Positions 1 to 64,000 of a DNA stretch of 64,000 nt are shown here, piece after piece (within the stretch, counting starts at the first letter, position 1; the number at the start of each line of letters is the position of its first letter). Under the pieces are notes generated by a model. The model had not been told where the DNA came from. It saw only the letters and a program-made list of their open reading frames with translations, and did not search any database. The position numbers were made by a program, and so were the translations under genes. Source of the DNA: Melioribacteraceae bacterium (GTDB taxonomy: Bacteria; Bacteroidota; Ignavibacteria; Ignavibacteriales; Melioribacteraceae); contig JAKIUC010000011.1 in assembly GCA_021647785.1 (NCBI GenBank), positions 1 through 64,000 of the forward strand. Reading direction: 5' to 3'.

Positions 1-1030
1 TTGGGGTAAGCGCAAGCCGCGAACACCGAGCTCGAACAGAATATTGCTGGCAGGGTAGTTCATGATCCAGCCAACCTGTGCTCCGCCACGTAATGCAGCC
101 CAGAACTCTTCCATATCCCGATAGTATTCAAGGTATTTATGCTGGCGAATATCCTCCTCAGTGAGTTTCAGGATATCTTTCAAGATGATCTCTTCCAGGA
201 TCACGGTATCCATCTCAGCCAGAATGGGATCTTTCAGTCGGTGGCGCAGATCATTGAAAACCTTTTCTTTTAATTGGAGTGCAACGGGCTCACCATCTGT
301 GTTGGACATGATCATACAGCGATGGTCGTGTCCTAATTCCACATCCTCGGCCTCCATTTGCAGGACATCGAAATACTCAAATAATTTATCCATGAGAATT
401 TGGTACGAAAAATCCGGGAGCCCTCGTAAACAACGATGGGTTGGATAGACTTTTAAACCGGTGTCCTGAGCTGATGCGAAGTAGCCCATGATGTAATTGG
501 CATCGATCTCTGAGAAACCAGTTTCATTCAGTCGCTGGCCTTGATATAGACTTAAGGTCTCATAACGATGGTGCCCGTCTGCAATAAAAACTGGTTTATC
601 CTCCATCAGATCCTGCACCTCGGTAATGACTTCCTCATCTTCTATCAGATAACAGATATTTTCGACCCCTGTATCTTCATTTTTCCCGGTCAGTTTCAGG
701 ACGGCCTTGGAAACGGCTTCATCGAGTAGTTTGATGATGGTGTTCTCAGTATCCTGGTAGGTGAAAAATATTTGCGAGAAATTTGTCCGGGTGGTTGCTG
801 TCAGCCGCAGTCGGTCTTTGATGGGACCTTTATGGGTCTTTTCATGGGCTCTGACCGTATCCGCACCATAAGGAGCCAGAGGCATGAGGGCGATGAAGCC
901 TTTGCGGATGTGTTGTTCCCCATCCGGCCCAGTAAAGAATTGATGCAGGAAGTATAATCCCGGCTGCGCACGGTTGGTGAGGACACCTTCAGCATGCCAT
1001 TTTTTCAATAGATCTTTGGTGCCTTCATAA
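1..1030 (-). CDS. DUF1015 family protein, C-terminal part (runs off the left edge)
   Basis: The minus-strand frame is open from about 1030 to base 1 with no stop, so the C-terminus lies outside the window. It contains the DUF1015 hallmark I-A-D-G-H-H-R-Y-E-T (559-588), a conserved 'EGVL' segment at the upstream end and the run towards the family's 'LPQK' end at base 1. The molecular function of DUF1015 proteins is not firmly established. The first ~90 residues expected for the family (with the usual VPPYDV stretch) are absent, because the frame continues upstream into an unrelated TPR-like protein. Base composition is near 50% G+C here against about 30-33% beyond 1030, so I infer that this piece comes from a different genome or is a recent join. 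Confidence 0.8.
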
Positions 1031-1060
1031 AACTCAGCTTCAAAATATATTTCGTTAAAA
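1000..1060. other. Probable chimeric junction / abrupt composition change
   Basis: Around 1010-1040 the sequence switches from roughly half G+C to strongly AT-rich within one uninterrupted minus-strand frame. One side encodes DUF1015 and the other a secreted TPR-like protein. No mobile-element end or repeat is visible at the join. A metagenomic assembly chimera is the simplest explanation; a real gene fusion cannot be excluded from sequence alone. Confidence 0.6.
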
Positions 1061-2217
1061 TTTGGCTTTGATGTTATAAGTTTTCCAAACTCGCTATACT
1101 CCTCTTTTGCAAGTAGTGTTGTTAGTTTGTAAATATATTTTGATTCTGCTTCGTTCTTTTGGTCTAATTCAAAAAGGGATGAATAAAAATTATTTAATTT
1201 TAATTTATATTTTATTACAACCTCGTTCTTTTTAAGAAGCCAACTTGTGTAAACATAGAAGTACTTTGCATGTTCAATTATTCCCCTCCAAGTATTTGGG
1301 TTTTGAAATGCGAACCATGAATATTTTGCAGATGAATCAAGCTGTTCGGTCAGAAAGTAGAATTTAGCTTTTACAAAATTATCTATTACTTTGTTTGAAT
1401 CGTTCTTAAATAATATTTCAATTTCAGATGCTTTGTTCAAATTTAATAATGTGTGTCCGTACCAATTATTTACTCTTTTGTTTTTAGGATACATTTCAAT
1501 GAACTCCTTAAAGTAAGGAATTGCTTTGTATGGGTTGTCTTCCATAATGGTGTTAATTTCCAACATCATCAGTAGAGCTTGCGGATAGACTAAACTCCCT
1601 TGTTTAAGTGCACGTTTTATATAGTTTGTTCCATCAGTTCTATCTCCCGATACGCCAAGAACACTGGCAATAAAACCATTAAATCCGCTTAAGCGTGCAG
1701 CGTAATATCCAAAAACACCTGGATACAAATATGCATCATAGCACTCCGGAAATTCTTCAATCAGTTCTTTAAACATCCCGTTTGCTTTTGTTCCGTTTAC
1801 ATAGGCAGACCACCAATAGCGGTTTAATCCTGCAAAGCGCGAATAATAACCATGCAGACTTGCAATGTAAAAACGGTTTTGCGGAGTCATAGAAATATCA
1901 TCTAAATCTTGAATTACATTCTCAAGTTTTTCAATTGATTGGTCAACAAGAAGTTCACGAAGTGAGTCCCTTCCTCGTAGTGGCGTGTGATTTATCTTTT
2001 CGTGAAGTTGTAAAGCATTAGCACCAAAATAGTAAAAATAGTACTTTGGGTTTTTTGAATCTAAACTTATTAAAGAATCACAAATTTGTTTTACTTCTTC
2101 ATACTCATCATTAAAAGTTAGATCTATTATTTTTTCATCTAATTGATTTACTACAAGAAAATTTTGTGAGTAAACGAATGTTGAAAATAAAAGAAGTAGT
2201 AGTGAAATTTTACACAA
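1031..2217 (-). CDS. Secreted TPR-like protein, N-terminal part, fused in frame to DUF1015
   Basis: Translation from a TTG at 2217 gives a signal peptide (a run of Leu ending F-V-Y-S-Q) and about 390 residues of helical, aromatic-rich repeats typical of TPR-like proteins. I checked every codon from 2217 to 1 and found no stop, so this part is fused in frame with the DUF1015 segment. The start lies two codons after the TAA of the 2221-2838 gene, in the same frame, so the two are probably co-transcribed. The layout recalls the TPR protein at 21341-22480 (signal peptide, 'YFAE'-like helices, 'F-P-x-N-x-R' motif), but I cannot prove homology by eye. No function can be assigned; the native C-terminus is lost at the junction. 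Confidence 0.6.
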
Positions 2218-2220
2218 AAC

Positions 2221-2838
2221 TTAATTTCCCATCAAACTATTTATATCAATATTACCTATGTCTTTAAATTCAACTCCCTCTGGAATTTTGAATTCATCGG
2301 GTGAAACATCAATATCAACCTCAACACTTGTTGCAATCTGGTTTATACTTATTCCCATCATGCTTACTTCCGATTTTAATGGAATCGATTTCCATACCCA
2401 CACCTTAGACATTAGTTTTTCAATTTCCCAAATATCACATTCTTTCCCGAGTAATGTTTCTGTCCCTACTTTTTTACCACCCATGTTTATCATCATTTCT
2501 TCACCGGCTTTCTCAAGGTCGCCACCCTCCGGAAACATAGAGTAGATGGGGTTTTCCATTTTGTTTGCTTCACCGGTTTTGTTATCAATTGTGTAGAGCC
2601 ACTTATCTTTCATTATCACTTTGGTATCGGTCTCTCGTTTTATTCCCATCATTTCCAAAGTGGATTTTGTGTTTTTAACTTCAACCATGCCATAATTATC
2701 GAAGTACATAGTTTCAGTTCCTGTTACAGAACCACTCGATTTATAAACAACTTTACCAGATTTATATTCATAGCGTTTAAAATCCTGTGCAGTAATGGCA
2801 ATAGATATTATAAATGAAATCAAAAATAATTTTTTCAT
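2221..2838 (-). CDS. Exported DUF4412-like protein
   Basis: This 205-residue protein has a clear signal peptide (MKKLFLISF...ITAQ). The body is beta-rich with a 'Y-K-S-G-K-V-V-Y' start, a central 'tyr-thr-ile-asp' strand and a Met-rich C-terminal half. The pattern resembles periplasmic DUF4412 / LolA-like proteins, which are uncharacterised or implicated in lipoprotein handling; this assignment is tentative. A good ribosome site (AAAGGAG, about 9 nt upstream of ATG) supports the start. The downstream TPR frame begins two codons after its stop, suggesting an operon of two exported proteins. Confidence 0.6.
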   Translation of the reverse strand: MKKLFLISFIISIAITAQDFKRYEYKSGKVVYKSSGSVTGTETMYFDNYGMVEVKNTKSTLEMMGIKRETDTKVIMKDKWLYTIDNKTGEANKMENPIYSMFPEGGDLEKAGEEMMINMGGKKVGTETLLGKECDIWEIEKLMSKVWVWKSIPLKSEVSMMGISINQIATSVEVDIDVSPDEFKIPEGVEFKDIGNIDINSLMGN

Positions 2839-2880
2839 TTCAAGAGTCTCCTTTAAATTTTAAACAACAAAACAATTTAG

Positions 2881-3759
2881 TTAATCATATTCAGAATGGA
2901 AATTCTTTTCGCCTGCAAGAATTTTAATATCTAAGTAGTTCTCTTTTCTTGGTAGCGGGCATGTTGCATACTTTGTAAATACACAAGGAGGGTTATACGC
3001 CTTGTTGAAGTCAATATAGAGCTGCTCTGATGAATCTGGTTTTTCAACGTACAAAAATCTACCTGCACCGTAGGTTTCTTCGCCATTGGTTTTATCTCCA
3101 AAAACAAAAAAATATCCGCTTTCACTTTCGGATGGTTCCAAAGAATAAAGCTCCCCATTTATTTTGAATTCGAGTTTTCCGTTAACCATCGACTTCTCGA
3201 ACGTACCAATTGCAGTGGGGGTTTGAACCTCTTTTGGAGATTCGTACTCAATAAATTTAGCAGGTACTCTCCATGCAGCATCTATTTCAAACATATCAAT
3301 ATCGGTGAACTCCTTTAACAGAGGGGCTTCCGAGTCTTTTAAACGAATGCCAATTCTTGCACCTCGTTTGATAGCGTGCCAACTGAGTGAGCCATGTGTT
3401 AATATTGTAGTATTAGCAGATAGATCATTATGCATTATTTGATAGGAGACCGGAATATTGTGTAAATAAACTTTTTCGCCATAAGTAATTTTTGCTAAAA
3501 CTACTGAGTCTTTCAACTCAAAAACACCCAAATTTGCTGAGGCTAATTTGTTTGGAAATACAATGTCGTTTGAGTCAGCAAAACCAAAACTGTTTTCCCC
3601 CTCTTTTAACCAATAGAGACCTACCAACGAGAGCCAGCCATTAGGCTGCTTTAATCTTTCAATTCTTTGATTGTGAAAATCTTTAACCGATTTAACATAC
3701 TCAGAATCTGGAACCTCTTTGCAAGCAAATAGTGCAATCAATAATAATGTGATTTTCAT
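2881..3759 (-). CDS. DUF1684 domain lipoprotein
   Basis: The reading frame opens with TTG at 3768, but the ATG at 3759 gives a compact lipoprotein signal (MKITLLLIALFAC). The lipobox Cys is residue 13, so I prefer that start. The mature part shows the DUF1684 signature: 'GWLSLVGLYWL' near the N-terminus and, near the C-terminus, 'FNKAYNPPC' followed by 'YATCPLP' and 'AGEK'. DUF1684 proteins are widespread in Bacteroidota and their biochemical function is unknown to me. The expected location is the periplasmic face of a membrane. It lies just upstream of the exported protein at 2221-2838 on the same strand. Confidence 0.85.
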   Translation of the reverse strand: MKITLLLIALFACKEVPDSEYVKSVKDFHNQRIERLKQPNGWLSLVGLYWLKEGENSFGFADSNDIVFPNKLASANLGVFELKDSVVLAKITYGEKVYLHNIPVSYQIMHNDLSANTTILTHGSLSWHAIKRGARIGIRLKDSEAPLLKEFTDIDMFEIDAAWRVPAKFIEYESPKEVQTPTAIGTFEKSMVNGKLEFKINGELYSLEPSESESGYFFVFGDKTNGEETYGAGRFLYVEKPDSSEQLYIDFNKAYNPPCVFTKYATCPLPRKENYLDIKILAGEKNFHSEYD

Positions 3760-3969
3760 TTTTAACAAGTGTACTCCAATATTAATGCTTTATATAACAA
3801 ACGTGAAACAAGTTATTTAAAAATAGTTTAATCTTTTAGTTTGTAATTGCGAACCTCGATTATTTTTTATTCCTGCGTGGTAAGATGGCAACCTCTAACT
3901 TTGGGTTTGTCTTTTTTCTCACTCTGTGAAAAGTAGTAGGATTCTTTCAAATAAGCTTTTAAATGTTTT

Positions 3970-4230
3970 TTAGATTTTTAGTGCTTCAAATAATTCATCC
4001 ACATTATTAACTTGATAAAGTTCTTCGCCATTATCTGATTTTCTAATAGTTTCTAATGTTTCCTCATTTGGTGTTTTAAATTCAAAGGGAATGCTTCTAT
4101 TTAATTTAACTTGTTCATAAAATAGAGTAATTGCTTCTGTTGTAGAGAGTCCAAGACTCTTAAATATTTTCTCCACACTCTCTTTAAGTGCCGGTTCAAC
4201 CCTTGCACAAATCATTGCTGATTTTGGCAT
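3970..4230 (-). CDS. RelB/DinJ-family antitoxin without a toxin partner
   Basis: This 86-residue protein matches the RelB/DinJ ribbon-helix-helix family: 'A-R-V-E-P-x-L-K' DNA-binding strand, then 'S-L-G-L-S-T-T-E-A-I-T-L-F' and 'I-P-F-E'. Such proteins bind and neutralise a RelE/YafQ-type endoribonuclease and repress their own operon. In most systems the toxin gene follows immediately. Here the 200 bases beyond the stop (3770-3969) contain no recognisable toxin frame on either strand, so this looks like an orphan antitoxin. Alternatives are loss of the toxin, or an antitoxin kept as a regulator. Confidence 0.8.
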   Translation of the reverse strand: MPKSAMICARVEPALKESVEKIFKSLGLSTTEAITLFYEQVKLNRSIPFEFKTPNEETLETIRKSDNGEELYQVNNVDELFEALKI

Positions 4231-4366
4231 TTTAGATTTCCTTTTTTATTTTAAACGTATCCATTTTGGAATGTGAAAACAAATTAAATAAAACAGGAAA
4301 AAATTACAACACAAAATGAAAACAGTGCTTTTTTTTGCAAAGAAGATTTTTTTAATTTCAAATAAC

Positions 4367-4374
4367 TATCTTTG
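4367..4374 (+). promoter_or_regulatory. Possible -7 promoter box (TAnnTTTG) of the S9 peptidase gene
   Basis: TATCTTTG, 36 bases upstream of the ATG at 4411, matches the Bacteroidota -7 consensus TAnnTTTG. I did not find a convincing TTTG -33 box at the proper spacing, so this is only a candidate. Confidence 0.3.
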
Positions 4375-4410
4375 CACTAAATTGAAAAACCAATTATACA
4401 TGAGGAATAA

Positions 4411-6423
4411 ATGAAACAATTTTTACTTGTAGGAGTATTTTTAATTTTTGCTTTTGGAGTTGCTGCACAACAAAAAAGAGTAATTACTGTTGATGATTTA
4501 TGGGCAATGAAAAGAATAGGAAGTGTTGTTGTTTCACCAAATGGGGAGCATATTGCATTTTCTGTTACTCAATATTCAATGGAAGATAATTCTGGACAAA
4601 CGGATATTTACCTTATGAGTATTGACGGAGGTAATATTCGCCCAATTTTAGATTCAGAAGAAAATGAGAGCAGCCCAAGTTTTTCACCCGATGGGAGTAA
4701 ACTTACATATCAGTTTGATGGACAAATATGGCAATGCAATATTGATGGTACAGAGAAAGAGCAGCTAACAAATCTTTACACAGGTGCTTCAGGAATACGA
4801 TGGTCAAACGATGGAAGTAAAATTCTATTTGTCTCATCGGTATATCCCGACTGCACAACAGAAGATTGCAACAAGGAGAGAGATGAAGCAAAGGAGAGCA
4901 GCAAAGTAGAAGTTGAAGTCTTTACAGAATTGATGTATCGCCATTGGGATGACTGGCGTGGAGAGAAGCGCAGCCATCTTTTTATAATGGATTTAGAAAG
5001 TAAAGAGACTACGGATTTAACACTAAATAGTACATTCGATGTTCCTCCAATTGCTCTTGGCAGCAAAAATGATTACAACTTTTCGCCTGATGGAAGTGAA
5101 GTAGTATATACAATGAACAAAGATAAAATGCTTGCAACCAGTACTAACAACGATATTTTTGTTTTATCGTTGAATGGAAAAAGCAAGCCGCAGCAAATTT
5201 CTGTAAGCAAAGGGAACGACAATCAGCCTATCTATTCGCCCAATGGAAAATTTATTGCGTTCCGTTCAATGGCTCGTGCGGGGTTTGAATCTGACAAACG
5301 AACACTTGTTTTATATGACAGAGAGAGAAAAGAACTAAGTAACATCTCAGAACAATTGGATATCTCTATTGGACAAATGGTTTGGGCGGAAGATTCAAAA
5401 TCTATATTCTACACTGCTGCAAAGGAAATATACAATTCTATTTACAACATTAATATTGAAACAAAAGAGAACAGACTACTAATTAAAGAGGTTGCTGCAA
5501 GTGGATTAAATCTTGCAGGAAACAAATTAATTTTCAAAGCACAAAAATCTACTCTTCCGTTCGAGATTTTTAAAGCTAATTTTGATGGCAGTAAAATGGA
5601 GCAAATCACTTCCATCAATGCGTCGTTATTGGCTAATCTAAAAATGAATGATGTTGAAACATTCTGGAGTGATGGTCCTGAAAATGCTAAGGTGCAATCT
5701 ATAATTGTGAAACCGCCATTTTTTGATTCTACAAAAAAGTATCCTATGATATTCCTAATCCACGGTGGACCGCAAGGGCATTGGACTGACAACTTCCACT
5801 ACCGCTGGAACTTGCAGTTGTTTGCATCAAAAGGTTATGTTGTGGTTGCTCCAAATCCACGTGGCTCAACTGGTTACGGACAAGCCTTCACAGATGGCAT
5901 ATCTCAAGACTGGGCTGGAAAAGTTTACGAAGATTTAATGAACGCATACGAATATGCACTAACTAACTACAAGTTTATTGATAGAAACAACACATTTGCT
6001 GCTGGTGCTTCCTATGGAGGATATATGATTAATTGGATTGAGGGACACAATACAAAATTCAACGCACTTGTAAATCACGATGGAGTTTATAATCTTGAAA
6101 GTATGTATGGCACTACAGAAGAATTGTGGTTTCCAGAATGGGAGATGGGCGGAACCCCTTGGGAAAACAGGGAGTTATACCGAAAGTGGTCGCCAAGCGA
6201 GTTTGTAGAGAATTTCAAAACTCCAATGTTAATTGTTCACGGAGGTATGGATTTTAGAGTTCCCGAAGGTCAAGCATTTGAACTCTTTACAGCATTGCAG
6301 AAAATGGGTGTTGATTCTAAATTTATCTATTTTCCGAAAGAGTCTCATTTTGTATTGAAGCCGCAAAATGCTAAATTTTGGTGGAACAGTATTTTTAATT
6401 GGTTTGAAGAATATAAGAGGTAA
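4411..6423 (+). CDS. Secreted S9 family peptidase (prolyl oligopeptidase / dipeptidyl peptidase type)
   Basis: This 670-residue protein has an N-terminal signal peptide ending A-A-Q, a seven-bladed TolB/DPP-like propeller with repeated 'S-P-D-G-S' blade motifs (about residues 30-400), and a C-terminal alpha/beta-hydrolase domain. The nucleophile elbow is G-A-S-Y-G-G (Ser534), the acid is Asp614 in G-G-M-D-F-R-V-P, and the base is His646 in K-E-S-H-F. The oxyanion motif H-G-G-P is also present. S9 enzymes cleave short peptides, often after Pro or as acyl-aminoacyl or dipeptidyl peptidases; the exact specificity cannot be read here. It probably acts in the periplasm in peptide use. The gene is followed after 5 bases by the DUF1232 gene. 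Confidence 0.92.
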   Translation: MKQFLLVGVFLIFAFGVAAQQKRVITVDDLWAMKRIGSVVVSPNGEHIAFSVTQYSMEDNSGQTDIYLMSIDGGNIRPILDSEENESSPSFSPDGSKLTYQFDGQIWQCNIDGTEKEQLTNLYTGASGIRWSNDGSKILFVSSVYPDCTTEDCNKERDEAKESSKVEVEVFTELMYRHWDDWRGEKRSHLFIMDLESKETTDLTLNSTFDVPPIALGSKNDYNFSPDGSEVVYTMNKDKMLATSTNNDIFVLSLNGKSKPQQISVSKGNDNQPIYSPNGKFIAFRSMARAGFESDKRTLVLYDRERKELSNISEQLDISIGQMVWAEDSKSIFYTAAKEIYNSIYNINIETKENRLLIKEVAASGLNLAGNKLIFKAQKSTLPFEIFKANFDGSKMEQITSINASLLANLKMNDVETFWSDGPENAKVQSIIVKPPFFDSTKKYPMIFLIHGGPQGHWTDNFHYRWNLQLFASKGYVVVAPNPRGSTGYGQAFTDGISQDWAGKVYEDLMNAYEYALTNYKFIDRNNTFAAGASYGGYMINWIEGHNTKFNALVNHDGVYNLESMYGTTEELWFPEWEMGGTPWENRELYRKWSPSEFVENFKTPMLIVHGGMDFRVPEGQAFELFTALQKMGVDSKFIYFPKESHFVLKPQNAKFWWNSIFNWFEEYKR

Positions 6424-6428
6424 ATAAA

Positions 6429-6785
6429 ATGAATAACAATTTTGATAATTACAACACTGATGATATTGGTGTTGACTATGACACTGAAGAAAAAGTTAAA
6501 GAAGCAACCGATGAGGTTGGAAGTAAACTTTGGGTTAAGCTCGAAAAAGTTGGAGAAAAAATTTCTTTCGCTAAAGATTTAATGGCACTTTTCCGATACC
6601 TTGTTGATAACCGTGTAAGCTGGCATCGTAAAGCTATTGTTGCCGGTGCGTTAATTTATTTCATTGTTCCGTTAGATGCAATCCCAGATTTAGCACCACT
6701 CTTTGGATATATGGATGACCTTGGAGTTATTGCAGCAACGCTAAAGTTTTTGGGTAGTGAGTTAATTCCGTACTATGACTCGTGA
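6429..6785 (+). CDS. YkvA-type DUF1232 protein
   Basis: This 118-residue protein has the DUF1232 core: 'A-G-A-L-I-Y-F-I-V-P-L-D-A-I-P-D' followed by 'G-Y-M-D-D-L-G-V'. That core forms a hydrophobic hairpin probably associated with the membrane. The N-terminal 40 residues are acidic and predicted helical. The function of YkvA-like proteins is not established. Start is 5 bases after the S9 peptidase stop, so the two are probably co-transcribed. Confidence 0.85.
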   Translation: MNNNFDNYNTDDIGVDYDTEEKVKEATDEVGSKLWVKLEKVGEKISFAKDLMALFRYLVDNRVSWHRKAIVAGALIYFIVPLDAIPDLAPLFGYMDDLGVIAATLKFLGSELIPYYDS

Positions 6786-6872
6786 AAACAATGTTGCGAG
6801 TTTCGAGTTACATGTTTCGGGTTCTTAATTAAAAGTTTAAGCAAAAATCTAAGCCCACTGAAATGGTAAAGA

Positions 6873-7409
6873 ATGAATTATAAAACTATAAAAAGTGAAA
6901 AAATATTTAGTGGAATTGTATTTGATGTTAAAGTAGATACGCTAAAATACAATAGTGGAAATAATGGAAGGCGTGAAGTTATACATCACAATGGTGGTGC
7001 GGTAATTCTTCCAATTACTAATAGTGGTAAATTAGTTTTGATAAAACAATTTCGCTATCCGCTTCAAGAAATATTGATTGAAGCTCCTGCCGGCAAATTG
7101 GAAATTGGGGAAGACCCAATGGTCTGTGCCACTCGCGAATTAACTGAGGAGACTGGATACACAGCAAAGAAAGTTACACCACTTGGTAAAATTTCTACAA
7201 CGCCTGGCTTCTGTGATGAAATTCTCTATCTCTATCTTGCTCAAGAATTAATCGCTGGTGAACACAATAGAGAGGAGGGTGAATATGGAATGGAGGTATT
7301 TGAATACACCCTTTCCGAAGTTGATGAAATGATTAAAACAGGTAAGATAATAGATTCAAAAACAATTGCAGCTATTTATCATTATAAAAGTTTTTATTTG
7401 AAGAATTAA
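6873..7409 (+). CDS. NUDIX hydrolase (ADP-ribose pyrophosphatase type)
   Basis: This 178-residue protein has a complete Nudix box at residues 74-96 (G-x5-E-x7-R-E-L-x-E-E-x-G-Y). It is preceded by an N-terminal beta strand region and the 'Q-F-R-Y-P' motif usual in ADP-sugar pyrophosphatases of the YffH/NudF group. Such enzymes hydrolyse ADP-ribose or related nucleoside diphosphate sugars, using Mg2+ held by the Nudix-box glutamates. An 87-base gap containing a repetitive 'cgagttt' tract separates it from the preceding gene, so it may have its own promoter. Substrate is inferred from the family only. Confidence 0.9.
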   Translation: MNYKTIKSEKIFSGIVFDVKVDTLKYNSGNNGRREVIHHNGGAVILPITNSGKLVLIKQFRYPLQEILIEAPAGKLEIGEDPMVCATRELTEETGYTAKKVTPLGKISTTPGFCDEILYLYLAQELIAGEHNREEGEYGMEVFEYTLSEVDEMIKTGKIIDSKTIAAIYHYKSFYLKN

Positions 7410-7440
7410 GAAGAAAATTTAATAAAGAGTGAGAGGGAAT

Positions 7441-8559
7441 ATGAAAGAGAATAGTTTTTTTCAAAACCAATCAGACCTAACATCTGCAAAAACAAAAATC
7501 TATAAAAACTATATAGAGGGTTATTTACCCAAGCTTCTATTAACTTTTGGCACATGCTTGATTGTAGATTTGTTTTGTGGTGCAGGCAAAAATGGGGAAG
7601 AAGATGGAAGCCCGCTTATATTACTTGACAGACTAAAATCAATTCTCTCACTTCAGCAATTGCAAGAAAAGAAGAATATAAAAATCCATATTGTATTAAA
7701 TGACCAAGACAAAGAAAACATTGAAAATTTAAAAAGAGAATTAGAAAAATTGAATTATGATAAAGCCGTAATTAAAGTTCATATTAAAAACAAGAAATAT
7801 GAAGAGCTGCTTCCAGAGTTAATAAAAACACACACGAACTCTAACCTACCAAAATTCTTTTTTCTCGATTCGTTTACTTATTCTAATGTTAAGATGGAAC
7901 ATTTAAAAGAAATAATGTCATTATCTTTAACTGAAGTTTTATTGTTTATTCCCATTTTCCATTCATACCGTTTTGCAAATAAGGAGTTTGATGAAAATCA
8001 TAAAACGAGAATATTCATTGAAGAATTCACAGCTTCTGGAATAAAGGATTATGGTAATGTTAATAATTATTTGTTTTCTGTAAGAAAGAAGTTGTTAGAA
8101 GAAATTAAATTGAAATATGTTAGGCCTGTTTTAATAGATGGCGGTGCTACAAAAAATGCCCTAATTTTATTAACTAAGCATCAAAAGGGAATGCTGTTAA
8201 TGAATAAAGTAGCCTTTAGCTTAACTAAAGATGGAAGTGTAATAAAGGCAAATGAACAAGACCAAGTTTCGCTATTTAAAGCTGACGAAGAATCAAAGTT
8301 TTCCTTAAATTTCAAAGAATTATTAATTGATTATTTAAGAAATAATACAAAAACAAATAAGGAAATAGTTGATTTCACCATACAAAAATGTTTTTTACCC
8401 AAACACTGTAGGAAGGAAATAAAGGAACTTTTTGACTTGAAAAAGATAAATGTTTTTGATATTAATAATAATGAAATTACTGATTCGAATAAATGGAATA
8501 TAGCTGAAAACATCACTAAAAATATTTTGATCAAGTGGAAGAAAAATGAAAAAAAGTAA
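7441..8559 (+). CDS. tcmP: Three-Cys-motif partner protein (TcmP family)
   Basis: The frame opens with GTG at 7429, but the ATG at 7441 follows a GAGAGG ribosome site and gives the family start (M-K-E-N-S-F-F). The 372-residue protein matches TcmP: an N-terminal 'H/Q-T-K-x-x-I-Y-K-N-Y' helix, then 'I-V-D-L-F-C-G-A-G' (a Rossmann-like, methyltransferase-reminiscent loop), a 'F-F-L-D-S-F' strand and a C-terminal winged-helix-like tail. TcmP proteins are known almost only as neighbours of the three-Cys-motif DUF5131 (phage Gp37/Gp68) family. That partner follows here with a 14-base overlap, implying coupled translation. Biochemical role unknown; I infer that the two proteins work together, possibly on nucleic acid. 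Confidence 0.85.
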   Translation: MKENSFFQNQSDLTSAKTKIYKNYIEGYLPKLLLTFGTCLIVDLFCGAGKNGEEDGSPLILLDRLKSILSLQQLQEKKNIKIHIVLNDQDKENIENLKRELEKLNYDKAVIKVHIKNKKYEELLPELIKTHTNSNLPKFFFLDSFTYSNVKMEHLKEIMSLSLTEVLLFIPIFHSYRFANKEFDENHKTRIFIEEFTASGIKDYGNVNNYLFSVRKKLLEEIKLKYVRPVLIDGGATKNALILLTKHQKGMLLMNKVAFSLTKDGSVIKANEQDQVSLFKADEESKFSLNFKELLIDYLRNNTKTNKEIVDFTIQKCFLPKHCRKEIKELFDLKKINVFDINNNEITDSNKWNIAENITKNILIKWKKNEKK

Positions 8560-9295
8560 AATAGAATGGACAGAACAAACATGGAATCCATCGGTTGGCT
8601 GTAATAAAGTAAGTGCTGGCTGTGCCAATTGCTACGCTGAAGCTATGTCAAGACGGTTAAAAGCGATGGGTACGAAAGGTTATGAAAATGGATTTGAGTT
8701 TACTTTAATGGCTGAAAGATTAGAGCAACCTTTGGTAATTAAAAAGCCAACAAAGTTTTTTGTTAATTCAATGAGTGATTTATTTCACGAAAAAATGCCA
8801 TTTAGTTATCTTGATTTAATTTTTGATGTAATTGAAAAAACGTCATGGCACACCTATCAAATTCTCACAAAAAGAGAAAAGATAATGTCAACGTATTTAC
8901 AAGATAAAGATTTACCAACAAATGTTTGGCTCGGCGTAACCGTTGAAAATAGTTCTACAAAGCATAGAATAGACTATTTGCGAAATATTAACGCATCAAT
9001 CCGATTTATTTCTATTGAACCACTTTTAGAGGATGTTGGAAACCTTAATTTAGAAAACATTCATTGGGTAATTGTTGGTGGAGAAAGTGGTGTAAAGGCT
9101 CGTCCCATGGAGAGTACTTGGGCGTTAAATATAAAAGAACAATGCGAGCAATATATTAATGTTGCATTCTTTTTTAAACAATGGGGTGCTTGGGGTTCTG
9201 ATGGTATTAAGAGGAACAAAAAAGATAACGGACGAGAATTAGAAGGCAAAATTTATGATGAATATCCTGAGTTGATTGAAGAACTATTTGTATAA
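8546..9295 (+). CDS. DUF5131 (phage Gp37/Gp68) three-Cys-motif protein
   Basis: This 249-residue protein starts with the signature 'W-T-E-Q-T-W-N-P-S-V-G-C', giving Cys19, Cys26 and Cys29 (C-x6-C-x2-C-Y). The spacing resembles a metal- or Fe-S-binding cluster and distantly recalls radical-SAM proteins, though it is not the canonical C-x3-C-x2-C. Further family motifs are 'F-V-N-S-M-S-D-L-F-H', 'I-L-T-K-R', 'N-V-W-L-G-V-T-V-E' and 'V-I-V-G-G-E-S-G'. Its start lies inside the end of the TcmP gene. The family occurs in phages and accessory regions and has no proven function. There is no phage structural gene nearby, so this pair stands alone as a two-gene cassette. Confidence 0.88.
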   Translation: MKKSKIEWTEQTWNPSVGCNKVSAGCANCYAEAMSRRLKAMGTKGYENGFEFTLMAERLEQPLVIKKPTKFFVNSMSDLFHEKMPFSYLDLIFDVIEKTSWHTYQILTKREKIMSTYLQDKDLPTNVWLGVTVENSSTKHRIDYLRNINASIRFISIEPLLEDVGNLNLENIHWVIVGGESGVKARPMESTWALNIKEQCEQYINVAFFFKQWGAWGSDGIKRNKKDNGRELEGKIYDEYPELIEELFV

Positions 9296-9461
9296 CATTA
9301 TTAAAATAGAAAGAAAGGTTTTTAAAAAACTTGTGTGTGTTTTTGAGGTTTACAATTAGTTGCACATTATTTGAATATACATCACCGGTTAAATTGCTTG
9401 CAAAATTAAATGTAAAAGTGTATATATGGTTTTATATAAAGAGATATTAAAGGTGAATAAC

Positions 9462-9659
9462 ATGAATAGTGCAATAATAACAACAGAATCAAGTCAAGAC
9501 TTAAAACTGCTTTTAGAATTGGCAAAAAAAATAAATATTACAACCAAACTACTTTCAAAGGAAGAAGAAGAAGAATTGGGTTTAATAAATGCAATAAAGA
9601 GCGGAAGAACAAAAGAGTATATTGATACTGATAAATTCTTAAATAAAATCACACAATGA
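9462..9659 (+). CDS. Putative antitoxin of a degraded toxin-antitoxin pair
   Basis: The 65-residue protein starting at ATG 9462 has a strong ribosome site (AAAGGTGA) 8 bases upstream. A longer reading from 9426 lacks one. The sequence runs from a short strand into a helix with an acidic cluster (K-E-E-E-E-E-L) and a C-terminal 'D-K-F-L' helix, the general pattern of small type II antitoxins paired with RelE/YafQ-like toxins. Its stop TGA overlaps an ATG that begins a toxin-like stump (9656-9712), the usual ATGA coupling in such operons. The antitoxin class is not certain. Confidence 0.6.
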   Translation: MNSAIITTESSQDLKLLLELAKKINITTKLLSKEEEEELGLINAIKSGRTKEYIDTDKFLNKITQ

Positions 9660-9712
9660 TTGTACGAATTAATAAATCATTTGACAAAAACATCTCAACC
9701 TCTATACAATGA
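9656..9712 (+). pseudogene. Stump of a RelE/YafQ-like toxin gene
   Basis: An ATG overlapping the antitoxin stop opens an 18-codon frame reading M-I-V-R-I-N-K-S-F-D-K-N-I, then a stop at 9710-9712. 'I-x-K-S-F-x-K-x-I' is the usual N-terminus of YafQ/RelE-superfamily toxins of about 85-90 residues. The rest of the gene is missing and the convergent murI gene ends at 9695 inside it. I infer that a deletion removed the toxin and left an unpaired antitoxin. Confidence 0.55.
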
Positions 9713-10522
9713 ATCAACATCAATCTTTTCAATATGCTTTATCTCTGTTCCTAAAAATCTTTCGGCTACTGATTTAAACTTTGCTGGTAAATCGCTCACA
9801 TAAAATTGGTGAGTTCCTAATTGATTGGAATCGTTTCGTATGCCACGCCCATTTAAGTAGTCTTCAACTTCAAGCGATGCTGCCATTCCAGAATCGATAA
9901 GTGTTACACTCTCTCCCATAACTTCTTGAATAACGCCAGCAAGTAGTGGGTAATGTGTGCATCCTAAAATTACAGTGTCAACTTCAAAATCTTTTAAATC
10001 CTGCAAATACTCTTTTGCAATTAACTTTGTTGCTTCATGATCCAACCAGCCTTCTTCGGTAATGGGTACAAATAACGGACATGGTTTTTCAATTATTTCA
10101 AGATTTTTTTCAAGGCGTTTTAATTCACTTGAATATGCTTTGTTACTAATTGTGACGTTTGTACCAATTACTCCAATCCTACCATTCTTAGTTGATTTCA
10201 AAGCTAAGTGGGTGCCGGGTTCAATCATTCCAATAATTGGAATAGTAAACTTCTCTTTTAATTTATTTATTGCAACTGAAGATGCTGTATTACATGCAAC
10301 AATTATTAGCTTAACATTTTTGTTAATTAAAAATTGTGCGTCTTGGTAAGAATACTCTACTACTGTTTCATTAGACTTTGTACCGTACGGAACCCTCGCA
10401 GTATCGCCAAAATAAACAATGTTTTCATTTGGCAGCATTGCTATAATTCTTTTTGCAACTGTTAAGCCGCCAATTCCAGAATCAAAAATTCCGATAGGTG
10501 ATGTTTTATTGAAAAACTGCAA
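9695..10522 (-). CDS. murI: Glutamate racemase
   Basis: The 275-residue protein converts L- to D-glutamate for peptidoglycan. Family motifs are all present: 'G-I-F-D-S-G-I-G-G-L-T-V' (Asp14), catalytic Cys77 in 'V-A-C-N-T-A-S-S' and catalytic Cys188 in 'L-G-C-T-H-Y-P'. Length is normal for the family and the enzyme is cytoplasmic and cofactor-free. It follows glnD after 9 bases on the same strand, so both are probably transcribed together. Its 3' end meets the toxin stump on the opposite strand. Confidence 0.97.
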   Translation of the reverse strand: MQFFNKTSPIGIFDSGIGGLTVAKRIIAMLPNENIVYFGDTARVPYGTKSNETVVEYSYQDAQFLINKNVKLIIVACNTASSVAINKLKEKFTIPIIGMIEPGTHLALKSTKNGRIGVIGTNVTISNKAYSSELKRLEKNLEIIEKPCPLFVPITEEGWLDHEATKLIAKEYLQDLKDFEVDTVILGCTHYPLLAGVIQEVMGESVTLIDSGMAASLEVEDYLNGRGIRNDSNQLGTHQFYVSDLPAKFKSVAERFLGTEIKHIEKIDVDSLYRG

Positions 10523-10531
10523 ATTAACCCC

Positions 10532-13093
10532 TTATAAAATTTCGGCTATTGCTAACTTCAGTTCAAGCGTAATAAGTTCATGATCGGAATCTGTAATTTT
10601 ATTTCCATTTCTATCCAGCACATAAAAAGCATCAACAACATCATCCGATTTTGTTGCAATCTTTGCAAAATATATTACCAAGCCAAGTTCATTCATCTTG
10701 CTGGTTATTTGGTATAACATTCCAATTCTATCTGGGGAATGAACATCAATGATACTGTAATTATCGTACTCTTCAAAATCAATTTTAATTTTATCTTTTC
10801 GCTTAAAGAGTTTATTCTCTATTCGCCACCATCGCGATTTTATTTTATTAAACTCTTGAGTTATATGAAGTTCATTAAGCAATGCTGCAACAATATTCTT
10901 TTTAATTGAACTATATTTTTCCTCGTCAACTAATTTCTTGGACCTAAAATCTGTTACATTAAAATTGTCAATAACAATTCCATCCTTCCGAGTAAATATT
11001 TTTGCGTCATGTATGTTCAAATCGCTTATTGAAAGAGATCCGCAAAGCCGGGCAAGTAAAGATTCGGAATCCCTTGTAATAACAGTAATATTTGTAAAAC
11101 CATTTTCTTCCTTGAAGAAGACTGAAACTTTATTTCCACTCTCAATCTCTTTTACATGCTCATTTATTTCTTCGTGCGAGTAGAGCTGCAAATAGCTCGC
11201 ATCATCAATAGATTCAACGTGCGATTTAACTACATCATTATCTGCAATTTTAGGATTACTAATCATAGCAAGGGTGTTTTCGTACAACAACTCTTTCCCG
11301 GAGAGTTTATCATTTAACATAGAACAACTTTTTTTGTAAAGTTCTTCTAAAAGTTCACTCTTCCAGCTTGTCCAAACCACAGGACTAACGGCAGATAAAT
11401 CTGCATAAGTTAAAAGGTAAAGGTAGTTCAATTCTGTTTTGCTCGAAAAAAGCGAGACAAAATTATCCAAAGTTTCAGGGTCATTTAGATTTCTTCTAAA
11501 AGCAACTTGCTCCATTGCTAAATGATGTTTAACTAAAAACTGTACCAACTCGGTCTCTTCCTGACCATACCCTAACTGCATCATTATTGTTTCGGCAATT
11601 TCTGCACCAATAATTTCATGCCCAGAAATACTCATTGGCTTAGCAATATCATGTAAAAGTACTGATAGATAAAGGGTATCCTTGACCTTGATACTATCAA
11701 AAATATTCCACAATAGTGAATCGCTTTCATTAAGATACTCAAGATTTTTGATTGCAATTAATGTATGTTCATCCGCAGTATAACAATGGTAAACGCCTGG
11801 CTGAAAAAATCCAATCAAATCTCTAAATTCTGGAAGGAACGCCCCAAGTATTCCTAAACTATTCATAACACTAAGTGTCTCTCCAACTTTATGCGGAAGC
11901 TTTAAAATCTCTCTAAAAAAAACAGAGGAGGATAACGAATATTGCTCACTATCTTCTACATCAATTGCACTATTGATTATTATCGAACGTAAGTTTTGAC
12001 TGAAACGTGCATGATGCAGCCCTCTATAATAAAACCCTCGCATTGCTTCTGCAATAGATAACTCTCTCCTCTCGTTGTTGAGATAAATTAAATTATCTTT
12101 GATTGAAAAATCATCATCAAGTTCAATTGATAGAAACTCGGAAACAGGAGTAGATAGTTCTTCCTCATATCTTTTAACTAAAGTGCGAGAAAAACGAAAG
12201 ACAACATTTGTGGCAGTAAAATACTCCAACATAAACTCTTTCCAATTATTCTCTGTATAACCAAGTGAGTGGGCAATTTTTTCCTGCAAAGTAAATTCTA
12301 ATCTATCCTCTCTTCTATTTGATAAGAGGTGAAGTAGGTTTCTAACACGGAGCAAAGTTTTATAACTATTTAATAATCTCCTAACCCCTCTGCTATCAAT
12401 GAACTTTTCTTTTTTCATTTTCAATAAAAAAAGTTCTGTTTGAGTGATCTCTTCTTGGTTGGAAATAATAGTATTGTTCTTAATTGAGTATATCCACTCT
12501 ATTGTGTGGAAGTCACGCAGCCCGCCTGCTGTTGATTTTACATTAGGCTCTAATACTTTAGGAGACTCCCCATATTTTTTATGCCGCTGTTTAATATCTG
12601 CAAAGTACTGATTCAGCAATCTTGTTTTGTGTGTTTCATCAAGCACCGAAAGGATTTTCTCATTCCATGTTTTATAAAGCTCTTTATTACCAATGAGAAA
12701 GCGAGTTTCAAAGAATTGAGTAAACGAAGTTAAATCATCCTCTAAAAAATTATCTATATCTGAAAATTCTCTAACCGTGTGTGATATCTCTATTCCAATA
12801 TCCCAAAGCAGAGTTACACTCTCCTCTATGCTCTTTTCGTACCCTTCAATCTTATCGAGTATAAACATTAAATCAATATCTGAATAAGGCGAAAGTTCAC
12901 GCCGGCTAAAACTTCCTGCAGCAACTAAAACAAATTCAATTTTTTGTTTTGCCAAAGTTTTAAAAATATATTCTTCAACCAAAAGACTATAGTTAATACA
13001 TAATTTAAATGCATCTTCTAACATCTCTTTGTTATTGAAGAGTTTCGCTTTCTCAGCTTCAAATTGTTTTTTTATTTCTAAAGTCTTTTGCAT
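10532..13093 (-). CDS. glnD: [Protein-PII] uridylyltransferase / uridylyl-removing enzyme
   Basis: The 853-residue protein has the full GlnD layout. The nucleotidyltransferase motif G-S-F-S-R-R-E-L-S-P-Y-S-D-I-D-L is at residues 60-75. An HD hydrolase motif L-L-H-D-I-A-K lies near residue 480. Two C-terminal ACT domains lie at about 655-720 and 775-840. GlnD senses glutamine and uridylylates or deuridylylates PII to control nitrogen assimilation. No PII or glutamine synthetase gene is in the window. It is 9 bases upstream of murI and separated from the tyrosine phenol-lyase gene by a hairpin. Confidence 0.95.
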   Translation of the reverse strand: MQKTLEIKKQFEAEKAKLFNNKEMLEDAFKLCINYSLLVEEYIFKTLAKQKIEFVLVAAGSFSRRELSPYSDIDLMFILDKIEGYEKSIEESVTLLWDIGIEISHTVREFSDIDNFLEDDLTSFTQFFETRFLIGNKELYKTWNEKILSVLDETHKTRLLNQYFADIKQRHKKYGESPKVLEPNVKSTAGGLRDFHTIEWIYSIKNNTIISNQEEITQTELFLLKMKKEKFIDSRGVRRLLNSYKTLLRVRNLLHLLSNRREDRLEFTLQEKIAHSLGYTENNWKEFMLEYFTATNVVFRFSRTLVKRYEEELSTPVSEFLSIELDDDFSIKDNLIYLNNERRELSIAEAMRGFYYRGLHHARFSQNLRSIIINSAIDVEDSEQYSLSSSVFFREILKLPHKVGETLSVMNSLGILGAFLPEFRDLIGFFQPGVYHCYTADEHTLIAIKNLEYLNESDSLLWNIFDSIKVKDTLYLSVLLHDIAKPMSISGHEIIGAEIAETIMMQLGYGQEETELVQFLVKHHLAMEQVAFRRNLNDPETLDNFVSLFSSKTELNYLYLLTYADLSAVSPVVWTSWKSELLEELYKKSCSMLNDKLSGKELLYENTLAMISNPKIADNDVVKSHVESIDDASYLQLYSHEEINEHVKEIESGNKVSVFFKEENGFTNITVITRDSESLLARLCGSLSISDLNIHDAKIFTRKDGIVIDNFNVTDFRSKKLVDEEKYSSIKKNIVAALLNELHITQEFNKIKSRWWRIENKLFKRKDKIKIDFEEYDNYSIIDVHSPDRIGMLYQITSKMNELGLVIYFAKIATKSDDVVDAFYVLDRNGNKITDSDHELITLELKLAIAEIL

Positions 13094-13119
13094 AAAATAA
13101 ATCTACTCGTTATAAATTT

Positions 13120-13152
13120 AAACCTCGAAATATATTATAATATTCGAGGTTT
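13120..13152 (-). terminator. Hairpin between the tyrosine phenol-lyase gene and glnD
   Basis: A 10-bp perfect stem (13120-13129 with 13143-13152, A-A-A-C-C-T-C-G-A-A) encloses an AT-only loop. It sits downstream of the lyase gene on the same strand. The following bases are AT-rich but not a clean T-run, so it may be a weak terminator. Confidence 0.5.
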
Positions 13153-13162
13153 AAAAATAGAT

Positions 13163-13188
13163 AATTAATTCTATACTTAGAATTAATT
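13163..13188. terminator. AT-rich hairpin at the end of the tyrosine phenol-lyase gene
   Basis: An 11-bp perfect stem (13163-13173 with 13178-13188) with a TACT loop overlaps the stop codon of the lyase gene. It could protect the 3' end or help termination together with the hairpin at 13120-13152. Confidence 0.35.
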
Positions 13189-14575
13189 AAAGTTTTTCAA
13201 ATCTTCCTTGAAAAAATCTTAGATACTCTGGTTCATAAATCATTTTAAGACCAGTAATGTTTTTTCTGTTTTGATAAACAGCCACAATCGATTCAACCGC
13301 AACATCAATGTGGGCTTGGGTATAAACACGACGTGGAAATGTTAACCGCACAAGCTCTAATTTGGGGAATCGATGTTCACCCGTTTTCTGATCCCGTCCG
13401 GCAGAAACAACACCTCGCTCCATACCGCGAACACCAGAATCAAGATACAACTCTGCTGCAAGAGTTTGTGCCGGAAATTGATCTTGTGGTAAATGACTTA
13501 ATATTTTTTTTGCATCAAGAAAGATGGCATGCCCGCCAACCGGACGAACATATGGAACTCCATATTTATCTAACTCTGCACCAAAATATTCTACCTGTCC
13601 AATACGTGCCCTAATATTATCAAACTCAACCATCTCATCAAGCCCAATAGCCATAGCCTCCATATCACGTCCTGCAAGTCCGCCATAAGTATGGAGTCCT
13701 TCATAAACCACAACCATGTTGCGTGCTTTTTCAAAAAACTTTTTGTTTTTAGTAGCAAGAATGCCGCCTATGTTTACCATTAAATCTTTCTTTGCACTAA
13801 CCCAAATTCCTTCAAAATAGGAACACATCTCCTTCAAGATTGCAGCAATAGTTTTTTTAGCATAGCCTCGTTCTCTCATTTTAATGAAGTATGCATTTTC
13901 AACTGCACGAGTAGCATCAAACCATAATTTTATTTTGTGCGACTGGCATAACTTATAAACATCCTTAAGGTTCTTCATCGAGAAGGGTTGCCCGCCCGCC
14001 ATGTTTACCGGACCAGCCATACTTACATACGGTATTTTTTTTGCACCTACTTTATTGATTAATGCTTTTAATTTTTTGAGATCAATATTTCCTTTAAATG
14101 GCTTTTCATTAGTTGGGTTGTGGGCTTCGTCAACAATAACATCCACAAATGTAGCACCAGCCAATTCTTGATGAAGACGTGTTGTTGTAAAATACATGTT
14201 GCCAGGAATGTAATCACCCTCTTTAATTAGAATTTGAGAAATCATGTGCTCTGCAGCTCTACCCTGATGAGTTGGAACAAAGTAGGGCATTCCATAATAT
14301 TTTTTTACATTATTCCACAAGTGATAAAAATTTCTACTGCCTGCGTATGCTTCATCTCCCACCATCATTCCTGCCCACTGCCTATCGCTCATTGCGTTTG
14401 TACCGCTATCGGTAAGTAAATCAATGTAAACATCTTCCGATTCTAAAAGGAAGGTGTTGTAGCCAGCAGTTTTAATTGCCCTCTCCCGATGCTCCCTTGT
14501 TGTCATTTTAATAGGCTCAACCACTTTAATTTTGAATGGTTCAGCCCAGCTTTTTTTAATAACTTTCTTAGCCAT
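13187..14575 (-). CDS. tpl: Tyrosine phenol-lyase (beta-eliminating PLP lyase; tryptophanase relative)
   Basis: The ATG at 14575 has an AAAGGAGC ribosome site, so I discard 14 upstream residues. The 462-residue protein belongs to the tryptophanase/tyrosine phenol-lyase family. The PLP lysine is Lys263 in S-A-K-K-D. Two positions that separate the two activities look lyase-like: Arg387 in M-E-R-G, which lines up with Arg381 of the Citrobacter enzyme (tryptophanase has a non-basic residue there), and Thr130 in Y-F-T-T-T-R, equivalent to Thr124. The enzyme would split tyrosine into phenol, pyruvate and ammonia. Automatic pipelines may call it tryptophanase; the residue comparison is from memory. 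It is a single gene with no transporter beside it. Confidence 0.78.
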   Translation of the reverse strand: MAKKVIKKSWAEPFKIKVVEPIKMTTREHRERAIKTAGYNTFLLESEDVYIDLLTDSGTNAMSDRQWAGMMVGDEAYAGSRNFYHLWNNVKKYYGMPYFVPTHQGRAAEHMISQILIKEGDYIPGNMYFTTTRLHQELAGATFVDVIVDEAHNPTNEKPFKGNIDLKKLKALINKVGAKKIPYVSMAGPVNMAGGQPFSMKNLKDVYKLCQSHKIKLWFDATRAVENAYFIKMRERGYAKKTIAAILKEMCSYFEGIWVSAKKDLMVNIGGILATKNKKFFEKARNMVVVYEGLHTYGGLAGRDMEAMAIGLDEMVEFDNIRARIGQVEYFGAELDKYGVPYVRPVGGHAIFLDAKKILSHLPQDQFPAQTLAAELYLDSGVRGMERGVVSAGRDQKTGEHRFPKLELVRLTFPRRVYTQAHIDVAVESIVAVYQNRKNITGLKMIYEPEYLRFFQGRFEKL

Positions 14576-14676
14576 AAGTGCTCCTTTTACTATTTGTATA
14601 ATTAAAAAAACACTCAAGAAAATTTCAATCCTAAGCCAGCAATATTTGGAGTTGGCTCAATTCTTCTAAGAGTATG

Positions 14677-15075
14677 TTAGTTTAGTGAAAAATCTTCGTC
14701 ATCATCAAAATCCCCGAGTTCATCAAATTCATCGTACTCAACTTCAACAATAGAGCTTATTCCTCCGCGAACATTGAACTTTGCTGTAACAGTAAGATAA
14801 CTTGGTTTTAATACTTCAACCAAATCGTCCAATATTTTATTAGTAACAGCTTCAAAAAACATTCCGTCATTTCTGTATGAGTTTAAATAAAGCTTATAAG
14901 ATTTTAGCTCTACACAAACCTCGTTTGGAATGTACTCCATAACTATTGTTGCAAAATCGGGCTGTCCTGTTTTTGGGCAAAGTGAAGTAAACTCAGGAGC
15001 AAGATGCTCAATAGTGTATTCCCTTTCCGGATTTGGGTTTTCAAATGTTTCTAAAATTTTTGTTTTATCTTCCAT
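14677..15075 (-). CDS. queF: 7-cyano-7-deazaguanine (preQ0) reductase
   Basis: This 132-residue, short-type (unimodular) QueF makes preQ1 from preQ0 with NADPH in queuosine biosynthesis. The thioimide-forming Cys33 sits in '[11 protein letters not shown]', with Asp40 as the acid. The family motif 'E-L-K-S-Y-K-L-Y' and the partner-strand 'F-x-V-R-G-G-I' are also present. The acidic C-terminal tail (D-D-E-D) is unusual but harmless. It lies 14 bases after queC on the same strand. Confidence 0.96.
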
Positions 15076-15089
15076 TATTTTCTCTCTTA

Positions 15090-15776
15090 TTAATATTTGG
15101 GTCTAATTTTGTACGGAATCGGATCTTCAATTTTTTGTTGTTGAAATCCTCTTAACCTCAACGCACAACTATCGCAAACGCCGCATGCTTCATCCTCGTT
15201 TTGGTAACATGACCATGTTAGGCTTAAGGGTGCATTAAGTTCCATTCCCCTTTCAATTATTTCATTTTTATTCATATAAATTATTGGAGTTTTTATTTCT
15301 ATTTTTGTCGCTGGTTTTGTTCCGAGAGCAATTACTGAATTGAATGAATTAAAAAATTCGGGACGACAATCGGGGTAACCTGATGAATCCTCAAACACTG
15401 CACCGATAAAAACTGCTTCAGCACCAATAACTTCAGCCCAGCTAACACACGCAGTTAAAATGTTTGCATTTCTAAAAGGTACATAAGAATTGGGTACTTC
15501 ATCAGCTTCTAAATTAGCTTCTCCAACTTCTATTGATTTATCGGTAAGTGAAGACCCTCCAATTTTTGCCAAGTGATTAAAGTCTATTATTATTTTCTGT
15601 TTTACAGAATAGAAATCTGCAATATCATTAAATGCTTTCAACTCTCTTGCTTCTGTTCGTTGCCCATAATTAATGTGAGCAAATGCGAGTTCATATTTTT
15701 GGCTTGCCATTGCTGCTGTTACACAACTATCGAGACCACCACTAACAGCAACAACTGCAATTTTTTTATTTTTCAT
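15090..15776 (-). CDS. queC: 7-cyano-7-deazaguanine synthase
   Basis: The 228-residue ATP-dependent enzyme turns 7-carboxy-7-deazaguanine into preQ0. The PP-loop S-G-G-L-D-S is at residues 12-17. The zinc-binding cysteines near the C-terminus follow the family pattern (C-Y[13 protein letters not shown]). Together with queF just downstream it forms a two-gene queuosine-precursor operon. No queD, queE or tgt is in view. Confidence 0.96.
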
Positions 15777-15886
15777 ACCCTAATAATAACAATAAGAAAA
15801 TCAACTTAGCAAGTTGGAATATTTCAGTTTAGTCTAAAATAAACTATTTTGCACATCCAAAATTAAACCTATAATTGAGAATAATT

Positions 15887-16585
15887 ATGAAAAAATTAAT
15901 AACACTTTTATTACTTACTATTTTCTTTTCTTGTTCAGCTATCGAGAGCGAGAAGAAGGAGAAAACATTAAAAGGATTTTATTCCTATATGGCTGATGCT
16001 GGAATATTTACAGATTGTGAAACCAATAAAAAATATCCGGTAGCATTTGAAGCTGATAATATTGCATTGGAGAGAGCCTACCTAAAAGCACGAAAAGACC
16101 CTGGCGAAAAAATTATTGTTACTTTAAGTGGGCATTATGAAAGCCGTGCAAAAATGGAAGGAGATGGAGAAAGAGAATTTTTAATAGTAGCCAAGTTTAA
16201 TAAAATTTTTCCACATATCGATTGTGTTCAAAATTTAGGAACGGCAAATTTGAAAAATACTTTTTGGAGTTTACGGGAGCTAAATGGAAAATCAACCAAA
16301 GATTATAAGGTTGATAGAGAAATGCACCTTTTAATAAAAAACGATAGCAGCATTAAGGGCTTTTCCGGATGCAACAACTTCTTCGGTAATTCCTCTATAA
16401 GCAACGACTCACTACGGTTTAGCCAAATTGGATCGACACGAATGATGTGCAAAAACATAGAACTTGAAACAGAATATTTTAAAGCCCTCGAAAAAACAAA
16501 TAGGTATGAGATTTACGGTGAATACTTGTATCTGTACTTTGAAGAGGAATTATTAGCAATATTTGAATCTGTTTATTTTAATTGA
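15887..16585 (+). CDS. META-domain (HslJ-like) lipoprotein with NlpE-like N-terminal region
   Basis: The better start is ATG 15887 (four codons inside the longest frame). It gives M-K-K-L-I-T-L-L-L-L-T-I-F-F-S-C, a lipoprotein signal with the lipobox Cys at residue 16. The N-terminal half ('G-F-Y-S-Y-M-A-D-A-G-I-F-T-D-C', then 'G-H-Y-E-S-R') resembles the COG3015/NlpE-type domain. The C-terminal half from about residue 125 shows META-domain features: 'F-W-S-L-R-E-L-N-G', 'G-F-S-G-C-N-N-F-F-G' and 'T-R-M-M-C'. This pairing is common in envelope lipoproteins linked to stress resistance. Exact role unknown. It converges with the outer-membrane protein gene at 16587. Confidence 0.75.
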   Translation: MKKLITLLLLTIFFSCSAIESEKKEKTLKGFYSYMADAGIFTDCETNKKYPVAFEADNIALERAYLKARKDPGEKIIVTLSGHYESRAKMEGDGEREFLIVAKFNKIFPHIDCVQNLGTANLKNTFWSLRELNGKSTKDYKVDREMHLLIKNDSSIKGFSGCNNFFGNSSISNDSLRFSQIGSTRMMCKNIELETEYFKALEKTNRYEIYGEYLYLYFEEELLAIFESVYFN

Positions 16586-16586
16586 G

Positions 16587-17933
16587 TTATAGTTTATATG
16601 TAAATCCAAAGACCAAATCTAATTGGTGATATTTTATATCTTTTCTGCTAGGGCTTTTTTGTCCAAAAATTCTTAATCCGTTATATATATTGCCTGCAAA
16701 TCCATAACCTAAACCAAGCGTAATGCTTAGCTTGTCAATATTAAACATTCCACCAGAACGAATGTGAATAATATCCCAATTTGAAAGAGCAAACTTATTA
16801 GTTGTGTTTGGAACAAAAGCTGTTTGATCAGAAGTGATACTGCCATAATATGTAAAATTAGGAGTAACTATATGTTTAATTCCAACCCCAAAATTGATTA
16901 CGGATTTTAAACTATAAGCTGAATTATAATTTACCACCTCTCCTGATGATTGAGCCTTAAATGAATTTGGACTCATTATATTAAATTCACTAACATTATT
17001 AAACCACTCTGCTGTAAAATAAAATGATGTATTCTCCAAGTAGTATGCCGCACCCACCGCAATTGCTAATGATGAACGAAATTGTGATGACAAATTCTCT
17101 TGAAAATCACTAGCAAATGTTGGCAATTCTCCCAAAAGAGATATGTCAGTATTGGTCGCCGATAGATTCATAGCCATTGAGCCTGTACCAAATATATTCA
17201 AACTTGGTGTTGTAACAGTAACCCCAAGCATTAGTGGTTCCAAATTTATACTAACCCCAAATTTAATTAGTGTTCTTAAATTAAAATAAGTGTAATCTTC
17301 AAAAAGTGTTACAACACTATTTGTTCCTGTAGAATCCATTGCTTGTAGCAAGACTTGATTTCTTGCGCTCTGGCTTCTGTAAGGCAAATAAAGGGTTGCA
17401 CCAATTCCAATATTTTCAGAAAGTATTTTTGACCAAGAAATTCCGGGCCAAAATTCTGATAAATTTTCGTAAACAGATGCCTCGTTTGCAATGAAGGAAT
17501 TTTTGGAACTTGAATATGGAGTAAAATTAAGTTCTTGAGAACCAAAATTAAAATCATAGCGAGTTATATATGAAATTACAATTTGATTATCACCAAGCCA
17601 TTTAAATGGTAAACGAATTGCAAAAATACCTGGCGATGCCTTAACGGAAGAAGAAGTTAAATTACTTTCAGTTCCAAAAGCATTATCAATAGATATTAAA
17701 TATGCCTGTATAGAATGTGTAGTAAGAATTAAAGCAGAATCTTTTGTAAACGCCATTGAGCCAGGATTGTAGTATGTAGAGCTTAAATCGGAAACACCAC
17801 CAACAACAAGACCGCCGAGCAGTTCACCATATGTTCCATATTGCTTTGCCCAGTATTGGGTATCCTGTGCAACGGTGTGAACAGTTCCAAAAAAGAGAAT
17901 GGAAGTGAGTATTAATAGTTTAAGTTGCTTCAT
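16587..17933 (-). CDS. FadL/OmpP1-like outer-membrane beta-barrel protein
   Basis: The 448-residue protein has a signal peptide ending in A-Q-D and the N-terminal 'V-G-G-V-S-D-L-S-S-T-Y-Y-N-P-G-S-M-A' segment. That segment is typical of OmpP1/FadL relatives, where the N-terminal hatch carries the 'N-P-A/G' motif. The rest alternates short polar turns with amphipathic strands and ends in an aromatic strand (F-G-F-T-Y-K-L), fit for BAM-dependent insertion. FadL relatives carry hydrophobic compounds across the outer membrane; the substrate here is unknown. Confidence 0.72.
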   Translation of the reverse strand: MKQLKLLILTSILFFGTVHTVAQDTQYWAKQYGTYGELLGGLVVGGVSDLSSTYYNPGSMAFTKDSALILTTHSIQAYLISIDNAFGTESNLTSSSVKASPGIFAIRLPFKWLGDNQIVISYITRYDFNFGSQELNFTPYSSSKNSFIANEASVYENLSEFWPGISWSKILSENIGIGATLYLPYRSQSARNQVLLQAMDSTGTNSVVTLFEDYTYFNLRTLIKFGVSINLEPLMLGVTVTTPSLNIFGTGSMAMNLSATNTDISLLGELPTFASDFQENLSSQFRSSLAIAVGAAYYLENTSFYFTAEWFNNVSEFNIMSPNSFKAQSSGEVVNYNSAYSLKSVINFGVGIKHIVTPNFTYYGSITSDQTAFVPNTTNKFALSNWDIIHIRSGGMFNIDKLSITLGLGYGFAGNIYNGLRIFGQKSPSRKDIKYHQLDLVFGFTYKL

Positions 17934-18062
17934 CTGTTATAGCTTTTGAATTTCGAACACCGAATAAAGAATGATGAATAATGACAGAAAAATGGTGAAG
18001 TTGTTTCCTTTGAGATTCGTTATTCAGAGTTCGATGTTCATTATTCGTTATTAATTTTTATA

Positions 18063-18620
18063 TTAAAACCCAACACCTACGCCAACACTAATCCATGGTT
18101 CACTATTTGAATAAGGTGATTTATCGTCTTGAATTACATCCCACAATGCTTGTGCATATGCCCAAGTGTTCCTTGTAATTTGTTGTGAATATCCAGCCCC
18201 GAGCAAAAGGAATGGCACCCAACTTCTATCACCTTCTATCAATGCTGTTCTATATTTGTAACTATAATATGCAAATTCTGCATGAAGATAAAGTGCTGGA
18301 ATTACTCTAAATCGAGTAAAAACAGAACCACCATAGTTATTAGAGGTAACATCAGTAGTATATCTTGAGTCTTTAACATATTCGTACATCAACTTAACTC
18401 CAGCAGAGAGCTTAGGAGTAACTTTATAGCCCACCATTGGTTCAAGACTAATTCTGAAGTAGTCACCAAAAAAGTTAAAACCAACAGCACCACCATAGTA
18501 AATTTTTTCAGACAAAGGGGTTTTGGGGGTTTGTTTTTGAGTTGCTGCTCTTGTAGAATCTTGCTGAGCTACTGTAAAAGAGAATGCAGTTAATAAAAAT
18601 AATAATAATAGATTTTTCAT
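18063..18620 (-). CDS. Small outer-membrane beta-barrel protein
   Basis: This 185-residue protein has a signal peptide (…T-A-F-S-F-T-V-A-Q), a short charged linker with Thr/Lys/Pro, then about eight amphipathic strands ('G-G-A-V-G-F-N-F-F-G', 'P-K-L-S-A-G-V-K-L-M-Y'). The C-terminal strand is glycine-rich and ends in Phe (V-G-V-G-V-G-F). The size suggests an 8-stranded OmpA/OmpX-like barrel. The family cannot be named and no transport or adhesion motif is visible. The 17934-18062 stretch separating it from the FadL-like gene is repetitive 'attcgttatt'-type DNA. Confidence 0.65.
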   Translation of the reverse strand: MKNLLLLFLLTAFSFTVAQQDSTRAATQKQTPKTPLSEKIYYGGAVGFNFFGDYFRISLEPMVGYKVTPKLSAGVKLMYEYVKDSRYTTDVTSNNYGGSVFTRFRVIPALYLHAEFAYYSYKYRTALIEGDRSWVPFLLLGAGYSQQITRNTWAYAQALWDVIQDDKSPYSNSEPWISVGVGVGF

Positions 18621-18953
18621 AAAAACCCACGCATTTAATTAATAAATAATAATAGTAATTTAATCAGATTTTAAGGTAGTTATCCAGTACCTTAAACGCA
18701 ATAGTGGAGAGATTATCGAATTAAAACCAATTTTAAAATTGGTGTTTTAGAACTATCAGCTACTTTTTTTATATCGGACTAATTCTAAATAATTCAGCAA
18801 ATTTATATTAACCCAAAAGGAGAGATATTAAAAATTATTGAGTATTTATAAATTGAAAAAATTATGTAATTTACATTATTGTTTTAGAGTTGCTAAAATA
18901 TTTATTTTTCTAACTTACTTAATATCTTTTTCTTCATTACAAAAGAGGTTTTT
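18621..18953. other. Divergent intergenic region with a palindrome
   Basis: No gene is seen in these 333 bases between two divergently transcribed genes. They contain a perfect 18-bp palindrome, A-C-C-A-A-T-T-T-T followed by its complement (18726-18743), which could be an operator. An AAAGAGG ribosome site precedes the gene at 18954. Confidence 0.4.
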
Positions 18954-19544
18954 ATGAAAAGTGTACTTAAATCAATGCTATTATTAGCCCTTCTTTTTTA
19001 TGTTGCTGGATGTTCTTCCTCCACAGCAATCAATGATTTTTTTGGAATAAAGATGCCACCAAATGAATCGGATTATTTTAAAATTGTGGCTTACACTGAA
19101 TCCTCTGGAATTTCATATCAGAGTTCACCAAATATGGATCCAAATATATTTGCTTGGGCTGGCTTTGAGGGAGATATTTTAAGAGTTAAATTGGTAAACA
19201 ACTCGGATGCCCCTATTGAGCTTAGTTACGATAGCGACCAGTACATAATTGTAACTAAGGAGAACGAGGAATATATTTGTATAAAAGGTGATATTATTAA
19301 GTATAGCAATTTATCACCAATAAATGAGCAAAACTCTATTGAGCTACTATTGGAGATGCCACAAAATTATTGGGAAACTGTTGGAATGAAGAACACACAA
19401 TCATCAAACCAAGACTATACATTCGATGTTTGGAAAGGACAAAACACATTAGTTATTAATGCGGAAGATGTGAAGCACATAAAAATAAATATTGGTTATA
19501 CTACAAACATAATACTAAAACCTGTTCCTAAAATAGCGTTTTAG
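18954..19544 (+). CDS. Lipoprotein of unknown function
   Basis: The 196-residue protein starts with a lipoprotein signal (…L-F-Y-V-A-G-C-S-S-S), the lipidated Cys being residue 20. The mature part is mostly beta, with a Y-I-I-V-T-K-E-N-E-E-Y core and a C-terminal hydrophobic strand. I recognise no family. The start is supported by an AAAGAGG ribosome site just upstream. It converges with the gene at 19546, leaving one base between the two stops. Confidence 0.65.
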   Translation: MKSVLKSMLLLALLFYVAGCSSSTAINDFFGIKMPPNESDYFKIVAYTESSGISYQSSPNMDPNIFAWAGFEGDILRVKLVNNSDAPIELSYDSDQYIIVTKENEEYICIKGDIIKYSNLSPINEQNSIELLLEMPQNYWETVGMKNTQSSNQDYTFDVWKGQNTLVINAEDVKHIKINIGYTTNIILKPVPKIAF

Positions 19545-19545
19545 A

Positions 19546-20142
19546 CTAATTGCTTCTTACTGTAAAGAAAAGCACAACCGTTACAACAACAGCAGTAATA
19601 GCTACAATTGGTTCCAGCATACTTGGAAAAAACGGCTCTGACGGTACACTACTTTTTGTAAATGGAAGCGAGTTGTTTTCTACAAAGTTTAAACTATTAT
19701 ATGGAATGGTGTCTGTAATGGTATAGTAAAAAGTATCCGCACTTAAAACAGTGGATGAATTTTTTATTGCATACTCACCACTTAAAATAAATTTTCGTTC
19801 TAAAAGATACCCTCCCAAAAGTCCATCTTTAAATAAATCAGAATAGTTAACGCTTGCCCGAAGAATTGAGTACGATATTTTATTATTTCCTTTATCAAAA
19901 CTCACTGTTATTCCACTTCTAACTAATGAATTCTCAAATCTCTTATTTAAAGCTGAATATTCTGCAACCGTTTGATATTCAACATTGTACTCAAAGGTTG
20001 AATCAGATAACTTAGAACTAATTGAGAGTGCTGAGCTATCCACGAGGGAGTTTAGCAATTCAAGATTAGTTCTACCTTGGGTAAAAACTGAAGTAGTTAA
20101 AATTAAAAAGAAAAAAATTATTTTTGTTTTCAAAGTTATCAT
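19546..20142 (-). CDS. Exported protein with C-terminal membrane anchor
   Basis: The 198-residue protein has an N-terminal signal peptide (…L-T-T-S-V-F-T-Q-G) and a single hydrophobic segment near the C-terminus (V-A-I-T-A-V-V-V-T-V-V-L-F-F-T-V) followed by R-S-N. It is therefore probably a periplasmic domain anchored by its tail. The middle has no motif that I know. An upstream gap of 270 bases separates it from the divergent PorQ-like gene. Confidence 0.6.
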   Translation of the reverse strand: MITLKTKIIFFFLILTTSVFTQGRTNLELLNSLVDSSALSISSKLSDSTFEYNVEYQTVAEYSALNKRFENSLVRSGITVSFDKGNNKISYSILRASVNYSDLFKDGLLGGYLLERKFILSGEYAIKNSSTVLSADTFYYTITDTIPYNSLNFVENNSLPFTKSSVPSEPFFPSMLEPIVAITAVVVTVVLFFTVRSN

Positions 20143-20416
20143 CTCTTTTCCTTGTCTTACTTCTTCTCACGGGTTATCCAAATTCTACTACGAATTTAAC
20201 TAATAATTATCTTTTCTCAAAAAAGATATCGGTTAGTCGCAACTATTACAGTAAAACAAAAACTCTCTAAAAGCCAAACTTTGGTTTTAGTTTTAAAAAT
20301 ATTCCAAATTTTTCCCTTGTTGATATTGGTTAACTTTAACTAATTTGTGTACTTAAAAATGGGATGCAATTTCTTTCTCTTATAATTAAGTTTGTAGGTT
20401 CACATTTAGGTTATTT

Positions 20417-21337
20417 ATGAAAAACATTAAAATAATTATTGTACTACTTTTTGGAATTGTTACTCAAAGTTTAGGACAAAACACTTATGATTTTTTAAGG
20501 GTTGATTCAAGTCCGCGTGCTGCTGCCCTTGCTGGTGCTTACGTTGCTATTAACGACGACCCAAATATAATATTTTACAACCCTGCAGGCATTACAAATG
20601 TTGAAAATGTTCCCATCTCATTTTCATTCATGAAATATATAGTTGATATTAATTCTGTATCATTGGCATCAACGTTTAACATTGATGGAATTGGAAAATT
20701 TGCATCATCACTGCAATATATCAATTATGGTGATTTTGAAGAACGTGATGAATCTGGAAATAAACTTGGCAACTTTAAACCTAGCGATTTAGCACTTACT
20801 CTTGCTTATGGAAATAGCTTTGATGAAAACCTCACATATGGAATTGGATTAAAATTAATATATTCGAATATTGCTGATTATACTTCGCTTGGAGTTGCAG
20901 GAGATTTTGGAATACAATACTCACTCCCACAAAATGGCTGGAATTTTGGGTTGTCAATTTTAAACATTGGAAATCAATTAACATATTATAATGAGGCAAG
21001 AGAAGACCTTCCAACCTCAATTCAACTTGGTGGTTCAAAAAAACTTGAGCATATGCCGCTTCAATTGTTTTTTGCTTTTACACGGCTAAACGATGAAGAC
21101 CGTTTAAAGTTTTTTAATATAGGTGCCGAGTTTACTTTAAGTAAAATTATTCAACTTCGTTTTGGTTATAATAATATTAAGAGAGAAGAATATAAAGTTG
21201 CATCTTCAGCAGGGCTTGGTGGTTTTAGTTTTGGTATTGGCATTGATGTTAAAGGCTATGATGTGGATTATGCTTTCAATTCAATGGGTGATATTGGAAC
21301 AGTACATCGTATCGGAGTTACAGCAGTAATTAGATAG
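20417..21337 (+). CDS. porQ: PorV/PorQ-like outer-membrane protein of the type IX secretion system
   Basis: This 306-residue protein has a signal peptide ending in G-Q-N, then 'F-L-R-V-D-S-S-P-R-A-A-A-L-A-G-A-Y', the PorQ-type N-terminus (PorQ proteins read D-F-L-x-L-x-x-S-A-R-x-A-A-L-G-G). Next comes 'D-D-P-N-I-I-F-Y-N-P-A-G', shared with PorV. A FadL-like barrel ending in a short aromatic/hydrophobic strand follows. In T9SS, PorV and PorQ help carry sorting-domain cargo and attach it at the surface. Three cargo-type proteins with type A sorting domains occur in this window (25568-28228, 37935-39497, 57577-60408), which supports the call. Length is close to the PorQ family. Confidence 0.75.
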   Translation: MKNIKIIIVLLFGIVTQSLGQNTYDFLRVDSSPRAAALAGAYVAINDDPNIIFYNPAGITNVENVPISFSFMKYIVDINSVSLASTFNIDGIGKFASSLQYINYGDFEERDESGNKLGNFKPSDLALTLAYGNSFDENLTYGIGLKLIYSNIADYTSLGVAGDFGIQYSLPQNGWNFGLSILNIGNQLTYYNEAREDLPTSIQLGGSKKLEHMPLQLFFAFTRLNDEDRLKFFNIGAEFTLSKIIQLRFGYNNIKREEYKVASSAGLGGFSFGIGIDVKGYDVDYAFNSMGDIGTVHRIGVTAVIR

Positions 21338-21340
21338 CAA

Positions 21341-22480
21341 TTATTTTTTACTATATGGCTCTTCAATATGTTTTTCTGCTTTCTCATGTGATTGCTGAAA
21401 TTCTTTTAAGTCCAGAACCTCCTCGTAATATTTAATAGCTTTTGCTCTCTCACCTTTTATATCATTAAGTTCTCCAAGGTACAAAAGTGAGTTTACAAGA
21501 AACCCAGATTCCAAACCTTTATCAACTACTCGTGAAAGTGAATCACAATTTGCGAAGTGTGTTTCGGCAAGTGTGAGACTATCATTTCGTTTGTAATAAA
21601 CGCCAGCATAATATTCTGCTTCTCTTTTAATCATTTCTGTATAACCAGTGTAGCCCAAATTATATTTATTTATTATGCTTGAAAACATTTTAAATGCTTC
21701 TTTATAATTATTCATTCTTACATTTATTCTCCCTCTATAACTTTCAAATCTTGGATTATTTGGAAACTCAACATTTAACTTCGTAGCATATTCTAAAGCC
21801 CTATTGTTGTTTTTCTCGAAGGAGTAGTAGGATGTCATTAAAAAATAGAGTGCTTCGTATTTTGCGTATTTCCCGTAATCCCCAACAAACATAAGCTGTT
21901 CAATCCCTTTCTTTTTATCTCCTTCAGGGAAAAATATCATCAGAGGTTCAACCATAGGAAACACTTCAGGAATTACTTCAGCAAAATAATTATAAATTCC
22001 AAACCCAAGAATTACATCAGTGTTTGTTGAATCGAGTTCGTATGCTAAAAAGACAAGTGGTAGAGCGTCTTTGCTATCAGCGGCAGCATCAAGCCAGTCT
22101 CCACGCAATGCAGAGAGTCTTCCCCTATACCCCAACGCTCCCCCTTTAAAAAAGATTGCATCCACATTTGTTGGTTCGTTGTCGAGGATTTCATCACACT
22201 GTTCTATAACAACCTCTAATTTATCAACAAGAATGTCGTCATATATTTTGCTTTGCAAGTCAAGTAAAATTCGCCACCATACAATCATTGCACTAAAAAA
22301 GTTGCCAGCCGGATGCTCGGGAAAATCTTTTTTAACAATTACAAAAGTCTTTTCTGCATCATCAAATTTAATAGAATAAATTTGATGAATTCCACTTGTT
22401 ATAAGTGAGTCCAGTTTCTCCTGTTGTGCAGAGAGTGATGAAACAAATAACATTAAAATTAACAAAAGTCTTTTTAGCAT
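21341..22480 (-). CDS. Secreted TPR-repeat protein
   Basis: This 379-residue protein has a signal peptide (…F-V-S-S-L-S-A-Q-Q) and many helical pairs with TPR spacing: 'G-H/N-x-x-A-x-x-F', 'A-D-A-E-K-T-F', 'A-L-E-Y-A-T-K-L', 'A-I-K-Y-Y-E-E-V-L'. Aromatic-rich helices in the middle ('F-G-I-Y-N-Y-F-A-E-V-I-P-E-V-F-P') recall the partial protein at 1031-2217. Such periplasmic TPR proteins often act as scaffolds. It overlaps nothing and converges with the PorQ-like gene, 3 bases apart. Confidence 0.75.
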   Translation of the reverse strand: MLKRLLLILMLFVSSLSAQQEKLDSLITSGIHQIYSIKFDDAEKTFVIVKKDFPEHPAGNFFSAMIVWWRILLDLQSKIYDDILVDKLEVVIEQCDEILDNEPTNVDAIFFKGGALGYRGRLSALRGDWLDAAADSKDALPLVFLAYELDSTNTDVILGFGIYNYFAEVIPEVFPMVEPLMIFFPEGDKKKGIEQLMFVGDYGKYAKYEALYFLMTSYYSFEKNNNRALEYATKLNVEFPNNPRFESYRGRINVRMNNYKEAFKMFSSIINKYNLGYTGYTEMIKREAEYYAGVYYKRNDSLTLAETHFANCDSLSRVVDKGLESGFLVNSLLYLGELNDIKGERAKAIKYYEEVLDLKEFQQSHEKAEKHIEEPYSKK

Positions 22481-22632
22481 AATACTCTATAACTATTAAA
22501 GTGATTTAAAAAGTTACTCTAACCATTACAAAATTTCAATTCATATTTGTTTGACTCTTTATTTAATTCTATTTTAGAGTTGCAAAGTTTTTAATTACCT
22601 GTTATAAAATTAAACAATAAATAAAAACAACT

Positions 22633-24702
22633 TTGATTATATCATTCAAAAACAAATACAACTCGTTTTCACGAAAAACCGACAGCCTATTGGAGAGGGC
22701 ACATTTAACCGAACATACTTCAATGATAATAATTGCAATTATTATTGGTGTTATTGGTGGTTACGCTGCTGTTGGAATAAGATTTTTAATTGAAGAGTTT
22801 TCACAACTCTCCTATCCTGGTGGTGGTACTGTTTTAGAAAACATTATGAACACCCCTTGGTATCTAATAATTCTTGTACCAACTATTGGCGGTTTTATTG
22901 TTGGACCATTAATCTACTTCTTTGCTCCTGAAGCAAAGGGGCACGGAGTTCCGGAAGTGATGCAGGCAATACTGTTAAAGGGAGGGAGAATTCGTCCCCG
23001 CGTCGCATTAGTAAAAGCACTTGCATCAGCAATCACAATAGGAACTGGAGGCTCTGTTGGGCGTGAAGGACCTATAATCCAAATTGGCTCAAGCATTGGT
23101 TCTACTGTTGGGCAAATATTTAAAGTGCCTCACAAAAAATTAAAAACCTTAGTTGCCTGCGGTGCTGCTGCGGGCATTGCAGCAGCTTTTAATGCACCAA
23201 TTGCCGGTGCCCTTTTTGCAGTTGAAATAATTTTAATGGATTTTGCTGTAGCACAATTTTCTCCTATTGTTATTTCTGCTGTTATGGCAACTGTAATTTC
23301 ACATAGCTACGAAGGTAACCTTGCGGCATTTTCAGTTCCAGCCTACGAGTACGCTTCTCCGTATGAATTAGGGTTCTATTTTATTCTTGGTGCTGCTTGT
23401 GGTTTGGTTTCTTATCTCTTTATTAAGACACTCTATTTTTCGGAAGATTTTTTTGATGAAAAAGTGAAGATTCCAGAATATCTAAAACCTGTTGTTGGTG
23501 GTGCTGGTATTGGTGTTATGGCACTTCTCTTTCCGCAAGTAATGGGTGTTGGGTACGATTCAATAAATAACGCTCTTCTAGGAAACATGATTTGGTATGT
23601 TGCTCTTGGGTTGGTTTTCTTAAAGATTATTTCTACCTCATTAACTTTAGGGTCAGGTGGTTCTGGCGGTATCTTTGCCCCAGCTCTTTTTATGGGAGCC
23701 ATGCTTGGATATTTTTTTGGGGCACTTGTTAACCAATACTTTCCTGATATAACCGCTGGGGCTGGGGCTTATGCTTTAGTTGCAATGGGCGGATTAGTTG
23801 CAGGCACAACACGTGCTCCAATTACAGCAATAATAATTGTCTTCGAGCTAACTTACGATTACGAGATTATACTTCCATTAATGATTACTTCAATTGTAAG
23901 CCTAATAGTCTCCTCGTATTTATCACAAGAATCTATTTATACTTTAAAATTATTACTTAGAGGAATTAACATAAAAGAGGGAACAGAGACCAATGTAATG
24001 GAATCGATATATGTTAAGGATATTTACAATAAGGAATTTACTTCAATTGAAGCAACTGATAATTTTAATAAAGTGGTTAATACGGTACTAAGCGGAAAGG
24101 GTGTTGAGTTCCCTGTTATTGATAAAAACAACAATATTGTAGGTATTATTTCAATGAATGATTTAAAAGAATTATTCTTTGAAAAAGACTCTTTGAACTC
24201 CCTCTTAATTGCTGGTGATTTAGCAAACACAGATTTCCAAGTTTTAACTATTGAAGATAATTGTAAGCAGGCACTGGAAATAATGAAACTTTACGATTTT
24301 GAAGCCATTCCAATTGTTGAAGCATTTAACTCCAAAATAATTATAGGAATGCTTTGGAGAAAGGATATCCAAGATGCATATCAAAAAGAGATTAACAGAA
24401 TAGAGTTAACAAATAATCTTGCAAGCAGCATCTCTATGAAAGAGGAAGTAACAAATATCCATTTTATGGAAGGGTACTCGCTTGCTGAGGTAAAAGTACC
24501 AGAGTCGTTTGTTGGTAAATCGATAAAAGAGCTTAATATTAGGGCAAAATATGGAGTTGATGTGCTTTCAATTAAAAGTGATAAAAAAAGTGGAACAAAT
24601 ATTAATGCAATTCCAAATCCGGATTATGTTTTTAAGAGTATTGATTCGATTGTGATTGCTGGTGAAATAAAAAAAATAAATAGAATAAAAAATCTTGATT
24701 AA
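22633..24702 (+). CDS. ClC chloride channel / H+/Cl- antiporter with CBS pair and TrkA-C domain
   Basis: The start is a TTG at 22633 (no nearby in-frame ATG before 22723 and no clear ribosome site, so the start is uncertain). About residues 30-430 form the ClC pore, with selectivity-filter motifs 'G-H-G-V-P-E-V', 'G-S-V-G-R-E-G-P' (the gating Glu is present, so an exchanger is possible) and 'G-G-I-F-A-P'. Two CBS domains follow (about 450-570), which bind adenine nucleotides in relatives. A TrkA-C-like ligand-binding domain closes the protein ('G-K-S-I-K-E-L-N-I-R-A-K-Y-G'). It is an inner-membrane protein. The 689-residue length fits this long bacterial architecture. Confidence 0.93.
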   Translation: MIISFKNKYNSFSRKTDSLLERAHLTEHTSMIIIAIIIGVIGGYAAVGIRFLIEEFSQLSYPGGGTVLENIMNTPWYLIILVPTIGGFIVGPLIYFFAPEAKGHGVPEVMQAILLKGGRIRPRVALVKALASAITIGTGGSVGREGPIIQIGSSIGSTVGQIFKVPHKKLKTLVACGAAAGIAAAFNAPIAGALFAVEIILMDFAVAQFSPIVISAVMATVISHSYEGNLAAFSVPAYEYASPYELGFYFILGAACGLVSYLFIKTLYFSEDFFDEKVKIPEYLKPVVGGAGIGVMALLFPQVMGVGYDSINNALLGNMIWYVALGLVFLKIISTSLTLGSGGSGGIFAPALFMGAMLGYFFGALVNQYFPDITAGAGAYALVAMGGLVAGTTRAPITAIIIVFELTYDYEIILPLMITSIVSLIVSSYLSQESIYTLKLLLRGINIKEGTETNVMESIYVKDIYNKEFTSIEATDNFNKVVNTVLSGKGVEFPVIDKNNNIVGIISMNDLKELFFEKDSLNSLLIAGDLANTDFQVLTIEDNCKQALEIMKLYDFEAIPIVEAFNSKIIIGMLWRKDIQDAYQKEINRIELTNNLASSISMKEEVTNIHFMEGYSLAEVKVPESFVGKSIKELNIRAKYGVDVLSIKSDKKSGTNINAIPNPDYVFKSIDSIVIAGEIKKINRIKNLD

Positions 24703-24736
24703 TCTTTAATCTCTGTTATCTTAATTTGTTTTTCAA

Positions 24737-24761
24737 GGGGAAGATGCCCTCATTCTTCCCC
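24737..24761. terminator. Hairpin between convergent genes
   Basis: An 8-bp stem (GGGGAAGA at 24737-24744, TCTTCCCC at 24754-24761) with a 9-base loop lies 35 bases after the ClC stop and 19 before the end of the convergent small membrane gene. There is no clean T-run on either side, so its activity as a terminator is uncertain. Confidence 0.4.
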
Positions 24762-24779
24762 CCAGCCCAGAAATTAAGA

Positions 24780-25037
24780 TTACATTATTTCAGAATCCTT
24801 AAAATTCTCTAAAAATTTAATAAGGGATAATAAAATAAAACCTATAAATGGAAGTATAAAATCGGTTGGTTCAAGTTGCAGTTCTTCACTTGCCTGAATA
24901 AAAACAGAAATGCTTTTGGTTGCTAATAATATGAAAAGAAAAAGGAAATACCCACCAATACCTGCAAGCAGTGATTTTTTAATGTTTAACATTACTGATA
25001 CCTTTACTCTTTCTTCAACTACGTTATCTCTTTCCAC
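24780..25037 (-). CDS. Small two-TM membrane protein
   Basis: The 85-residue protein starts with GTG at 25037. An AAAGGAG ribosome site about 6 bases upstream is strong support. It has two hydrophobic segments (about residues 26-46 and 61-77) with a short acidic loop between and the charged tail K-F-L-E-N-F-K-D. No family is recognised. A non-coding stretch of 52 bases separates it from the small frame at 25090. Confidence 0.6.
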   Translation of the reverse strand: MERDNVVEERVKVSVMLNIKKSLLAGIGGYFLFLFILLATKSISVFIQASEELQLEPTDFILPFIGFILLSLIKFLENFKDSEIM

Positions 25038-25089
25038 TGTATCTCCTTTAATTTCGGGAGAGGATGAGGTCCTGTGACGTTCCTCTCCC

Positions 25090-25290
25090 TTAAATTGTGC
25101 CCCAACCTAATTTTTTATAACTTTTATATACCAATAGGTGTAAAGCGATACACTTAGCAATAACACTACTGATGTTACTAAAATAATATTCATTCTTTCC
25201 TCCCCAGCTTTTATGAAGAACGCTTTGTTCTACAGCACTATACAATACAATGATAGTGCCAATTAAAATAATCTCTTTTTTGAAGCCCAA
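25090..25290 (-). CDS. Possible small membrane protein starting inside a duplicated repeat
   Basis: A 66-codon frame from TTG 25290 has one hydrophobic segment near its start (E-I-I-L-I-G-T-I-I-V-L-Y). Its first ~22 codons lie in repeat copy 1. Copy 2 (28536-28735) encodes the same peptide with conservative changes, but with a stop after I-I-V. That amino-acid-level conservation hints at real coding, with copy 2 broken. The start codon is weak and not conserved, so confidence is low. Confidence 0.3.
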   Translation of the reverse strand: MGFKKEIILIGTIIVLYSAVEQSVLHKSWGGKNEYYFSNISSVIAKCIALHLLVYKSYKKLGWGTI

Positions 25291-25430
25291 AAGACCTTTT
25301 GCTTATTGTATAACATCCATAATTAAAGAACACTTTAAAGTTTCATTAAAGGATACTTTAAAAATTAAAGGTTACTTTAAAGTGTTTTTCTCTTTTATTT
25401 TCTCTATTCTTAGTAAACTATTGTTTTGTT
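25223..25430. repeat. Diverged interspersed repeat, copy 1
   Basis: This ~200-bp stretch is matched by 28536-28735 in the same orientation at roughly 75-80% identity by eye, with long identical runs such as 'ttttgcttattgtataacat' and 'ccataattaaagaac'. Inside it are three tandem units of about 20 bp, each 'attaaag-N3-ACTTTAAA' (ACTTTAAA at 25332, 25355 and 25374). Two of them are perfect 10-bp palindromes, ACTTTAAAGT. Spacing of 19-23 bp is about two helical turns, as in operator arrays. No transposase is associated. Confidence 0.7.
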
Positions 25431-25567
25431 AATCATAAAATGACTAATAGACCCAACATTGCAGAAAACCTTGAAAAGGAAAGTGTGTAACCATTCTGCT
25501 TGAGTTGTTTGATATACTTACGTTTTAATTGGGGCAAGTTATTTACTTACCCCATAATTCTATTTCC

Positions 25568-26290
25568 TTATTTTGTTAGCAACATTTTCTTTGTTGAACT
25601 AAACTCGCCGGCTTGTAGTTGATAAACATATAAACCACTTGGTAGATTTGATGCATTGAATTCTACTGTATATTTCCCACTTGATTGATGTTGAGAAACC
25701 AACTTAGTAACCTCTTGCCCAAGGGCATTGTAAACCACTAAATTCACGAAACTATTTTTCGGAATTTGATAACTAATTTGTGTTGTTGGATTAAAAGGAT
25801 TTGGATATGAATCAACCAATTTGTACTCTATTGGCAAACTATCTGCTTTTTCGTTTGCTACGATTCTTTTTTCAACTGCATCTACATTGACACATCTAGG
25901 AAAAGATTGTCCTGATTCAAGACCACTTGTGTTTACAGCTGTAACTGTAAAACAATATTGTGGGTCAAACCTATCACCACCTATAGTAATTCCATTATAT
26001 ATATAATGATTTGTTGGATGATTTCGGGAAGTTAATAAATGCATTCCATTGCCAGTATTCTCATAAATATTGTACTTGTAAATGTCAGACTCACTATTCA
26101 AATTCCAGCTTAGTGTAGGATGTTGACCAACTATACCTGATATACTAAAACCAGATGGTATTGTGGGGGGCGTAGGAATATTAGGATAATTAATTCCATG
26201 ATTGTTAAAAATAGTGAATGCGTTCTGGTAATTATTTGAAATCCATCTTGTTACAAATTCATCAATTGAATTACTTGGAATAGCTGTCAT
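25568..26290 (-). pseudogene. C-terminal third of a broken T9SS metallopeptidase gene (Fn3-like domain plus sorting domain)
   Basis: Frame-continuous with the segments at 26387-27361 and 27413-28228; only a TAG at 26387-26389 separates it from the middle part. The actual C-terminal reading extends upstream of the ATG at 26290 to that TAG ('E-A-A-V-A-A-S-L-W-D-I-T-D'). Contents: the rest of the peptidase domain, a fibronectin-like domain ('P-T-I-P-S-G-F-S-I-S-G…P-T-L-S-W'), and a complete type A T9SS sorting domain ('S-Y-P-N-P-F-N-P-T-T-Q-I-S-Y' to 'S-S-T-K-K-M-L-L-T-K'). Without the upstream signal peptide this piece could not be exported, so on its own it is non-functional. Confidence 0.75.
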
Positions 26291-26386
26291 AACATTTAAT
26301 ATATTTTGGACAGGAAGACTTGTATAATCGTGAGACTCAATGTCAGTATCGGTTATATCCCAAAGTGATGCCGCAACTGCCGCTTC

Positions 26387-27361
26387 CTATATATTACCAT
26401 TGGGAGCACTAGGCAAAGAAAACCCGAGATTTTCAACATTTGCATAAATAGTCGGCGAGCCAGGATTTATATCCTGATAAGTAGGATTATTTTTAACATA
26501 ACACACGAAGAATGTTGCCCAACCTTCTTTGTATGCTGTGGGAATATTACTAGAAGCAGACCATGAATGAGCTGATGAATATGGCAACATGTTTCCCGTA
26601 AAATAATCCATTGCATAGTGACCAAATTCATGAAGAAGAACATCTTTGTCTAAATGATCCTGTGCACTAGAAGCAGTGTTTATCAAGATTAATCCAACAT
26701 TTGTGTATGCAGTTGGATTTCCGTCAGCACAATGAATTCTAGCTGGTCTACCTATATAAGATTCAAATGTAAATGCTTCGTCCATAGCTGAAGATACTGT
26801 TTGATAATCACTTATATCATGTGCAAAATTAAATATTTCAAGCATTTCTGAATTACCTGATAAATCTAATTTATCGCTCATATAATAACCATAATGAGTC
26901 TCTGAAAAATAAGAATTAATAGATGTGTTTACATATGTTTCATAAATACGAGAATTTATTGTCCATGATTCGATTACTAAATCAAAAATATCAACAACGA
27001 CATCTGAAAATGTAATTTTATTATTAATAAAAAATGCTGTTCCAACTGGTGTTCTATTTCCAGTTTCTAAATCAATATCATACAATTTACCATAGAAATT
27101 ACCTGCACCTTCCAACGTAATGATTAAATCAAACTCACCAAATACTTCTACAGGAAATGAAAAAGGGTGTCCATATTCACTAATGCCTGTGATTGTTCCT
27201 GTACCTGTAGAATTGTTTGCTGTAAATTCAATATAATGTTCAGGGGTTTCAGCAATTTCTCCTAGGGAAGATGGGGTTAGTACTAAATTTGAGACATTAA
27301 GTACTTCGCCAGTAATTTCATCTCGAACCCGTCCTACAAATGCAGATTTATGATTTTTCAT
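26387..27361 (-). pseudogene. Middle part of a broken T9SS metallopeptidase gene (zincin catalytic domain)
   Basis: Contains the zinc motif H-E-F-G-H in 'D-V-L-L-H-E-F-G-H-Y-A-M-D-Y-F', with a likely third ligand Glu in 'K-E-G-W-A-T-F-F' about 30 residues on, the gluzincin arrangement. An N-terminal carboxypeptidase-regulatory-like fold ('G-R-V-R-D-E-I-T-G-E-V-L') precedes it. The frame ends at TAG 26387-26389, where tryptophan (TGG) would fit 'N-G-N-I-[W]-E-A-A-V-A-A-S-L-W'. Upstream of the ATG at 27361 the same frame stays open back to the TAA at 27413-27415. No signal peptide is present in this part, although its sorting domain requires one. Confidence 0.75.
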
Positions 27362-27412
27362 ACAAACTATCTTATAATTCTCATCAACAATTTCTAAAGC
27401 GATTGTTTCAGT

Positions 27413-28228
27413 TTAAAAATCAGTATTTTCAGTGTTTGCTATAGAACTTGTTCTTGGAGATCGTTCTATTATTTCATTTTTACTTCTAGAGGAACTTTTT
27501 TTTTGTGAATTACTGGTGCCGTTACTCTTTTTGTACTTTCCTTTTTCAATTTTTCGAGCTGACTTATATAGAGAATCGTACTCATTTTTGAGGTCTTTAA
27601 ATATTGTAGCATTCCATTTTTTAGATTTTTCCAAAACTGATTTATCATAATCATTTATTGTAAAAACAAAATGGTCTTTCACTTTATCAGGATATTTACC
27701 AATTGTGGTTGGAAAAAAGACATCTAATTCCTGTTTGGAATTATCGATAAACTTTTTTAATGCTTCAATGTTTTTTCTAATATGTTTAACTTCTTTGCTT
27801 TCTCTATAAACACCATCAACATAAAATGATAGCATTACATAAGTGTTTTTATTAAAATAAGCATTTATATTGCAAACTTTCTTCTTGGTAAATTTTACAG
27901 TAATTTCCATCTGAAATAATTCATCTTTCTCAAAGCTTTTTTTTACCCATTGCTCACCTTTTACAATTTGAACTTCATCCTCGGCGTTAAAAACAAATCC
28001 AACTAAATTTTCACTATTTAATATTTCGAATGGAGCTTTAATCTCTAAACTTATTTTCACATTCTCATTTATTTTGGGGAAATAGTTATCTGCTTCAGCA
28101 GAGATAATTGATTTTGCAAAATCAAAATGGTAATGAACCTGAGAAAATAAATTATTAAGTGAAAAAAGAATAATTGCAACCAAAAAGGTCAAAGTTGTTT
28201 TAATTGAATTAAATTGTTTGTATTTCAT
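27413..28228 (-). CDS. N-terminal part of the broken T9SS metallopeptidase, or separate exported protein
   Basis: A 271-residue frame begins with a clear signal peptide (…I-L-F-S-L-N-N-L-F-S-Q). A beta-rich domain (to about residue 150), a helical region and a Ser/Lys/Asn-rich linker follow, ending at TAA 27413-27415. The next frame-open codons (T-E-T-I-A-L-E-I-V-D-E-N-Y-K-I-V-C) lead directly into the peptidase part in the same phase. I therefore infer that this was the export-competent N-terminus of one protein of about 885 residues. The alternative is an independent exported protein that merely shares phase (1 in 3 by chance). It may still be made as a truncated secreted protein. Confidence 0.6.
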   Translation of the reverse strand: MKYKQFNSIKTTLTFLVAIILFSLNNLFSQVHYHFDFAKSIISAEADNYFPKINENVKISLEIKAPFEILNSENLVGFVFNAEDEVQIVKGEQWVKKSFEKDELFQMEITVKFTKKKVCNINAYFNKNTYVMLSFYVDGVYRESKEVKHIRKNIEALKKFIDNSKQELDVFFPTTIGKYPDKVKDHFVFTINDYDKSVLEKSKKWNATIFKDLKNEYDSLYKSARKIEKGKYKKSNGTSNSQKKSSSRSKNEIIERSPRTSSIANTENTDF

Positions 28229-28535
28229 TATTTTCCTCGTTTAAAGTATATAAAATTATTTTTTTTCTTCAACAGTTTACAGATGTCTTTTATAAGATAG
28301 TGATTTTATCCAATTTATCAAGGACTTCGAATATTCCAAAAGACCTCAGTACCAAGTCTCTCAATAGGTAGAATAAAACAAATAGTAACGATTGTACACA
28401 ATGAGATAATCATGGATAGTATTATCGTTTCTATTTTTAATTGTTTCCTAATATTTTTAACCTTTTTATTGGTATTTACATAAATTCTTTTTCAAGCCAA
28501 CCTTTTTCAGGACGGTGCAATTAGTAAGTATAACA
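28229..28535. other. Intergenic region with at most a peptide-size frame
   Basis: Upstream of the minus-strand exported protein I see no convincing gene. A minus-strand frame ending at 28318 encodes a short hydrophobic helix (S-L-C-T-I-V-T-I-C-F-I-L-P), with an internal ATG at 28413 but no ribosome site. It may be a relic or a small membrane peptide. Confidence 0.3.
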
Positions 28536-28735
28536 TTTTGTTCTACTGCACTATATTACACAATGATTGTGCCAAATAGAACAACCTCTTTTTTGAAGTT
28601 AAAATGACCTTTTGCTTATTGTATAACATCCATAATTAAAGAACCCTTTAAAATTTCATTAAAGGATGCTCTAAAATTAAAAATCACTTTAAAACGTTTT
28701 TTAATTTCTTTTTTTTTATTTTAATGTGTTGTTTT
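28536..28735. repeat. Diverged interspersed repeat, copy 2
   Basis: Partner of 25223-25430 in the same orientation. The tandem 'attaaag…TTTAAA' units are present but decayed: 'cccTTTAAA', 'gcTCTAAA' and 'ACTTTAAA' near 28650-28692. It ends 35 bases before the sensor-kinase gene, so if the units are operators they would lie in that promoter. The minus-strand peptide shared with copy 1 is interrupted by TAA here. The 3.3 kb between copies contains the broken T9SS peptidase. Confidence 0.65.
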
Positions 28736-28769
28736 AAACTATGAAACGAAATAACTAAAGTATTATCCG

Positions 28770-31022
28770 ATGTATAAAATATTACTAACATTTCTTTTCT
28801 CTTTATTGTTCATGTCCAATCTTTTTGCTGAAGAAGATCTTTATGCATATAAATTTAATCTTGATACAATAATTGTAGGACAAATTGTAGGGGAGGGGCA
28901 AATATTTCCTAATTCTGAAATAGCTTATATCTCTATTTTTAATACTTATAAGGATGAAACAATCAAACCCTATATCGAGTTTTTTGATGAGAAGTTTACA
29001 ACCATAAAAAAAATATCCTTCAAATTAAACCAACGGATAAAAAACAAACCTTTAATATTTGATTTTGATGGTGATTCTTTTGATGAAGTAGTTTTTGCAA
29101 TTACTGAAGAAAACAAACTGAAGTATTTATATTTTGACCCCTCAAACACTCCCATAATAAACACAGAAATATTTGAGCTTCATGTAAACAAAGGCAAATC
29201 TATAGTCACCAATATAACTCCAGCACAATTGGATGAAGATAGTTTTTACGAATTAATTTTAACAGTAAGTGAGCAAAGCATGCGAAAACTTACTATTCGT
29301 GGAATGTGGGCTGTAGATGTTGAGAAAAAAAAAGTGCTTTGGGAAAACTTAACATCTGAAAATTTAATTAAAAGTAATCCCATAAATATTGTTAACGATA
29401 GCCTTTCATTTTTAATTTATTCAGGGTCTGGTAGAACTACCGCAGAACACCTTTCTTTCTCCAATGAGTATTATTTTTTTTCTGATAGAAGTGGAAATAC
29501 TACCTCCTATAATAAATATTTGAAGATTAGTGATAGTGTAATTATAGATACTAATGCAGCAGATTATTCGGTCGATTCAATCGCCTTTGTTAGAGCAGTT
29601 GATTCTAAGAACAATCAACTTTGGGAAAGAATTGTTGGTGGAAGGGAGATTTCTACTCAGATAGATACGGTTAGTATAAATAACGAAAAGAAAATTCTAC
29701 TTGCTGTTTATGGTGAATCAATAAAATATAAAAATAAAAATTTTATGGAAATTCTTAATCTGCAAACAGGGGCTGTTGAAAATAGTATAGTATTTAACAA
29801 TAGATTGAGATCCTTATTTATAGATAAGGATAGAGTTTTTGTTTCGTTTTCTGAAGGTAAAATTATTAAACTCAACTTTGAATTAAGTATAATAGATTCC
29901 TCTTATTCATCCTATACTAATTTTAGATATCATCCTATTGGTAGAATAGAGGCTAAAGAGACTTACTTGCTTTTAGCGAGGGAAGGTTCAGGTTTACTTC
30001 AAAACTTAGTTGCTCTAAATGATGAGTTAAACATAGTATCCAAAATAAGTGTAAGGGGTTCTTTTTTCTACCTTCCCAAATCAAAATTAATTTCCATTTA
30101 TAATACTAGTGATAGAAAGTCAAAACTTTTTTCAATTAAACTAATACCCTGGTACGATAGAATTTCGCCAACACTTCTAAGGAATATCACAATCTCTTTT
30201 TTATCAATTATAATTGTTACAATGCTGTTGTGGATAGTTACTCTGAGGGTTTCATCAAAAAAAATTAACCGACAGAAAAAGGAGATTGAAGATACTCACA
30301 GAGAACTGAAGAAAACAACATCCAAATTAATTAGAGCAGAAAAATTAGCTGTGTATGGAACAATTGCCAGTGGAATTGCTCACGAGATAAATAGCCCATT
30401 AGGTGCAATAATTAATAGTGCTCAAAGGATAAAAAACAATCCGGATACTAACTTTGAAAAGAACATCGCTCTAATTGAAAAAGCTGGTAAAAGGTCGAAG
30501 GCTATTATTGAGACACTACTTGTAAGTACCAGAAAAAATATTGACGACAACACAATTTTGCTTGAAGTTTTAAATGACTGGATGGAGCTATCTAAAAGAC
30601 AGTTTGATAATTTAGGAATTAAATTTATTTCTGATATTAATTGCAGCAATATGTTAGCCATAAGTTCTACAGAATTAAATCAGATATTCACAAATCTGCT
30701 TTTTAATGCACGTGATGCTATCACAGAAAACAACAGTAGTGTAAAAGAAATTTATATTTCAGCAAAGGAAAAAGATAATTATTGCATTCTTTTAATTAAA
30801 GATACAGGGGGTGGGTTTAGCGAAGAAAAATTAAAAAATCCATTTGAAGCCTTTGAAACTTCAAAAGAAAAAGGAAAAGGAACGGGGCTTGGTTTGTGGG
30901 TTGTAAAAAGTATTTTAGATAATATTAATGGAAGTATCCAAATAAAGAATTATGAAACTGGTGCAGAAATAGTGATAGCTATTCCACTTTTCGAAAAAAA
31001 ACAAAGTATAAAAAATGACTAA
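28770..31022 (+). CDS. Membrane-bound sensor histidine kinase with beta-propeller-like periplasmic domain
   Basis: This 750-residue protein has a signal peptide (…S-N-L-F-A-E-E), then about 440 extracytoplasmic residues with FG-GAP/propeller-like strands ('F-D-F-D-G-D-S-F-D-E-V-V-F'). One transmembrane helix lies near residues 472-492, followed by a coiled coil and the kinase core. The phospho-acceptor is His538 in 'G-I-A-H-E-I-N-S-P-L-G', followed by the N box 'N-Q-I-F-T-N-L-L-F-N-A-R-D', the G1 box 'D-T-G-G-G-F' and G2 'G-T-G-L-G-L'. It overlaps the sigma54-activator gene by 8 bases, so the two form a two-component system. The signal is unknown; a large propeller suggests an envelope or polymer ligand. 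Confidence 0.9.
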   Translation: MYKILLTFLFSLLFMSNLFAEEDLYAYKFNLDTIIVGQIVGEGQIFPNSEIAYISIFNTYKDETIKPYIEFFDEKFTTIKKISFKLNQRIKNKPLIFDFDGDSFDEVVFAITEENKLKYLYFDPSNTPIINTEIFELHVNKGKSIVTNITPAQLDEDSFYELILTVSEQSMRKLTIRGMWAVDVEKKKVLWENLTSENLIKSNPINIVNDSLSFLIYSGSGRTTAEHLSFSNEYYFFSDRSGNTTSYNKYLKISDSVIIDTNAADYSVDSIAFVRAVDSKNNQLWERIVGGREISTQIDTVSINNEKKILLAVYGESIKYKNKNFMEILNLQTGAVENSIVFNNRLRSLFIDKDRVFVSFSEGKIIKLNFELSIIDSSYSSYTNFRYHPIGRIEAKETYLLLAREGSGLLQNLVALNDELNIVSKISVRGSFFYLPKSKLISIYNTSDRKSKLFSIKLIPWYDRISPTLLRNITISFLSIIIVTMLLWIVTLRVSSKKINRQKKEIEDTHRELKKTTSKLIRAEKLAVYGTIASGIAHEINSPLGAIINSAQRIKNNPDTNFEKNIALIEKAGKRSKAIIETLLVSTRKNIDDNTILLEVLNDWMELSKRQFDNLGIKFISDINCSNMLAISSTELNQIFTNLLFNARDAITENNSSVKEIYISAKEKDNYCILLIKDTGGGFSEEKLKNPFEAFETSKEKGKGTGLGLWVVKSILDNINGSIQIKNYETGAEIVIAIPLFEKKQSIKND

Positions 31023-32439
31023 TATGGAAAAAAAGATTACTGTTTTTATTGTTGATGATGACGAATTCTCTTTAGAAAATATATCCCTCTCTCTTTCAAG
31101 TGATAAATATGAAATTACTCAAACTGGTAGTTCAGAGGAAGCATTAAGTTTATTACAGAAAAATGATTATGATATTGCCATCCTCGATTTGAAGCTGCAG
31201 GGAATGAGTGGTTTAGATATAATTGAAAAAGTTAAGGGAAACAACAAGCTAACAAAATATCTTTTAATTACAGGATACTCTGAAGAGGAAGCATTTATAA
31301 AGGCAACCAGAATAGGGGTTAATGATATTCTAAAAAAACCGTATGAAGAATTTAAACTCCATTCAACATTAGAAAAGTTGCTCCATCTTAAAAAACTTGA
31401 AGAAGAAAATCTTGCATATAAAGAGAAGTTGCAGAAAGAGAATGAGATTCTAAAAGACCAATTAGATAAGAGTTTTGAAGATGGTCAGAATAGTATGATT
31501 GGAAATTCTCCATTGTTTAAGTCTGCATTAGATAAGGCTGAGTCTGTAGCAAAGTACTCGCTTAACACTCTTATTTGTGGTGAAACCGGAACTGGAAAAG
31601 AACTTTTAGCTCGCTTTATACAGAGAAAAGGGACTCGCAAAAATGAAGCTTTTGTTCCCGTTAATTGTGCAGCTCTATCTGAACCCCTCTTTGAATCGGA
31701 ATTATTTGGATATGAAAAAGGAGCATTTACAAATGCACTTCAATCACACGCAGGTCTCTTTGAAGTAGCAAATGGTGGCATCATATTTCTTGATGAGATT
31801 ACTGAAATCCCAATATCTCTTCAGGCAAAGTTGTTAAGGGTGCTTGAGGATAAAAAAATAAAGCGGGTTGGAAGCACAAAAGAAATTGAAATTGATGTTC
31901 AAATTTTATGCTCGTCCAACAGAGATACTTCCGAGGCTATTAGTGAAGGATTTTTGCGTGAAGACCTTTATCATAGAATTGCACAAACAGAAATTGTTCT
32001 TCCCCCACTTCGTGAAAGAATGGACGACTTAGATCTATTAAGTACTCATTTCTATAGCTTATATTGCAGAATGTTCGACAAAGAGAACAAAGGAATTCCT
32101 GAAGAAATTACTGAATATATAAAAAACCAGAGTTGGGAGGGGAACATCAGACAGTTTTCAAACTTTATGAAAAACTACTCTATCTTCGGCACCATTACGC
32201 GATATAATGTGCCGCAGACTAAACCAACAAATAGAGTAGCGGAAGCTCCGAAAGTTGATACAAAGATAGAAGGAAACTCTTTTGAATTTGAAAATGGAAG
32301 TTTTAATGAGTTAGAAATTGCAAAGCAATGGTTAATTGAAAAAGCATTAAATAAATTTAACGGGAACAAAACTCTGGCTGCAAAGCACCTTGGTGTTTCA
32401 TATCAAGGCTTAGCCTATTTGCTTAAGAATAACAATTAA
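31015..32439 (+). CDS. NtrC-family sigma54-dependent response regulator
   Basis: This 474-residue protein contains a receiver domain (acidic D-D-D near residue 14, phospho-Asp in 'I-A-I-L-D-L-K-L', Lys in 'L-K-K-P-Y'). An AAA+ domain follows with Walker A 'G-E-T-G-T-G-K-E', Walker B 'G-G-I-I-F-L-D-E-I' and 'P-P-L-R-E-R'. A Fis-type helix-turn-helix closes the protein ('N-K-T-L-A-A-K-H-L-G-V-S'). The sigma54-contact loop reads G-A-F-T-N-A (residues 236-241) instead of G-A-F-T-G-A. It would activate -24/-12 promoters after phosphorylation by the kinase encoded just upstream. An alternative start is ATG 31024. Targets are not visible in the window. Confidence 0.93.
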   Translation: MTNMEKKITVFIVDDDEFSLENISLSLSSDKYEITQTGSSEEALSLLQKNDYDIAILDLKLQGMSGLDIIEKVKGNNKLTKYLLITGYSEEEAFIKATRIGVNDILKKPYEEFKLHSTLEKLLHLKKLEEENLAYKEKLQKENEILKDQLDKSFEDGQNSMIGNSPLFKSALDKAESVAKYSLNTLICGETGTGKELLARFIQRKGTRKNEAFVPVNCAALSEPLFESELFGYEKGAFTNALQSHAGLFEVANGGIIFLDEITEIPISLQAKLLRVLEDKKIKRVGSTKEIEIDVQILCSSNRDTSEAISEGFLREDLYHRIAQTEIVLPPLRERMDDLDLLSTHFYSLYCRMFDKENKGIPEEITEYIKNQSWEGNIRQFSNFMKNYSIFGTITRYNVPQTKPTNRVAEAPKVDTKIEGNSFEFENGSFNELEIAKQWLIEKALNKFNGNKTLAAKHLGVSYQGLAYLLKNNN

Positions 32440-32453
32440 GTTTCTTAGCTAAT

Positions 32454-32975
32454 TTATTCACTAATACTGATGTACTGTATCACTCTCTTTTGAACTAAAT
32501 GTAAATAGGCAACAAAAAGAATTAGAAGAAAAAGCATTAAAACAAAATTTTGATTTCCCTCTAACTCCAAAAGTTTAATGAGTTTTGCAAAGTTAGAATT
32601 ATAGTTTGATGAAACCAACGCACTTATTATTCCATAAAAAAAACTTATTATTAAATACCCCACCAAAGATAAAAGAGACGTAATGGTTGCAAAACGATAA
32701 ATCCCCATCGGAAATTTTGAAAGCAAAAGAAGCCCTAACTCTAAGAATAAGATTGAAATAAGCAACCTTGAAAATATTAAAACCGAATTGAAGTAAGGGT
32801 TGCTTTTAATGTTAATCTCAAAAATTGGAGTTATACCTGAACTGGAAAAAACCACGTCTTTAACTGTTACCCCCAACAAGTTAATAATTAGATATTGTAT
32901 AATTCCACTTACAAAAAAGATTAATATTAAAGTAATTAAAATTCCTATTAATAATGGTTTTTTGTTTTTCATCAC
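32454..32975 (-). CDS. Four-TM integral membrane protein, family unknown
   Basis: The 173-residue protein has four hydrophobic segments (about residues 8-30, 62-86, 92-118 and 142-162) separated by short loops, with a positively charged N-terminus (M-M-K-N-K-K). No motif indicates transport or enzymatic activity. It ends 14 bases from the convergent sigma54-activator gene and begins 1 base after the glycoside hydrolase stop on the same strand, so it is probably co-transcribed with that gene. Confidence 0.6.
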   Translation of the reverse strand: MMKNKKPLLIGILITLILIFFVSGIIQYLIINLLGVTVKDVVFSSSGITPIFEINIKSNPYFNSVLIFSRLLISILFLELGLLLLSKFPMGIYRFATITSLLSLVGYLIISFFYGIISALVSSNYNSNFAKLIKLLELEGNQNFVLMLFLLILFVAYLHLVQKRVIQYISISE

Positions 32976-32976
32976 T

Positions 32977-35508
32977 CTACCGCTCTATCCAACTTGTTCT
33001 ATTGGTGCTAAAGTTAGGGGCAATAACAGTATATTTATAATTTTTTGTAATCGATTTTTTCCATTTGTTTTTTGAATCTAATAATCGGCTTTGCCATTTT
33101 TTATCAGATATAACTTCAAACATTCCATTTGTAGTTCTTATTTCAGAAATAAAATTAAGACCAGCACCTTTGTTGCTTTTATAGTTTTCAACTTTGATGA
33201 CTATTTTATTCTTCCCTTTCTTAATATGTTTTGTAACATCGAGATATAAAATCCTATCGTATTCAGTCAATAAAGAGAGTGAGCGTTTTGAATAGATTTC
33301 ACCAATAAATTTATTGTTGATATAAAGTTTTGCGTGTGTATCGGCAAGGAGTTGCAGTTTTGCACTCGTAACATTGTTTTTTACTGTAAACTCTCTTTTA
33401 AATTCTGCTTTTTTATATGCAGTTTGTTTTCTCTTAGAGGCATAAATCCATTCGCTCTTTATAGTTGGTCTGCTTAGCTCCCCATTATCAACAGCCTCTT
33501 TAGCCTCCTCAAAGTATGCAATTAGTCTGTCGAATTTATCCATAATCATATTAAGGTTATCTTTTTTATAATACTTTAACCATAAATTTTGATATTGGTT
33601 TTGCAGCTCTTTCAGTTGAGAAATATTATCATCAATAAGTTTGTTGAGGTTTACTGCTTCTAATCTTCGTTCAATAGAAATAATTTTTGATTTTACTTTC
33701 TCTTTATTCTTCTTACTTTTGGATAACTCATCTCTTAATGAATTTAGCTCGATAGTGCTTGTTAAATAATAACTTGCTTTAAGTTTATTCTGATACCAAT
33801 AGTTTAAATTAATTGTGAAGCGTAATAAATCTAAGTGGTCACGGTTTTTAGTAACCAAGTTTTCAAATTCTTCAATTGTTTTAAAAGCATCCGGAAGCGT
33901 CCAGTTCATCCACGAAGTTACCTCTTCACGATTAATTCTTGCAGCCCACCATGCCGATTTTGGCAAGTCCAGCACTGGGTGTCGCCACACTTCATGCCAC
34001 TGCATTTGATTAAACTGAGTACTAAATGTTTTATAAAGCGAGTTAAGTTTGTAATCATCAACACCAAAAAAATCTGCAAAAAACGAGTTGTTAAATTCTG
34101 AAAGAGAACTTGCTTTATAGTTCCAAGCACATTGTGCAGACCATGCATATCCAAACAGCACAAACTCTTTAAAGGTCTCCGCCCCATAATCGCCCCAGTT
34201 AGAGTTTATCATTCCGCTTGAACCATTCAATAAGCCATCCCCAATTATTGTTTTAATATTAGGAAGTGCAATTTGATATGTTGGAAATGTTGTTCTGAAG
34301 TTCCAAACAGATGGTGAAATAATATATTTGAAACCAGCATCTTTAAAGATATCGGTTGAGGGGTACGATGTATTTGCACCATAATGCCAATCAATTATTG
34401 TAACATCATTTGGTATTAGTTCAAGTATTTTGGTATGATTTAATATTACATCACCATACATCATTATTTTTTTGCCATTTTTTCTGCAAATATCAAATAC
34501 CTTTTTGTAATGCTCTGCATGAACTTTCGATTTGCCCACTCGCTTTGTTAACTCTTTACTCTTTCCATATCCAACATCGTAACTTTCATCAGCACCAATG
34601 TTTATATACTTGGAAGGAAATAATTCAAAAACTACATTTAGCATATCTTCAATAAACGTGTATGTTTTGGCTTCTGTTACTGCAAGAGATGCTGCTCCGG
34701 GAAACTCGGCATAATCGACAAATTCTTTTTGCGTTAGTATATTTTCAAAATGCCCCAAAGTTTGAAAAGCAGGAATAACATCAATATATCTCTCTGTAGC
34801 ATATTCAACAATTTCTTTCACTTCGCTTTTTGAAAGCCTTCCGCGCCCAATGCCTATCGAAGGATATTTTTCAAACTCAAGCATATCCTCGAGATATGGC
34901 ATATATACATTCATTTTGTAGCGAGCAATAAAATCGATTATTCTTTTAAAGTTTGTTATGTTGGAAACCTGCCCTCTACTTATATCATCAGATATTCCCC
35001 TTAACTCCATATCTGGGTAGTCTGTTATTATTCCTGTTCTAATCTCATTGGTTGGTACATTCTCAATCATCTGGATTAAACTCATTGCACCATAAAATAA
35101 ACCACGATTTGAAATGGCTGTAATAGTAATGTTTTTATCAGTAATAATTAACTGATACGATTGATTATACAGAGGTGCTTTAAGGTCTATTATTTCAGAA
35201 ATATTTTTTACCAATTTTAATTTTATATCACCACTGCCCGAAACCACCTTTGAATCTATCTCAAATCTGTTTTTTAAACTCTTTGAAATCTCGAGAGCTA
35301 TAAATTTATGTTCGCTTTTTTCTATCCCTATTTTTTTAACTTCGGAAATGTTAAATGTTCCCTCTGTAAAGGAAGCCCTTTGTGGAGTAGGAATTATTAA
35401 GTTTTTCATTCCATTGTTTCCTAAAATTGTTATTGAAAATATTAAAAAAAGAATTGCTGTAGAACCTAAGTTGTTTAGGTGTATAGTTGGGGTTGAGTGT
35501 TGTTTCAC
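32977..35508 (-). CDS. Exported family 20 glycoside hydrolase (beta-N-acetylhexosaminidase type)
   Basis: The 843-residue protein has a signal/anchor near residues 15-32. The GH20b-like N-terminal alpha/beta domain follows ('L-I-I-P-T-P-Q'; then 'Y-Q-L-I-I-T' and 'G-L-F-Y-G-A-M-S-L-I-Q'). The (beta/alpha)8 catalytic domain carries the catalytic Asp307-Glu308 pair in 'I-N-I-G-A-D-E-S'. 'G-I-S-D-D-I-S-R-G' and 'T-L-G-H' are also family-like. After about residue 560 come helical bundles and a C-terminal jelly-roll-like carbohydrate-binding region. It would remove terminal GlcNAc/GalNAc-type residues from glycans or peptidoglycan fragments by substrate-assisted catalysis. Specificity is inferred only. 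Confidence 0.85.
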   Translation of the reverse strand: MKQHSTPTIHLNNLGSTAILFLIFSITILGNNGMKNLIIPTPQRASFTEGTFNISEVKKIGIEKSEHKFIALEISKSLKNRFEIDSKVVSGSGDIKLKLVKNISEIIDLKAPLYNQSYQLIITDKNITITAISNRGLFYGAMSLIQMIENVPTNEIRTGIITDYPDMELRGISDDISRGQVSNITNFKRIIDFIARYKMNVYMPYLEDMLEFEKYPSIGIGRGRLSKSEVKEIVEYATERYIDVIPAFQTLGHFENILTQKEFVDYAEFPGAASLAVTEAKTYTFIEDMLNVVFELFPSKYINIGADESYDVGYGKSKELTKRVGKSKVHAEHYKKVFDICRKNGKKIMMYGDVILNHTKILELIPNDVTIIDWHYGANTSYPSTDIFKDAGFKYIISPSVWNFRTTFPTYQIALPNIKTIIGDGLLNGSSGMINSNWGDYGAETFKEFVLFGYAWSAQCAWNYKASSLSEFNNSFFADFFGVDDYKLNSLYKTFSTQFNQMQWHEVWRHPVLDLPKSAWWAARINREEVTSWMNWTLPDAFKTIEEFENLVTKNRDHLDLLRFTINLNYWYQNKLKASYYLTSTIELNSLRDELSKSKKNKEKVKSKIISIERRLEAVNLNKLIDDNISQLKELQNQYQNLWLKYYKKDNLNMIMDKFDRLIAYFEEAKEAVDNGELSRPTIKSEWIYASKRKQTAYKKAEFKREFTVKNNVTSAKLQLLADTHAKLYINNKFIGEIYSKRSLSLLTEYDRILYLDVTKHIKKGKNKIVIKVENYKSNKGAGLNFISEIRTTNGMFEVISDKKWQSRLLDSKNKWKKSITKNYKYTVIAPNFSTNRTSWIER

Positions 35509-35916
35509 AAAATTCCTTTAAGTTGTTATTATTCTAAAAAGTGGATGTTGAAAATTAAGGTTTTTATTACCAAGATGAAAATAATGAAAAATAGTAAATT
35601 TTTTAAGCTACAGGGCAGCGAGATGTTCTCTAATAATTATTACTCATCACGTTAAGTATGTGTTGCCGTATTATTTTTAACATAGTCTGTCCTGTTAGGA
35701 TGCTTACAGCATAAACTCTTGAGTTAAAATACTAATGTGAAAGCAATTACAGTATATTGTTTTGACTTATATTGCTTTTAGCGGTTTGAATCTGGATGTT
35801 GCTGGGTAAAAACACAATAATTTTTGGTTTAGCACTTGCTTTTTAAACACAAAACCAACTTTGGGGTTAGCAATTAGCCAACATTAACTATATTTTTTAT
35901 TGTTTGTAGTATTTAT
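35509..35916. other. Intergenic region without a visible gene
   Basis: About 400 AT-rich bases separate the GH20 start from the end of the DUF1828 relic. I find no frame, repeat or hairpin that I can support. Confidence 0.5.
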
Positions 35917-36705
35917 TTATACAACACGTTTAAGTTTTCTGGTGTTTTTTTCATCATCTTTTTCAGACCACAAAATATAATTTGCATTTTTAGATTTTAA
36001 TGCGTCTAAATATTCAGTTTTAACTTCTTTATCTATATCATTTATTATTGCAATCGCTTCAACTTCTTTTTTTGTTAACTTTTCACGCACATGCATAATA
36101 TCATCCCATGCAAACAGAAATGTGGAAAGATTAGATTTGTTAATTGAACTGAAAGACTTTATTACAATTTCTTTTGATTTTTGAGCAATTTGAAAATTAA
36201 AATTAAATTCCAAACCAGTTGTCCCTTTAGATATAAAATCAGGTGTGAAAATTATATCATTCGAATTTAAATAGTTTCTAACATCATCCTTAAAAACGGA
36301 AGCGACATTCTGTTTTGATAATACATATAAATCATTGATTTCAATCATCGCGGATAAAATATTATGCTTTGATTGAGAAAAATTTTTAAGATTTGTTTCA
36401 ATAATTAATTCATCATTTAGTTCTTTTATTCCATAATTCAATAAAATCGTATCAAGAATATATCGTCTTTTTTTAGAGCCTTGTATATTTACACCTTGTA
36501 ATTCTAAATTATTTAATGTTTCACCATTATCACTTAATGTTAGTTTATCTCCATTCTTTTACGCGTAAATTTCAAGATTATCATTGTATGCACCGATGAA
36601 AGGTGTGTTTATCAAAAACCAATCAGATGTTTTTCCATTTTCAATCACTGTGTTCTCACGTAGCCAATGGTAATAATTATCCACATATGTATCAATCCAA
36701 TTCAC
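35917..36705 (-). pseudogene. DUF1828/DUF1829 protein gene with an internal stop
   Basis: The whole frame starts at GTG 36705 ('N-W-I-D-T-Y-V-D-N-Y-Y-H-W-L', then 'W-F-L-I-N-T-P-F-I-G-A-Y-N-D-N-L-E-I-Y'), hits TAA at 36559-36561, and continues in the same frame ('L-T-L-S-D-N-G-E-T-L'). It ends after 'D-V-R-N-Y-L', 'I-I-F-T-P-D-F-I-S-K-G' and 'N-Y-I-L-W-S-E'. These are the DUF1828 (N) and DUF1829 (C) patterns. The part from ATG 36441 could be translated alone (174 residues), but it lacks the N-terminal domain. DUF1828 proteins occur in phage and accessory loci, function unknown. GTG overlaps the stop of the upstream broken gene (GTGA), so they were one operon. Confidence 0.72.
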
Positions 36706-37486
36706 AATAGTCCTATTTGTATTTCAAACTTTGATGTTAAATTAATTTCTTTTGCAAAATTATAGATTAATTCTGATAAATCCCCATGTTCTCATGTTCT
36801 TTAAGTTCTTTAGTTTCGAAGTTAGTATCTGAAAGAGGTATAGCCCAAACTAATGTTTTGTATCCTTCTACATATATATGCATATGAGGTTCATCTATAT
36901 CAAAATGTGGCTACATTTTATTTTGATGTGCTGGAAAAGTTACACCTAAAAAATGAGCGATGGAACTCAACAATCCCATAAATAAATTATCAGAAAAAGA
37001 TAAAACAGAAATGATTTATTATTCCCATTCTATCTCTTTCTGTGTATTTGGGGTGTTTCTAAATGATTTATTATTTATTTGTTCTTTTACTAAGTTATAA
37101 ACTTACCACTAAATTGACATAGATTAAATAGAGAAGTTGCTGTTTATTTTCCAGCACATCAAAATAAAATCTTGCCCAAAATGTTTCCCCTCATATTTAG
37201 CTACATTTATCGGTACATTTTGATTTGCATTTGTCGGATTAGTATGCCGCCCTTTAAAATCAACTCGTAACAATCCGCTGTATGAATTGCTTTCCATATG
37301 GTGTAATGATGCCTTGAGAATAATCTTTCTGTTGGTAGATATATCAACCCTAAACTTATATTCATTATCATCTGGTGAGTATAGCTCCAAAGTGTTCATA
37401 TTATTGTTTAAATCAACTACTTGTGTAGGATTTTTCAATCTTTTATCCAGGTTAAGTAGATATTTGACTTCTTTATTTGTAAACAT
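36702..37486 (-). pseudogene. Small partner gene of DUF1828, disrupted by a MITE and a frameshift (DUF6978-like)
   Basis: From ATG 37486 the frame encodes about 103 residues up to '…V-A-K-Y-E-G-K-H-F' and is then cut by the insertion at 36909-37176. Removing the insertion and one target copy restores 'K-H-F-D-I-D-E-P-H-M-H-I-Y-V-E-G-Y' in frame. A second lesion is one missing G in the CCCC run at 36782-36785 (minus-strand GGGG). Restoring it gives 'G-D-L-S-E-L-I-Y-N-F-A-K-E-I' and the stop TGA at 36702-36704, overlapping the DUF1828 start. The family resembles what I remember as DUF6978, a small protein found beside DUF1828; the name is uncertain. Function unknown. Confidence 0.7.
36909..37176. 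mobile_element. 268-bp MITE-like element with 30-bp terminal inverted repeats and 8-bp target duplication
   Basis: The ends 36909-36938 and 37147-37176 are inverted repeats, 28 of 30 positions identical (differences at positions 4 and 6 from the tip; both begin GGC). The flanks are exact direct repeats CAAAATGT at 36901-36908 and 37177-37184. Excising the element plus one flank rebuilds an intact reading frame, which shows that it transposed into a gene. The interior has no transposase; its longest frames are under 50 codons. Tips with GG and an 8-bp duplication fit elements moved by IS1595- or ISL3-type transposases; the family is an inference. Confidence 0.88.
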
Positions 37487-37796
37487 TTTTTATTTCAATT
37501 TTTTGATGTTTGTTTTCTAATTGGGATATTACAGACGACACTCCCATACACACAGTGCGTTTATTGTGAAACTTTTCGGATATTATGTGCTTCGTATATC
37601 AGGATTATAGTTAAACTGCTTTTATTATTAATTCTTATTTCAACCAACATATTTAATTCAACCTTCGTAAAGCAGTTAACTTTATATTCTGTTACTTTAT
37701 TCTAAAGAGCTATAACAGTGTTCTTTTCATCTTTCCTTCTTGTTTTTAAAGCGTTCTAAATCGTTTTTTATACACAACATCCCGCAAAGCGGGATT
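37487..37796. other. Intergenic region without a visible gene
   Basis: Upstream of the broken MITE-bearing gene. A short hairpin (CCCGC-aaa-GCGGG, 37791-37803 area, in 'cccgcaaagcggg') lies just before repeat A. I see no gene on either strand. Confidence 0.45.
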
Positions 37797-37927
37797 GTTA
37801 TATACCGATGGTTGCTGAACTTGCGTTGCTCTGAGTTTATCGAAGAGTTGAAGTACAACTTTCAACTTTAAAAATCCGAAAACCTCTGTAAGAGTCTCAC
37901 AGACATTTCATTGTCGGTATACATTAT
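37797..37927 (-). repeat. Interspersed palindromic-ended repeat, copy A
   Basis: On the minus strand it begins 'tATACCGACAATGAA' (37908-37922) and ends 'TCGGTATATAAC' (37797-37808). The same two ends bound copy B at 47108-47171, and the interiors share 'GGTTTTCGGA'. ATACCGA/TCGGTAT are inverted relative to each other, so each copy is a short element with terminal inverted repeats and no gene. It lies directly after the stop of the T9SS hydrolase gene and may also act in 3'-end formation. Confidence 0.55.
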
Positions 37928-37934
37928 GGTTGAG

Positions 37935-39497
37935 TTATTGTAATAAAATCATTTTTTTAGTTTCAATAAAATTATCAACTATTATTTTGTAGTAGTAAAC
38001 ACCACTAGATAAATGTTTTGCTGTTGCTGAACTTGTCGAAGCATTAAACACCACTTTATAATTTCCAGCAATCTGTTCTCTATTAACAAGTTCTGCAACC
38101 TCTTGCCCAAGTGCATTATAAACTTTAAGCAACACAAATCTTGTTTTATTAATTTCATAACTAATTATTGTGCTTGGGTTTCCCGAAGGAATGGCTTTGC
38201 CAAAAGGATTTGGATAGTTTTGCAACAACTCAAATTTTAAAGGAACATTTAAGTTATCAGCAACATTTGTCTCTGTATCTCGCACAATAGTAGATGTAGT
38301 ATCCCAACTATTTATTCCATTTTGAATAGTAAGTTTTACAAGATAATCCCCAAAACCTTGGAAAGTGTGTGTTGGGTTTTGTTCGTTACTTTTTGTACCG
38401 TCACCAAAATCCCATTCCCATTTTGTTGCACCCAATGAGCTATCTGTAAACTGCCATAAACCATATCCATCAGCCTCGTTATATACAAACTTTGCAGTTG
38501 GTTTATGTTGTTCCCACAAAAAATTTGTTGATTTTGTTACAATAGTATCCCAATATGCATTTGGTGCTGGGCTCCACATTCCATTAGAGACACCATAAAA
38601 TTCATGCCCTTCATCCGGCACAAAATAAGTATCATTATTGAAGCCTAAATTAATTAGATGCTCGTTAATCGGTTTGCTTCCATAGGTTTTGGGCAATGTA
38701 GGAAGACCAAAAGGATAGCCAACATCAAATGGAACTGTATTATCAGTTGTTCCGTGAACTAGAAGTAACGGCACGTCTCCATCTGATGCTTTTATCAACT
38801 CTGTGCTTTTAATTGCACCCCATAATGAAATTACTCCGTTTGGATGGCTTCCATATTTTAATGTCGGATTTATTGCATCAAGCGTGCCTAAGTCCGGACC
38901 ATCATTTGCAGTTGGAGGTATATTGGATATCTCATAAGTTCCCGCCGGTCTTTCAGCTTCTTCATTAAGAAAGAGATTATGAAGAGAAGCAAACGCTCCT
39001 GCACTACTTCCGAGAAGGTAAATATAATTAGTATCAATGCCGTAAAGATTTGCATTCTCTTTGAAGTATCTAATTGCAGCACGCCCATCCTGCACGCCTC
39101 TATATACAGCCCGTTCACTACTAATTTTACTAAACAAACTCATTCCTAAACGGTATTGTATTGTTGCAGTAACGTAACCTTTTTTTGCAAAGAGTTTACA
39201 AAACTCAATCATATCATCATGCTCTTTGTTTCCTGAAACAAATCCACCACCATGAATATTGATTAGAAGCGGACGTAATGTAAGCGTATCATCTTCCGGA
39301 GTAAATAAATGAAATTTCAAATCTTCATCGTGAGTAAATCTTTCGCCCTGATATGGTTTGTTTACTTCTACGGCAGTTGCGTAAATGCCGTCAGTTATTG
39401 TTTGATTAAAATTGAACAGCGAATCGGTATATCGGTTGGTGTCTTGTGCATAAAACAGTGAGGAAAAGAGAATAAAAGAAAGAATTTTTATTAACAT
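37935..39497 (-). CDS. Secreted alpha/beta-hydrolase (carboxylesterase type) with PKD and T9SS sorting domains
   Basis: This 520-residue protein has a signal peptide (…F-S-S-L-F-Y-A-Q) and an alpha/beta-hydrolase domain with oxyanion motif H-G-G-G (82-85) and nucleophile Ser165 in G-S-S-A-G. The base is probably His in 'D-E-G-H-E-F'. A PKD domain follows ('W-E-W-D-F-G-D-G-T-K-S'), then a C-terminal type A sorting domain starting 'N-Y-P-N-P-F'. The sorting domain carries two unusual insertions (G-K-A-I-P-S-G after N-P-F, and S-S-A-T-A-K-H before L-S-S-G). The latter is encoded by a short tract shared with the neighbouring intergenic repeat. It should be exported by T9SS as an esterase or feruloyl/acetyl-esterase-like enzyme; substrate unknown. 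Confidence 0.87.
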   Translation of the reverse strand: MLIKILSFILFSSLFYAQDTNRYTDSLFNFNQTITDGIYATAVEVNKPYQGERFTHDEDLKFHLFTPEDDTLTLRPLLINIHGGGFVSGNKEHDDMIEFCKLFAKKGYVTATIQYRLGMSLFSKISSERAVYRGVQDGRAAIRYFKENANLYGIDTNYIYLLGSSAGAFASLHNLFLNEEAERPAGTYEISNIPPTANDGPDLGTLDAINPTLKYGSHPNGVISLWGAIKSTELIKASDGDVPLLLVHGTTDNTVPFDVGYPFGLPTLPKTYGSKPINEHLINLGFNNDTYFVPDEGHEFYGVSNGMWSPAPNAYWDTIVTKSTNFLWEQHKPTAKFVYNEADGYGLWQFTDSSLGATKWEWDFGDGTKSNEQNPTHTFQGFGDYLVKLTIQNGINSWDTTSTIVRDTETNVADNLNVPLKFELLQNYPNPFGKAIPSGNPSTIISYEINKTRFVLLKVYNALGQEVAELVNREQIAGNYKVVFNASTSSATAKHLSSGVYYYKIIVDNFIETKKMILLQ

Positions 39498-39601
39498 AAT
39501 AACCTTCCAAAATTTGGATTAATTGTTTTATATAATCTGTTTTTTACATAAACAATATAAGTATTCTATTGAAAATTAATGCTTCTAATTTCAAACCACA
39601 C

Positions 39602-39669
39602 GGAAACTATTCTTGACATTATGGTTTCCTATGGTTATGTTGGAAACCATAATGTCAAGAATAGTTTCC
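39602..39669. promoter_or_regulatory. Perfect 28-bp inverted repeat with nested half-sites ahead of the TetR-efflux operon
   Basis: Arms 39602-39629 and 39642-39669 are exact reverse complements, separated by 12 bases. Each arm itself begins GGAAAC and ends GTTTCC, so four half-sites are arranged as two palindromes. TTGACA at 39613-39618 followed by 17 bases and TATGTT is a possible promoter reading towards tetR. The mirrored copy could serve the divergent hydrolase gene. The site ends 20 bases before the tetR ATG. I infer a TetR operator; a hairpin in the mRNA leader is the alternative. Confidence 0.7.
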
Positions 39670-39689
39670 AACATTATTTAAATAAAGAG

Positions 39690-40304
39690 ATGGATAATAA
39701 AACTAAAATAATTGAATATACAACAATACAATTTTTCAAAAATGGATTTTACAAAATGTCAATGGATCAACTTGCCATTGGGATGAAAATTAGCAAAAAA
39801 ACTATTTATAAATATTTTTCATCAAAATCTTTATTGGTCGAAACCATAATTAAAGTATTTCAATTGAAAATTAAACATGATTTGGACAAAATTATTGAAC
39901 AAGGTGATTGCTTGCTTCAATTAAAAAAGTTAAGTCACTATTTTATAAATCTATATATTAAAATAGATCAAAAAATGTTAAACGATTTAGTGGAACACAA
40001 ACCTGAATTATGGAAACAAATTGATGAATTTAGGGGAGAAGTAATTAAAAAAGTATGGGAATCAATTATTAATCAGGGTAAAGAGAAACAACTAATAATT
40101 GATGCTCCAAATGAAATTATTATTGGGGTTGTTCTATCTGCCCTAAGAGGAATAATAAATCCAACCTTTTTAACAAAAAACAAAATTGATATAACTGAAG
40201 CATTTGAAGTTACTTTTAAAATTATAATTTCAGGAATATTAACTGAAAAAGGTAAAATAGAATTTGAAAAACAAAAATGGGATATAGAAAATGAAAACAT
40301 TTAA
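39690..40304 (+). CDS. TetR/AcrR-family transcriptional regulator
   Basis: The longest frame starts at 39579 but would read through the palindrome. The ATG at 39690 (M-D-N-K-T-K-I-I-E-Y-T) gives a 204-residue protein of normal TetR length. The N-terminal helix-turn-helix is typical: 'T-I-Q-F-F-K-N-G-F-Y-K-M-S-M-D-Q-L-A', then 'I-S-K-K-T-I-Y-K-Y-F-S-S-K'. The C-terminal ligand domain is helical and unassigned. It overlaps the HlyD-like gene by 14 bases and is first in an efflux operon, so it probably represses that operon through the palindrome at 39602-39669 until a drug binds. Confidence 0.92.
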   Translation: MDNKTKIIEYTTIQFFKNGFYKMSMDQLAIGMKISKKTIYKYFSSKSLLVETIIKVFQLKIKHDLDKIIEQGDCLLQLKKLSHYFINLYIKIDQKMLNDLVEHKPELWKQIDEFRGEVIKKVWESIINQGKEKQLIIDAPNEIIIGVVLSALRGIINPTFLTKNKIDITEAFEVTFKIIISGILTEKGKIEFEKQKWDIENENI

Positions 40305-41259
40305 TTTAACAGTTATAATACTTGTAACAATTGTTATATTTAGCTGCAATGATGATGTTTCAATTGAAAACAAAGAATATTCAGGCACAATTGAAAACAG
40401 TGAAGTAATCATCAGTTCACATGCAATGGGCAGAGTTGAAAAGGTCTTTATCAAAGAGGGTGCAAATGTAAAAAAGGGAGATACATTAGCAATTATTGAT
40501 TACGAAAAACTACTATTACAGCTTAAACAAGCTGTAGCAACTAAAAATGGGGTTTTGGCAGAGCAAAAAATTCTTACAAGAGGTGCCAGAAAAGAGGATA
40601 GAGCTTTGGCAAAAGAGGCATTGACGCAAGCAGAGGCAAATTACAAATTGGCAAAAAGCAGCAAAGAGCGGATGGAAAAACTAATTAAAACAGATGCAAT
40701 TACTCAAAAACAATTTGATGACGCACTGGCAGCATACGATGTTGCATTTTCAAAATATAATCAGGCAAAACAGAATTTATTGAAAAGTAAATCAGCTCGC
40801 CCAGAACAAATTGAACTATTAGAGGCAAATTTACTTAAAGCAGAAGTTGGAATTGAGCTAATACAAAAGAGTATAAACGATTGTTATATAATTGCCCCTA
40901 TAAATGGACAAATAGTTAATCAGTTTATTGAGGAGAGCGAAACAGTAACTTTTCTAACATCATTGTTCAAAATTATTAATTTAGAAAAATCATATTTAAC
41001 AATTTATGTTTCAGAAATTGATTTAGCATTTGTGAAATTAGGTGCTGAAACTGAAATATCAATAGATGCTTTTAACGATAAAACATTTGTGGGAAATATC
41101 TCATTTATCTCCCCAGAGGCGGAGTTTACACCAAAAAACATCCAAACAAAGGATGAAAGAACAAAATTAGTTTTTGCTGTTAAAATTGATATCAACAATC
41201 CGGAAAAAATATTAAAGCCTGGAATGCCTGCTGATGCTGTTATAAGATTGGATGATTGA
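40291..41259 (+). CDS. HlyD-family periplasmic adaptor lipoprotein (YbhG-like)
   Basis: This 322-residue membrane-fusion protein has a lipoprotein signal (…V-I-F-S-C-N-D-D, Cys19). The N-terminal biotinyl-lipoyl half is 'G-R-V-E-K-V-F-I-K-E-G-A-N-V-K-K-G-D-T-L'. A long alpha-helical hairpin (about 75-190) is followed by the second lipoyl half ('I-I-A-P-I-N-G-Q-I') and a beta-barrel domain ending 'L-K-P-G-M-P-A-D-A'. It links inner-membrane ABC permeases to the TolC-type protein encoded three genes downstream. Anchoring by lipid instead of a transmembrane helix is common in Bacteroidota. Confidence 0.92.
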   Translation: MKTFNLTVIILVTIVIFSCNDDVSIENKEYSGTIENSEVIISSHAMGRVEKVFIKEGANVKKGDTLAIIDYEKLLLQLKQAVATKNGVLAEQKILTRGARKEDRALAKEALTQAEANYKLAKSSKERMEKLIKTDAITQKQFDDALAAYDVAFSKYNQAKQNLLKSKSARPEQIELLEANLLKAEVGIELIQKSINDCYIIAPINGQIVNQFIEESETVTFLTSLFKIINLEKSYLTIYVSEIDLAFVKLGAETEISIDAFNDKTFVGNISFISPEAEFTPKNIQTKDERTKLVFAVKIDINNPEKILKPGMPADAVIRLDD

Positions 41260-41294
41260 AAGATTGGATGATTTGGAGATTGGAATATTCAAAG

Positions 41295-41457
41295 GGTTCA
41301 GTTGGCGAAGTTCGCTCACTGCTATATGTTGCCAAAGATTTAAAGTATGTCTCAGATGAGGACTTCCAAAAAATCCAATGAACTTGCTAAAGGTAAAATT
41401 AAACAAATTGCAAACTTTATTAAATATTTAAGAAACGAAAAACAAACTAAATTCTGA
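41295..41457 (+). pseudogene. C-terminal relic of a four-helix-bundle (23S rRNA IVS-type) protein gene
   Basis: Reading from 41295 gives 'G-S-V-G-E-V-R-S-L-L-Y-V-A-K-D-L-K-Y-V-S', the typical last third of four-helix-bundle proteins of the 23S intervening-sequence family (TIGR02436). A one-base frameshift near 41380 ends that frame with TGA; the other frame continues 'N-E-L-A-K-G-K-I-K-Q-I' to the stop at 41455-41457. The first two thirds of the gene are missing. It sits between the adaptor and the ABC ATPase of the efflux operon, which otherwise is tightly packed, so it is a remnant of an insertion. Confidence 0.6.
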
Positions 41458-41491
41458 GTTTTCAATCTTGAAAGCCTGTGATTTTCAAATT

Positions 41492-42388
41492 ATGATTAAA
41501 ATAGAAAATTTATATAAAACATATAACGAAACCGAAGCGGTTAAATGTATTTCATTTGAAATTAATTCTGGCGAAATGTTTGGAATTATTGGTCCGGATG
41601 GTGCCGGGAAAACAACCATTATTAGAATTTTGTGTGGTCTAATTAATTCAACTTCCGGCGAAGCATATTTAATGGATAAAAACATTAAAAACGAGCGGTC
41701 GTTAATACAAAAAAACATTGGCTATCTATCACAAATTTTCAGCCTATATGGCGATTTAACAGTAGATGAAAACATCGACTTTTTTGCTAATATTCACAAC
41801 ATTACCGATTATCACGACAGAAGAAATGAACTACTTACGTTTACAAATTTAATAGAATTTCGCAACCGACTTGCAAACAATCTCTCTGGCGGAATGAAGC
41901 AAAAACTCTCACTCGCTTGTAGTCTAATTCATAAACCAAAAATACTTTTTTTAGATGAACCAACAACAGGAGTTGATCCTGTTTCAAGAAGAGACTTTTG
42001 GAAAATACTTGCAAACTTAAAAAAAGATGGAATAACAATTGTTCTCACAACACCATATTTGGATGAAGCTGAAAGATGTACAAGGGTTGCATTTATGAAT
42101 GAAGGTGAAATAATGGATGTTGGAACCCCAAGTGAACTAAAAGCAAAAATGACTGGAGAAGTTTTAGAAATTGTAAGCTCAGACATAAAAAAAACGGAGA
42201 GCATACTAAAAAAACATTTTGATTTTGACATACAACTATTTGGTGATAGAATAAATATTGTTATAAATAATTTTGAAGATGATTTTCCCAAAATTGAAAT
42301 GATTTTACTAAATAGCTCTATAAAAATAACTGAAAAGAGAGTTATTACTCCAACTCTTGAAAACTTATTTATTAATATGATGAGATAA
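41492..42388 (+). CDS. ABC transporter ATP-binding protein, first of two (YbhF-like, N half)
   Basis: The longest frame starts with TTG 41468. ATG 41492 (M-I-K-I-E-N-L-Y-K-T-Y) is the normal start for this family and gives 298 residues. Motifs: Walker A 'G-P-D-G-A-G-K-T-T', Q-loop 'L-S-Q-I-F-S-L-Y', signature 'L-S-G-G-M-K-Q', Walker B 'I-L-F-L-D-E-P-T'. The H-loop position reads T-T-P-Y-L-D-E-A-E, with Pro where the switch His should be. E. coli YbhF has two ATPase halves in one chain; here they are two genes. It powers the ABC-2 permeases encoded downstream. Confidence 0.92.
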   Translation: MIKIENLYKTYNETEAVKCISFEINSGEMFGIIGPDGAGKTTIIRILCGLINSTSGEAYLMDKNIKNERSLIQKNIGYLSQIFSLYGDLTVDENIDFFANIHNITDYHDRRNELLTFTNLIEFRNRLANNLSGGMKQKLSLACSLIHKPKILFLDEPTTGVDPVSRRDFWKILANLKKDGITIVLTTPYLDEAERCTRVAFMNEGEIMDVGTPSELKAKMTGEVLEIVSSDIKKTESILKKHFDFDIQLFGDRINIVINNFEDDFPKIEMILLNSSIKITEKRVITPTLENLFINMMR

Positions 42389-42390
42389 AC

Positions 42391-43689
42391 ATGAAGAAAT
42401 TACTCCTAATATTATTACTTAGCATAACACATGTTCACGCACAAACTAATAACTTAACCATTGGGGAAGGTTTAATTATTGGCTTAAATTCAAGTTATGA
42501 AATTAAAATTGCAAATTCCGACACATTAATTTCTGATGCTCAAGTAACAAATGCTTGGTCAAATATGTTGCCCATAGTAACAGTTGGTGCCAATTATAAT
42601 CACCTTTCTGAAATGCCAATTCAATTTAATCTTCCATTTCCTCAATCAACAAATAGCGATGCACTAACAGCAATATATGCAAATGCAGAAATAGAACAAC
42701 CGTTATTTACTGGGTTTAGATTACTATCGCTGAAAAATGCATCTGAATATAACAAAGAGGCTTCTTTATTGGAAAAAAGCAAAGTTAAAAACAATAAAGC
42801 ATTAGAAATTCATCAAGCATTTTGGAGTTATTACAAAGCAGAAAAGTTTATTGAAGTATTAATTGAAAATCTATCCGTTGTTGAGTCGCAACTTAATAAT
42901 GTAGAAAACCTTCTTAAAACGGGTCTAACAACAAAAAGTAATTTGTTGAAATTAAGAGTTGCAGTTGGAGATGTAAAATCAAAATTAATTGATGCAACGC
43001 ATAATTCAAAAATAGCACAGGCAAACTTTAACCGAGTAATTGGGTTTGCAATAAATGCAGAGACGAAAATATCAGCCCCTAATTATATTGAAGAAGTATC
43101 CAATCGGGATTTTAATGCAATTCTAAGTGAAGCTCTAAATTCAAGATTGGAATTGAAAGCGAATAATTTTAGAATTAAAGCAGCTGATGAAATAATTACT
43201 GCTGCAAAATCAACTTGGTTTCCTCAAGTAAAAGCATTTGGTTCTTACAATTATTTAAAACTTGAAGGCGGCTCACTATTAAATGAAGATGCCGTTAATT
43301 TTTGGATGGTTGGTTTAGGAATGAAGTGGAATATTTGGGATTGGTGGAAGACCTCATCGAATACAACTATTGCCGAGGAACAACATTTTCAAATTGAAGT
43401 AGCATCAAAAATGCTTCGAGAAAAAATAGAAATTGAAGTCTATTCGAACTTCCTAAATTTAGAGAGTGAAGCAGATAAAATTAAACTAAACAAATTACGC
43501 GTAGAGTCGGCAGAGGAAAATTTTAGAATAATTGATGATAAATTTACTGCACAAGTTGCTACTTCAACTGAGTTGATGGAAGCAAGCACACTACTAACCG
43601 AAGCAAAAATTAAACTGATAAATTCCTACATTAATTATAAACTGGCTCGCATAAAGTTAGATAATTCAATTGGAAGGAAAATTTATTGA
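42391..43689 (+). CDS. TolC-family outer-membrane efflux protein
   Basis: The 432-residue protein has a signal peptide (…L-S-I-T-H-V-H-A-Q) and the duplicated TolC architecture of long amphipathic helices with short beta regions. Visible landmarks are 'E-I-K-I-A-N-S-D', 'N-A-E-I-E-Q-P-L-F-T-G-F' and 'S-R-L-E-L-K-A-N-N-F'. It starts 3 bases after the first ABC ATPase and overlaps the second by 4. It forms the outer-membrane exit duct for the HlyD/ABC system. A TolC gene inside the operon means that the pump is self-sufficient. Confidence 0.92.
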   Translation: MKKLLLILLLSITHVHAQTNNLTIGEGLIIGLNSSYEIKIANSDTLISDAQVTNAWSNMLPIVTVGANYNHLSEMPIQFNLPFPQSTNSDALTAIYANAEIEQPLFTGFRLLSLKNASEYNKEASLLEKSKVKNNKALEIHQAFWSYYKAEKFIEVLIENLSVVESQLNNVENLLKTGLTTKSNLLKLRVAVGDVKSKLIDATHNSKIAQANFNRVIGFAINAETKISAPNYIEEVSNRDFNAILSEALNSRLELKANNFRIKAADEIITAAKSTWFPQVKAFGSYNYLKLEGGSLLNEDAVNFWMVGLGMKWNIWDWWKTSSNTTIAEEQHFQIEVASKMLREKIEIEVYSNFLNLESEADKIKLNKLRVESAEENFRIIDDKFTAQVATSTELMEASTLLTEAKIKLINSYINYKLARIKLDNSIGRKIY

Positions 43690-44624
43690 TGTTTTCAATT
43701 GAAGTAAAAAATCTACGGAAGGAGTTTGGAAAATTTGTTGCCGTTAACAATATTTCATTCAATGTGAAATCAGGAAATATTTTCGGATTTCTCGGGGCAA
43801 ATGGTGCTGGTAAAACAACTGCAATTAAAATGATGTCCGGAATTCTTGAACCCACGCTTGGTGATGCACTTGTTGGCGGCTTTAGTATTGCTAACAATCC
43901 TGATAAAGTGAAACTGAATATTGGCTACATGTCGCAGAGGTTTTCGCTATACAACGATTTATCCGTTGGAGAAAATATTGACTTTTTTGGCGGGGTTTAT
44001 GGGTTAAGGGGAAAAGAGTTTATAAAAAGAAAAGAGTGGGTGCTTGATATTGCCAATCTGAAAAATCAAGAAAAAATTCTTACAGGCTCTCTACCTGGTG
44101 GAATAAAACAACGGTTAGCACTTGGCACGGCGGTAATTCATAAACCCGGAATTCTCTTTCTTGATGAACCAACAAGCGGAGTTGATCCTCTTTCGCGAAG
44201 AAGTTTTTGGGAGCTAATTCAAAACCTCTCATCCGAAGGAGTAACGGTTTTGGTTACAACTCATTATCTCGAAGAAGCAGAATATTGCGATGATATTATT
44301 CTGCTTGATGCCGGAGAAATTATTGCAGATGGTTCAGCGAACGAGATGAAAAAGAAATATCTAAAAAATGATATTCTTGAAGTTGAATGCAGCGATGTTA
44401 TTGCAGGCTTAGAGATTCTTGAAAAGCAAAATTACGTTGAAGAATCTTCCGTCTTTGGTAATAATATTCACATCAGTGTTAATAAAAATTTTAAGGAGCA
44501 GCACCAGATAAAGGACTTGCTGGAAACAACTCACAACATTAAAGTTAAGCGAGTTCATAAAATTGTTCCCACACTCGAGGATGTTTTTATTCACCTTTTA
44601 GAGAAAAGAAAAAATGCTAAATAG
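43686..44624 (+). CDS. ABC transporter ATP-binding protein, second of two (YbhF-like, C half)
   Basis: This 312-residue ATPase has Walker A 'G-A-N-G-A-G-K-T-T', Q-loop 'M-S-Q-R-F-S-L-Y', Walker B 'I-L-F-L-D-E-P-T' and the switch His intact in 'V-T-T-H-Y-L-E-E-A-E'. Its signature is degenerate, L-P-G-G-I-K-Q instead of L-S-G-G-x-x-Q. The defects of the two ATPases are complementary. The site made from this protein's Walker/H-loop and the partner's L-S-G-G-M is complete; the opposite site is not. It overlaps the TolC gene by 4 bases and the first permease gene by 11. Confidence 0.93.
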   Translation: MMFSIEVKNLRKEFGKFVAVNNISFNVKSGNIFGFLGANGAGKTTAIKMMSGILEPTLGDALVGGFSIANNPDKVKLNIGYMSQRFSLYNDLSVGENIDFFGGVYGLRGKEFIKRKEWVLDIANLKNQEKILTGSLPGGIKQRLALGTAVIHKPGILFLDEPTSGVDPLSRRSFWELIQNLSSEGVTVLVTTHYLEEAEYCDDIILLDAGEIIADGSANEMKKKYLKNDILEVECSDVIAGLEILEKQNYVEESSVFGNNIHISVNKNFKEQHQIKDLLETTHNIKVKRVHKIVPTLEDVFIHLLEKRKNAK

Positions 44625-45750
44625 AATATTTGCAATAACGAAAAAAGAAATAAAACAAATTTTAAGAGATAAACGAATGTTGTTCGTCCTCTTTTTCTTT
44701 CCAGTATTTTTGCTAATAATTTTTGGATACGCAGTTAACTTTGATGTGCAAAACATTAGACTTGCCATTATGGATAACGACAGAACATCCACCAGCAGAG
44801 ATTTGATAAATTCCATTTCGAGTTCATCCTATTTTGAAATTATAGAATATTACGAAGATGATAAAAGGGGAAAAGAACTTCTTGATAAAGGCATTGCAAA
44901 GGGTGTAATGATTATCCCAAATGGATTAGAAAAGGATATCTACTCAGGAAGGGAAAATATAAAAATTCAAATTCTGCTTGATGGTGTTGATGGCAACAGT
45001 GCTGCAATAATTGAGAACTATTCCATTGCAGCAATCTATGCCTTCAATAATAAGTTGAACGAAAAAGCCTCTCAAAAAATTGGTTTTAAAATTGCACCAC
45101 CAATAGATTTGAAATCACGATTTTGGTTTAACCCTTTACTGCAAACAACTATCTATTTAATACCGGGTCTTATAGCTTTAATCCTAATAGTAACAGCGGT
45201 TGTAACAGTTTCTCTTTCGTTAGTACGAGAAAAAGAGCTTGGCACTATTGAACAAATCAATGTTTCATCACTTACAATTTTTGAATTGCTGATTGGCAAA
45301 CTAACTCCATATGTTATAATCTCCTTTGCTAATGCTGCCCTCATTTTAATTGCTGGTTACATTCTCTTTGGAGTTGTAGTTCATGGAAGTTATTTCCTCC
45401 TTTTTCTCTCTACTCTCCTTTTCCTTTTTGCTTCAACCACTATCGGAATTTTCATCTCAGTAGTTTCAGATTCTCAGCAAGTTGCCTTCTCCATTGCAAC
45501 CTTTGTATCACTTTTGCCGGCAACACTACTTTCCGGGTTTATTTTTCCTATTGAATCGATGCCCGAAATAATTCAATGGGGAACAAACATTACTCCTGCA
45601 AAATATTTTATTATTGCTCTGCGTTCAATTATAATTAAAGGAACAGGATTACAAGCATTCTGGGAACAATGGGTTTATATGTTTCTCTTTGCAATAGTTT
45701 TTCTTCTTCTTGCAATGATTAAAAACCAACAACAACTAAAAAATTTATAA
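44614..45750 (+). CDS. ABC-2 type permease, first of two (YbhS/YbhR-like)
   Basis: This 378-residue protein has one N-terminal transmembrane helix (residues about 20-42, 'F-F-P-V-F-L-L-I-I-F-G-Y-A-V'), a large extracytoplasmic domain (about 43-175) and five further helices. The family signature 'V-R-E-K-E-L-G-T-I-E-Q-I' lies before the core helices and 'L-S-G-F-I-F-P-I-E-S-M-P' between the last ones. It shares this layout with the following gene; the two should form a heterodimer driven by the two ATPases. Likely role: export of drugs or other hydrophobic compounds. Confidence 0.92.
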   Translation: MLNRIFAITKKEIKQILRDKRMLFVLFFFPVFLLIIFGYAVNFDVQNIRLAIMDNDRTSTSRDLINSISSSSYFEIIEYYEDDKRGKELLDKGIAKGVMIIPNGLEKDIYSGRENIKIQILLDGVDGNSAAIIENYSIAAIYAFNNKLNEKASQKIGFKIAPPIDLKSRFWFNPLLQTTIYLIPGLIALILIVTAVVTVSLSLVREKELGTIEQINVSSLTIFELLIGKLTPYVIISFANAALILIAGYILFGVVVHGSYFLLFLSTLLFLFASTTIGIFISVVSDSQQVAFSIATFVSLLPATLLSGFIFPIESMPEIIQWGTNITPAKYFIIALRSIIIKGTGLQAFWEQWVYMFLFAIVFLLLAMIKNQQQLKNL

Positions 45751-46880
45751 TGCGTACAATTTTACATATTATCATCAAAGAACTTCTTCAATTAAAACGC
45801 GATCCAAAAATGTTTGTTATCATATTAGTTGCTCCTGTATTTCAACTGGTTTTTCTTGGATATGCAGTAAACATGGATGTTGAAAAAGTTCCTGCTGTAA
45901 TATTTAATCAGGATAATTCAAAAACAAGCCGTGAGTTTTTAGAGAAGTTTAGTGGAAACAGGTATTTTGAGTTTGTTGCACACGTTGATAACTACGGCGA
46001 TTTACAATCCTACATCGATAATGGCACGGCATCACTCGCTATTGTGATTCCGAATAATTTTGAAAAAATGATTGCAAGAAATGAAACTGCTGATATTCAA
46101 GCAATATTTGATGGCTCTGATGGAAACAAAGCCTCAATTACTGCGGGGTATCTGCAAAAAATTGTTGGAGAGTATTCACTAAATATAATAAATAGTCAAA
46201 GGGCAAAAACTGGAAATTTCTTTTCTCCCATTGGTCAAATTACTCCGGAAATTCGTGCATGGTATAATCCGGAATTGAGAACAAGAGTTTATATGATTCC
46301 AGGAATAGTAGGATTACTCCTCTCTATTATAACCTTAATCTTAACTTCACTCGCAATAGTAAAAGAGAGAGAAATTGGAACCCTTGAACAAATAATGGTT
46401 ACACCAATAAAACCAATTCAACTAATTCTCGGAAAGCTAATTCCCTTTGCATTACTGGGCTTTGCTGCTGTTATGGTTGTTCTGCTTGCTATGAATTTTA
46501 TCTTTGGAATTTCTCCTCGCGGAAGTATTACATTCCTGTTTGCAACAACACTGCTCTACATAATATCAACTCTAGGTTTGGGCTTGTTCGTCTCCACAAT
46601 TTCAAAAACTCAGCAGCAAGCAATGATGCTTGCAATATTTGTTGTATTGTTACCTATGACGTTTCTTTCAGGCTTTGCATTCCCTATTGAAAATATGCCA
46701 AAAATTATTCAAGGAATTACATACATAATTCCACTTAGATATTTTATGACAATTCTTAGAGGAATAATTTTAAAGGGTGCCGGTTTTACTGAACTTTGGT
46801 TTGATGTTATAATGCTTTTATCAATTGGTGTTGTCGTTTTTTCTTTAAGCATTTTGCGTTTTAAGAAGCGGTTGGATTAA
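45750..46880 (+). CDS. ABC-2 type permease, second of two (YbhS/YbhR-like)
   Basis: The 376-residue paralogue of the preceding permease has the same order: N-terminal helix 'V-F-Q-L-V-F-L-G-Y-A-V', extracytoplasmic loop, 'V-K-E-R-E-I-G-T-L-E-Q-I' and 'L-S-G-F-A-F-P-I-E-N-M-P'. Its ATG overlaps the last base of the preceding stop, so translation is coupled. It is the last gene of the operon. A strong palindrome (47023-47096) and repeat B follow within 330 bases. Confidence 0.92.
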   Translation: MRTILHIIIKELLQLKRDPKMFVIILVAPVFQLVFLGYAVNMDVEKVPAVIFNQDNSKTSREFLEKFSGNRYFEFVAHVDNYGDLQSYIDNGTASLAIVIPNNFEKMIARNETADIQAIFDGSDGNKASITAGYLQKIVGEYSLNIINSQRAKTGNFFSPIGQITPEIRAWYNPELRTRVYMIPGIVGLLLSIITLILTSLAIVKEREIGTLEQIMVTPIKPIQLILGKLIPFALLGFAAVMVVLLAMNFIFGISPRGSITFLFATTLLYIISTLGLGLFVSTISKTQQQAMMLAIFVVLLPMTFLSGFAFPIENMPKIIQGITYIIPLRYFMTILRGIILKGAGFTELWFDVIMLLSIGVVVFSLSILRFKKRLD

Positions 46881-47022
46881 GAGACTGTGTGTAAAGTGTC
46901 AAATACTTCTTGCTAAAGTATTCTTTTAGGAGAGACTGTTTAGTGGTATTGTTTGTAGTTCATATTCACCAAGATAAATCGAAGATAAACGGTAACTACT
47001 TTATCTTAAGTGTTAATTGGAA

Positions 47023-47096
47023 CTCACCCCAAACCCCTCTCTTAAAAAGAGAGGGGTTTATGCTCCCTCTCCCTTTGGGAGAGGGTTGGGGTGAGG
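47023..47096. repeat. Cruciform-forming palindromic repeat after the efflux operon
   Basis: Outer arms (CTCACCCCAAACCC from 47023; GGGTTGGGGTGAG at 47083-47095) pair with one mismatch. They enclose two hairpins: CCCCTCTC/GAGAGGGG with a TTAAAAA loop (47035-47057) and CCCTCTCCC/GGGAGAGGG with a TTT loop (47065-47086). Similar G+C-rich repeats are scattered in many Bacteroidota and cyanobacterial genomes. It may stop transcription in both directions between the convergent operon and the phosphorylase gene. A short frame across it (from 46910) is not a gene. Confidence 0.65.
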
Positions 47097-47107
47097 GGTT
47101 ATACGAC

Positions 47108-47200
47108 ATTATACCGACAATGAATTGGTTTTCGGAATTCCAAAAGCGAATATGGTCGGTATATAACAACCAAATTATTTCCTTTATCCGAAAACCAATT
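47108..47200. repeat. Interspersed palindromic-ended repeat, copy B
   Basis: Shares its ends with copy A (37797-37927): ATACCGACAATGAA at its start (47111-47124) and TCGGTATATAACAA towards 47168. AATTGGTTTTCGG (47123-47135) is also matched in inverted form by CCGAAAACCAATT (47188-47200), giving a second stem. It lies just past the end of the pyrimidine phosphorylase gene (47219), where both transcription units meet. Confidence 0.5.
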
Positions 47201-47218
47201 TGGGTTGTCTATATATAT

Positions 47219-48523
47219 TTATCTTAAAATAGTTTTAATCAATTTTGGTTTAACAACATTTTTGCTACTAAACTTTAGTGCATTCTCCACTCTCATTTTT
47301 ACCGAATCAATTTCTTTCTTTTTATCTGTAAAAAGTTTTGCTATTACATCTCCTTTTCTAACTCTATCTCCAATTTTTGGATTAAATATTATTCCAGCTT
47401 TTGGTTCAATTGTATCATCCTTTGTTAGTCTCCCTGCACCAAGCTGTAATGCGGACATTCCAATTTCATAGTTGTCAACCTCTTTCAAATAACCAGTTCT
47501 CGTTGCAATAATTTCTTCCGAGTATTTTGATTTAGGATACTTTGATAAGTTGGTTAAAACGGAAGTATCCCCTTTTTGCAATTTCACAATTTGAAGAAAT
47601 TTATCGAAAGCTTTTCCATTTTTAATCATCTCTTTAGAAATTTCAACCCCTTCATCAATAGATGCAGCTTTTCCACCAAGGTAAATCATAGCTCCGGATA
47701 GTTTGTGGGTAACAGTCATTAAATCGGGAACCTCTTTCCCCTGTAGGGCTTCCACCGATTCAACAACTTCAAGCCAGTTTCCAATATTATTTCCAAGAGG
47801 CTGATTCATATCTGTGATTATTCCAATCACTTTTTTGTCGAATGCTTTTGCTGTGTTAATCAAAGACTTCGCTAATGTTTTTGCATCCTTTAATTCCTTC
47901 ATAAAAGCACCGCTCCCGGTTTTGATATCCAGCACAAGACCATCAATTCCTTCGGCTAATTTTTTGCTCATTATGCTGCCGGTAATTAATGGAATTGATT
48001 CTACCGTTGCAGTAACATCGCGGAGTGCGTACATTAGTTTGTCTGCTGGAACAATGCTCTTTGTCTGCCCAGCCAAAACAGCGCCACACTTTTTAATTAT
48101 GTTTTTGTATTGCGTTAAATTTACGTCCGTTCTAAATCCGGGAATTGCTTCAAGTTTATCGAGAGTTCCGCCAGTATGCCCCAAGCCGCGTCCGGAAATC
48201 ATTGGTACGTTCACACCCGCAGCAGCTACAATCGGAGCAAGTATCAAAGAGGTTTTGTCGCCAACTCCACCTGTTGAATGTTTGTCAACTTTTGCTCCAG
48301 CAATTGAATCTAAATTAATAACAGTTCCACTATAAAGCATAGCTTCTGTTAGGGCTGCTGTTTCATCCACGCTCATTCCATTAAGAAAAACAGCCATTAA
48401 TAATGCAGAAAACTGATAATCTGGAATCTTACCTTTAGTATAATTATTGATTAAGAACTTAATCTCATCCGTTGATAATTTTTGATGTTCTCTTTTCTTT
48501 TTTATTAACTCAATTGCGTTCAT
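47219..48523 (-). CDS. pdp: Pyrimidine-nucleoside / thymidine phosphorylase
   Basis: Start chosen at ATG 48523 (M-N-A-I-E-L-I-K-K-K-R), which has a GAGAG ribosome site; the upstream in-frame ATG at 48535 lies inside it. The 434-residue enzyme has the family signatures 'K-H-S-T-G-G-V-G-D-K-T-S', 'S-G-R-G-L-G-H-T-G-G-T' and 'K-T-G-S-G-A-F-M'. It also has a C-terminal PYNP-C domain ('R-V-R-K-G-D-V-I-A-K'). It splits pyrimidine nucleosides with phosphate, in nucleoside salvage. Uridine versus thymidine preference (pdp versus deoA) cannot be told here. It stands alone on the minus strand. Confidence 0.94.
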   Translation of the reverse strand: MNAIELIKKKREHQKLSTDEIKFLINNYTKGKIPDYQFSALLMAVFLNGMSVDETAALTEAMLYSGTVINLDSIAGAKVDKHSTGGVGDKTSLILAPIVAAAGVNVPMISGRGLGHTGGTLDKLEAIPGFRTDVNLTQYKNIIKKCGAVLAGQTKSIVPADKLMYALRDVTATVESIPLITGSIMSKKLAEGIDGLVLDIKTGSGAFMKELKDAKTLAKSLINTAKAFDKKVIGIITDMNQPLGNNIGNWLEVVESVEALQGKEVPDLMTVTHKLSGAMIYLGGKAASIDEGVEISKEMIKNGKAFDKFLQIVKLQKGDTSVLTNLSKYPKSKYSEEIIATRTGYLKEVDNYEIGMSALQLGAGRLTKDDTIEPKAGIIFNPKIGDRVRKGDVIAKLFTDKKKEIDSVKMRVENALKFSSKNVVKPKLIKTILR

Positions 48524-48639
48524 ACTAACTCTCATTTTTTGAATTCTATAAATTATTAAATATTTTGATAAACAGAGATAAATAAATAGATTTTAATAAA
48601 AGTAAAATAGAATTTAACAAAGATTTCAGAGGAAATATT

Positions 48640-49041
48640 ATGAGAAAGGGTAATTTTTTAATTCTGCTTTTATGTTTATTGTTTTTTTCAGGCTGTCATT
48701 CTTTTTATAGAATTGACATGGATGAACTACAAAACTTAAACGAAAATGATGTTGTTCAAATTAAGTTAGAGAGCGGTAAGATTATCAAAGTAAAAAACAT
48801 TCGACAAATCAACTTATCGAACAATCAAGAACTTGAGTTTATAACTTTTAGTTCGGCAGAATACAAAATTGATTCTACAAAACTTATTGTTCCGCTTAAA
48901 GAAATTAAGGAAATAAGAGTTGAAAAATTTGATGTGCAAAAATCAATTTTTTCTACACTTTTTATAACGGGGGGTGTAATTCTTGCCGTTTCTTTTGTTC
49001 TGGTATATGTTTTTGGTGTTTCTTTTTCCGTTGGTGGTTAA
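48640..49041 (+). CDS. Lipoprotein with C-terminal membrane segment, unknown function
   Basis: A 133-residue protein with a lipobox (…L-F-F-S-G-C, Cys19), a small beta-rich domain ('V-V-Q-I-K-L-E-S-G-K-I-I-K-V') and a C-terminal hydrophobic helix (about residues 108-128). The pattern resembles small bacterial lipoproteins predicted to fold like an SH3-type barrel. No family is recognised. It precedes pepT by 100 bases on the same strand. Confidence 0.6.
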   Translation: MRKGNFLILLLCLLFFSGCHSFYRIDMDELQNLNENDVVQIKLESGKIIKVKNIRQINLSNNQELEFITFSSAEYKIDSTKLIVPLKEIKEIRVEKFDVQKSIFSTLFITGGVILAVSFVLVYVFGVSFSVGG

Positions 49042-49141
49042 AGAGGTGTTGAAAAAGAAAAACCACCTAATTGAATTTTGCTCCCTTTTTCAATATTATT
49101 AATTCATTAATATAAATTATAAATAGAATATTGAGGAAAAA

Positions 49142-50386
49142 ATGTTTGATGAAAATTATCAGTTTTCGGTTTTAGAGAGATTTATTAAATATGTAAAAAT
49201 TGATACCAAAAGCGATGACGAATCTGAAGTAACCCCAAGCACAGCAAAGCAATTTGATTTAGCAAACCTTCTCGTTGAAGAGCTTAAAGAGCTTGGTTTA
49301 ACTGATGCAGAGGTTGATGATAAATGTTATGTGATGGCAACACTCCCTTCTAACACAGATAAAGATGTACCAACTATTGGTTTTGTTTCACATGTCGATA
49401 CATCGCCCGCCGTTACTGGAACAAATGTAAATCCACAAATTCACAAAAACTACCAAGGTGGAGATATAGAAATTGGCGAAGGGAAAATAATTGATGCTGC
49501 AAATAATCCGGAGCTGAATGATATGATTGGAATGGATATAATAACAACCGATGGAACAACCCTACTTGGTGCCGATGATAAAGCTGGCATTGCAGAAATA
49601 ATGGATGCTCTCCAGTATTTGCAAGCACATCCGGAGATTAAGCATGGCACAATTAAAATTGGATATACCCCTGATGAAGAAATTGGGCGTGGTGCTGATT
49701 GTTTTGACGTTGCAAAGTTTGGTGCAAAGTTTGCTTACACCATTGATGGCTCTACACGTGGTGAAGTTGAAACAGAGACATTCAGTGCTGATGCGGTTGA
49801 AATCAATTTCGTTGGAATTAATGTTCATCCCGGTTACGCAAAAGATAAAATGGTTAACTCACTAAAAGTCGCTTCTCATTTTATTGATCTATTACCGAAA
49901 GATGGATTAGCTCCAGAAAGGACAAGTGGACGAGAGGGTTATGTTCATCCAGTATCAATAAATGGCAATGAAGAGAAAACAGTTGTTAAAATGATTATCC
50001 GAGATTTTATTGATTCAAAACTTGAGGAGTTCGAAAATAAAGTTGAGGGACTTTGTAAAGAAGCTATTGCACTCTATCCAGGCTCATCCTACGAGTTTAA
50101 AGTAATTAAGCAATACAGAAACATGAAAAATATTTTAGACAACCATCCGGAAATAGAAAACAATGCACTTGAATCATTAAACCGTCTAGGCATTACTCCA
50201 ATACAATCAGCAATTAGAGGTGGTACTGATGGTTCGCGTTTAAGTTTTTTGGGTTTGCCAACTCCTAACTTATTTGCCGGCGGTCATAATTTCCACGCCT
50301 ACACTGAGTATGTCGCAATTCAAGATATGGAGGCATCAGTTAAAAACATTGTAACTCTTATCCAAGTTTGGGAAGAGAAAGCATAA
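49142..50386 (+). CDS. pepT: Peptidase T (tripeptide aminopeptidase)
   Basis: This 414-residue M20 metallopeptidase releases N-terminal residues from tripeptides. Zinc-site motifs 'S-H-V-D-T-S-P', 'G-A-D-D-K-A-G-I-A' and 'T-P-D-E-E-I-G-R-G' are present. The dimerisation/lid domain and 'R-G-G-T-D-G-S-R-L-S' follow, then the terminal 'G-G-H-N-F-H'. Length matches the family. A GAGG ribosome site lies before the ATG. The methyltransferase gene follows 9 bases later, suggesting co-transcription. Confidence 0.96.
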   Translation: MFDENYQFSVLERFIKYVKIDTKSDDESEVTPSTAKQFDLANLLVEELKELGLTDAEVDDKCYVMATLPSNTDKDVPTIGFVSHVDTSPAVTGTNVNPQIHKNYQGGDIEIGEGKIIDAANNPELNDMIGMDIITTDGTTLLGADDKAGIAEIMDALQYLQAHPEIKHGTIKIGYTPDEEIGRGADCFDVAKFGAKFAYTIDGSTRGEVETETFSADAVEINFVGINVHPGYAKDKMVNSLKVASHFIDLLPKDGLAPERTSGREGYVHPVSINGNEEKTVVKMIIRDFIDSKLEEFENKVEGLCKEAIALYPGSSYEFKVIKQYRNMKNILDNHPEIENNALESLNRLGITPIQSAIRGGTDGSRLSFLGLPTPNLFAGGHNFHAYTEYVAIQDMEASVKNIVTLIQVWEEKA

Positions 50387-50395
50387 AAGTATGAT

Positions 50396-51190
50396 ATGCA
50401 AGAACGCCACAAAGACAGAAAAAAATATTTTAATGAGCAAGTAGTTACTACAGAGAAGTATGTAATTCCATTTCTTCAGGAATTTGTTAAAGTAGATTCC
50501 AGTTTATCTGTTTTAGAAATTGGCTGCGGTGAGGGGGGTAACTTAAAACCTTTTCTCGATTTAGGCTGCTCTGTTACTGGTGTTGATTTTGCAAAAGGAA
50601 AAATTGAGAACGGAAAAAAATATTTTAAGGAACATCGGAATAAGAATAAAATAAAATTATTAGCTGAGGACATTTACGACTCTCAAAACCTATCTCAGTA
50701 TAACTTAATAATTATGCGTGATGTAATTGAGCACATTCATGACCAAAATCGTTTTATGAATTATGTTAAAAAGTATCTTAAGCCAAATGGAAAAATCTTT
50801 TTAGCATTCCCACCTTGGCATAATCCATTTGGCGGTCATCAGCAAGTTTGCAAAAGTCGTGTGTTATCAATACTTCCATATTTTCATATTCTCCCAACCC
50901 CCATATACAAAGGGGTTCTAAAAGTTTTCGGTGAAAGTGAAAATAAGATAGAGGGACTGCTTGAAATAAAATCAACTGGAATTACAATTGAACGATTTGA
51001 AATAATACTACAGAAGAACGAATATAATATTGAAAAAAAGAGAGACTATTTTATAAATCCTAATTACGAAATTAAATTTGGATTAAAACCACGAAGAGGA
51101 ATTCCAATAGTTTCATCAATTCCTTTTTTAAGAAATTTTGTAATTACTTCTTCTTATTATTTAGTTTCAAATATTGAATTTAACTTATAG
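50396..51190 (+). CDS. Class I SAM-dependent methyltransferase
   Basis: The 264-residue protein has the SAM-binding loop 'V-L-E-I-G-C-G-E-G-G-N-L', the acidic residue in 'V-T-G-V-D-F', 'L-A-E-D-I-Y' and post-motif 'D-V-I-E-H-I' (UbiG/Methyltransf_11 type). The C-terminal 100 residues include 'F-P-P-W-H-N-P-F-G-G-H-Q', seen in methyltransferases acting on lipids or glycans. The substrate is unknown. It lies between pepT and the GNAT gene with spacings of 9 and 8 bases, so these three are probably an operon. Confidence 0.85.
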   Translation: MQERHKDRKKYFNEQVVTTEKYVIPFLQEFVKVDSSLSVLEIGCGEGGNLKPFLDLGCSVTGVDFAKGKIENGKKYFKEHRNKNKIKLLAEDIYDSQNLSQYNLIIMRDVIEHIHDQNRFMNYVKKYLKPNGKIFLAFPPWHNPFGGHQQVCKSRVLSILPYFHILPTPIYKGVLKVFGESENKIEGLLEIKSTGITIERFEIILQKNEYNIEKKRDYFINPNYEIKFGLKPRRGIPIVSSIPFLRNFVITSSYYLVSNIEFNL

Positions 51191-51198
51191 TAAAACTT

Positions 51199-51624
51199 AT
51201 GATTATAAAAGAAATTATAGAAGCAACCTCAGAACTTCATTCCAGAATTCTCTATTTGTTAAGCCAACTAACCAAGAAAGATATTCACTTTACATTGGAT
51301 GATTTTAATTCAATTGTAAATTCTAAGCACTCTATTTTAATAGGGGCTTTTGATAGTAGTATTCTAATTGGAGTATTGACACTCGTAATTGTTGAAATTC
51401 CAACAAGTAAAAGTGGTAGAATTGAAGATGTTGTTGTTGATGAAAAGTATAGGGGCAAAGGAATAGGAGAGAAGCTAACGTTTGAAGCTATTAGGGTTGC
51501 TGAAGATTTGAAACTTGGCAAACTATTATTAACATCAAACCCAAAGAGAATAGGGGCAAACAAACTATATCAAAAGATAGGGTTTCAGCTTAAAATTACA
51601 AACTCATATTTTTACGACATTTGA
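51199..51624 (+). CDS. GNAT-family N-acetyltransferase
   Basis: The 141-residue protein has the acetyl-CoA pyrophosphate-binding motif 'R-G-K-G-I-G-E-K-L' preceded by 'I-E-D-V-V-V-D-E-K-Y'. The C-terminal 'G-A-N-K-L-Y-Q-K-I-G-F' is the usual end of GNAT domains. Size is typical. The substrate is not predictable. It converges with the receptor gene at 51643. Confidence 0.88.
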   Translation: MIIKEIIEATSELHSRILYLLSQLTKKDIHFTLDDFNSIVNSKHSILIGAFDSSILIGVLTLVIVEIPTSKSGRIEDVVVDEKYRGKGIGEKLTFEAIRVAEDLKLGKLLLTSNPKRIGANKLYQKIGFQLKITNSYFYDI

Positions 51625-51642
51625 TAAAAGGTATTGGTGAGG

Positions 51643-53229
51643 CTAATTATTATTAAACCGAACGCCAATATAATTATTAATTTCAGTCAGTGTTGAAATC
51701 TCTTGGGATGAATTTCCACTGCGAATATAGAATTTCTCCATTTTGTTTCCATTTTTATCGGTTGTTTTAAAGAATAGAGGATACTCTCCCTTTGCAATTT
51801 TAATTATACAAACCTCTTTATTATCCAGTGTTAGAAAGCTAATTACAAGTTTTCGTGCAGTATATCTAACAGTAAAAGTTGCGTTAATTAAATTGCGCAA
51901 ATGGAGTTCAAAATAATCTGAGTTCTGTTTCTTTAATGTGGAGTAGTCGTTTTGCAAACCGAGAACGTTGTTATCATCATCAATTCCGATAACAAGATAG
52001 CCCCCTTCCGCATTGTTGAAAGCAGAAATTGACTTGACGATAATTTCCTCCATCTTTTTATTTACTCTCTCTTCTCTGTAATCCCAACGGAGTGAGGACT
52101 TAAGTTCAAACCGTTCAGTTTCACCCTCATCAAGAAATTGATGTAACTCTTCATAAGATAGTCGGCTTGTAGAAATTGCTTTTGCTTTCTTCTTTTTCCA
52201 GATAAAAATGAAAGTGATTAAAATTATTGATGCTAATAAAAATCCAACCAGCAAATATGTATTAAATAGATATGCAAAAATTAAATCGGCTTCTGTAATA
52301 ATAACCCCAAGTTGAAGTTTGCTGAAGTACATATTTATTGGGTCAACCTGTGCCCACCATTTATCCTCATTAATATTTAATGCAAAAGAAACCGAGTCGC
52401 TTCCAAGTTTTGTCCAATTATCCATGAATGAAATAATTACAGAATCTTGTATGTTATCACGAGTAAATGCCCTATCCACATCTCTCGAAGCCCCATCGTT
52501 GTTGGCTATGATAGGAAGGATATGACTATTATGATTTAGCAAAAATATTTTAGGATTTGAATATAATTTAATTTCAGGAATGGAGGAAACCAAATTGTTT
52601 GCTTTAACACCAATTGCGAGACCAAATATTTTATTAGTGCTATCAGAGTTTCCAAATGTAACAGCATCAATTTCACCTTTTGAAAAATCGCTCATTCCTC
52701 GAAGATTGAACCAGAAAATACTATCGGTACGAGCATCTTTCTTAAAATATTTAATCCAGTTTACACGAACGGGGTCGTACTCAACGGCTTCTTTCCATTG
52801 CCCAACCATAGTGGAAGCATCTTTCCATCTTTTCCATACTATTTCATTATTAAAGGTTTTTTCAATTCTGAATGCTGAGACAAATGTTTCTTTATCCTTA
52901 TAAATTAAGTATTGTCTCCCATCTCTATCAAAATATTTGATAGACGATATTTTTGGAGTACTAGATAAAATTGGAATAAAATATTTATTTAATCCACTCT
53001 CGTTAGTGTAGTCAAAAGAATTATCAATTCTATCATTTTTAATATCGGAGAGTTGTTTTGAAATAGGATTTAAATAATCACTTATTTCCTTTTCCGTTTG
53101 TTCGGTTGTGGTAGAAATTAATTGTTCAGTAAATATTGATTGGGTGTCAAATAATATAATAGAGACAGCAAGTAAAAGAAGAAGAATTACTATTCCGCTA
53201 TATGTTAATGTTTGATTTGAGAAAGTCAT
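51643..53229 (-). CDS. Membrane receptor with cache-like sensor and cytoplasmic Schlafen AlbA_2 domain
   Basis: This 528-residue protein has an N-terminal transmembrane helix (about residues 11-30), an extracytoplasmic domain to about 315 with cache-like features ('I-S-S-I-K-Y-F-D-R-D-G-R'), and a second helix (about 317-341). A basic linker (K-K-K-K-A-K) precedes the AlbA_2/Schlafen domain from about residue 360: 'E-T-E-R-F-E-L-K-S-S', 'F-N-N-A-E-G-G-Y-L-V-I-G-I-D-D' and 'P-L-F-F-K'. AlbA_2 domains usually belong to cytoplasmic proteins tied to nucleic-acid or defence functions. Here one is placed where a kinase or cyclase output would be. No histidine kinase motifs exist. It is a single gene with its own promoter. 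Confidence 0.8.
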   Translation of the reverse strand: MTFSNQTLTYSGIVILLLLLAVSIILFDTQSIFTEQLISTTTEQTEKEISDYLNPISKQLSDIKNDRIDNSFDYTNESGLNKYFIPILSSTPKISSIKYFDRDGRQYLIYKDKETFVSAFRIEKTFNNEIVWKRWKDASTMVGQWKEAVEYDPVRVNWIKYFKKDARTDSIFWFNLRGMSDFSKGEIDAVTFGNSDSTNKIFGLAIGVKANNLVSSIPEIKLYSNPKIFLLNHNSHILPIIANNDGASRDVDRAFTRDNIQDSVIISFMDNWTKLGSDSVSFALNINEDKWWAQVDPINMYFSKLQLGVIITEADLIFAYLFNTYLLVGFLLASIILITFIFIWKKKKAKAISTSRLSYEELHQFLDEGETERFELKSSLRWDYREERVNKKMEEIIVKSISAFNNAEGGYLVIGIDDDNNVLGLQNDYSTLKKQNSDYFELHLRNLINATFTVRYTARKLVISFLTLDNKEVCIIKIAKGEYPLFFKTTDKNGNKMEKFYIRSGNSSQEISTLTEINNYIGVRFNNN

Positions 53230-53265
53230 AAAGTATTACTTTGTTTAATTTTAATTAAATAAATC

Positions 53266-53829
53266 TTAACCATCCTGCTTCCACTTAATATTACACCCTA
53301 CACTTGGAAGTTGATTTTCATCAACTTCTTTTCCAGCAAGTATTGCATCAATGGCATTTCGGATATCCCTTCCTGTAACAGGCATTTCCAAACTTGGACG
53401 AGAACCATCCAACTGCCCACGATAGACTAATTTTAATTCAGAATCGAAAAGAAAAAAATCTGGAGTACATGTTGCATCGTATGCCTTTGCTACATCTTGC
53501 GTTTCGTCAAATAAATATGGGAAAGAGTATCCTAATTCTGCTGCGTGTTTTTTCATTAACTCTGGTGAATCTTGCGGATAATTTTCAACATCGTTTGAGC
53601 TAATAGCAACAAATCCAACACCAAGCCTACTATAATCATTTTCAAGTTTTACTAATTCATGATTAACATGTAAAACAAATGGACAGTGATTGCAGATAAA
53701 CATAACTAATGTTGCTTTCTCTCCTTTTACATCTTTCAATGAAAGCAATTTCCCTGTTGTGGTATCTATTAGATTAAACTCTGGGGCAATTGTTCCGAGT
53801 GGTAACATATTTGATGGTGTCTGTGACAT
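53266..53829 (-). CDS. Thioredoxin-fold redoxin (AhpC/TSA type)
   Basis: The 187-residue protein has the redoxin pattern 'A-P-E-F-N-L-I-D', 'L-V-M-F-I-C-N-H-C-P-F-V' (C-x-x-C active site C-N-H-C), the cis-Pro segment 'T-C-T-P-D-F-F-L-F' and 'Y-R-G-Q-L-D-G-S-R-P'. No signal peptide is seen, so it is cytoplasmic. Proteins of this subgroup are annotated as thioredoxin-family peroxiredoxin-like; the natural substrate is unknown. It is 36 bases upstream of the receptor gene on the same strand and may share its transcript. Confidence 0.9.
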   Translation of the reverse strand: MSQTPSNMLPLGTIAPEFNLIDTTTGKLLSLKDVKGEKATLVMFICNHCPFVLHVNHELVKLENDYSRLGVGFVAISSNDVENYPQDSPELMKKHAAELGYSFPYLFDETQDVAKAYDATCTPDFFLFDSELKLVYRGQLDGSRPSLEMPVTGRDIRNAIDAILAGKEVDENQLPSVGCNIKWKQDG

Positions 53830-53949
53830 TTAAAATCCATTGGTTATTTATTCAAGAACAACAAATATACATTTATCTGAATTTTATTAGAAACTTTTAT
53901 TTAGTAATTTTACACTTGTTTTAAAAATAATATATGTAATGGAAAATAA

Positions 53950-55980
53950 ATGAGTATTGAAGAATTAAGAGATAAAATAAATAGTGTTGACACAGAACTA
54001 ATAGACCTGCTTGCGAAACGACGCGGATTAAGTAAGGAAGTAATTCAAGATAAAAACGACAACAAAAACCCTATTAGAGATCAGAAGCGTGAAGAAGAAC
54101 TTCTAAAAAGATTAATAAAACTTGGGAAGCAGAAGGGTGTTGACCAACATTTTTTAACAAAAGTTTTTTATGAAATTATTGAAGACTCTATACGCTTGCA
54201 ACAAAGTCACATTCTTAATCCTTCCAAAGAAGTGACTGGAAAAGAGAGATTAACAATTGCGATACAAGGCATTGAAGGTGCATACAGTTACCTTGCCTCG
54301 CAGAAATATTTTGCTTATTCCAACAAAGAGTTAGAGTTTGTTTCAAAGAAAAGATTTTCTGAAGTTGTTGAAGCTGTTGAAAAAGGTGAAGCTGACTATG
54401 CTGTGCTTCCAATTGAAAACACAACATCAGGCGGTATTAACGAAGTTTACGATTTACTGCTTCACACAACCCTTACTATTGTTGGGGAAGAGACCTTTCA
54501 GGTAAAGCATTGCCTTGTTGCATCTGCGGATGTCTCGGTTCATAAAATCAAAAAAATATATGCTCACTATCAAGCCGCAGCTCAATGTAGTAATTTTTTA
54601 GTAACACTTCCTGAAGCACGAATTGAATACTTTGCTGATACAGCAATGTCAGTTCAAAAAATTGCTGAGGAAAAGAATCCGGAATTTGCAGCTATTGCAA
54701 GTGAAGAAGCAGCAAATTTATTTAAAGTAAATATTATTAGAAAAGAAATTGCAAATCAGGAGGAAAACCATACTCGATTTTTGATTATTGCAAGAAACAT
54801 TTCAAAAGTTGATAATCGTCTCCCAGCAAAGACATCGTTGGTTATGGCAACTTCGCATGCTCCAGGCTCGTTGGTTAAAGCCCTATCTGTATTTGATGCT
54901 TATAAAATTAATTTAACAAAACTTGAATCACGTCCTATTCTTGGAAACCCTTGGGAACAGATGTTTTATGTGGATTTTGAGGGAAACAGAGATGATGAAA
55001 ATGTTCAAAATTTACTTGATGATTTAGGACCATATCTTAGATTTTTTAAAGTGCTCGGAAGTTATCCTTCACAAGTTGTGAAAAAAACAAAATTAGATTT
55101 GCATGAAAGCGTTGATGTAAAGGATGATGCTTATGTAGAAAAAATCAAAGAAATTCAAAAACCAATTGTTAAGAAAAAAGCTAAAGCAAAGAGTTATAAA
55201 TTAGCAAGCCGTGAATATAAAGAGGATGATACAATAGTAAAAGTTCGCGATGTTGAAATAGGCGGCGATGACTTTGTTGTTATTGGTGGTCCCTGTTCTG
55301 TGGAATCGGAATCTCAAATATTTTCATGTGCTAATGAAGTAAAAGTAAATGGTGCACAAATATTAAGAGGCGGTTGTTTTAAACCACGTACATCGCCATA
55401 TAGCTTTCAGGGCTTGGAGTGGGACGGCTTAAATTACCTTGAAGCTGCTGGTAAAGAATATGATTTACCTGTAATTACAGAGGTTCTGGCACCAGAGCAA
55501 GTTCTGGCTGTTGCAAAGCAATCCGATATTATTCAAATTGGTGCAAGAAACATGCAGAATTTTTCGTTACTTAAAGAGGCAGGAAAAGTTCACCGTCCAG
55601 TTTTATTAAAGCGTGGAATGATGTCTTCGATAGATGAATTACTAAATGCTGCGGAGTATATTCTTGCTCAGGGAAATAGACAAGTAATTTTAATGGAGCG
55701 AGGAATTAGAACATTTGAAACAGCTACCCGCAACACTCTTGATTTAAGTGCAATTCCTGTTCTTAAAGAATTAACTCACCTTCCAATTATGGTAGATCCC
55801 TCTCATGCAATAGGGGAGCGGGATAAAGTTGCACCAATGGCATTGGCTTCAAAAATTGTTGGTGCTCACGGAATTATGGTTGAGTTTCATCCTGAACCAG
55901 AAAAGGCTTTGAGTGATGGACCACAAGCACTACGGTATCCACAATTTGCTCAGTTGATGATTGACTTGAAAAAACTTTAA
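53950..55980 (+). CDS. Trifunctional chorismate mutase / prephenate dehydratase / DAHP synthase
   Basis: The 676-residue fusion holds an AroQ-type chorismate mutase (residues about 1-85, 'L-R-D-K-I-N-S-V-D', 'L-L-A-K-R'). A prephenate dehydratase follows (about 98-280, 'G-A-Y-S-Y', 'N-H-T-R-F' with the T-R-F motif near 274), then an ACT domain (about 293-370) with the phenylalanine-binding E-S-R-P at 326-329. A Lys/Ala linker leads to a type I-beta DAHP synthase (about 415-676, 'G-G-P-C-S-V-E' near 443, '[11 protein letters not shown]', 'V-D-P-S-H-A-I-G'). Together these are the entry and the last phenylalanine-branch steps of aromatic amino-acid synthesis. Phe bound to ACT could inhibit both ends. 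A terminator follows. Confidence 0.95.
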
Positions 55981-56046
55981 TTTCAACTGCTCTTTTTTTG
56001 CTGAAGGTGGTAACATGTTTTTTGTGAAGTGCTACTCTTTATACCC

Positions 56047-56076
56047 AACCCAAACTTATTTTGGTTTGGGTTTTTT
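56047..56076 (+). terminator. Rho-independent terminator of the trifunctional gene
   Basis: A perfect 9-bp stem AACCCAAAC (56047-56055) / GTTTGGGTT (56064-56072) with an 8-base loop is followed by more T residues, making TTTTTT at 56071-56076. It lies 67 bases after the stop at 55980. Confidence 0.75.
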
Positions 56077-56151
56077 AAACTAGAAAAACCAATTTAGATT
56101 AAAAGAATTTTTAATTATTTTTGTAGAAAATAAAATAAGGTTATAAATAAA

Positions 56152-56415
56152 ATGTCAACAAAGCCAGCAGCCCCAACCAAATTACATCCGGAAAGTTCGA
56201 TTGAAAAAAAAACATATTCATTAGTTGAATCACTAAAAGAATTTATTCCTATAGAGAACGATAGAAATCGTTTGGGTTACGGATTATTCAAATACTTGAA
56301 TGGTGAAGGTGATGCTCCATCCGTTTTACTGAAGTCTGCAAAAATTGGAATTGATGGAATTGAGTATTCTGATTTAGCCCAAAAACTTAGTGACGGACTG
56401 AAAGAGATTAAATAG
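56152..56415 (+). CDS. Small soluble protein of unknown function
   Basis: The 87-residue protein has no signal peptide or membrane segment. It begins with a Pro/Ala/Lys-rich tail and contains two amphipathic helices ('S-L-V-E-S-L-K-E-F-I-P' and 'S-D-L-A-Q-K-L-S-D-G-L'). I do not recognise the family. It follows the terminator and precedes the convergent fbp gene; an AAGG ribosome-like site precedes the ATG. Confidence 0.55.
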   Translation: MSTKPAAPTKLHPESSIEKKTYSLVESLKEFIPIENDRNRLGYGLFKYLNGEGDAPSVLLKSAKIGIDGIEYSDLAQKLSDGLKEIK

Positions 56416-56550
56416 CGTTTTCAGTTGGCTTTTCTCTTATCTCTATTATGAGTTTTTCTATTTGTCGGCGGTGTCTCTTAAAACATGCTTTGTTGCGTGT
56501 TCAAATAATTGCTCAACATCATATTGTTGCCCCCATTTAACTAATGTTTT

Positions 56551-57561
56551 CTACTCTTCATTACTAATAAATTTTTCAGCCATATCCACAGCCTCTTTGC
56601 TTCCAATATAGATAGGTACACGCTGATGCAGACTCTCAGGTTTCAAAGCTAAAATTCTATTTCCCCTTCCATCAATTGCACGTCCGCCACCTTGCTCTAC
56701 TAAAAATGCCATTGGGTTGCATTCATAGAGTAGTCGGAGTTTTCCGTTAGGACTCCTTCTATCAGCGGGGTAAATAAATATTCCACCATAAAGCATATTG
56801 CGATGAATATCTGCGACCATAGAGCCAATATAGCGAGAGGTGTATGGCTCTCGCCCTCTATCATCAGCGTCCTGAAGGTATTTAATATACTCTTTCAATC
56901 CGGATCGCCAGTACTTGTAGTTGCCTTCATTCAAACTATAAATCTTTGCTTTCTCAGGAATTCTAATATTATTATGCGAAAGTAGAAATTCTCCGAACGC
57001 TGGGTCCAAAGTAAATCCATGAACTCCATCACCAGCAGTATAAACCATAATTGTACTTGAGCCATACAACACATAGCCAGCAGCAACTTGTTTGTCTCCA
57101 GGTTGAAGACAATCCTCAACTGTACCCGGTGTTCCATCTGCTGAAATCCTTTTGTAAATAGAGAAGATTGTTCCAACAGAAACATTTGCATCAATATTGG
57201 ATGAGCCATCAAGCGGATCAAAGAGTAGAACATATTTCCCGAGATTATGTCTATCTGGAATGCGAATAATTTCTGCCTCTTCCTCCGAAGCCATTACAGC
57301 GAGATGCCCTCCGTGGTTCATTGCATGTATCATCATGTCGTGCGAAAAGATATCAAGTTTTTTAACATCTTCTCCCTGAACATTCTCTTCCCCAGTGTAG
57401 CCAAGAATGTCAACAAGTCCCGCTTTGTTTACTTCCAATGAAATTACTTTTGCTGCAAGTGCTAAATCGGAGAGAAGTGCCGACAACTCCCCCGTTGCTT
57501 TTGGATGTTTTTTCTCCTCTTCCATAATGTGTCGCTGAATAGTCATAAAACTATTTGACAT
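56551..57561 (-). CDS. fbp: Fructose-1,6-bisphosphatase, class I
   Basis: This 336-residue enzyme of gluconeogenesis hydrolyses fructose 1,6-bisphosphate. The metal-binding 'L-F-D-P-L-D-G-S-S-N-I-D' motif, 'S-E-E-E-A-E', 'S-R-Y-I-G-S-M-V-A-D' and 'Y-G-G-I-F-I-Y-P' mark the class I family. Length is typical. It lies 15 bases after the end of the S8 protease gene's 3' neighbour region on the same strand and has its own ribosome site. The cytoplasmic location follows from the lack of signal sequence. Confidence 0.96.
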   Translation of the reverse strand: MSNSFMTIQRHIMEEEKKHPKATGELSALLSDLALAAKVISLEVNKAGLVDILGYTGEENVQGEDVKKLDIFSHDMMIHAMNHGGHLAVMASEEEAEIIRIPDRHNLGKYVLLFDPLDGSSNIDANVSVGTIFSIYKRISADGTPGTVEDCLQPGDKQVAAGYVLYGSSTIMVYTAGDGVHGFTLDPAFGEFLLSHNNIRIPEKAKIYSLNEGNYKYWRSGLKEYIKYLQDADDRGREPYTSRYIGSMVADIHRNMLYGGIFIYPADRRSPNGKLRLLYECNPMAFLVEQGGGRAIDGRGNRILALKPESLHQRVPIYIGSKEAVDMAEKFISNEE

Positions 57562-57576
57562 AAAATACTCCGATAA

Positions 57577-60408
57577 TTATTTTAAAAGCATTAGCTTTTT
57601 TGTGGCAGCAAAACTACCCGATGTTAATCTGTAAAAATAAATTCCTGAAGTTAATTCGCCTCCGGCAAAGGCATTAGCAGAAAATTTCATTTCATAGTTG
57701 CCTGCTTTTTGATTTTGATTTACAAGTGTTGCAACTTCACGTCCCAAGATATCATAAACAATTAGTTTTGTTGTCGTATTAAATGTAACACCTACGGGGA
57801 TTGAATACTTTATTGTGGTACTGGGGTTAAACGGATTTGGATAGTTCTGCGATAACGAAAACTCCGTTGGCAATTCTGATTCTTCATCCAAGATATTTGT
57901 TAAAATTGAATTATATTTAACCCTGCTATTAGCAACACTATTCTGTATAGAGTTCAAATCAATTCCTGAGGAGAGAGAGAATGCAACAACCAAAGTGGAA
58001 TCCGCTTTTATCTCGAATGGTCCTGCAGAAATAACAGAAGAAACATCAGCAGGACCAGCGTCAGTCTTATTCAAACCATTGGTAAGTGTTAACCATTTTG
58101 AAGCATCAGAAAATCCTTCATAAACACCAACACCGCCATCCGTGCCATCATTTCTAATTCCATAATACCCTGTAGTTCCATTTGTAAGTAATGCCATACC
58201 AATAAATGGTTTATCAATTGCTGTATGATAGGCGTATCCAAAATTATTATGAGAATCAAATTTTATTATATTTTCGGCATACCCTTCGTCATCAATATCC
58301 CAGTCAAAATATATTCCCACATAAAAATTTGAGTAATCAGCTCCACTCTTATTTTTAAAAATATATTTCAGCACTATATAGTTGTCATGTCCTGCATCTG
58401 AAAATGAATAGGTTCGCAACTCTGTTTCTATACTAAGTTTTTGATTGCCTGCATTATCATCATTAAAAATTGATGTTCCCTCTTGGTCAGCAGTAATGCC
58501 AGGATTCTTTATTTGCACAAAAGAGAGAGGATTAAAATCGGCAGACTGAGAATCAGGATTAGCATCTCTAACAGAATTTACCAACTTGGTTTCAGAAATT
58601 CCATACATAAGCCCTGCTTCAAAAAGTAGATTTCTACCTTTCATAAAAGTGAATCCATCTCCGTGTTCATTGCCCGGATAGTCATTAAAAGCCAGTGTTC
58701 CTTTGCTTGTAATAGTAAACGAGATATTGTTTCCCGATTGGGTTCTGTATGTTGGGTTTATTAAAATAGAAATCAACTCAAAATCTGAATAGCTTCCATC
58801 GGAGTAAGTTAATTTAAATAACACCTCTTTATCATTAGCTGAATTTGTATTTACCTTAAACTTAAACTTATTATTAATGTTATTAAACTCCTCCAGAGTT
58901 CCTTTTGCTGATGTTGAAAACTGTGATTGTGAAATTGTTACATCGCTGCTTTCCGTTGTTAACACTGCCGTAAATGAGGTTAGCGGATTTAAGTAATTCA
59001 TAAAGTTAATTTTTATTTCAACCTCGTCCCCTGCTTCAATTATTCCATCAACATTTTTTGTCTCTACAAACTCGGAAGATAATATGCGAACCGATTTAAC
59101 TTCGCTATTGCTTACAGCTTTGTATGCGTTTATTCTTCCGGAGCCAAGCATGTCCACTTTACCAGGATTCTGATTATCGATGTTGTCTGAATTAACTCTT
59201 ATCTGCTCAATAATTTGTAATGGTGTGTAGCTTGGAAATTTGTCTATTACCAATCCGGCAAGCCCTGCTGTTAGTGGTGAAGACATTGATGTTCCGCTAA
59301 GATAGCGATATGGAGTAGAGGAACTTTGCCATGTGCTATTAATTCCACTTCCGGGTGCCATTACATCAATGCCCTTTCCATAATTTGAGAAAAGACTTTT
59401 TCTATCATTCTCATCAGTATTACCAACAGAGAGAACACCTTTGTATGCAGCAGGAAAAATCACATCGTCTAATCCATCATTGCCAGCAGCACCAACAACC
59501 ACAGCACCTTTGGCTACTGCATAATTAATTACCTCTTGTTCTGCATTTGAAAATCCAAATCCTCCCCAACTGCAATTTATAATATCTGCACCATTATCGG
59601 CAGCATAAATAATACCTTCGTAGCCATAGGCAATAATTCTATCGCCCAAATCATTCCGAGATGTTTTAACAGGCATAATTGTTATGTTGTATCCAAGCCC
59701 AGCAATGCCAATAGAATTATTAGTAACAGCGCTTGCTATACCTGCAACGTGTGTTCCGTGTGTTGGAGAATCTTCGATTGGGTCATTATCTCCTGTGCCA
59801 TCAAGTCCGCCAAAATCCCAACCACGTATATCATCAATATAGCCGTTGTTGTCATCATCCACTCCATTTATTGGGTCATCGTTTTGCCAAATGTTTGCAC
59901 TTAAGTCTTCGTGATTCCAATCAACGCCTGAATCAACAATAGCAACTATAATATTTGAGTTGCCTTTGCTTATATCCCACGCAGCTTCCGCTTGAACTTT
60001 TGTAAGTCCGTACTGACTGGACAATTTGGGGTCGTTAGGGGTGTAAACAATCTCGCGTAAATAAAGTGGTTCAGCCCATTCAACCTCCGGAAGCTTTGCC
60101 AGTTTAGCTGATACATAGATTGGATTAAATGGTGAATTTATTTTTAAGCGATAAATTTTATTAATCGTATTTTCTTTACTTTTGTCGCTAGGATTAAAAT
60201 GTTTAACAATCTCTGAAACCCCAAAGCTGGAAAGTTGTTTTGAAAAGATTTTGTTAGTTACTGTTTTATTTAAAACTCTTTGTTCTGTTCTAAACTTTAC
60301 CACTACTACATCTGAAAAATATTTTAATCCGTTTTTTTCTATTACATTTACGTTTGCAAATAGAGTGTATGAGATTAGGAATGGTAATATATATTTAATC
60401 ATTTTCAT
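57577..60408 (-). CDS. Secreted subtilisin-like (S8) serine protease with T9SS sorting domain
   Basis: I use ATG 60408 (M-K-M-I-K-Y-I-L-P-F), preceded by AGGA; the longer TTG reading from 60432 overlaps the end of hutH. The signal peptide ends near 'L-F-A-N', and a fervidolysin-like propeptide follows. The S8 catalytic triad is visible: Asp in 'I-V-D-S-G-V-D-W-N-H', His in 'P-T-H-G-T-H-V-A-G-I' and Ser in 'L-S-G-T-S-M-S-S-P'. About 400 beta-rich residues follow. A type A sorting domain ends the protein ('N-Y-P-N-P-F-N-P-S-T-T-I-K-Y', final 'T-K-K-L-M-L-L-K'). It should be exported and attached or released by T9SS, acting on external proteins. Confidence 0.93.
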   Translation of the reverse strand: MKMIKYILPFLISYTLFANVNVIEKNGLKYFSDVVVVKFRTEQRVLNKTVTNKIFSKQLSSFGVSEIVKHFNPSDKSKENTINKIYRLKINSPFNPIYVSAKLAKLPEVEWAEPLYLREIVYTPNDPKLSSQYGLTKVQAEAAWDISKGNSNIIVAIVDSGVDWNHEDLSANIWQNDDPINGVDDDNNGYIDDIRGWDFGGLDGTGDNDPIEDSPTHGTHVAGIASAVTNNSIGIAGLGYNITIMPVKTSRNDLGDRIIAYGYEGIIYAADNGADIINCSWGGFGFSNAEQEVINYAVAKGAVVVGAAGNDGLDDVIFPAAYKGVLSVGNTDENDRKSLFSNYGKGIDVMAPGSGINSTWQSSSTPYRYLSGTSMSSPLTAGLAGLVIDKFPSYTPLQIIEQIRVNSDNIDNQNPGKVDMLGSGRINAYKAVSNSEVKSVRILSSEFVETKNVDGIIEAGDEVEIKINFMNYLNPLTSFTAVLTTESSDVTISQSQFSTSAKGTLEEFNNINNKFKFKVNTNSANDKEVLFKLTYSDGSYSDFELISILINPTYRTQSGNNISFTITSKGTLAFNDYPGNEHGDGFTFMKGRNLLFEAGLMYGISETKLVNSVRDANPDSQSADFNPLSFVQIKNPGITADQEGTSIFNDDNAGNQKLSIETELRTYSFSDAGHDNYIVLKYIFKNKSGADYSNFYVGIYFDWDIDDEGYAENIIKFDSHNNFGYAYHTAIDKPFIGMALLTNGTTGYYGIRNDGTDGGVGVYEGFSDASKWLTLTNGLNKTDAGPADVSSVISAGPFEIKADSTLVVAFSLSSGIDLNSIQNSVANSRVKYNSILTNILDEESELPTEFSLSQNYPNPFNPSTTIKYSIPVGVTFNTTTKLIVYDILGREVATLVNQNQKAGNYEMKFSANAFAGGELTSGIYFYRLTSGSFAATKKLMLLK

Positions 60409-60428
60409 TATAATCCTATTTCTGTTTT

Positions 60429-61994
60429 TCAATTCAACTTTACAACCTTTTCAACTTTATTTAGAAGCGAACCCGTTTCAACTAACTCAGAAACTTTATC
60501 AATATCGAGATACATAATTCTATCTTTACCCAATGGTGGCACGTGTTTTCTAATCTCTTTTAAGGCTGCATTTGTTCCTTTTCCACACTTAAGTGGTTTA
60601 AGAAACTCGATGCCTTGGGCTGCGGTTAGTAATTCAATTGAAATTACTTTTTGAACATTCTTTAAAATCTGAAAACATTTGCGAGATGCAATTGAACCCA
60701 TTGAGTTATGATCTTCTTGGTTTGCAGATGTTGGAATTGAATCGACAGAAGCTGGATGAGAAAGAACTTTATTTTCTGAAACCAAACTTGCAGCTGTATA
60801 TTGGGCAATCATAAAGCCAGAATTTAATCCTCCCTCTTTTGTTAAAAATCTTGGCAAATCACTGAGTGAGCCATTGGTTAGTCGTTCAACTCTACGCTCC
60901 GCAACACTTGCTAATTCCGAAAGAGCAATGCTCATAAAATCCATTGCAAGAGCCATCGGCTGCCCATGAAAATTTCCACCTTCGAGATGCTCACCAACAA
61001 GTTGGTCGTCATCCTCTGGAAAAATCAATGGATTATCATTAACCGAATTCAACTCAATTTCAACACGCGAGCATACATAATTTACAGCATCCTTTGATGC
61101 ACCATGTATTTGAGGAATGCAGCGGATTGAATAAGAGTCCTGCACTCTGTTGTCATTAGTTAGATGGGAGTTCCGTATTTCACTCCCATCAATTAAATTA
61201 AGCATATTATTGGCGGTTGTAGTTTGCCCCTCAAATGGACGAAGCATTTGAATTCGCTTATCGTATGCCGTGTCTGTTCCTCGTAAAGCTTCGTGGCTTA
61301 GGGCTGCTGCAATATCAGAATATTTTAAAAGCCTCTTTGCCTGAATTGAAATGTAGGCTGCAAATGCTGTCATCATCTGTGTTCCGTTTATCAGTGCAAG
61401 TCCTTCTTTAGCTGAAAGTTTAACTGACACTAATCCAAACTTTTTTAATCCCGTTTTTGATAAAATTGGTTTTACATTTTTCTTTGTTAAATATGTCAAC
61501 TCTTTGAAGATTTGCACTTTCCCTTTTCCAATCATTGCAAGAACAAGATGTGCGAGTGGGGCTAAATCACCACTGGAGCCAACAGAGCCTTGCGAAGGGA
61601 CTACCGGAATAATATTATTATTAATCATATCAATTAATAATTGCAATGTTGTTAACCTAATACCAGAGTGACCACGAGCAAGGGCATTTACACGCAAAAG
61701 CATCATCACCTTTACAATAAAGGGGGGTAGCGGGTCTCCGACTCCAACCGAATGACTAATAATTAAATTCTCTTGTAATTGTTCTAACTTTTCGTGAGAG
61801 ATTTTAATATTTGCAAACTCGCCAAAGCCTGTTGTAATACCGTAAACAACTTCATCATCTGCGATCCATTTATCAACCATTGCACGAGCTTTCTTTACTC
61901 GTTTTTTCGATTCTGCCGAGAGTTCTATTTTATCTTTTCCTGAAAGAAATTTTTCAACTCCAGCAAGTGTTAATGACTTTCCATCAAGCTTCAT
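60429..61994 (-). CDS. hutH: Histidine ammonia-lyase
   Basis: The 521-residue enzyme deaminates histidine to urocanate. 'G-I-T-T-G-F-G' and the MIO region are present, the latter as 'G-S-V-G-S-S-G-D-L-A-P-L' (residues 136-147). The MIO triad is Ser140-Ser141-Gly142 instead of the usual Ala-Ser-Gly, a variant that can still cyclise. 'Q-D-S-Y-S-I-R-C-x-P-Q', 'N-D-N-P-L' and 'E-G-G-N-F-H-G' are further family motifs. No other hut genes are adjacent. The S8 protease gene begins 20 bases downstream on the same strand. Confidence 0.94.
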   Translation of the reverse strand: MKLDGKSLTLAGVEKFLSGKDKIELSAESKKRVKKARAMVDKWIADDEVVYGITTGFGEFANIKISHEKLEQLQENLIISHSVGVGDPLPPFIVKVMMLLRVNALARGHSGIRLTTLQLLIDMINNNIIPVVPSQGSVGSSGDLAPLAHLVLAMIGKGKVQIFKELTYLTKKNVKPILSKTGLKKFGLVSVKLSAKEGLALINGTQMMTAFAAYISIQAKRLLKYSDIAAALSHEALRGTDTAYDKRIQMLRPFEGQTTTANNMLNLIDGSEIRNSHLTNDNRVQDSYSIRCIPQIHGASKDAVNYVCSRVEIELNSVNDNPLIFPEDDDQLVGEHLEGGNFHGQPMALAMDFMSIALSELASVAERRVERLTNGSLSDLPRFLTKEGGLNSGFMIAQYTAASLVSENKVLSHPASVDSIPTSANQEDHNSMGSIASRKCFQILKNVQKVISIELLTAAQGIEFLKPLKCGKGTNAALKEIRKHVPPLGKDRIMYLDIDKVSELVETGSLLNKVEKVVKLN

Positions 61995-62174
61995 TAGTAA
62001 TCCAATAATTTTATTTTTATAGGAATAACTTTTTAAATTAATATAAAAGTTATTCTATTTTGATGATTGTTGCAAATGGTTAATTTACATGCTTAAAAAT
62101 AAGTGTTGCAACATTAGATGTTATAACATATATTGTGTGTGTTCATTTATTAAAAAATAAAAAAAGGAGATAAA

Positions 62175-62762
62175 ATGAAAAAGACAAATATAATATTCTT
62201 GCTGATTGCTTTTATAAGCACAACTCTATTTGCTCAAACAGAATGGAAGTTCGACAAATCACATTCGGAAATTGGTTTTAATGTTACACACATGTTAATT
62301 TCAGAGGTTAGCGGTAATTTCAAAAAGTATCATGGCACTATTGTTTCACCAAACGACGATTTTCAAGATGCCACAATTGAATTTGAAGCCCAAATCGCAT
62401 CAATATTTACTGATAACGAAACACGAGACAAACACTTAAGATCGGATGATTTTTTCAATGCAGAAAAATATCCTACATTAAGATTTGTTAGTAAATCGTT
62501 TACAAAGGTTGAAGGCAAAAACTATAAACTCGTGGGTAACCTTACAATTAAGAGTACTACAAAAGAAGTTACATTTGCAGTTAAATATAACGGAACAATT
62601 ACTGGACCATGGGGGAAAACGAGAGCAGGATTCAAAATAGTTGGGGAGATAGATCGCTTCGACTATAATTTGAACTGGAACAAAGCACTTGAAGCTGGAG
62701 GCTTAGTGGTTAGCAAAGAGGTTGAGTTAGAGATAAAACTTGAATTAATTAGAAAGAAATAA
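62175..62762 (+). CDS. Periplasmic YceI family protein
   Basis: This 195-residue protein has a signal peptide (…S-T-T-L-F-A-Q), then the YceI lipocalin-like barrel: 'W-K-F-D-K-S-H-S-E-I-G-F-N-V', 'F-F-N-A-E-K-Y-P', 'L-V-G-N-L-T-I-K' and 'G-R/K-T-R-A-G-F'. YceI proteins bind isoprenoid-like lipids in the periplasm and are often linked to stress or pH responses. An AAAGGAG ribosome site precedes the ATG. It is 19 bases before the MarR gene, a common pairing. Confidence 0.93.
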   Translation: MKKTNIIFLLIAFISTTLFAQTEWKFDKSHSEIGFNVTHMLISEVSGNFKKYHGTIVSPNDDFQDATIEFEAQIASIFTDNETRDKHLRSDDFFNAEKYPTLRFVSKSFTKVEGKNYKLVGNLTIKSTTKEVTFAVKYNGTITGPWGKTRAGFKIVGEIDRFDYNLNWNKALEAGGLVVSKEVELEIKLELIRKK

Positions 62763-62781
62763 TAAATCCTATAGAGAATGT

Positions 62782-63234
62782 ATGGCGAAATTAGAAGAAG
62801 AAATAAAGCAAAGTAAGTTTAAGAACGAATATGAAAAATTAGCCGTGAATATATTTTATACTCACGGCTGGTTAATAAGTAAACATTCTGGAATATTGAA
62901 AAAATTTGGCATAACAACGACACAGTATAATATTCTTAGAATATTACGTGGTCAACATCCCAATCCTGTCCCCATCTCTTTATTAAAAGAGAGAATGCTC
63001 GACAAAATGTGTGATGCATCACGCCTTGTTGATAGGCTGCGCACAAAGGGTTTTGTAATTAGAAAAACCTGTAATGAGGATAGACGCAAGGTTAATGTTC
63101 TTATCTCTAAAAAGGGATTAAATATTTTGAACAAATTGGATGAAAGTAAAAATCAACTTGAACTCCATTTTAAAAACGTAAGCAAAACAGAAGCAAGAGA
63201 GATGAATTCTCTTTTAGATAAACTTAGGGGTTAA
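62782..63234 (+). CDS. MarR-family transcriptional regulator
   Basis: The 150-residue winged-helix protein has the MarR core: 'G-I-T-T-T-Q-Y-N-I-L-R-I-L-R-G' and the recognition helix/wing 'D-A-S-R-L-V-D-R-L-R-T-K-G-F-V' with 'C-N-E-D-R-R-K-V-N-V'. The ends are helical dimerisation segments. It follows the YceI gene closely, so it probably controls that operon in response to an organic ligand or oxidant. Confidence 0.92.
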   Translation: MAKLEEEIKQSKFKNEYEKLAVNIFYTHGWLISKHSGILKKFGITTTQYNILRILRGQHPNPVPISLLKERMLDKMCDASRLVDRLRTKGFVIRKTCNEDRRKVNVLISKKGLNILNKLDESKNQLELHFKNVSKTEAREMNSLLDKLRG

Positions 63235-63513
63235 AGGGTGTTCCTACAATATTTGCAGCACTTTGTATCGTAGTCATATCCTTCGGAAACACAGTTAGGG
63301 CAAACTTGCATTAATATTTTCTCACTCTTAACTTTTGTGAGTTCTGAAGTAACTATTACTGTTGAAACTGCTATAATCCCATATCCAATAATCTATGATT
63401 GAAGCAAGTATTTGTCCAAGAGGAGTTTGCGGAGAAATATTCCCATAGCCAACAGTTGTTAGTGTTACAATTGCCCAATAAATTGAACGAGGAATATTTG
63501 TAAATCCATTTTC
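63231..63513 (-). pseudogene. Relic of a potassium-channel gene
   Basis: On the minus strand a fragment reads '[14 protein letters not shown]' followed by the K+ filter T-V-G-Y-G-N-I-S-P. After one frameshift near 63395 it continues '[16 protein letters not shown]' and a zinc-ribbon-like tail (C-P-N-C … C-C-K-Y-C) to a TAA at 63231-63233. This is the C-terminal half of a Bacteroidota voltage-gated-type ion transporter. The first half, including the voltage-sensor helices, is missing, and a TAA lies just upstream. It overlaps the MarR stop on the other strand. Confidence 0.7.
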
Positions 63514-63647
63514 TTAATGAAAATTCTGATTTGGTCATCAACATTTACCATTCTTCATGTTTTTTTACCACTCATCATAATTCGTTATAAGTACTCTTCT
63601 TCAAACAATAAATTGCGACAGAAATTTTAAACTAAACGGATTATAAA

Positions 63648-64000
63648 ATGAAAACACCAAAACAATTTAGCACTATTTTAAGTACAACATTAGTAATCAT
63701 TATTTTTTTTATAACTCTAACAAAAGCTGAAACAATTTCTTTCGATTCTTTCGACGCAACGGTAACAGGTGAAGGGAATCCAATCGTTTTTATTCATGGA
63801 TATGCTTCTGGCAAGAGTGTTTGGGATGAAACGGTTGATTATCTTAAATCAGATTTTCAATGCCACGTAATCCAGATTGCTGGATTTGCAGGGAGAGACC
63901 CAATTAAAGTAGAAAGTTTTTTATCTAAATTAAAAGATGATATTGCTGAATATATAAAGGACAACAATCTTAAAAAGGTTATAATTGTAGGTCATAGCAT
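63648..64000 (+). CDS. Exported alpha/beta-hydrolase, N-terminal part (cut by the right edge)
   Basis: The frame from ATG 63648 is open to the window end, with 117 residues visible. A signal peptide (…F-F-I-T-L-T-K-A-E) is followed by the alpha/beta-hydrolase start: 'P-I-V-F-I-H-G-Y-A-S-G-K-S-V-W' (oxyanion H-G) and, at the edge, 'V-I-I-V-G-H-S', the nucleophile elbow. The rest, including the acid and base residues, lies outside. It is a periplasmic esterase or lipase type; the substrate is unknown. Confidence 0.85.
   Translation, partial: MKTPKQFSTILSTTLVIIIFFITLTKAETISFDSFDATVTGEGNPIVFIHGYASGKSVWDETVDYLKSDFQCHVIQIAGFAGRDPIKVESFLSKLKDDIAEYIKDNNLKKVIIVGHS

Follow-up and report, generated by a model that had tools for sequence, protein, structure and literature searches.

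Can a single membrane protein carry a signal from outside the cell directly to nucleic acid? The question is raised by a gene on a 64,000-nucleotide stretch of a Melioribacteraceae genome (hereafter the window; contig JAKIUC010000011.1 of assembly GCA_021647785.1). Bacterial receptors typically end in kinases, cyclases, phosphodiesterases, chemotaxis or DNA-binding domains. The initial annotation, made from the sequence alone, described a sensor with a Schlafen-type AlbA_2 domain as output and proposed two roles for it, a one-protein path to RNA or DNA and a membrane-bound defence receptor. We favour a one-component transmembrane receptor that controls an RNase-like output, and put the chance of this reading at about one in two; it includes the activity, ligand and target that we infer below.

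The predicted anatomy puts sensor and output on opposite sides of the membrane (Table 1). Hydropathy analysis placed a loop of ~300 residues between two strong membrane helices (~8–26 and ~326–344), and the AlphaFold model agreed on both helices. A predicted extracytoplasmic domain of the size usual in dCache receptors (~250–300 residues) is therefore flanked by two membrane helices, as the initial annotation had proposed. A Lys-rich edge, KKKKAK, directly follows the second helix and, by the positive-inside rule, would place AlbA_2 in the cytoplasm. Thus hydropathy, model and Pfam together support the layout of one protein with its sensor outside and AlbA_2 inside. A pattern scan of genome contigs returned 79 loci (among them the contigs of three relatives with 81, 56 and 39% identity to the receptor, L027–L029), and hydropathy revealed two helices around a loop of 270–310 residues in 39 of the 79, a share that is not a frequency since the complete dCache-AlbA_2 protein served as seed of the scan. 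In this hydropathy scan L053 had one helix only, and the helix pair of L072, a GmrSD protein, was spurious. Since the layout is kept in the three relatives and in these 39 loci, it is not due to chance. The last helix ends 26 residues before E370 in the window protein and 21–35 residues before it in the dCache-type loci; Pfam listed no HAMP domain, either in the window protein or among the families of 80 aligned rows. An NCBIfam search of the receptor gave no match, and PADLOC gave a sole weak match to an oligonucleotide-cyclase profile (E 0.041). No partner kinase is adjacent, in agreement with the annotation: the neighbours encode a redoxin, a GNAT acetyltransferase, a methyltransferase, an M20 peptidase and, by eye, an aromatic-acid pathway fusion.

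Table 1. Features of the receptor locus in window coordinates.
Feature	Position	Strand	Basis
dCache-AlbA_2 receptor gene (P0001), 528 aa, ATG start	51643..53229	-	ORF; relatives at 81, 56 and 39% identity
Membrane helix 1, residues ~8-28	53146..53208	-	Hydropathy peak 2.67; AlphaFold helix 3-30
Predicted extracytoplasmic dCache sensor, residues ~29-322	52264..53145	-	AlphaFold model, VIA-align, Foldseek, HisKA_2 kinase relatives
Membrane helix 2, residues ~326-345	52195..52254	-	Hydropathy 2.79; AlphaFold helix 313-350
Short cytoplasmic linker, residues ~346-369	52123..52194	-	Pfam: no HAMP or PAS
AlbA_2 (SLFN_AlbA_2, PF04326) output domain, residues 370-511	51697..52122	-	Pfam E=1.8e-19; Foldseek to 3lmm
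E370-x4-E375 motif, residues 1 and 2 of putative catalytic triad	52105..52122	-	Conserved rows; equivalence to rSLFN13 E205/E210
D418, residue 3 of putative triad	51976..51978	-	Conserved rows; phmmer against chain 5yd0
Redoxin gene, 36 bases upstream of receptor, same strand	53266..53829	-	Redoxin E=7.1e-19

The AlphaFold model of the receptor, built from an alignment of 42 rows, reached a mean pLDDT of 85.1, and two stretches of the sensor (~151–200 and ~241–260) were of lower confidence (pLDDT 47–75). Its pTM was 0.62, so the relative placement of sensor and AlbA_2 is uninformative. The top VIA-align match was the kinase sensor soHK1S-Z6 (3lic; Z 16.8, rmsd 3.5, 244 residues aligned); the 50 matches listed (Z 13.5–16.8) were kinase and chemoreceptor sensor domains and lay over residues 25–322. 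Foldseek gave the same picture, with the kinase sensor 3lid (E 2.6e-7) and the chemoreceptor Tlp3 (E 6.7e-7) among matches which, as far as listed, were mostly chemoreceptor and histidine-kinase sensor domains. What had been called a cache-like domain can thus be specified: by its predicted fold, the extracytoplasmic part is a double Cache (dCache) sensor, and by analogy it would bind a small molecule. At the level of sequence, none of the Pfam Cache models matched the receptor at E≤1, two of the 80 aligned rows matched dCache_1 at E≤0.01, and the related sensor of L121 did so at 3.8e-8, below the cut-off. The fold comparison covered the window protein, and all other loci were assigned as dCache-type by their hydropathy layout. 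Both the N-terminal sensor and the AlbA_2 fold passed the check by structure prediction for which the annotation had called.

The output domain was identified by Pfam as SLFN_AlbA_2 (PF04326) over residues 370–511 (70.8 bits versus a cut-off of 25.3, E=1.8e-19), the only family above its cut-off in the receptor. Blocks between residues 361 and 520 were modelled at pLDDT 84–95, and Foldseek matched this part over 160 columns to 3lmm (E 2.0e-5), which we take to be an AlbA_2 protein. Since the sensor domain alone fills the VIA-align list, the assignment rests on Pfam, phmmer and the 3lmm match, and these bear out the cytoplasmic AlbA_2 output. The receptor has a single AlbA_2 stretch and not the two-lobed, pseudo-dimeric N-terminal core of the SLFN11/13 type; we therefore file it under the AlbA_2 family and not as a Schlafen protein.

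Does this domain keep the residues of a nuclease? The tRNase SLFN13 requires E205, E210 and D248 in rat numbering, according to PMC5862951. In chain 5yd0, labelled Schlafen 8, E-x4-E is found in the motif ESASIEFK, and the second Asp of GVDD follows at +38 from the second Glu, so that motif and spacing fit E205/E210/D248. We take this chain to be the rat SLFN13 of that study. By motif and spacing, E370 and E375 in the window motif ETERFELK match the Glu pair of SLFN13. With phmmer, D418 aligned with the second Asp of GVDD (D248 by spacing), and the two Glu stayed unaligned with the pair of 5yd0 because of a longer segment after the motif in the receptor. In alignment A2, which spans dCache, SBP_bac_3, GmrSD, receiver and other layouts, the triad was invariant (E370 in 80/80, E375 in 80/80 and D418 in 79/79 ungapped rows); K399 was kept in 78/79 and R503 in 77/77. 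All five residues lie outside the search patterns of the scan. We set aside the invariance of KSSLRWDY (K377–Y384) in the 79 loci, as this is one of the two search patterns; other genomes carry the variants KSTLRWDL and KSSLQWDV. In SAMD9L, two residues of the AlbA_2 triad are required for the antiviral effect and for translation repression (PMC11221667). The receptor shares the AlbA_2 domain and the Glu-Glu-Asp triad with the Schlafen RNases SLFN11/12/13/14 and with SAMD9/9L, but differs from them in having one AlbA_2 domain instead of a two-lobed core, and in being bacterial, membrane-anchored and linked to a sensor.

The genome of the window holds ten AlbA_2 matches, and among the eight loci examined the receptor is the only one with the two-helix layout in the frames read, of which those at L005 and L006 are interrupted by stops. 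Soluble paralogues with a complete triad occur at L001 and L004 and, by eye, at L002. Since the triad is thus not confined to receptors, its presence alone is no proof of cleavage. At two other soluble paralogues (L007:169-1827 and L008:1489-2868) both Glu are kept and an Asn occupies the position of the triad Asp. The annotated action on RNA or DNA is plausible and, as the catalytic triad of SLFN13 is intact, can be narrowed to a putative RNase-like one.

Since the domain is of Schlafen type and has a complete Glu-Glu-Asp triad, RNA cleavage is its most likely action. We propose a small-molecule ligand for the dCache domain, which would lie outside the inner membrane; ligand binding would alter the packing of a receptor dimer, as in dCache receptors in general. 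The signal would then pass through the two membrane helices and the short linker, without a HAMP domain, and alter how two cytoplasmic AlbA_2 domains pair or how active they are. Activity would need dimerisation, since there is one AlbA_2 domain here as opposed to the pseudo-dimeric core of SLFN13. The result may be metal-dependent cleavage of RNA, with tRNA as a first guess, and translation would be slowed when the outside condition changes.

The initial annotation saw AlbA_2 in the place of a kinase, and this idea was strengthened by sensors homologous to that of the receptor. In genomes G151 and G193 the A3 profile matched the sensor part only (4–350, E 1.0e-31; 8–350, E 9.6e-27), and the remainder of these proteins is a HisKA_2 histidine kinase (E 3.5e-21; 6.2e-23). 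The homologous two-helix sensor thus sits on the HisKA_2 kinases L121 and L127 in two other genomes. With dCache kinases and chemoreceptors (3lic, PctA, Tlp3) the receptor shares the extracytoplasmic dCache fold, and its sensor is homologous to that of L121/L127; instead of a kinase, cyclase or methyl-accepting output, however, it ends in AlbA_2, and Pfam shows no HAMP domain.

Conversely, AlbA_2 is found behind other inputs. Among the 80 AlbA_2 rows, Pfam identified SBP_bac_3 in 11, GmrSD_N in 10 and Response_reg in 2. The domain exchange therefore runs both ways, with AlbA_2 moving between inputs and the sensor between outputs, and AlbA_2 seems to occupy the output position of signalling proteins. 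The two receiver fusions (L048:5596-6501 and L054:87-992) have both domains above their cut-offs, and by eye their receivers hold the Asp, Thr and Lys, which makes them response regulators with an AlbA_2 output. SBP_bac_3, a membrane helix and AlbA_2 are combined at L074, L076–L079, L082–L085, L091, L093 and L096, all in records labelled Bacteroidota. GmrSD-type proteins carry a C-terminal AlbA_2 at L064, L069, L071–L073, L080, L092, L094, L095 and L103, in records from several bacterial phyla and one titled archaeon. Eight further loci, labelled by hand, have short membrane parts with two helices (6) or several (2). At L124:1135-2040, an open frame of 302 aa, cNMP_binding (E 4.6e-11) is fused to AlbA_2. 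Two weaker cases are L014:721-1971, where AlbA_2 follows a KaiA_N match below its cut-off (E 0.0058), perhaps a pseudo-receiver, and L101:3880-6483, where 868 aa comprise a HARE-HTH-like part below its cut-off (E 3.1e-5) and a C-terminal AlbA_2. Among further AlbA_2 relatives, a type I restriction R-subunit domain occurs in L122, and in L126 GmrSD_N scores below its cut-off.

A quick tree was calculated from 79 of the 80 AlbA_2 rows (L087 was too short and was dropped; L122, L124 and L126 are absent) and drawn with a midpoint root. With 32 of its 76 inner forks open and architecture labels that are partly manual (12 SBP_bac_3 by hand versus 11 by Pfam; the 5'-cut L066 labelled dCache), the seven labels needed 9 changes, compared with a possible minimum of 6 and a mean of 35.8 after shuffling. 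All 41 dCache-type rows fell into one clade of 49 rows (97 SH-aLRT). Besides these the clade holds both receiver proteins and five out of ten GmrSD fusions; no SBP_bac_3 row is part of it. The branches starred in the tree require the GmrSD label to change at least twice. Only tentatively do we extend this to AlbA_2 as a general signalling output of prokaryotes, a receptor-controlled RNase module driven by dCache, SBP_bac_3, receiver and cyclic-nucleotide domains. If that held, bacteria would have a direct path from an outside ligand to the cleavage of RNA (tRNA), without kinase or transcription factor, and with it a class of signal output beside kinases, cyclases, chemotaxis domains and DNA-binding domains. 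The natural variants with SBP_bac_3, receiver and cNMP inputs are further means by which activity could be switched.

The receiver fusions also resemble response regulators with a nucleic-acid output, and thereby fit a receptor whose dCache signal alters AlbA_2 binding without cleavage, in the manner of CadC or ToxR. AlbA_2 has been described as DNA-binding (PMC6299218 and PMC5445408), and transmembrane transcription regulators are reported as widespread in bacteria and archaea (PMC10269533). We nevertheless consider such a membrane-tethered regulator rather unlikely, although it ranks next after the RNase-like output: the three acidic residues that are invariant in A2 are not obviously needed for pure binding, and Pfam shows no DNA-binding domain besides AlbA_2 and no helix-turn-helix match. 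Outside two synteny blocks described below, the neighbour clusters common to at least four loci appeared generic on inspection, and none of their genes suggests itself as a regulated target. With the CadC/ToxR-type regulators described there (PMC10269533) the receptor shares a one-protein path from an outside signal to a nucleic-acid domain, but their output is a helix-turn-helix, whereas AlbA_2 is likely to be RNase-like and not transcriptional.

Returning to an RNase-like output, the pieces of such a receptor and its nearest parallels have each been described before: RNases of the AlbA_2 type, receptors with a dCache sensor, a Schlafen nuclease tethered to a membrane and transmembrane transcription regulators. 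The tethered nuclease is PUCH (TOFU-1, TOFU-2 and SLFL-3/4) of C. elegans, which has in common with the receptor a Schlafen-fold nuclease tethered by a transmembrane helix (PMC10567574). It differs as a three-protein piRNA processor on mitochondria whose tether is the C-terminal helix of another subunit, and the available text describes no sensor domain. Our literature search, with bioRxiv and most subscription papers outside its coverage, found no publication that names Schlafen together with a Cache domain, and for Schlafen with histidine kinase and two-component it returned, within the same coverage, the BREX paper PMC12839542 alone. If our reading is correct, a ligand outside the cell would act on RNA at once via a Schlafen-type RNase output. 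It would also link the ancestry of the animal antiviral Schlafen/SAMD9 domain to ordinary bacterial sensing as well as defence.

How widespread is the receptor? Copies covering most of the protein's length were present in 4 of 97 genomes of relatives, the window's own included, namely the window's own (G000), G002 (81% identity), G029 (56%, running past its contig end) and G030 (39%). In a sample spread evenly over the phylum (395 genomes), the full-length form was detected in the window's own genome only, and in a class sample in 2 of 391, the own genome and G030; for both samples the rows shown scored no more than three candidates from any one genome, and misses are possible. The records with dCache layout carry the labels Bacteroidota, Ignavibacteriales or Chlorobiota, and spirochaetes. 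Within the genus of the window, G000 and G002 have the intact gene and G003 has a remnant; no copy was found in G001 or G004. Owing to this patchy presence, the receptor is an accessory gene in the genus. The remnant (L174, G003:C467:6500-11647, at ~4391–4695) is a broken C-terminal part that tblastn recovered as two fragments, and this stretch of G003 yielded no match to the sensor part.

In other, mostly Bacteroidota-labelled loci the gene has a fixed place. We found a block ruvB-queG-receptor-SSF-tadA (names assigned by eye) with queG in 17 loci, ruvB in 16, SSF in 17 and tadA in 16, and in 16 loci 0–64 bases separate queG from the first ATG of the receptor. We considered queG and tadA as a hint at a tRNA target and dropped this idea after a control with queG in the 395 phylum genomes (371 with a match; 30 loci returned and examined with flanks of 1.5 kb per side). 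There, ruvB lay beside queG in 24 of 30 loci, some of them edge pieces, while SSF and tadA (0/30) and a receptor match (0/30) did not occur. Since ruvB accompanies queG without the receptor, the two are an old pair with the receptor behind it, and the synteny speaks for a gene settled stably in the chromosome, without bearing out a function in tRNA.

Across 16 of the 17 synteny loci (L038 was left out), mean pairwise identity was 71% for AlbA_2 and 40% for the sensor; the neighbours reached 63% (queG), 67% (tadA, 15 loci), 74% (SSF, 14 loci) and 84% (ruvB, 15 loci). Receptors commonly combine a well-kept output with a sensor that drifts. That AlbA_2 is better conserved than the sensor speaks against a role as a mere dimerisation or scaffolding piece that signals through an unseen partner and has no part in nucleic-acid work. 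The acidic and basic residues that are kept beyond the search pattern (triad, K399, R503) fit nucleic-acid work instead, and we regard the scaffold as very improbable, even though the receptor has no known partner or substrate and PMC11221667 attributes multimerisation properties to AlbA_2 domains.

Stable residence bears as well on the second role proposed by the initial annotation, a membrane-bound anti-phage receptor that would sense infection or envelope damage outside and let AlbA_2 cut tRNA to abort infection. AlbA_2 also serves within defence systems or close to them, as the GmrSD fusions in the clade and BREX-linked Schlafen RNases demonstrate. GmrSD proteins with a related AlbA_2 make up 10 of the 80 rows, five of them inside the 49-row dCache clade, L122 combines it with a type I restriction R-subunit domain, and the presence in the genus is patchy. 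The Schlafen RNases reported to be linked to BREX are credited with the ability to work as defence modules (PMC12839542); they share with the receptor a Schlafen RNase domain with a regulatory module, but sit at BREX core loci, whereas the receptor has two membrane helices, a dCache sensor and no defence locus around it. Among ten neighbours, PADLOC profiles matched the methyltransferase (partially, to mads_2) and a subtilase, and no complete defence system was found among the ten. The search of phage records for the receptor gave no match, and none of 183 IMG/VR stretches fitting two short patterns encodes a relative. Ten plasmid records were returned, but their best places cover the AlbA_2 part only, and of the top three, two carry a DUF262 annotation. 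Together with the ruvB-queG-x-SSF-tadA block in 16–17 related loci, and with a dCache small-molecule sensor that would be unusual for sensing infection, these results leave little support for the defence receptor. Its kinship with the five GmrSD fusions and its patchiness in the genus stand, and we judge it improbable.

Within the window, the redoxin gene and the receptor might form a conserved operon. We rejected this candidate as a conserved unit: the two genes lie ~0.6 kb apart in G002, and G001, G003 and G004 have the redoxin without an adjacent receptor. Co-transcription in the window is possible, as distinct from a conserved partnership. G001 and G004 keep the redoxin together with its upstream neighbour, and the 4073 (G001) and 4860 (G004) bases on the receptor's side of it contain no receptor, GNAT, methyltransferase or peptidase genes. 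Elsewhere in the window, a protein of 676 aa (53950-55980) comprises, by eye, chorismate mutase, prephenate dehydratase and DAHP-synthase-like parts; PADLOC gave no match for it. Four flavobacterial loci (L056, L057, L060 and L066) share a block of their own around the receptor, in which an RNase Y gene, identified by eye, lies ~1 kb downstream on the other strand.
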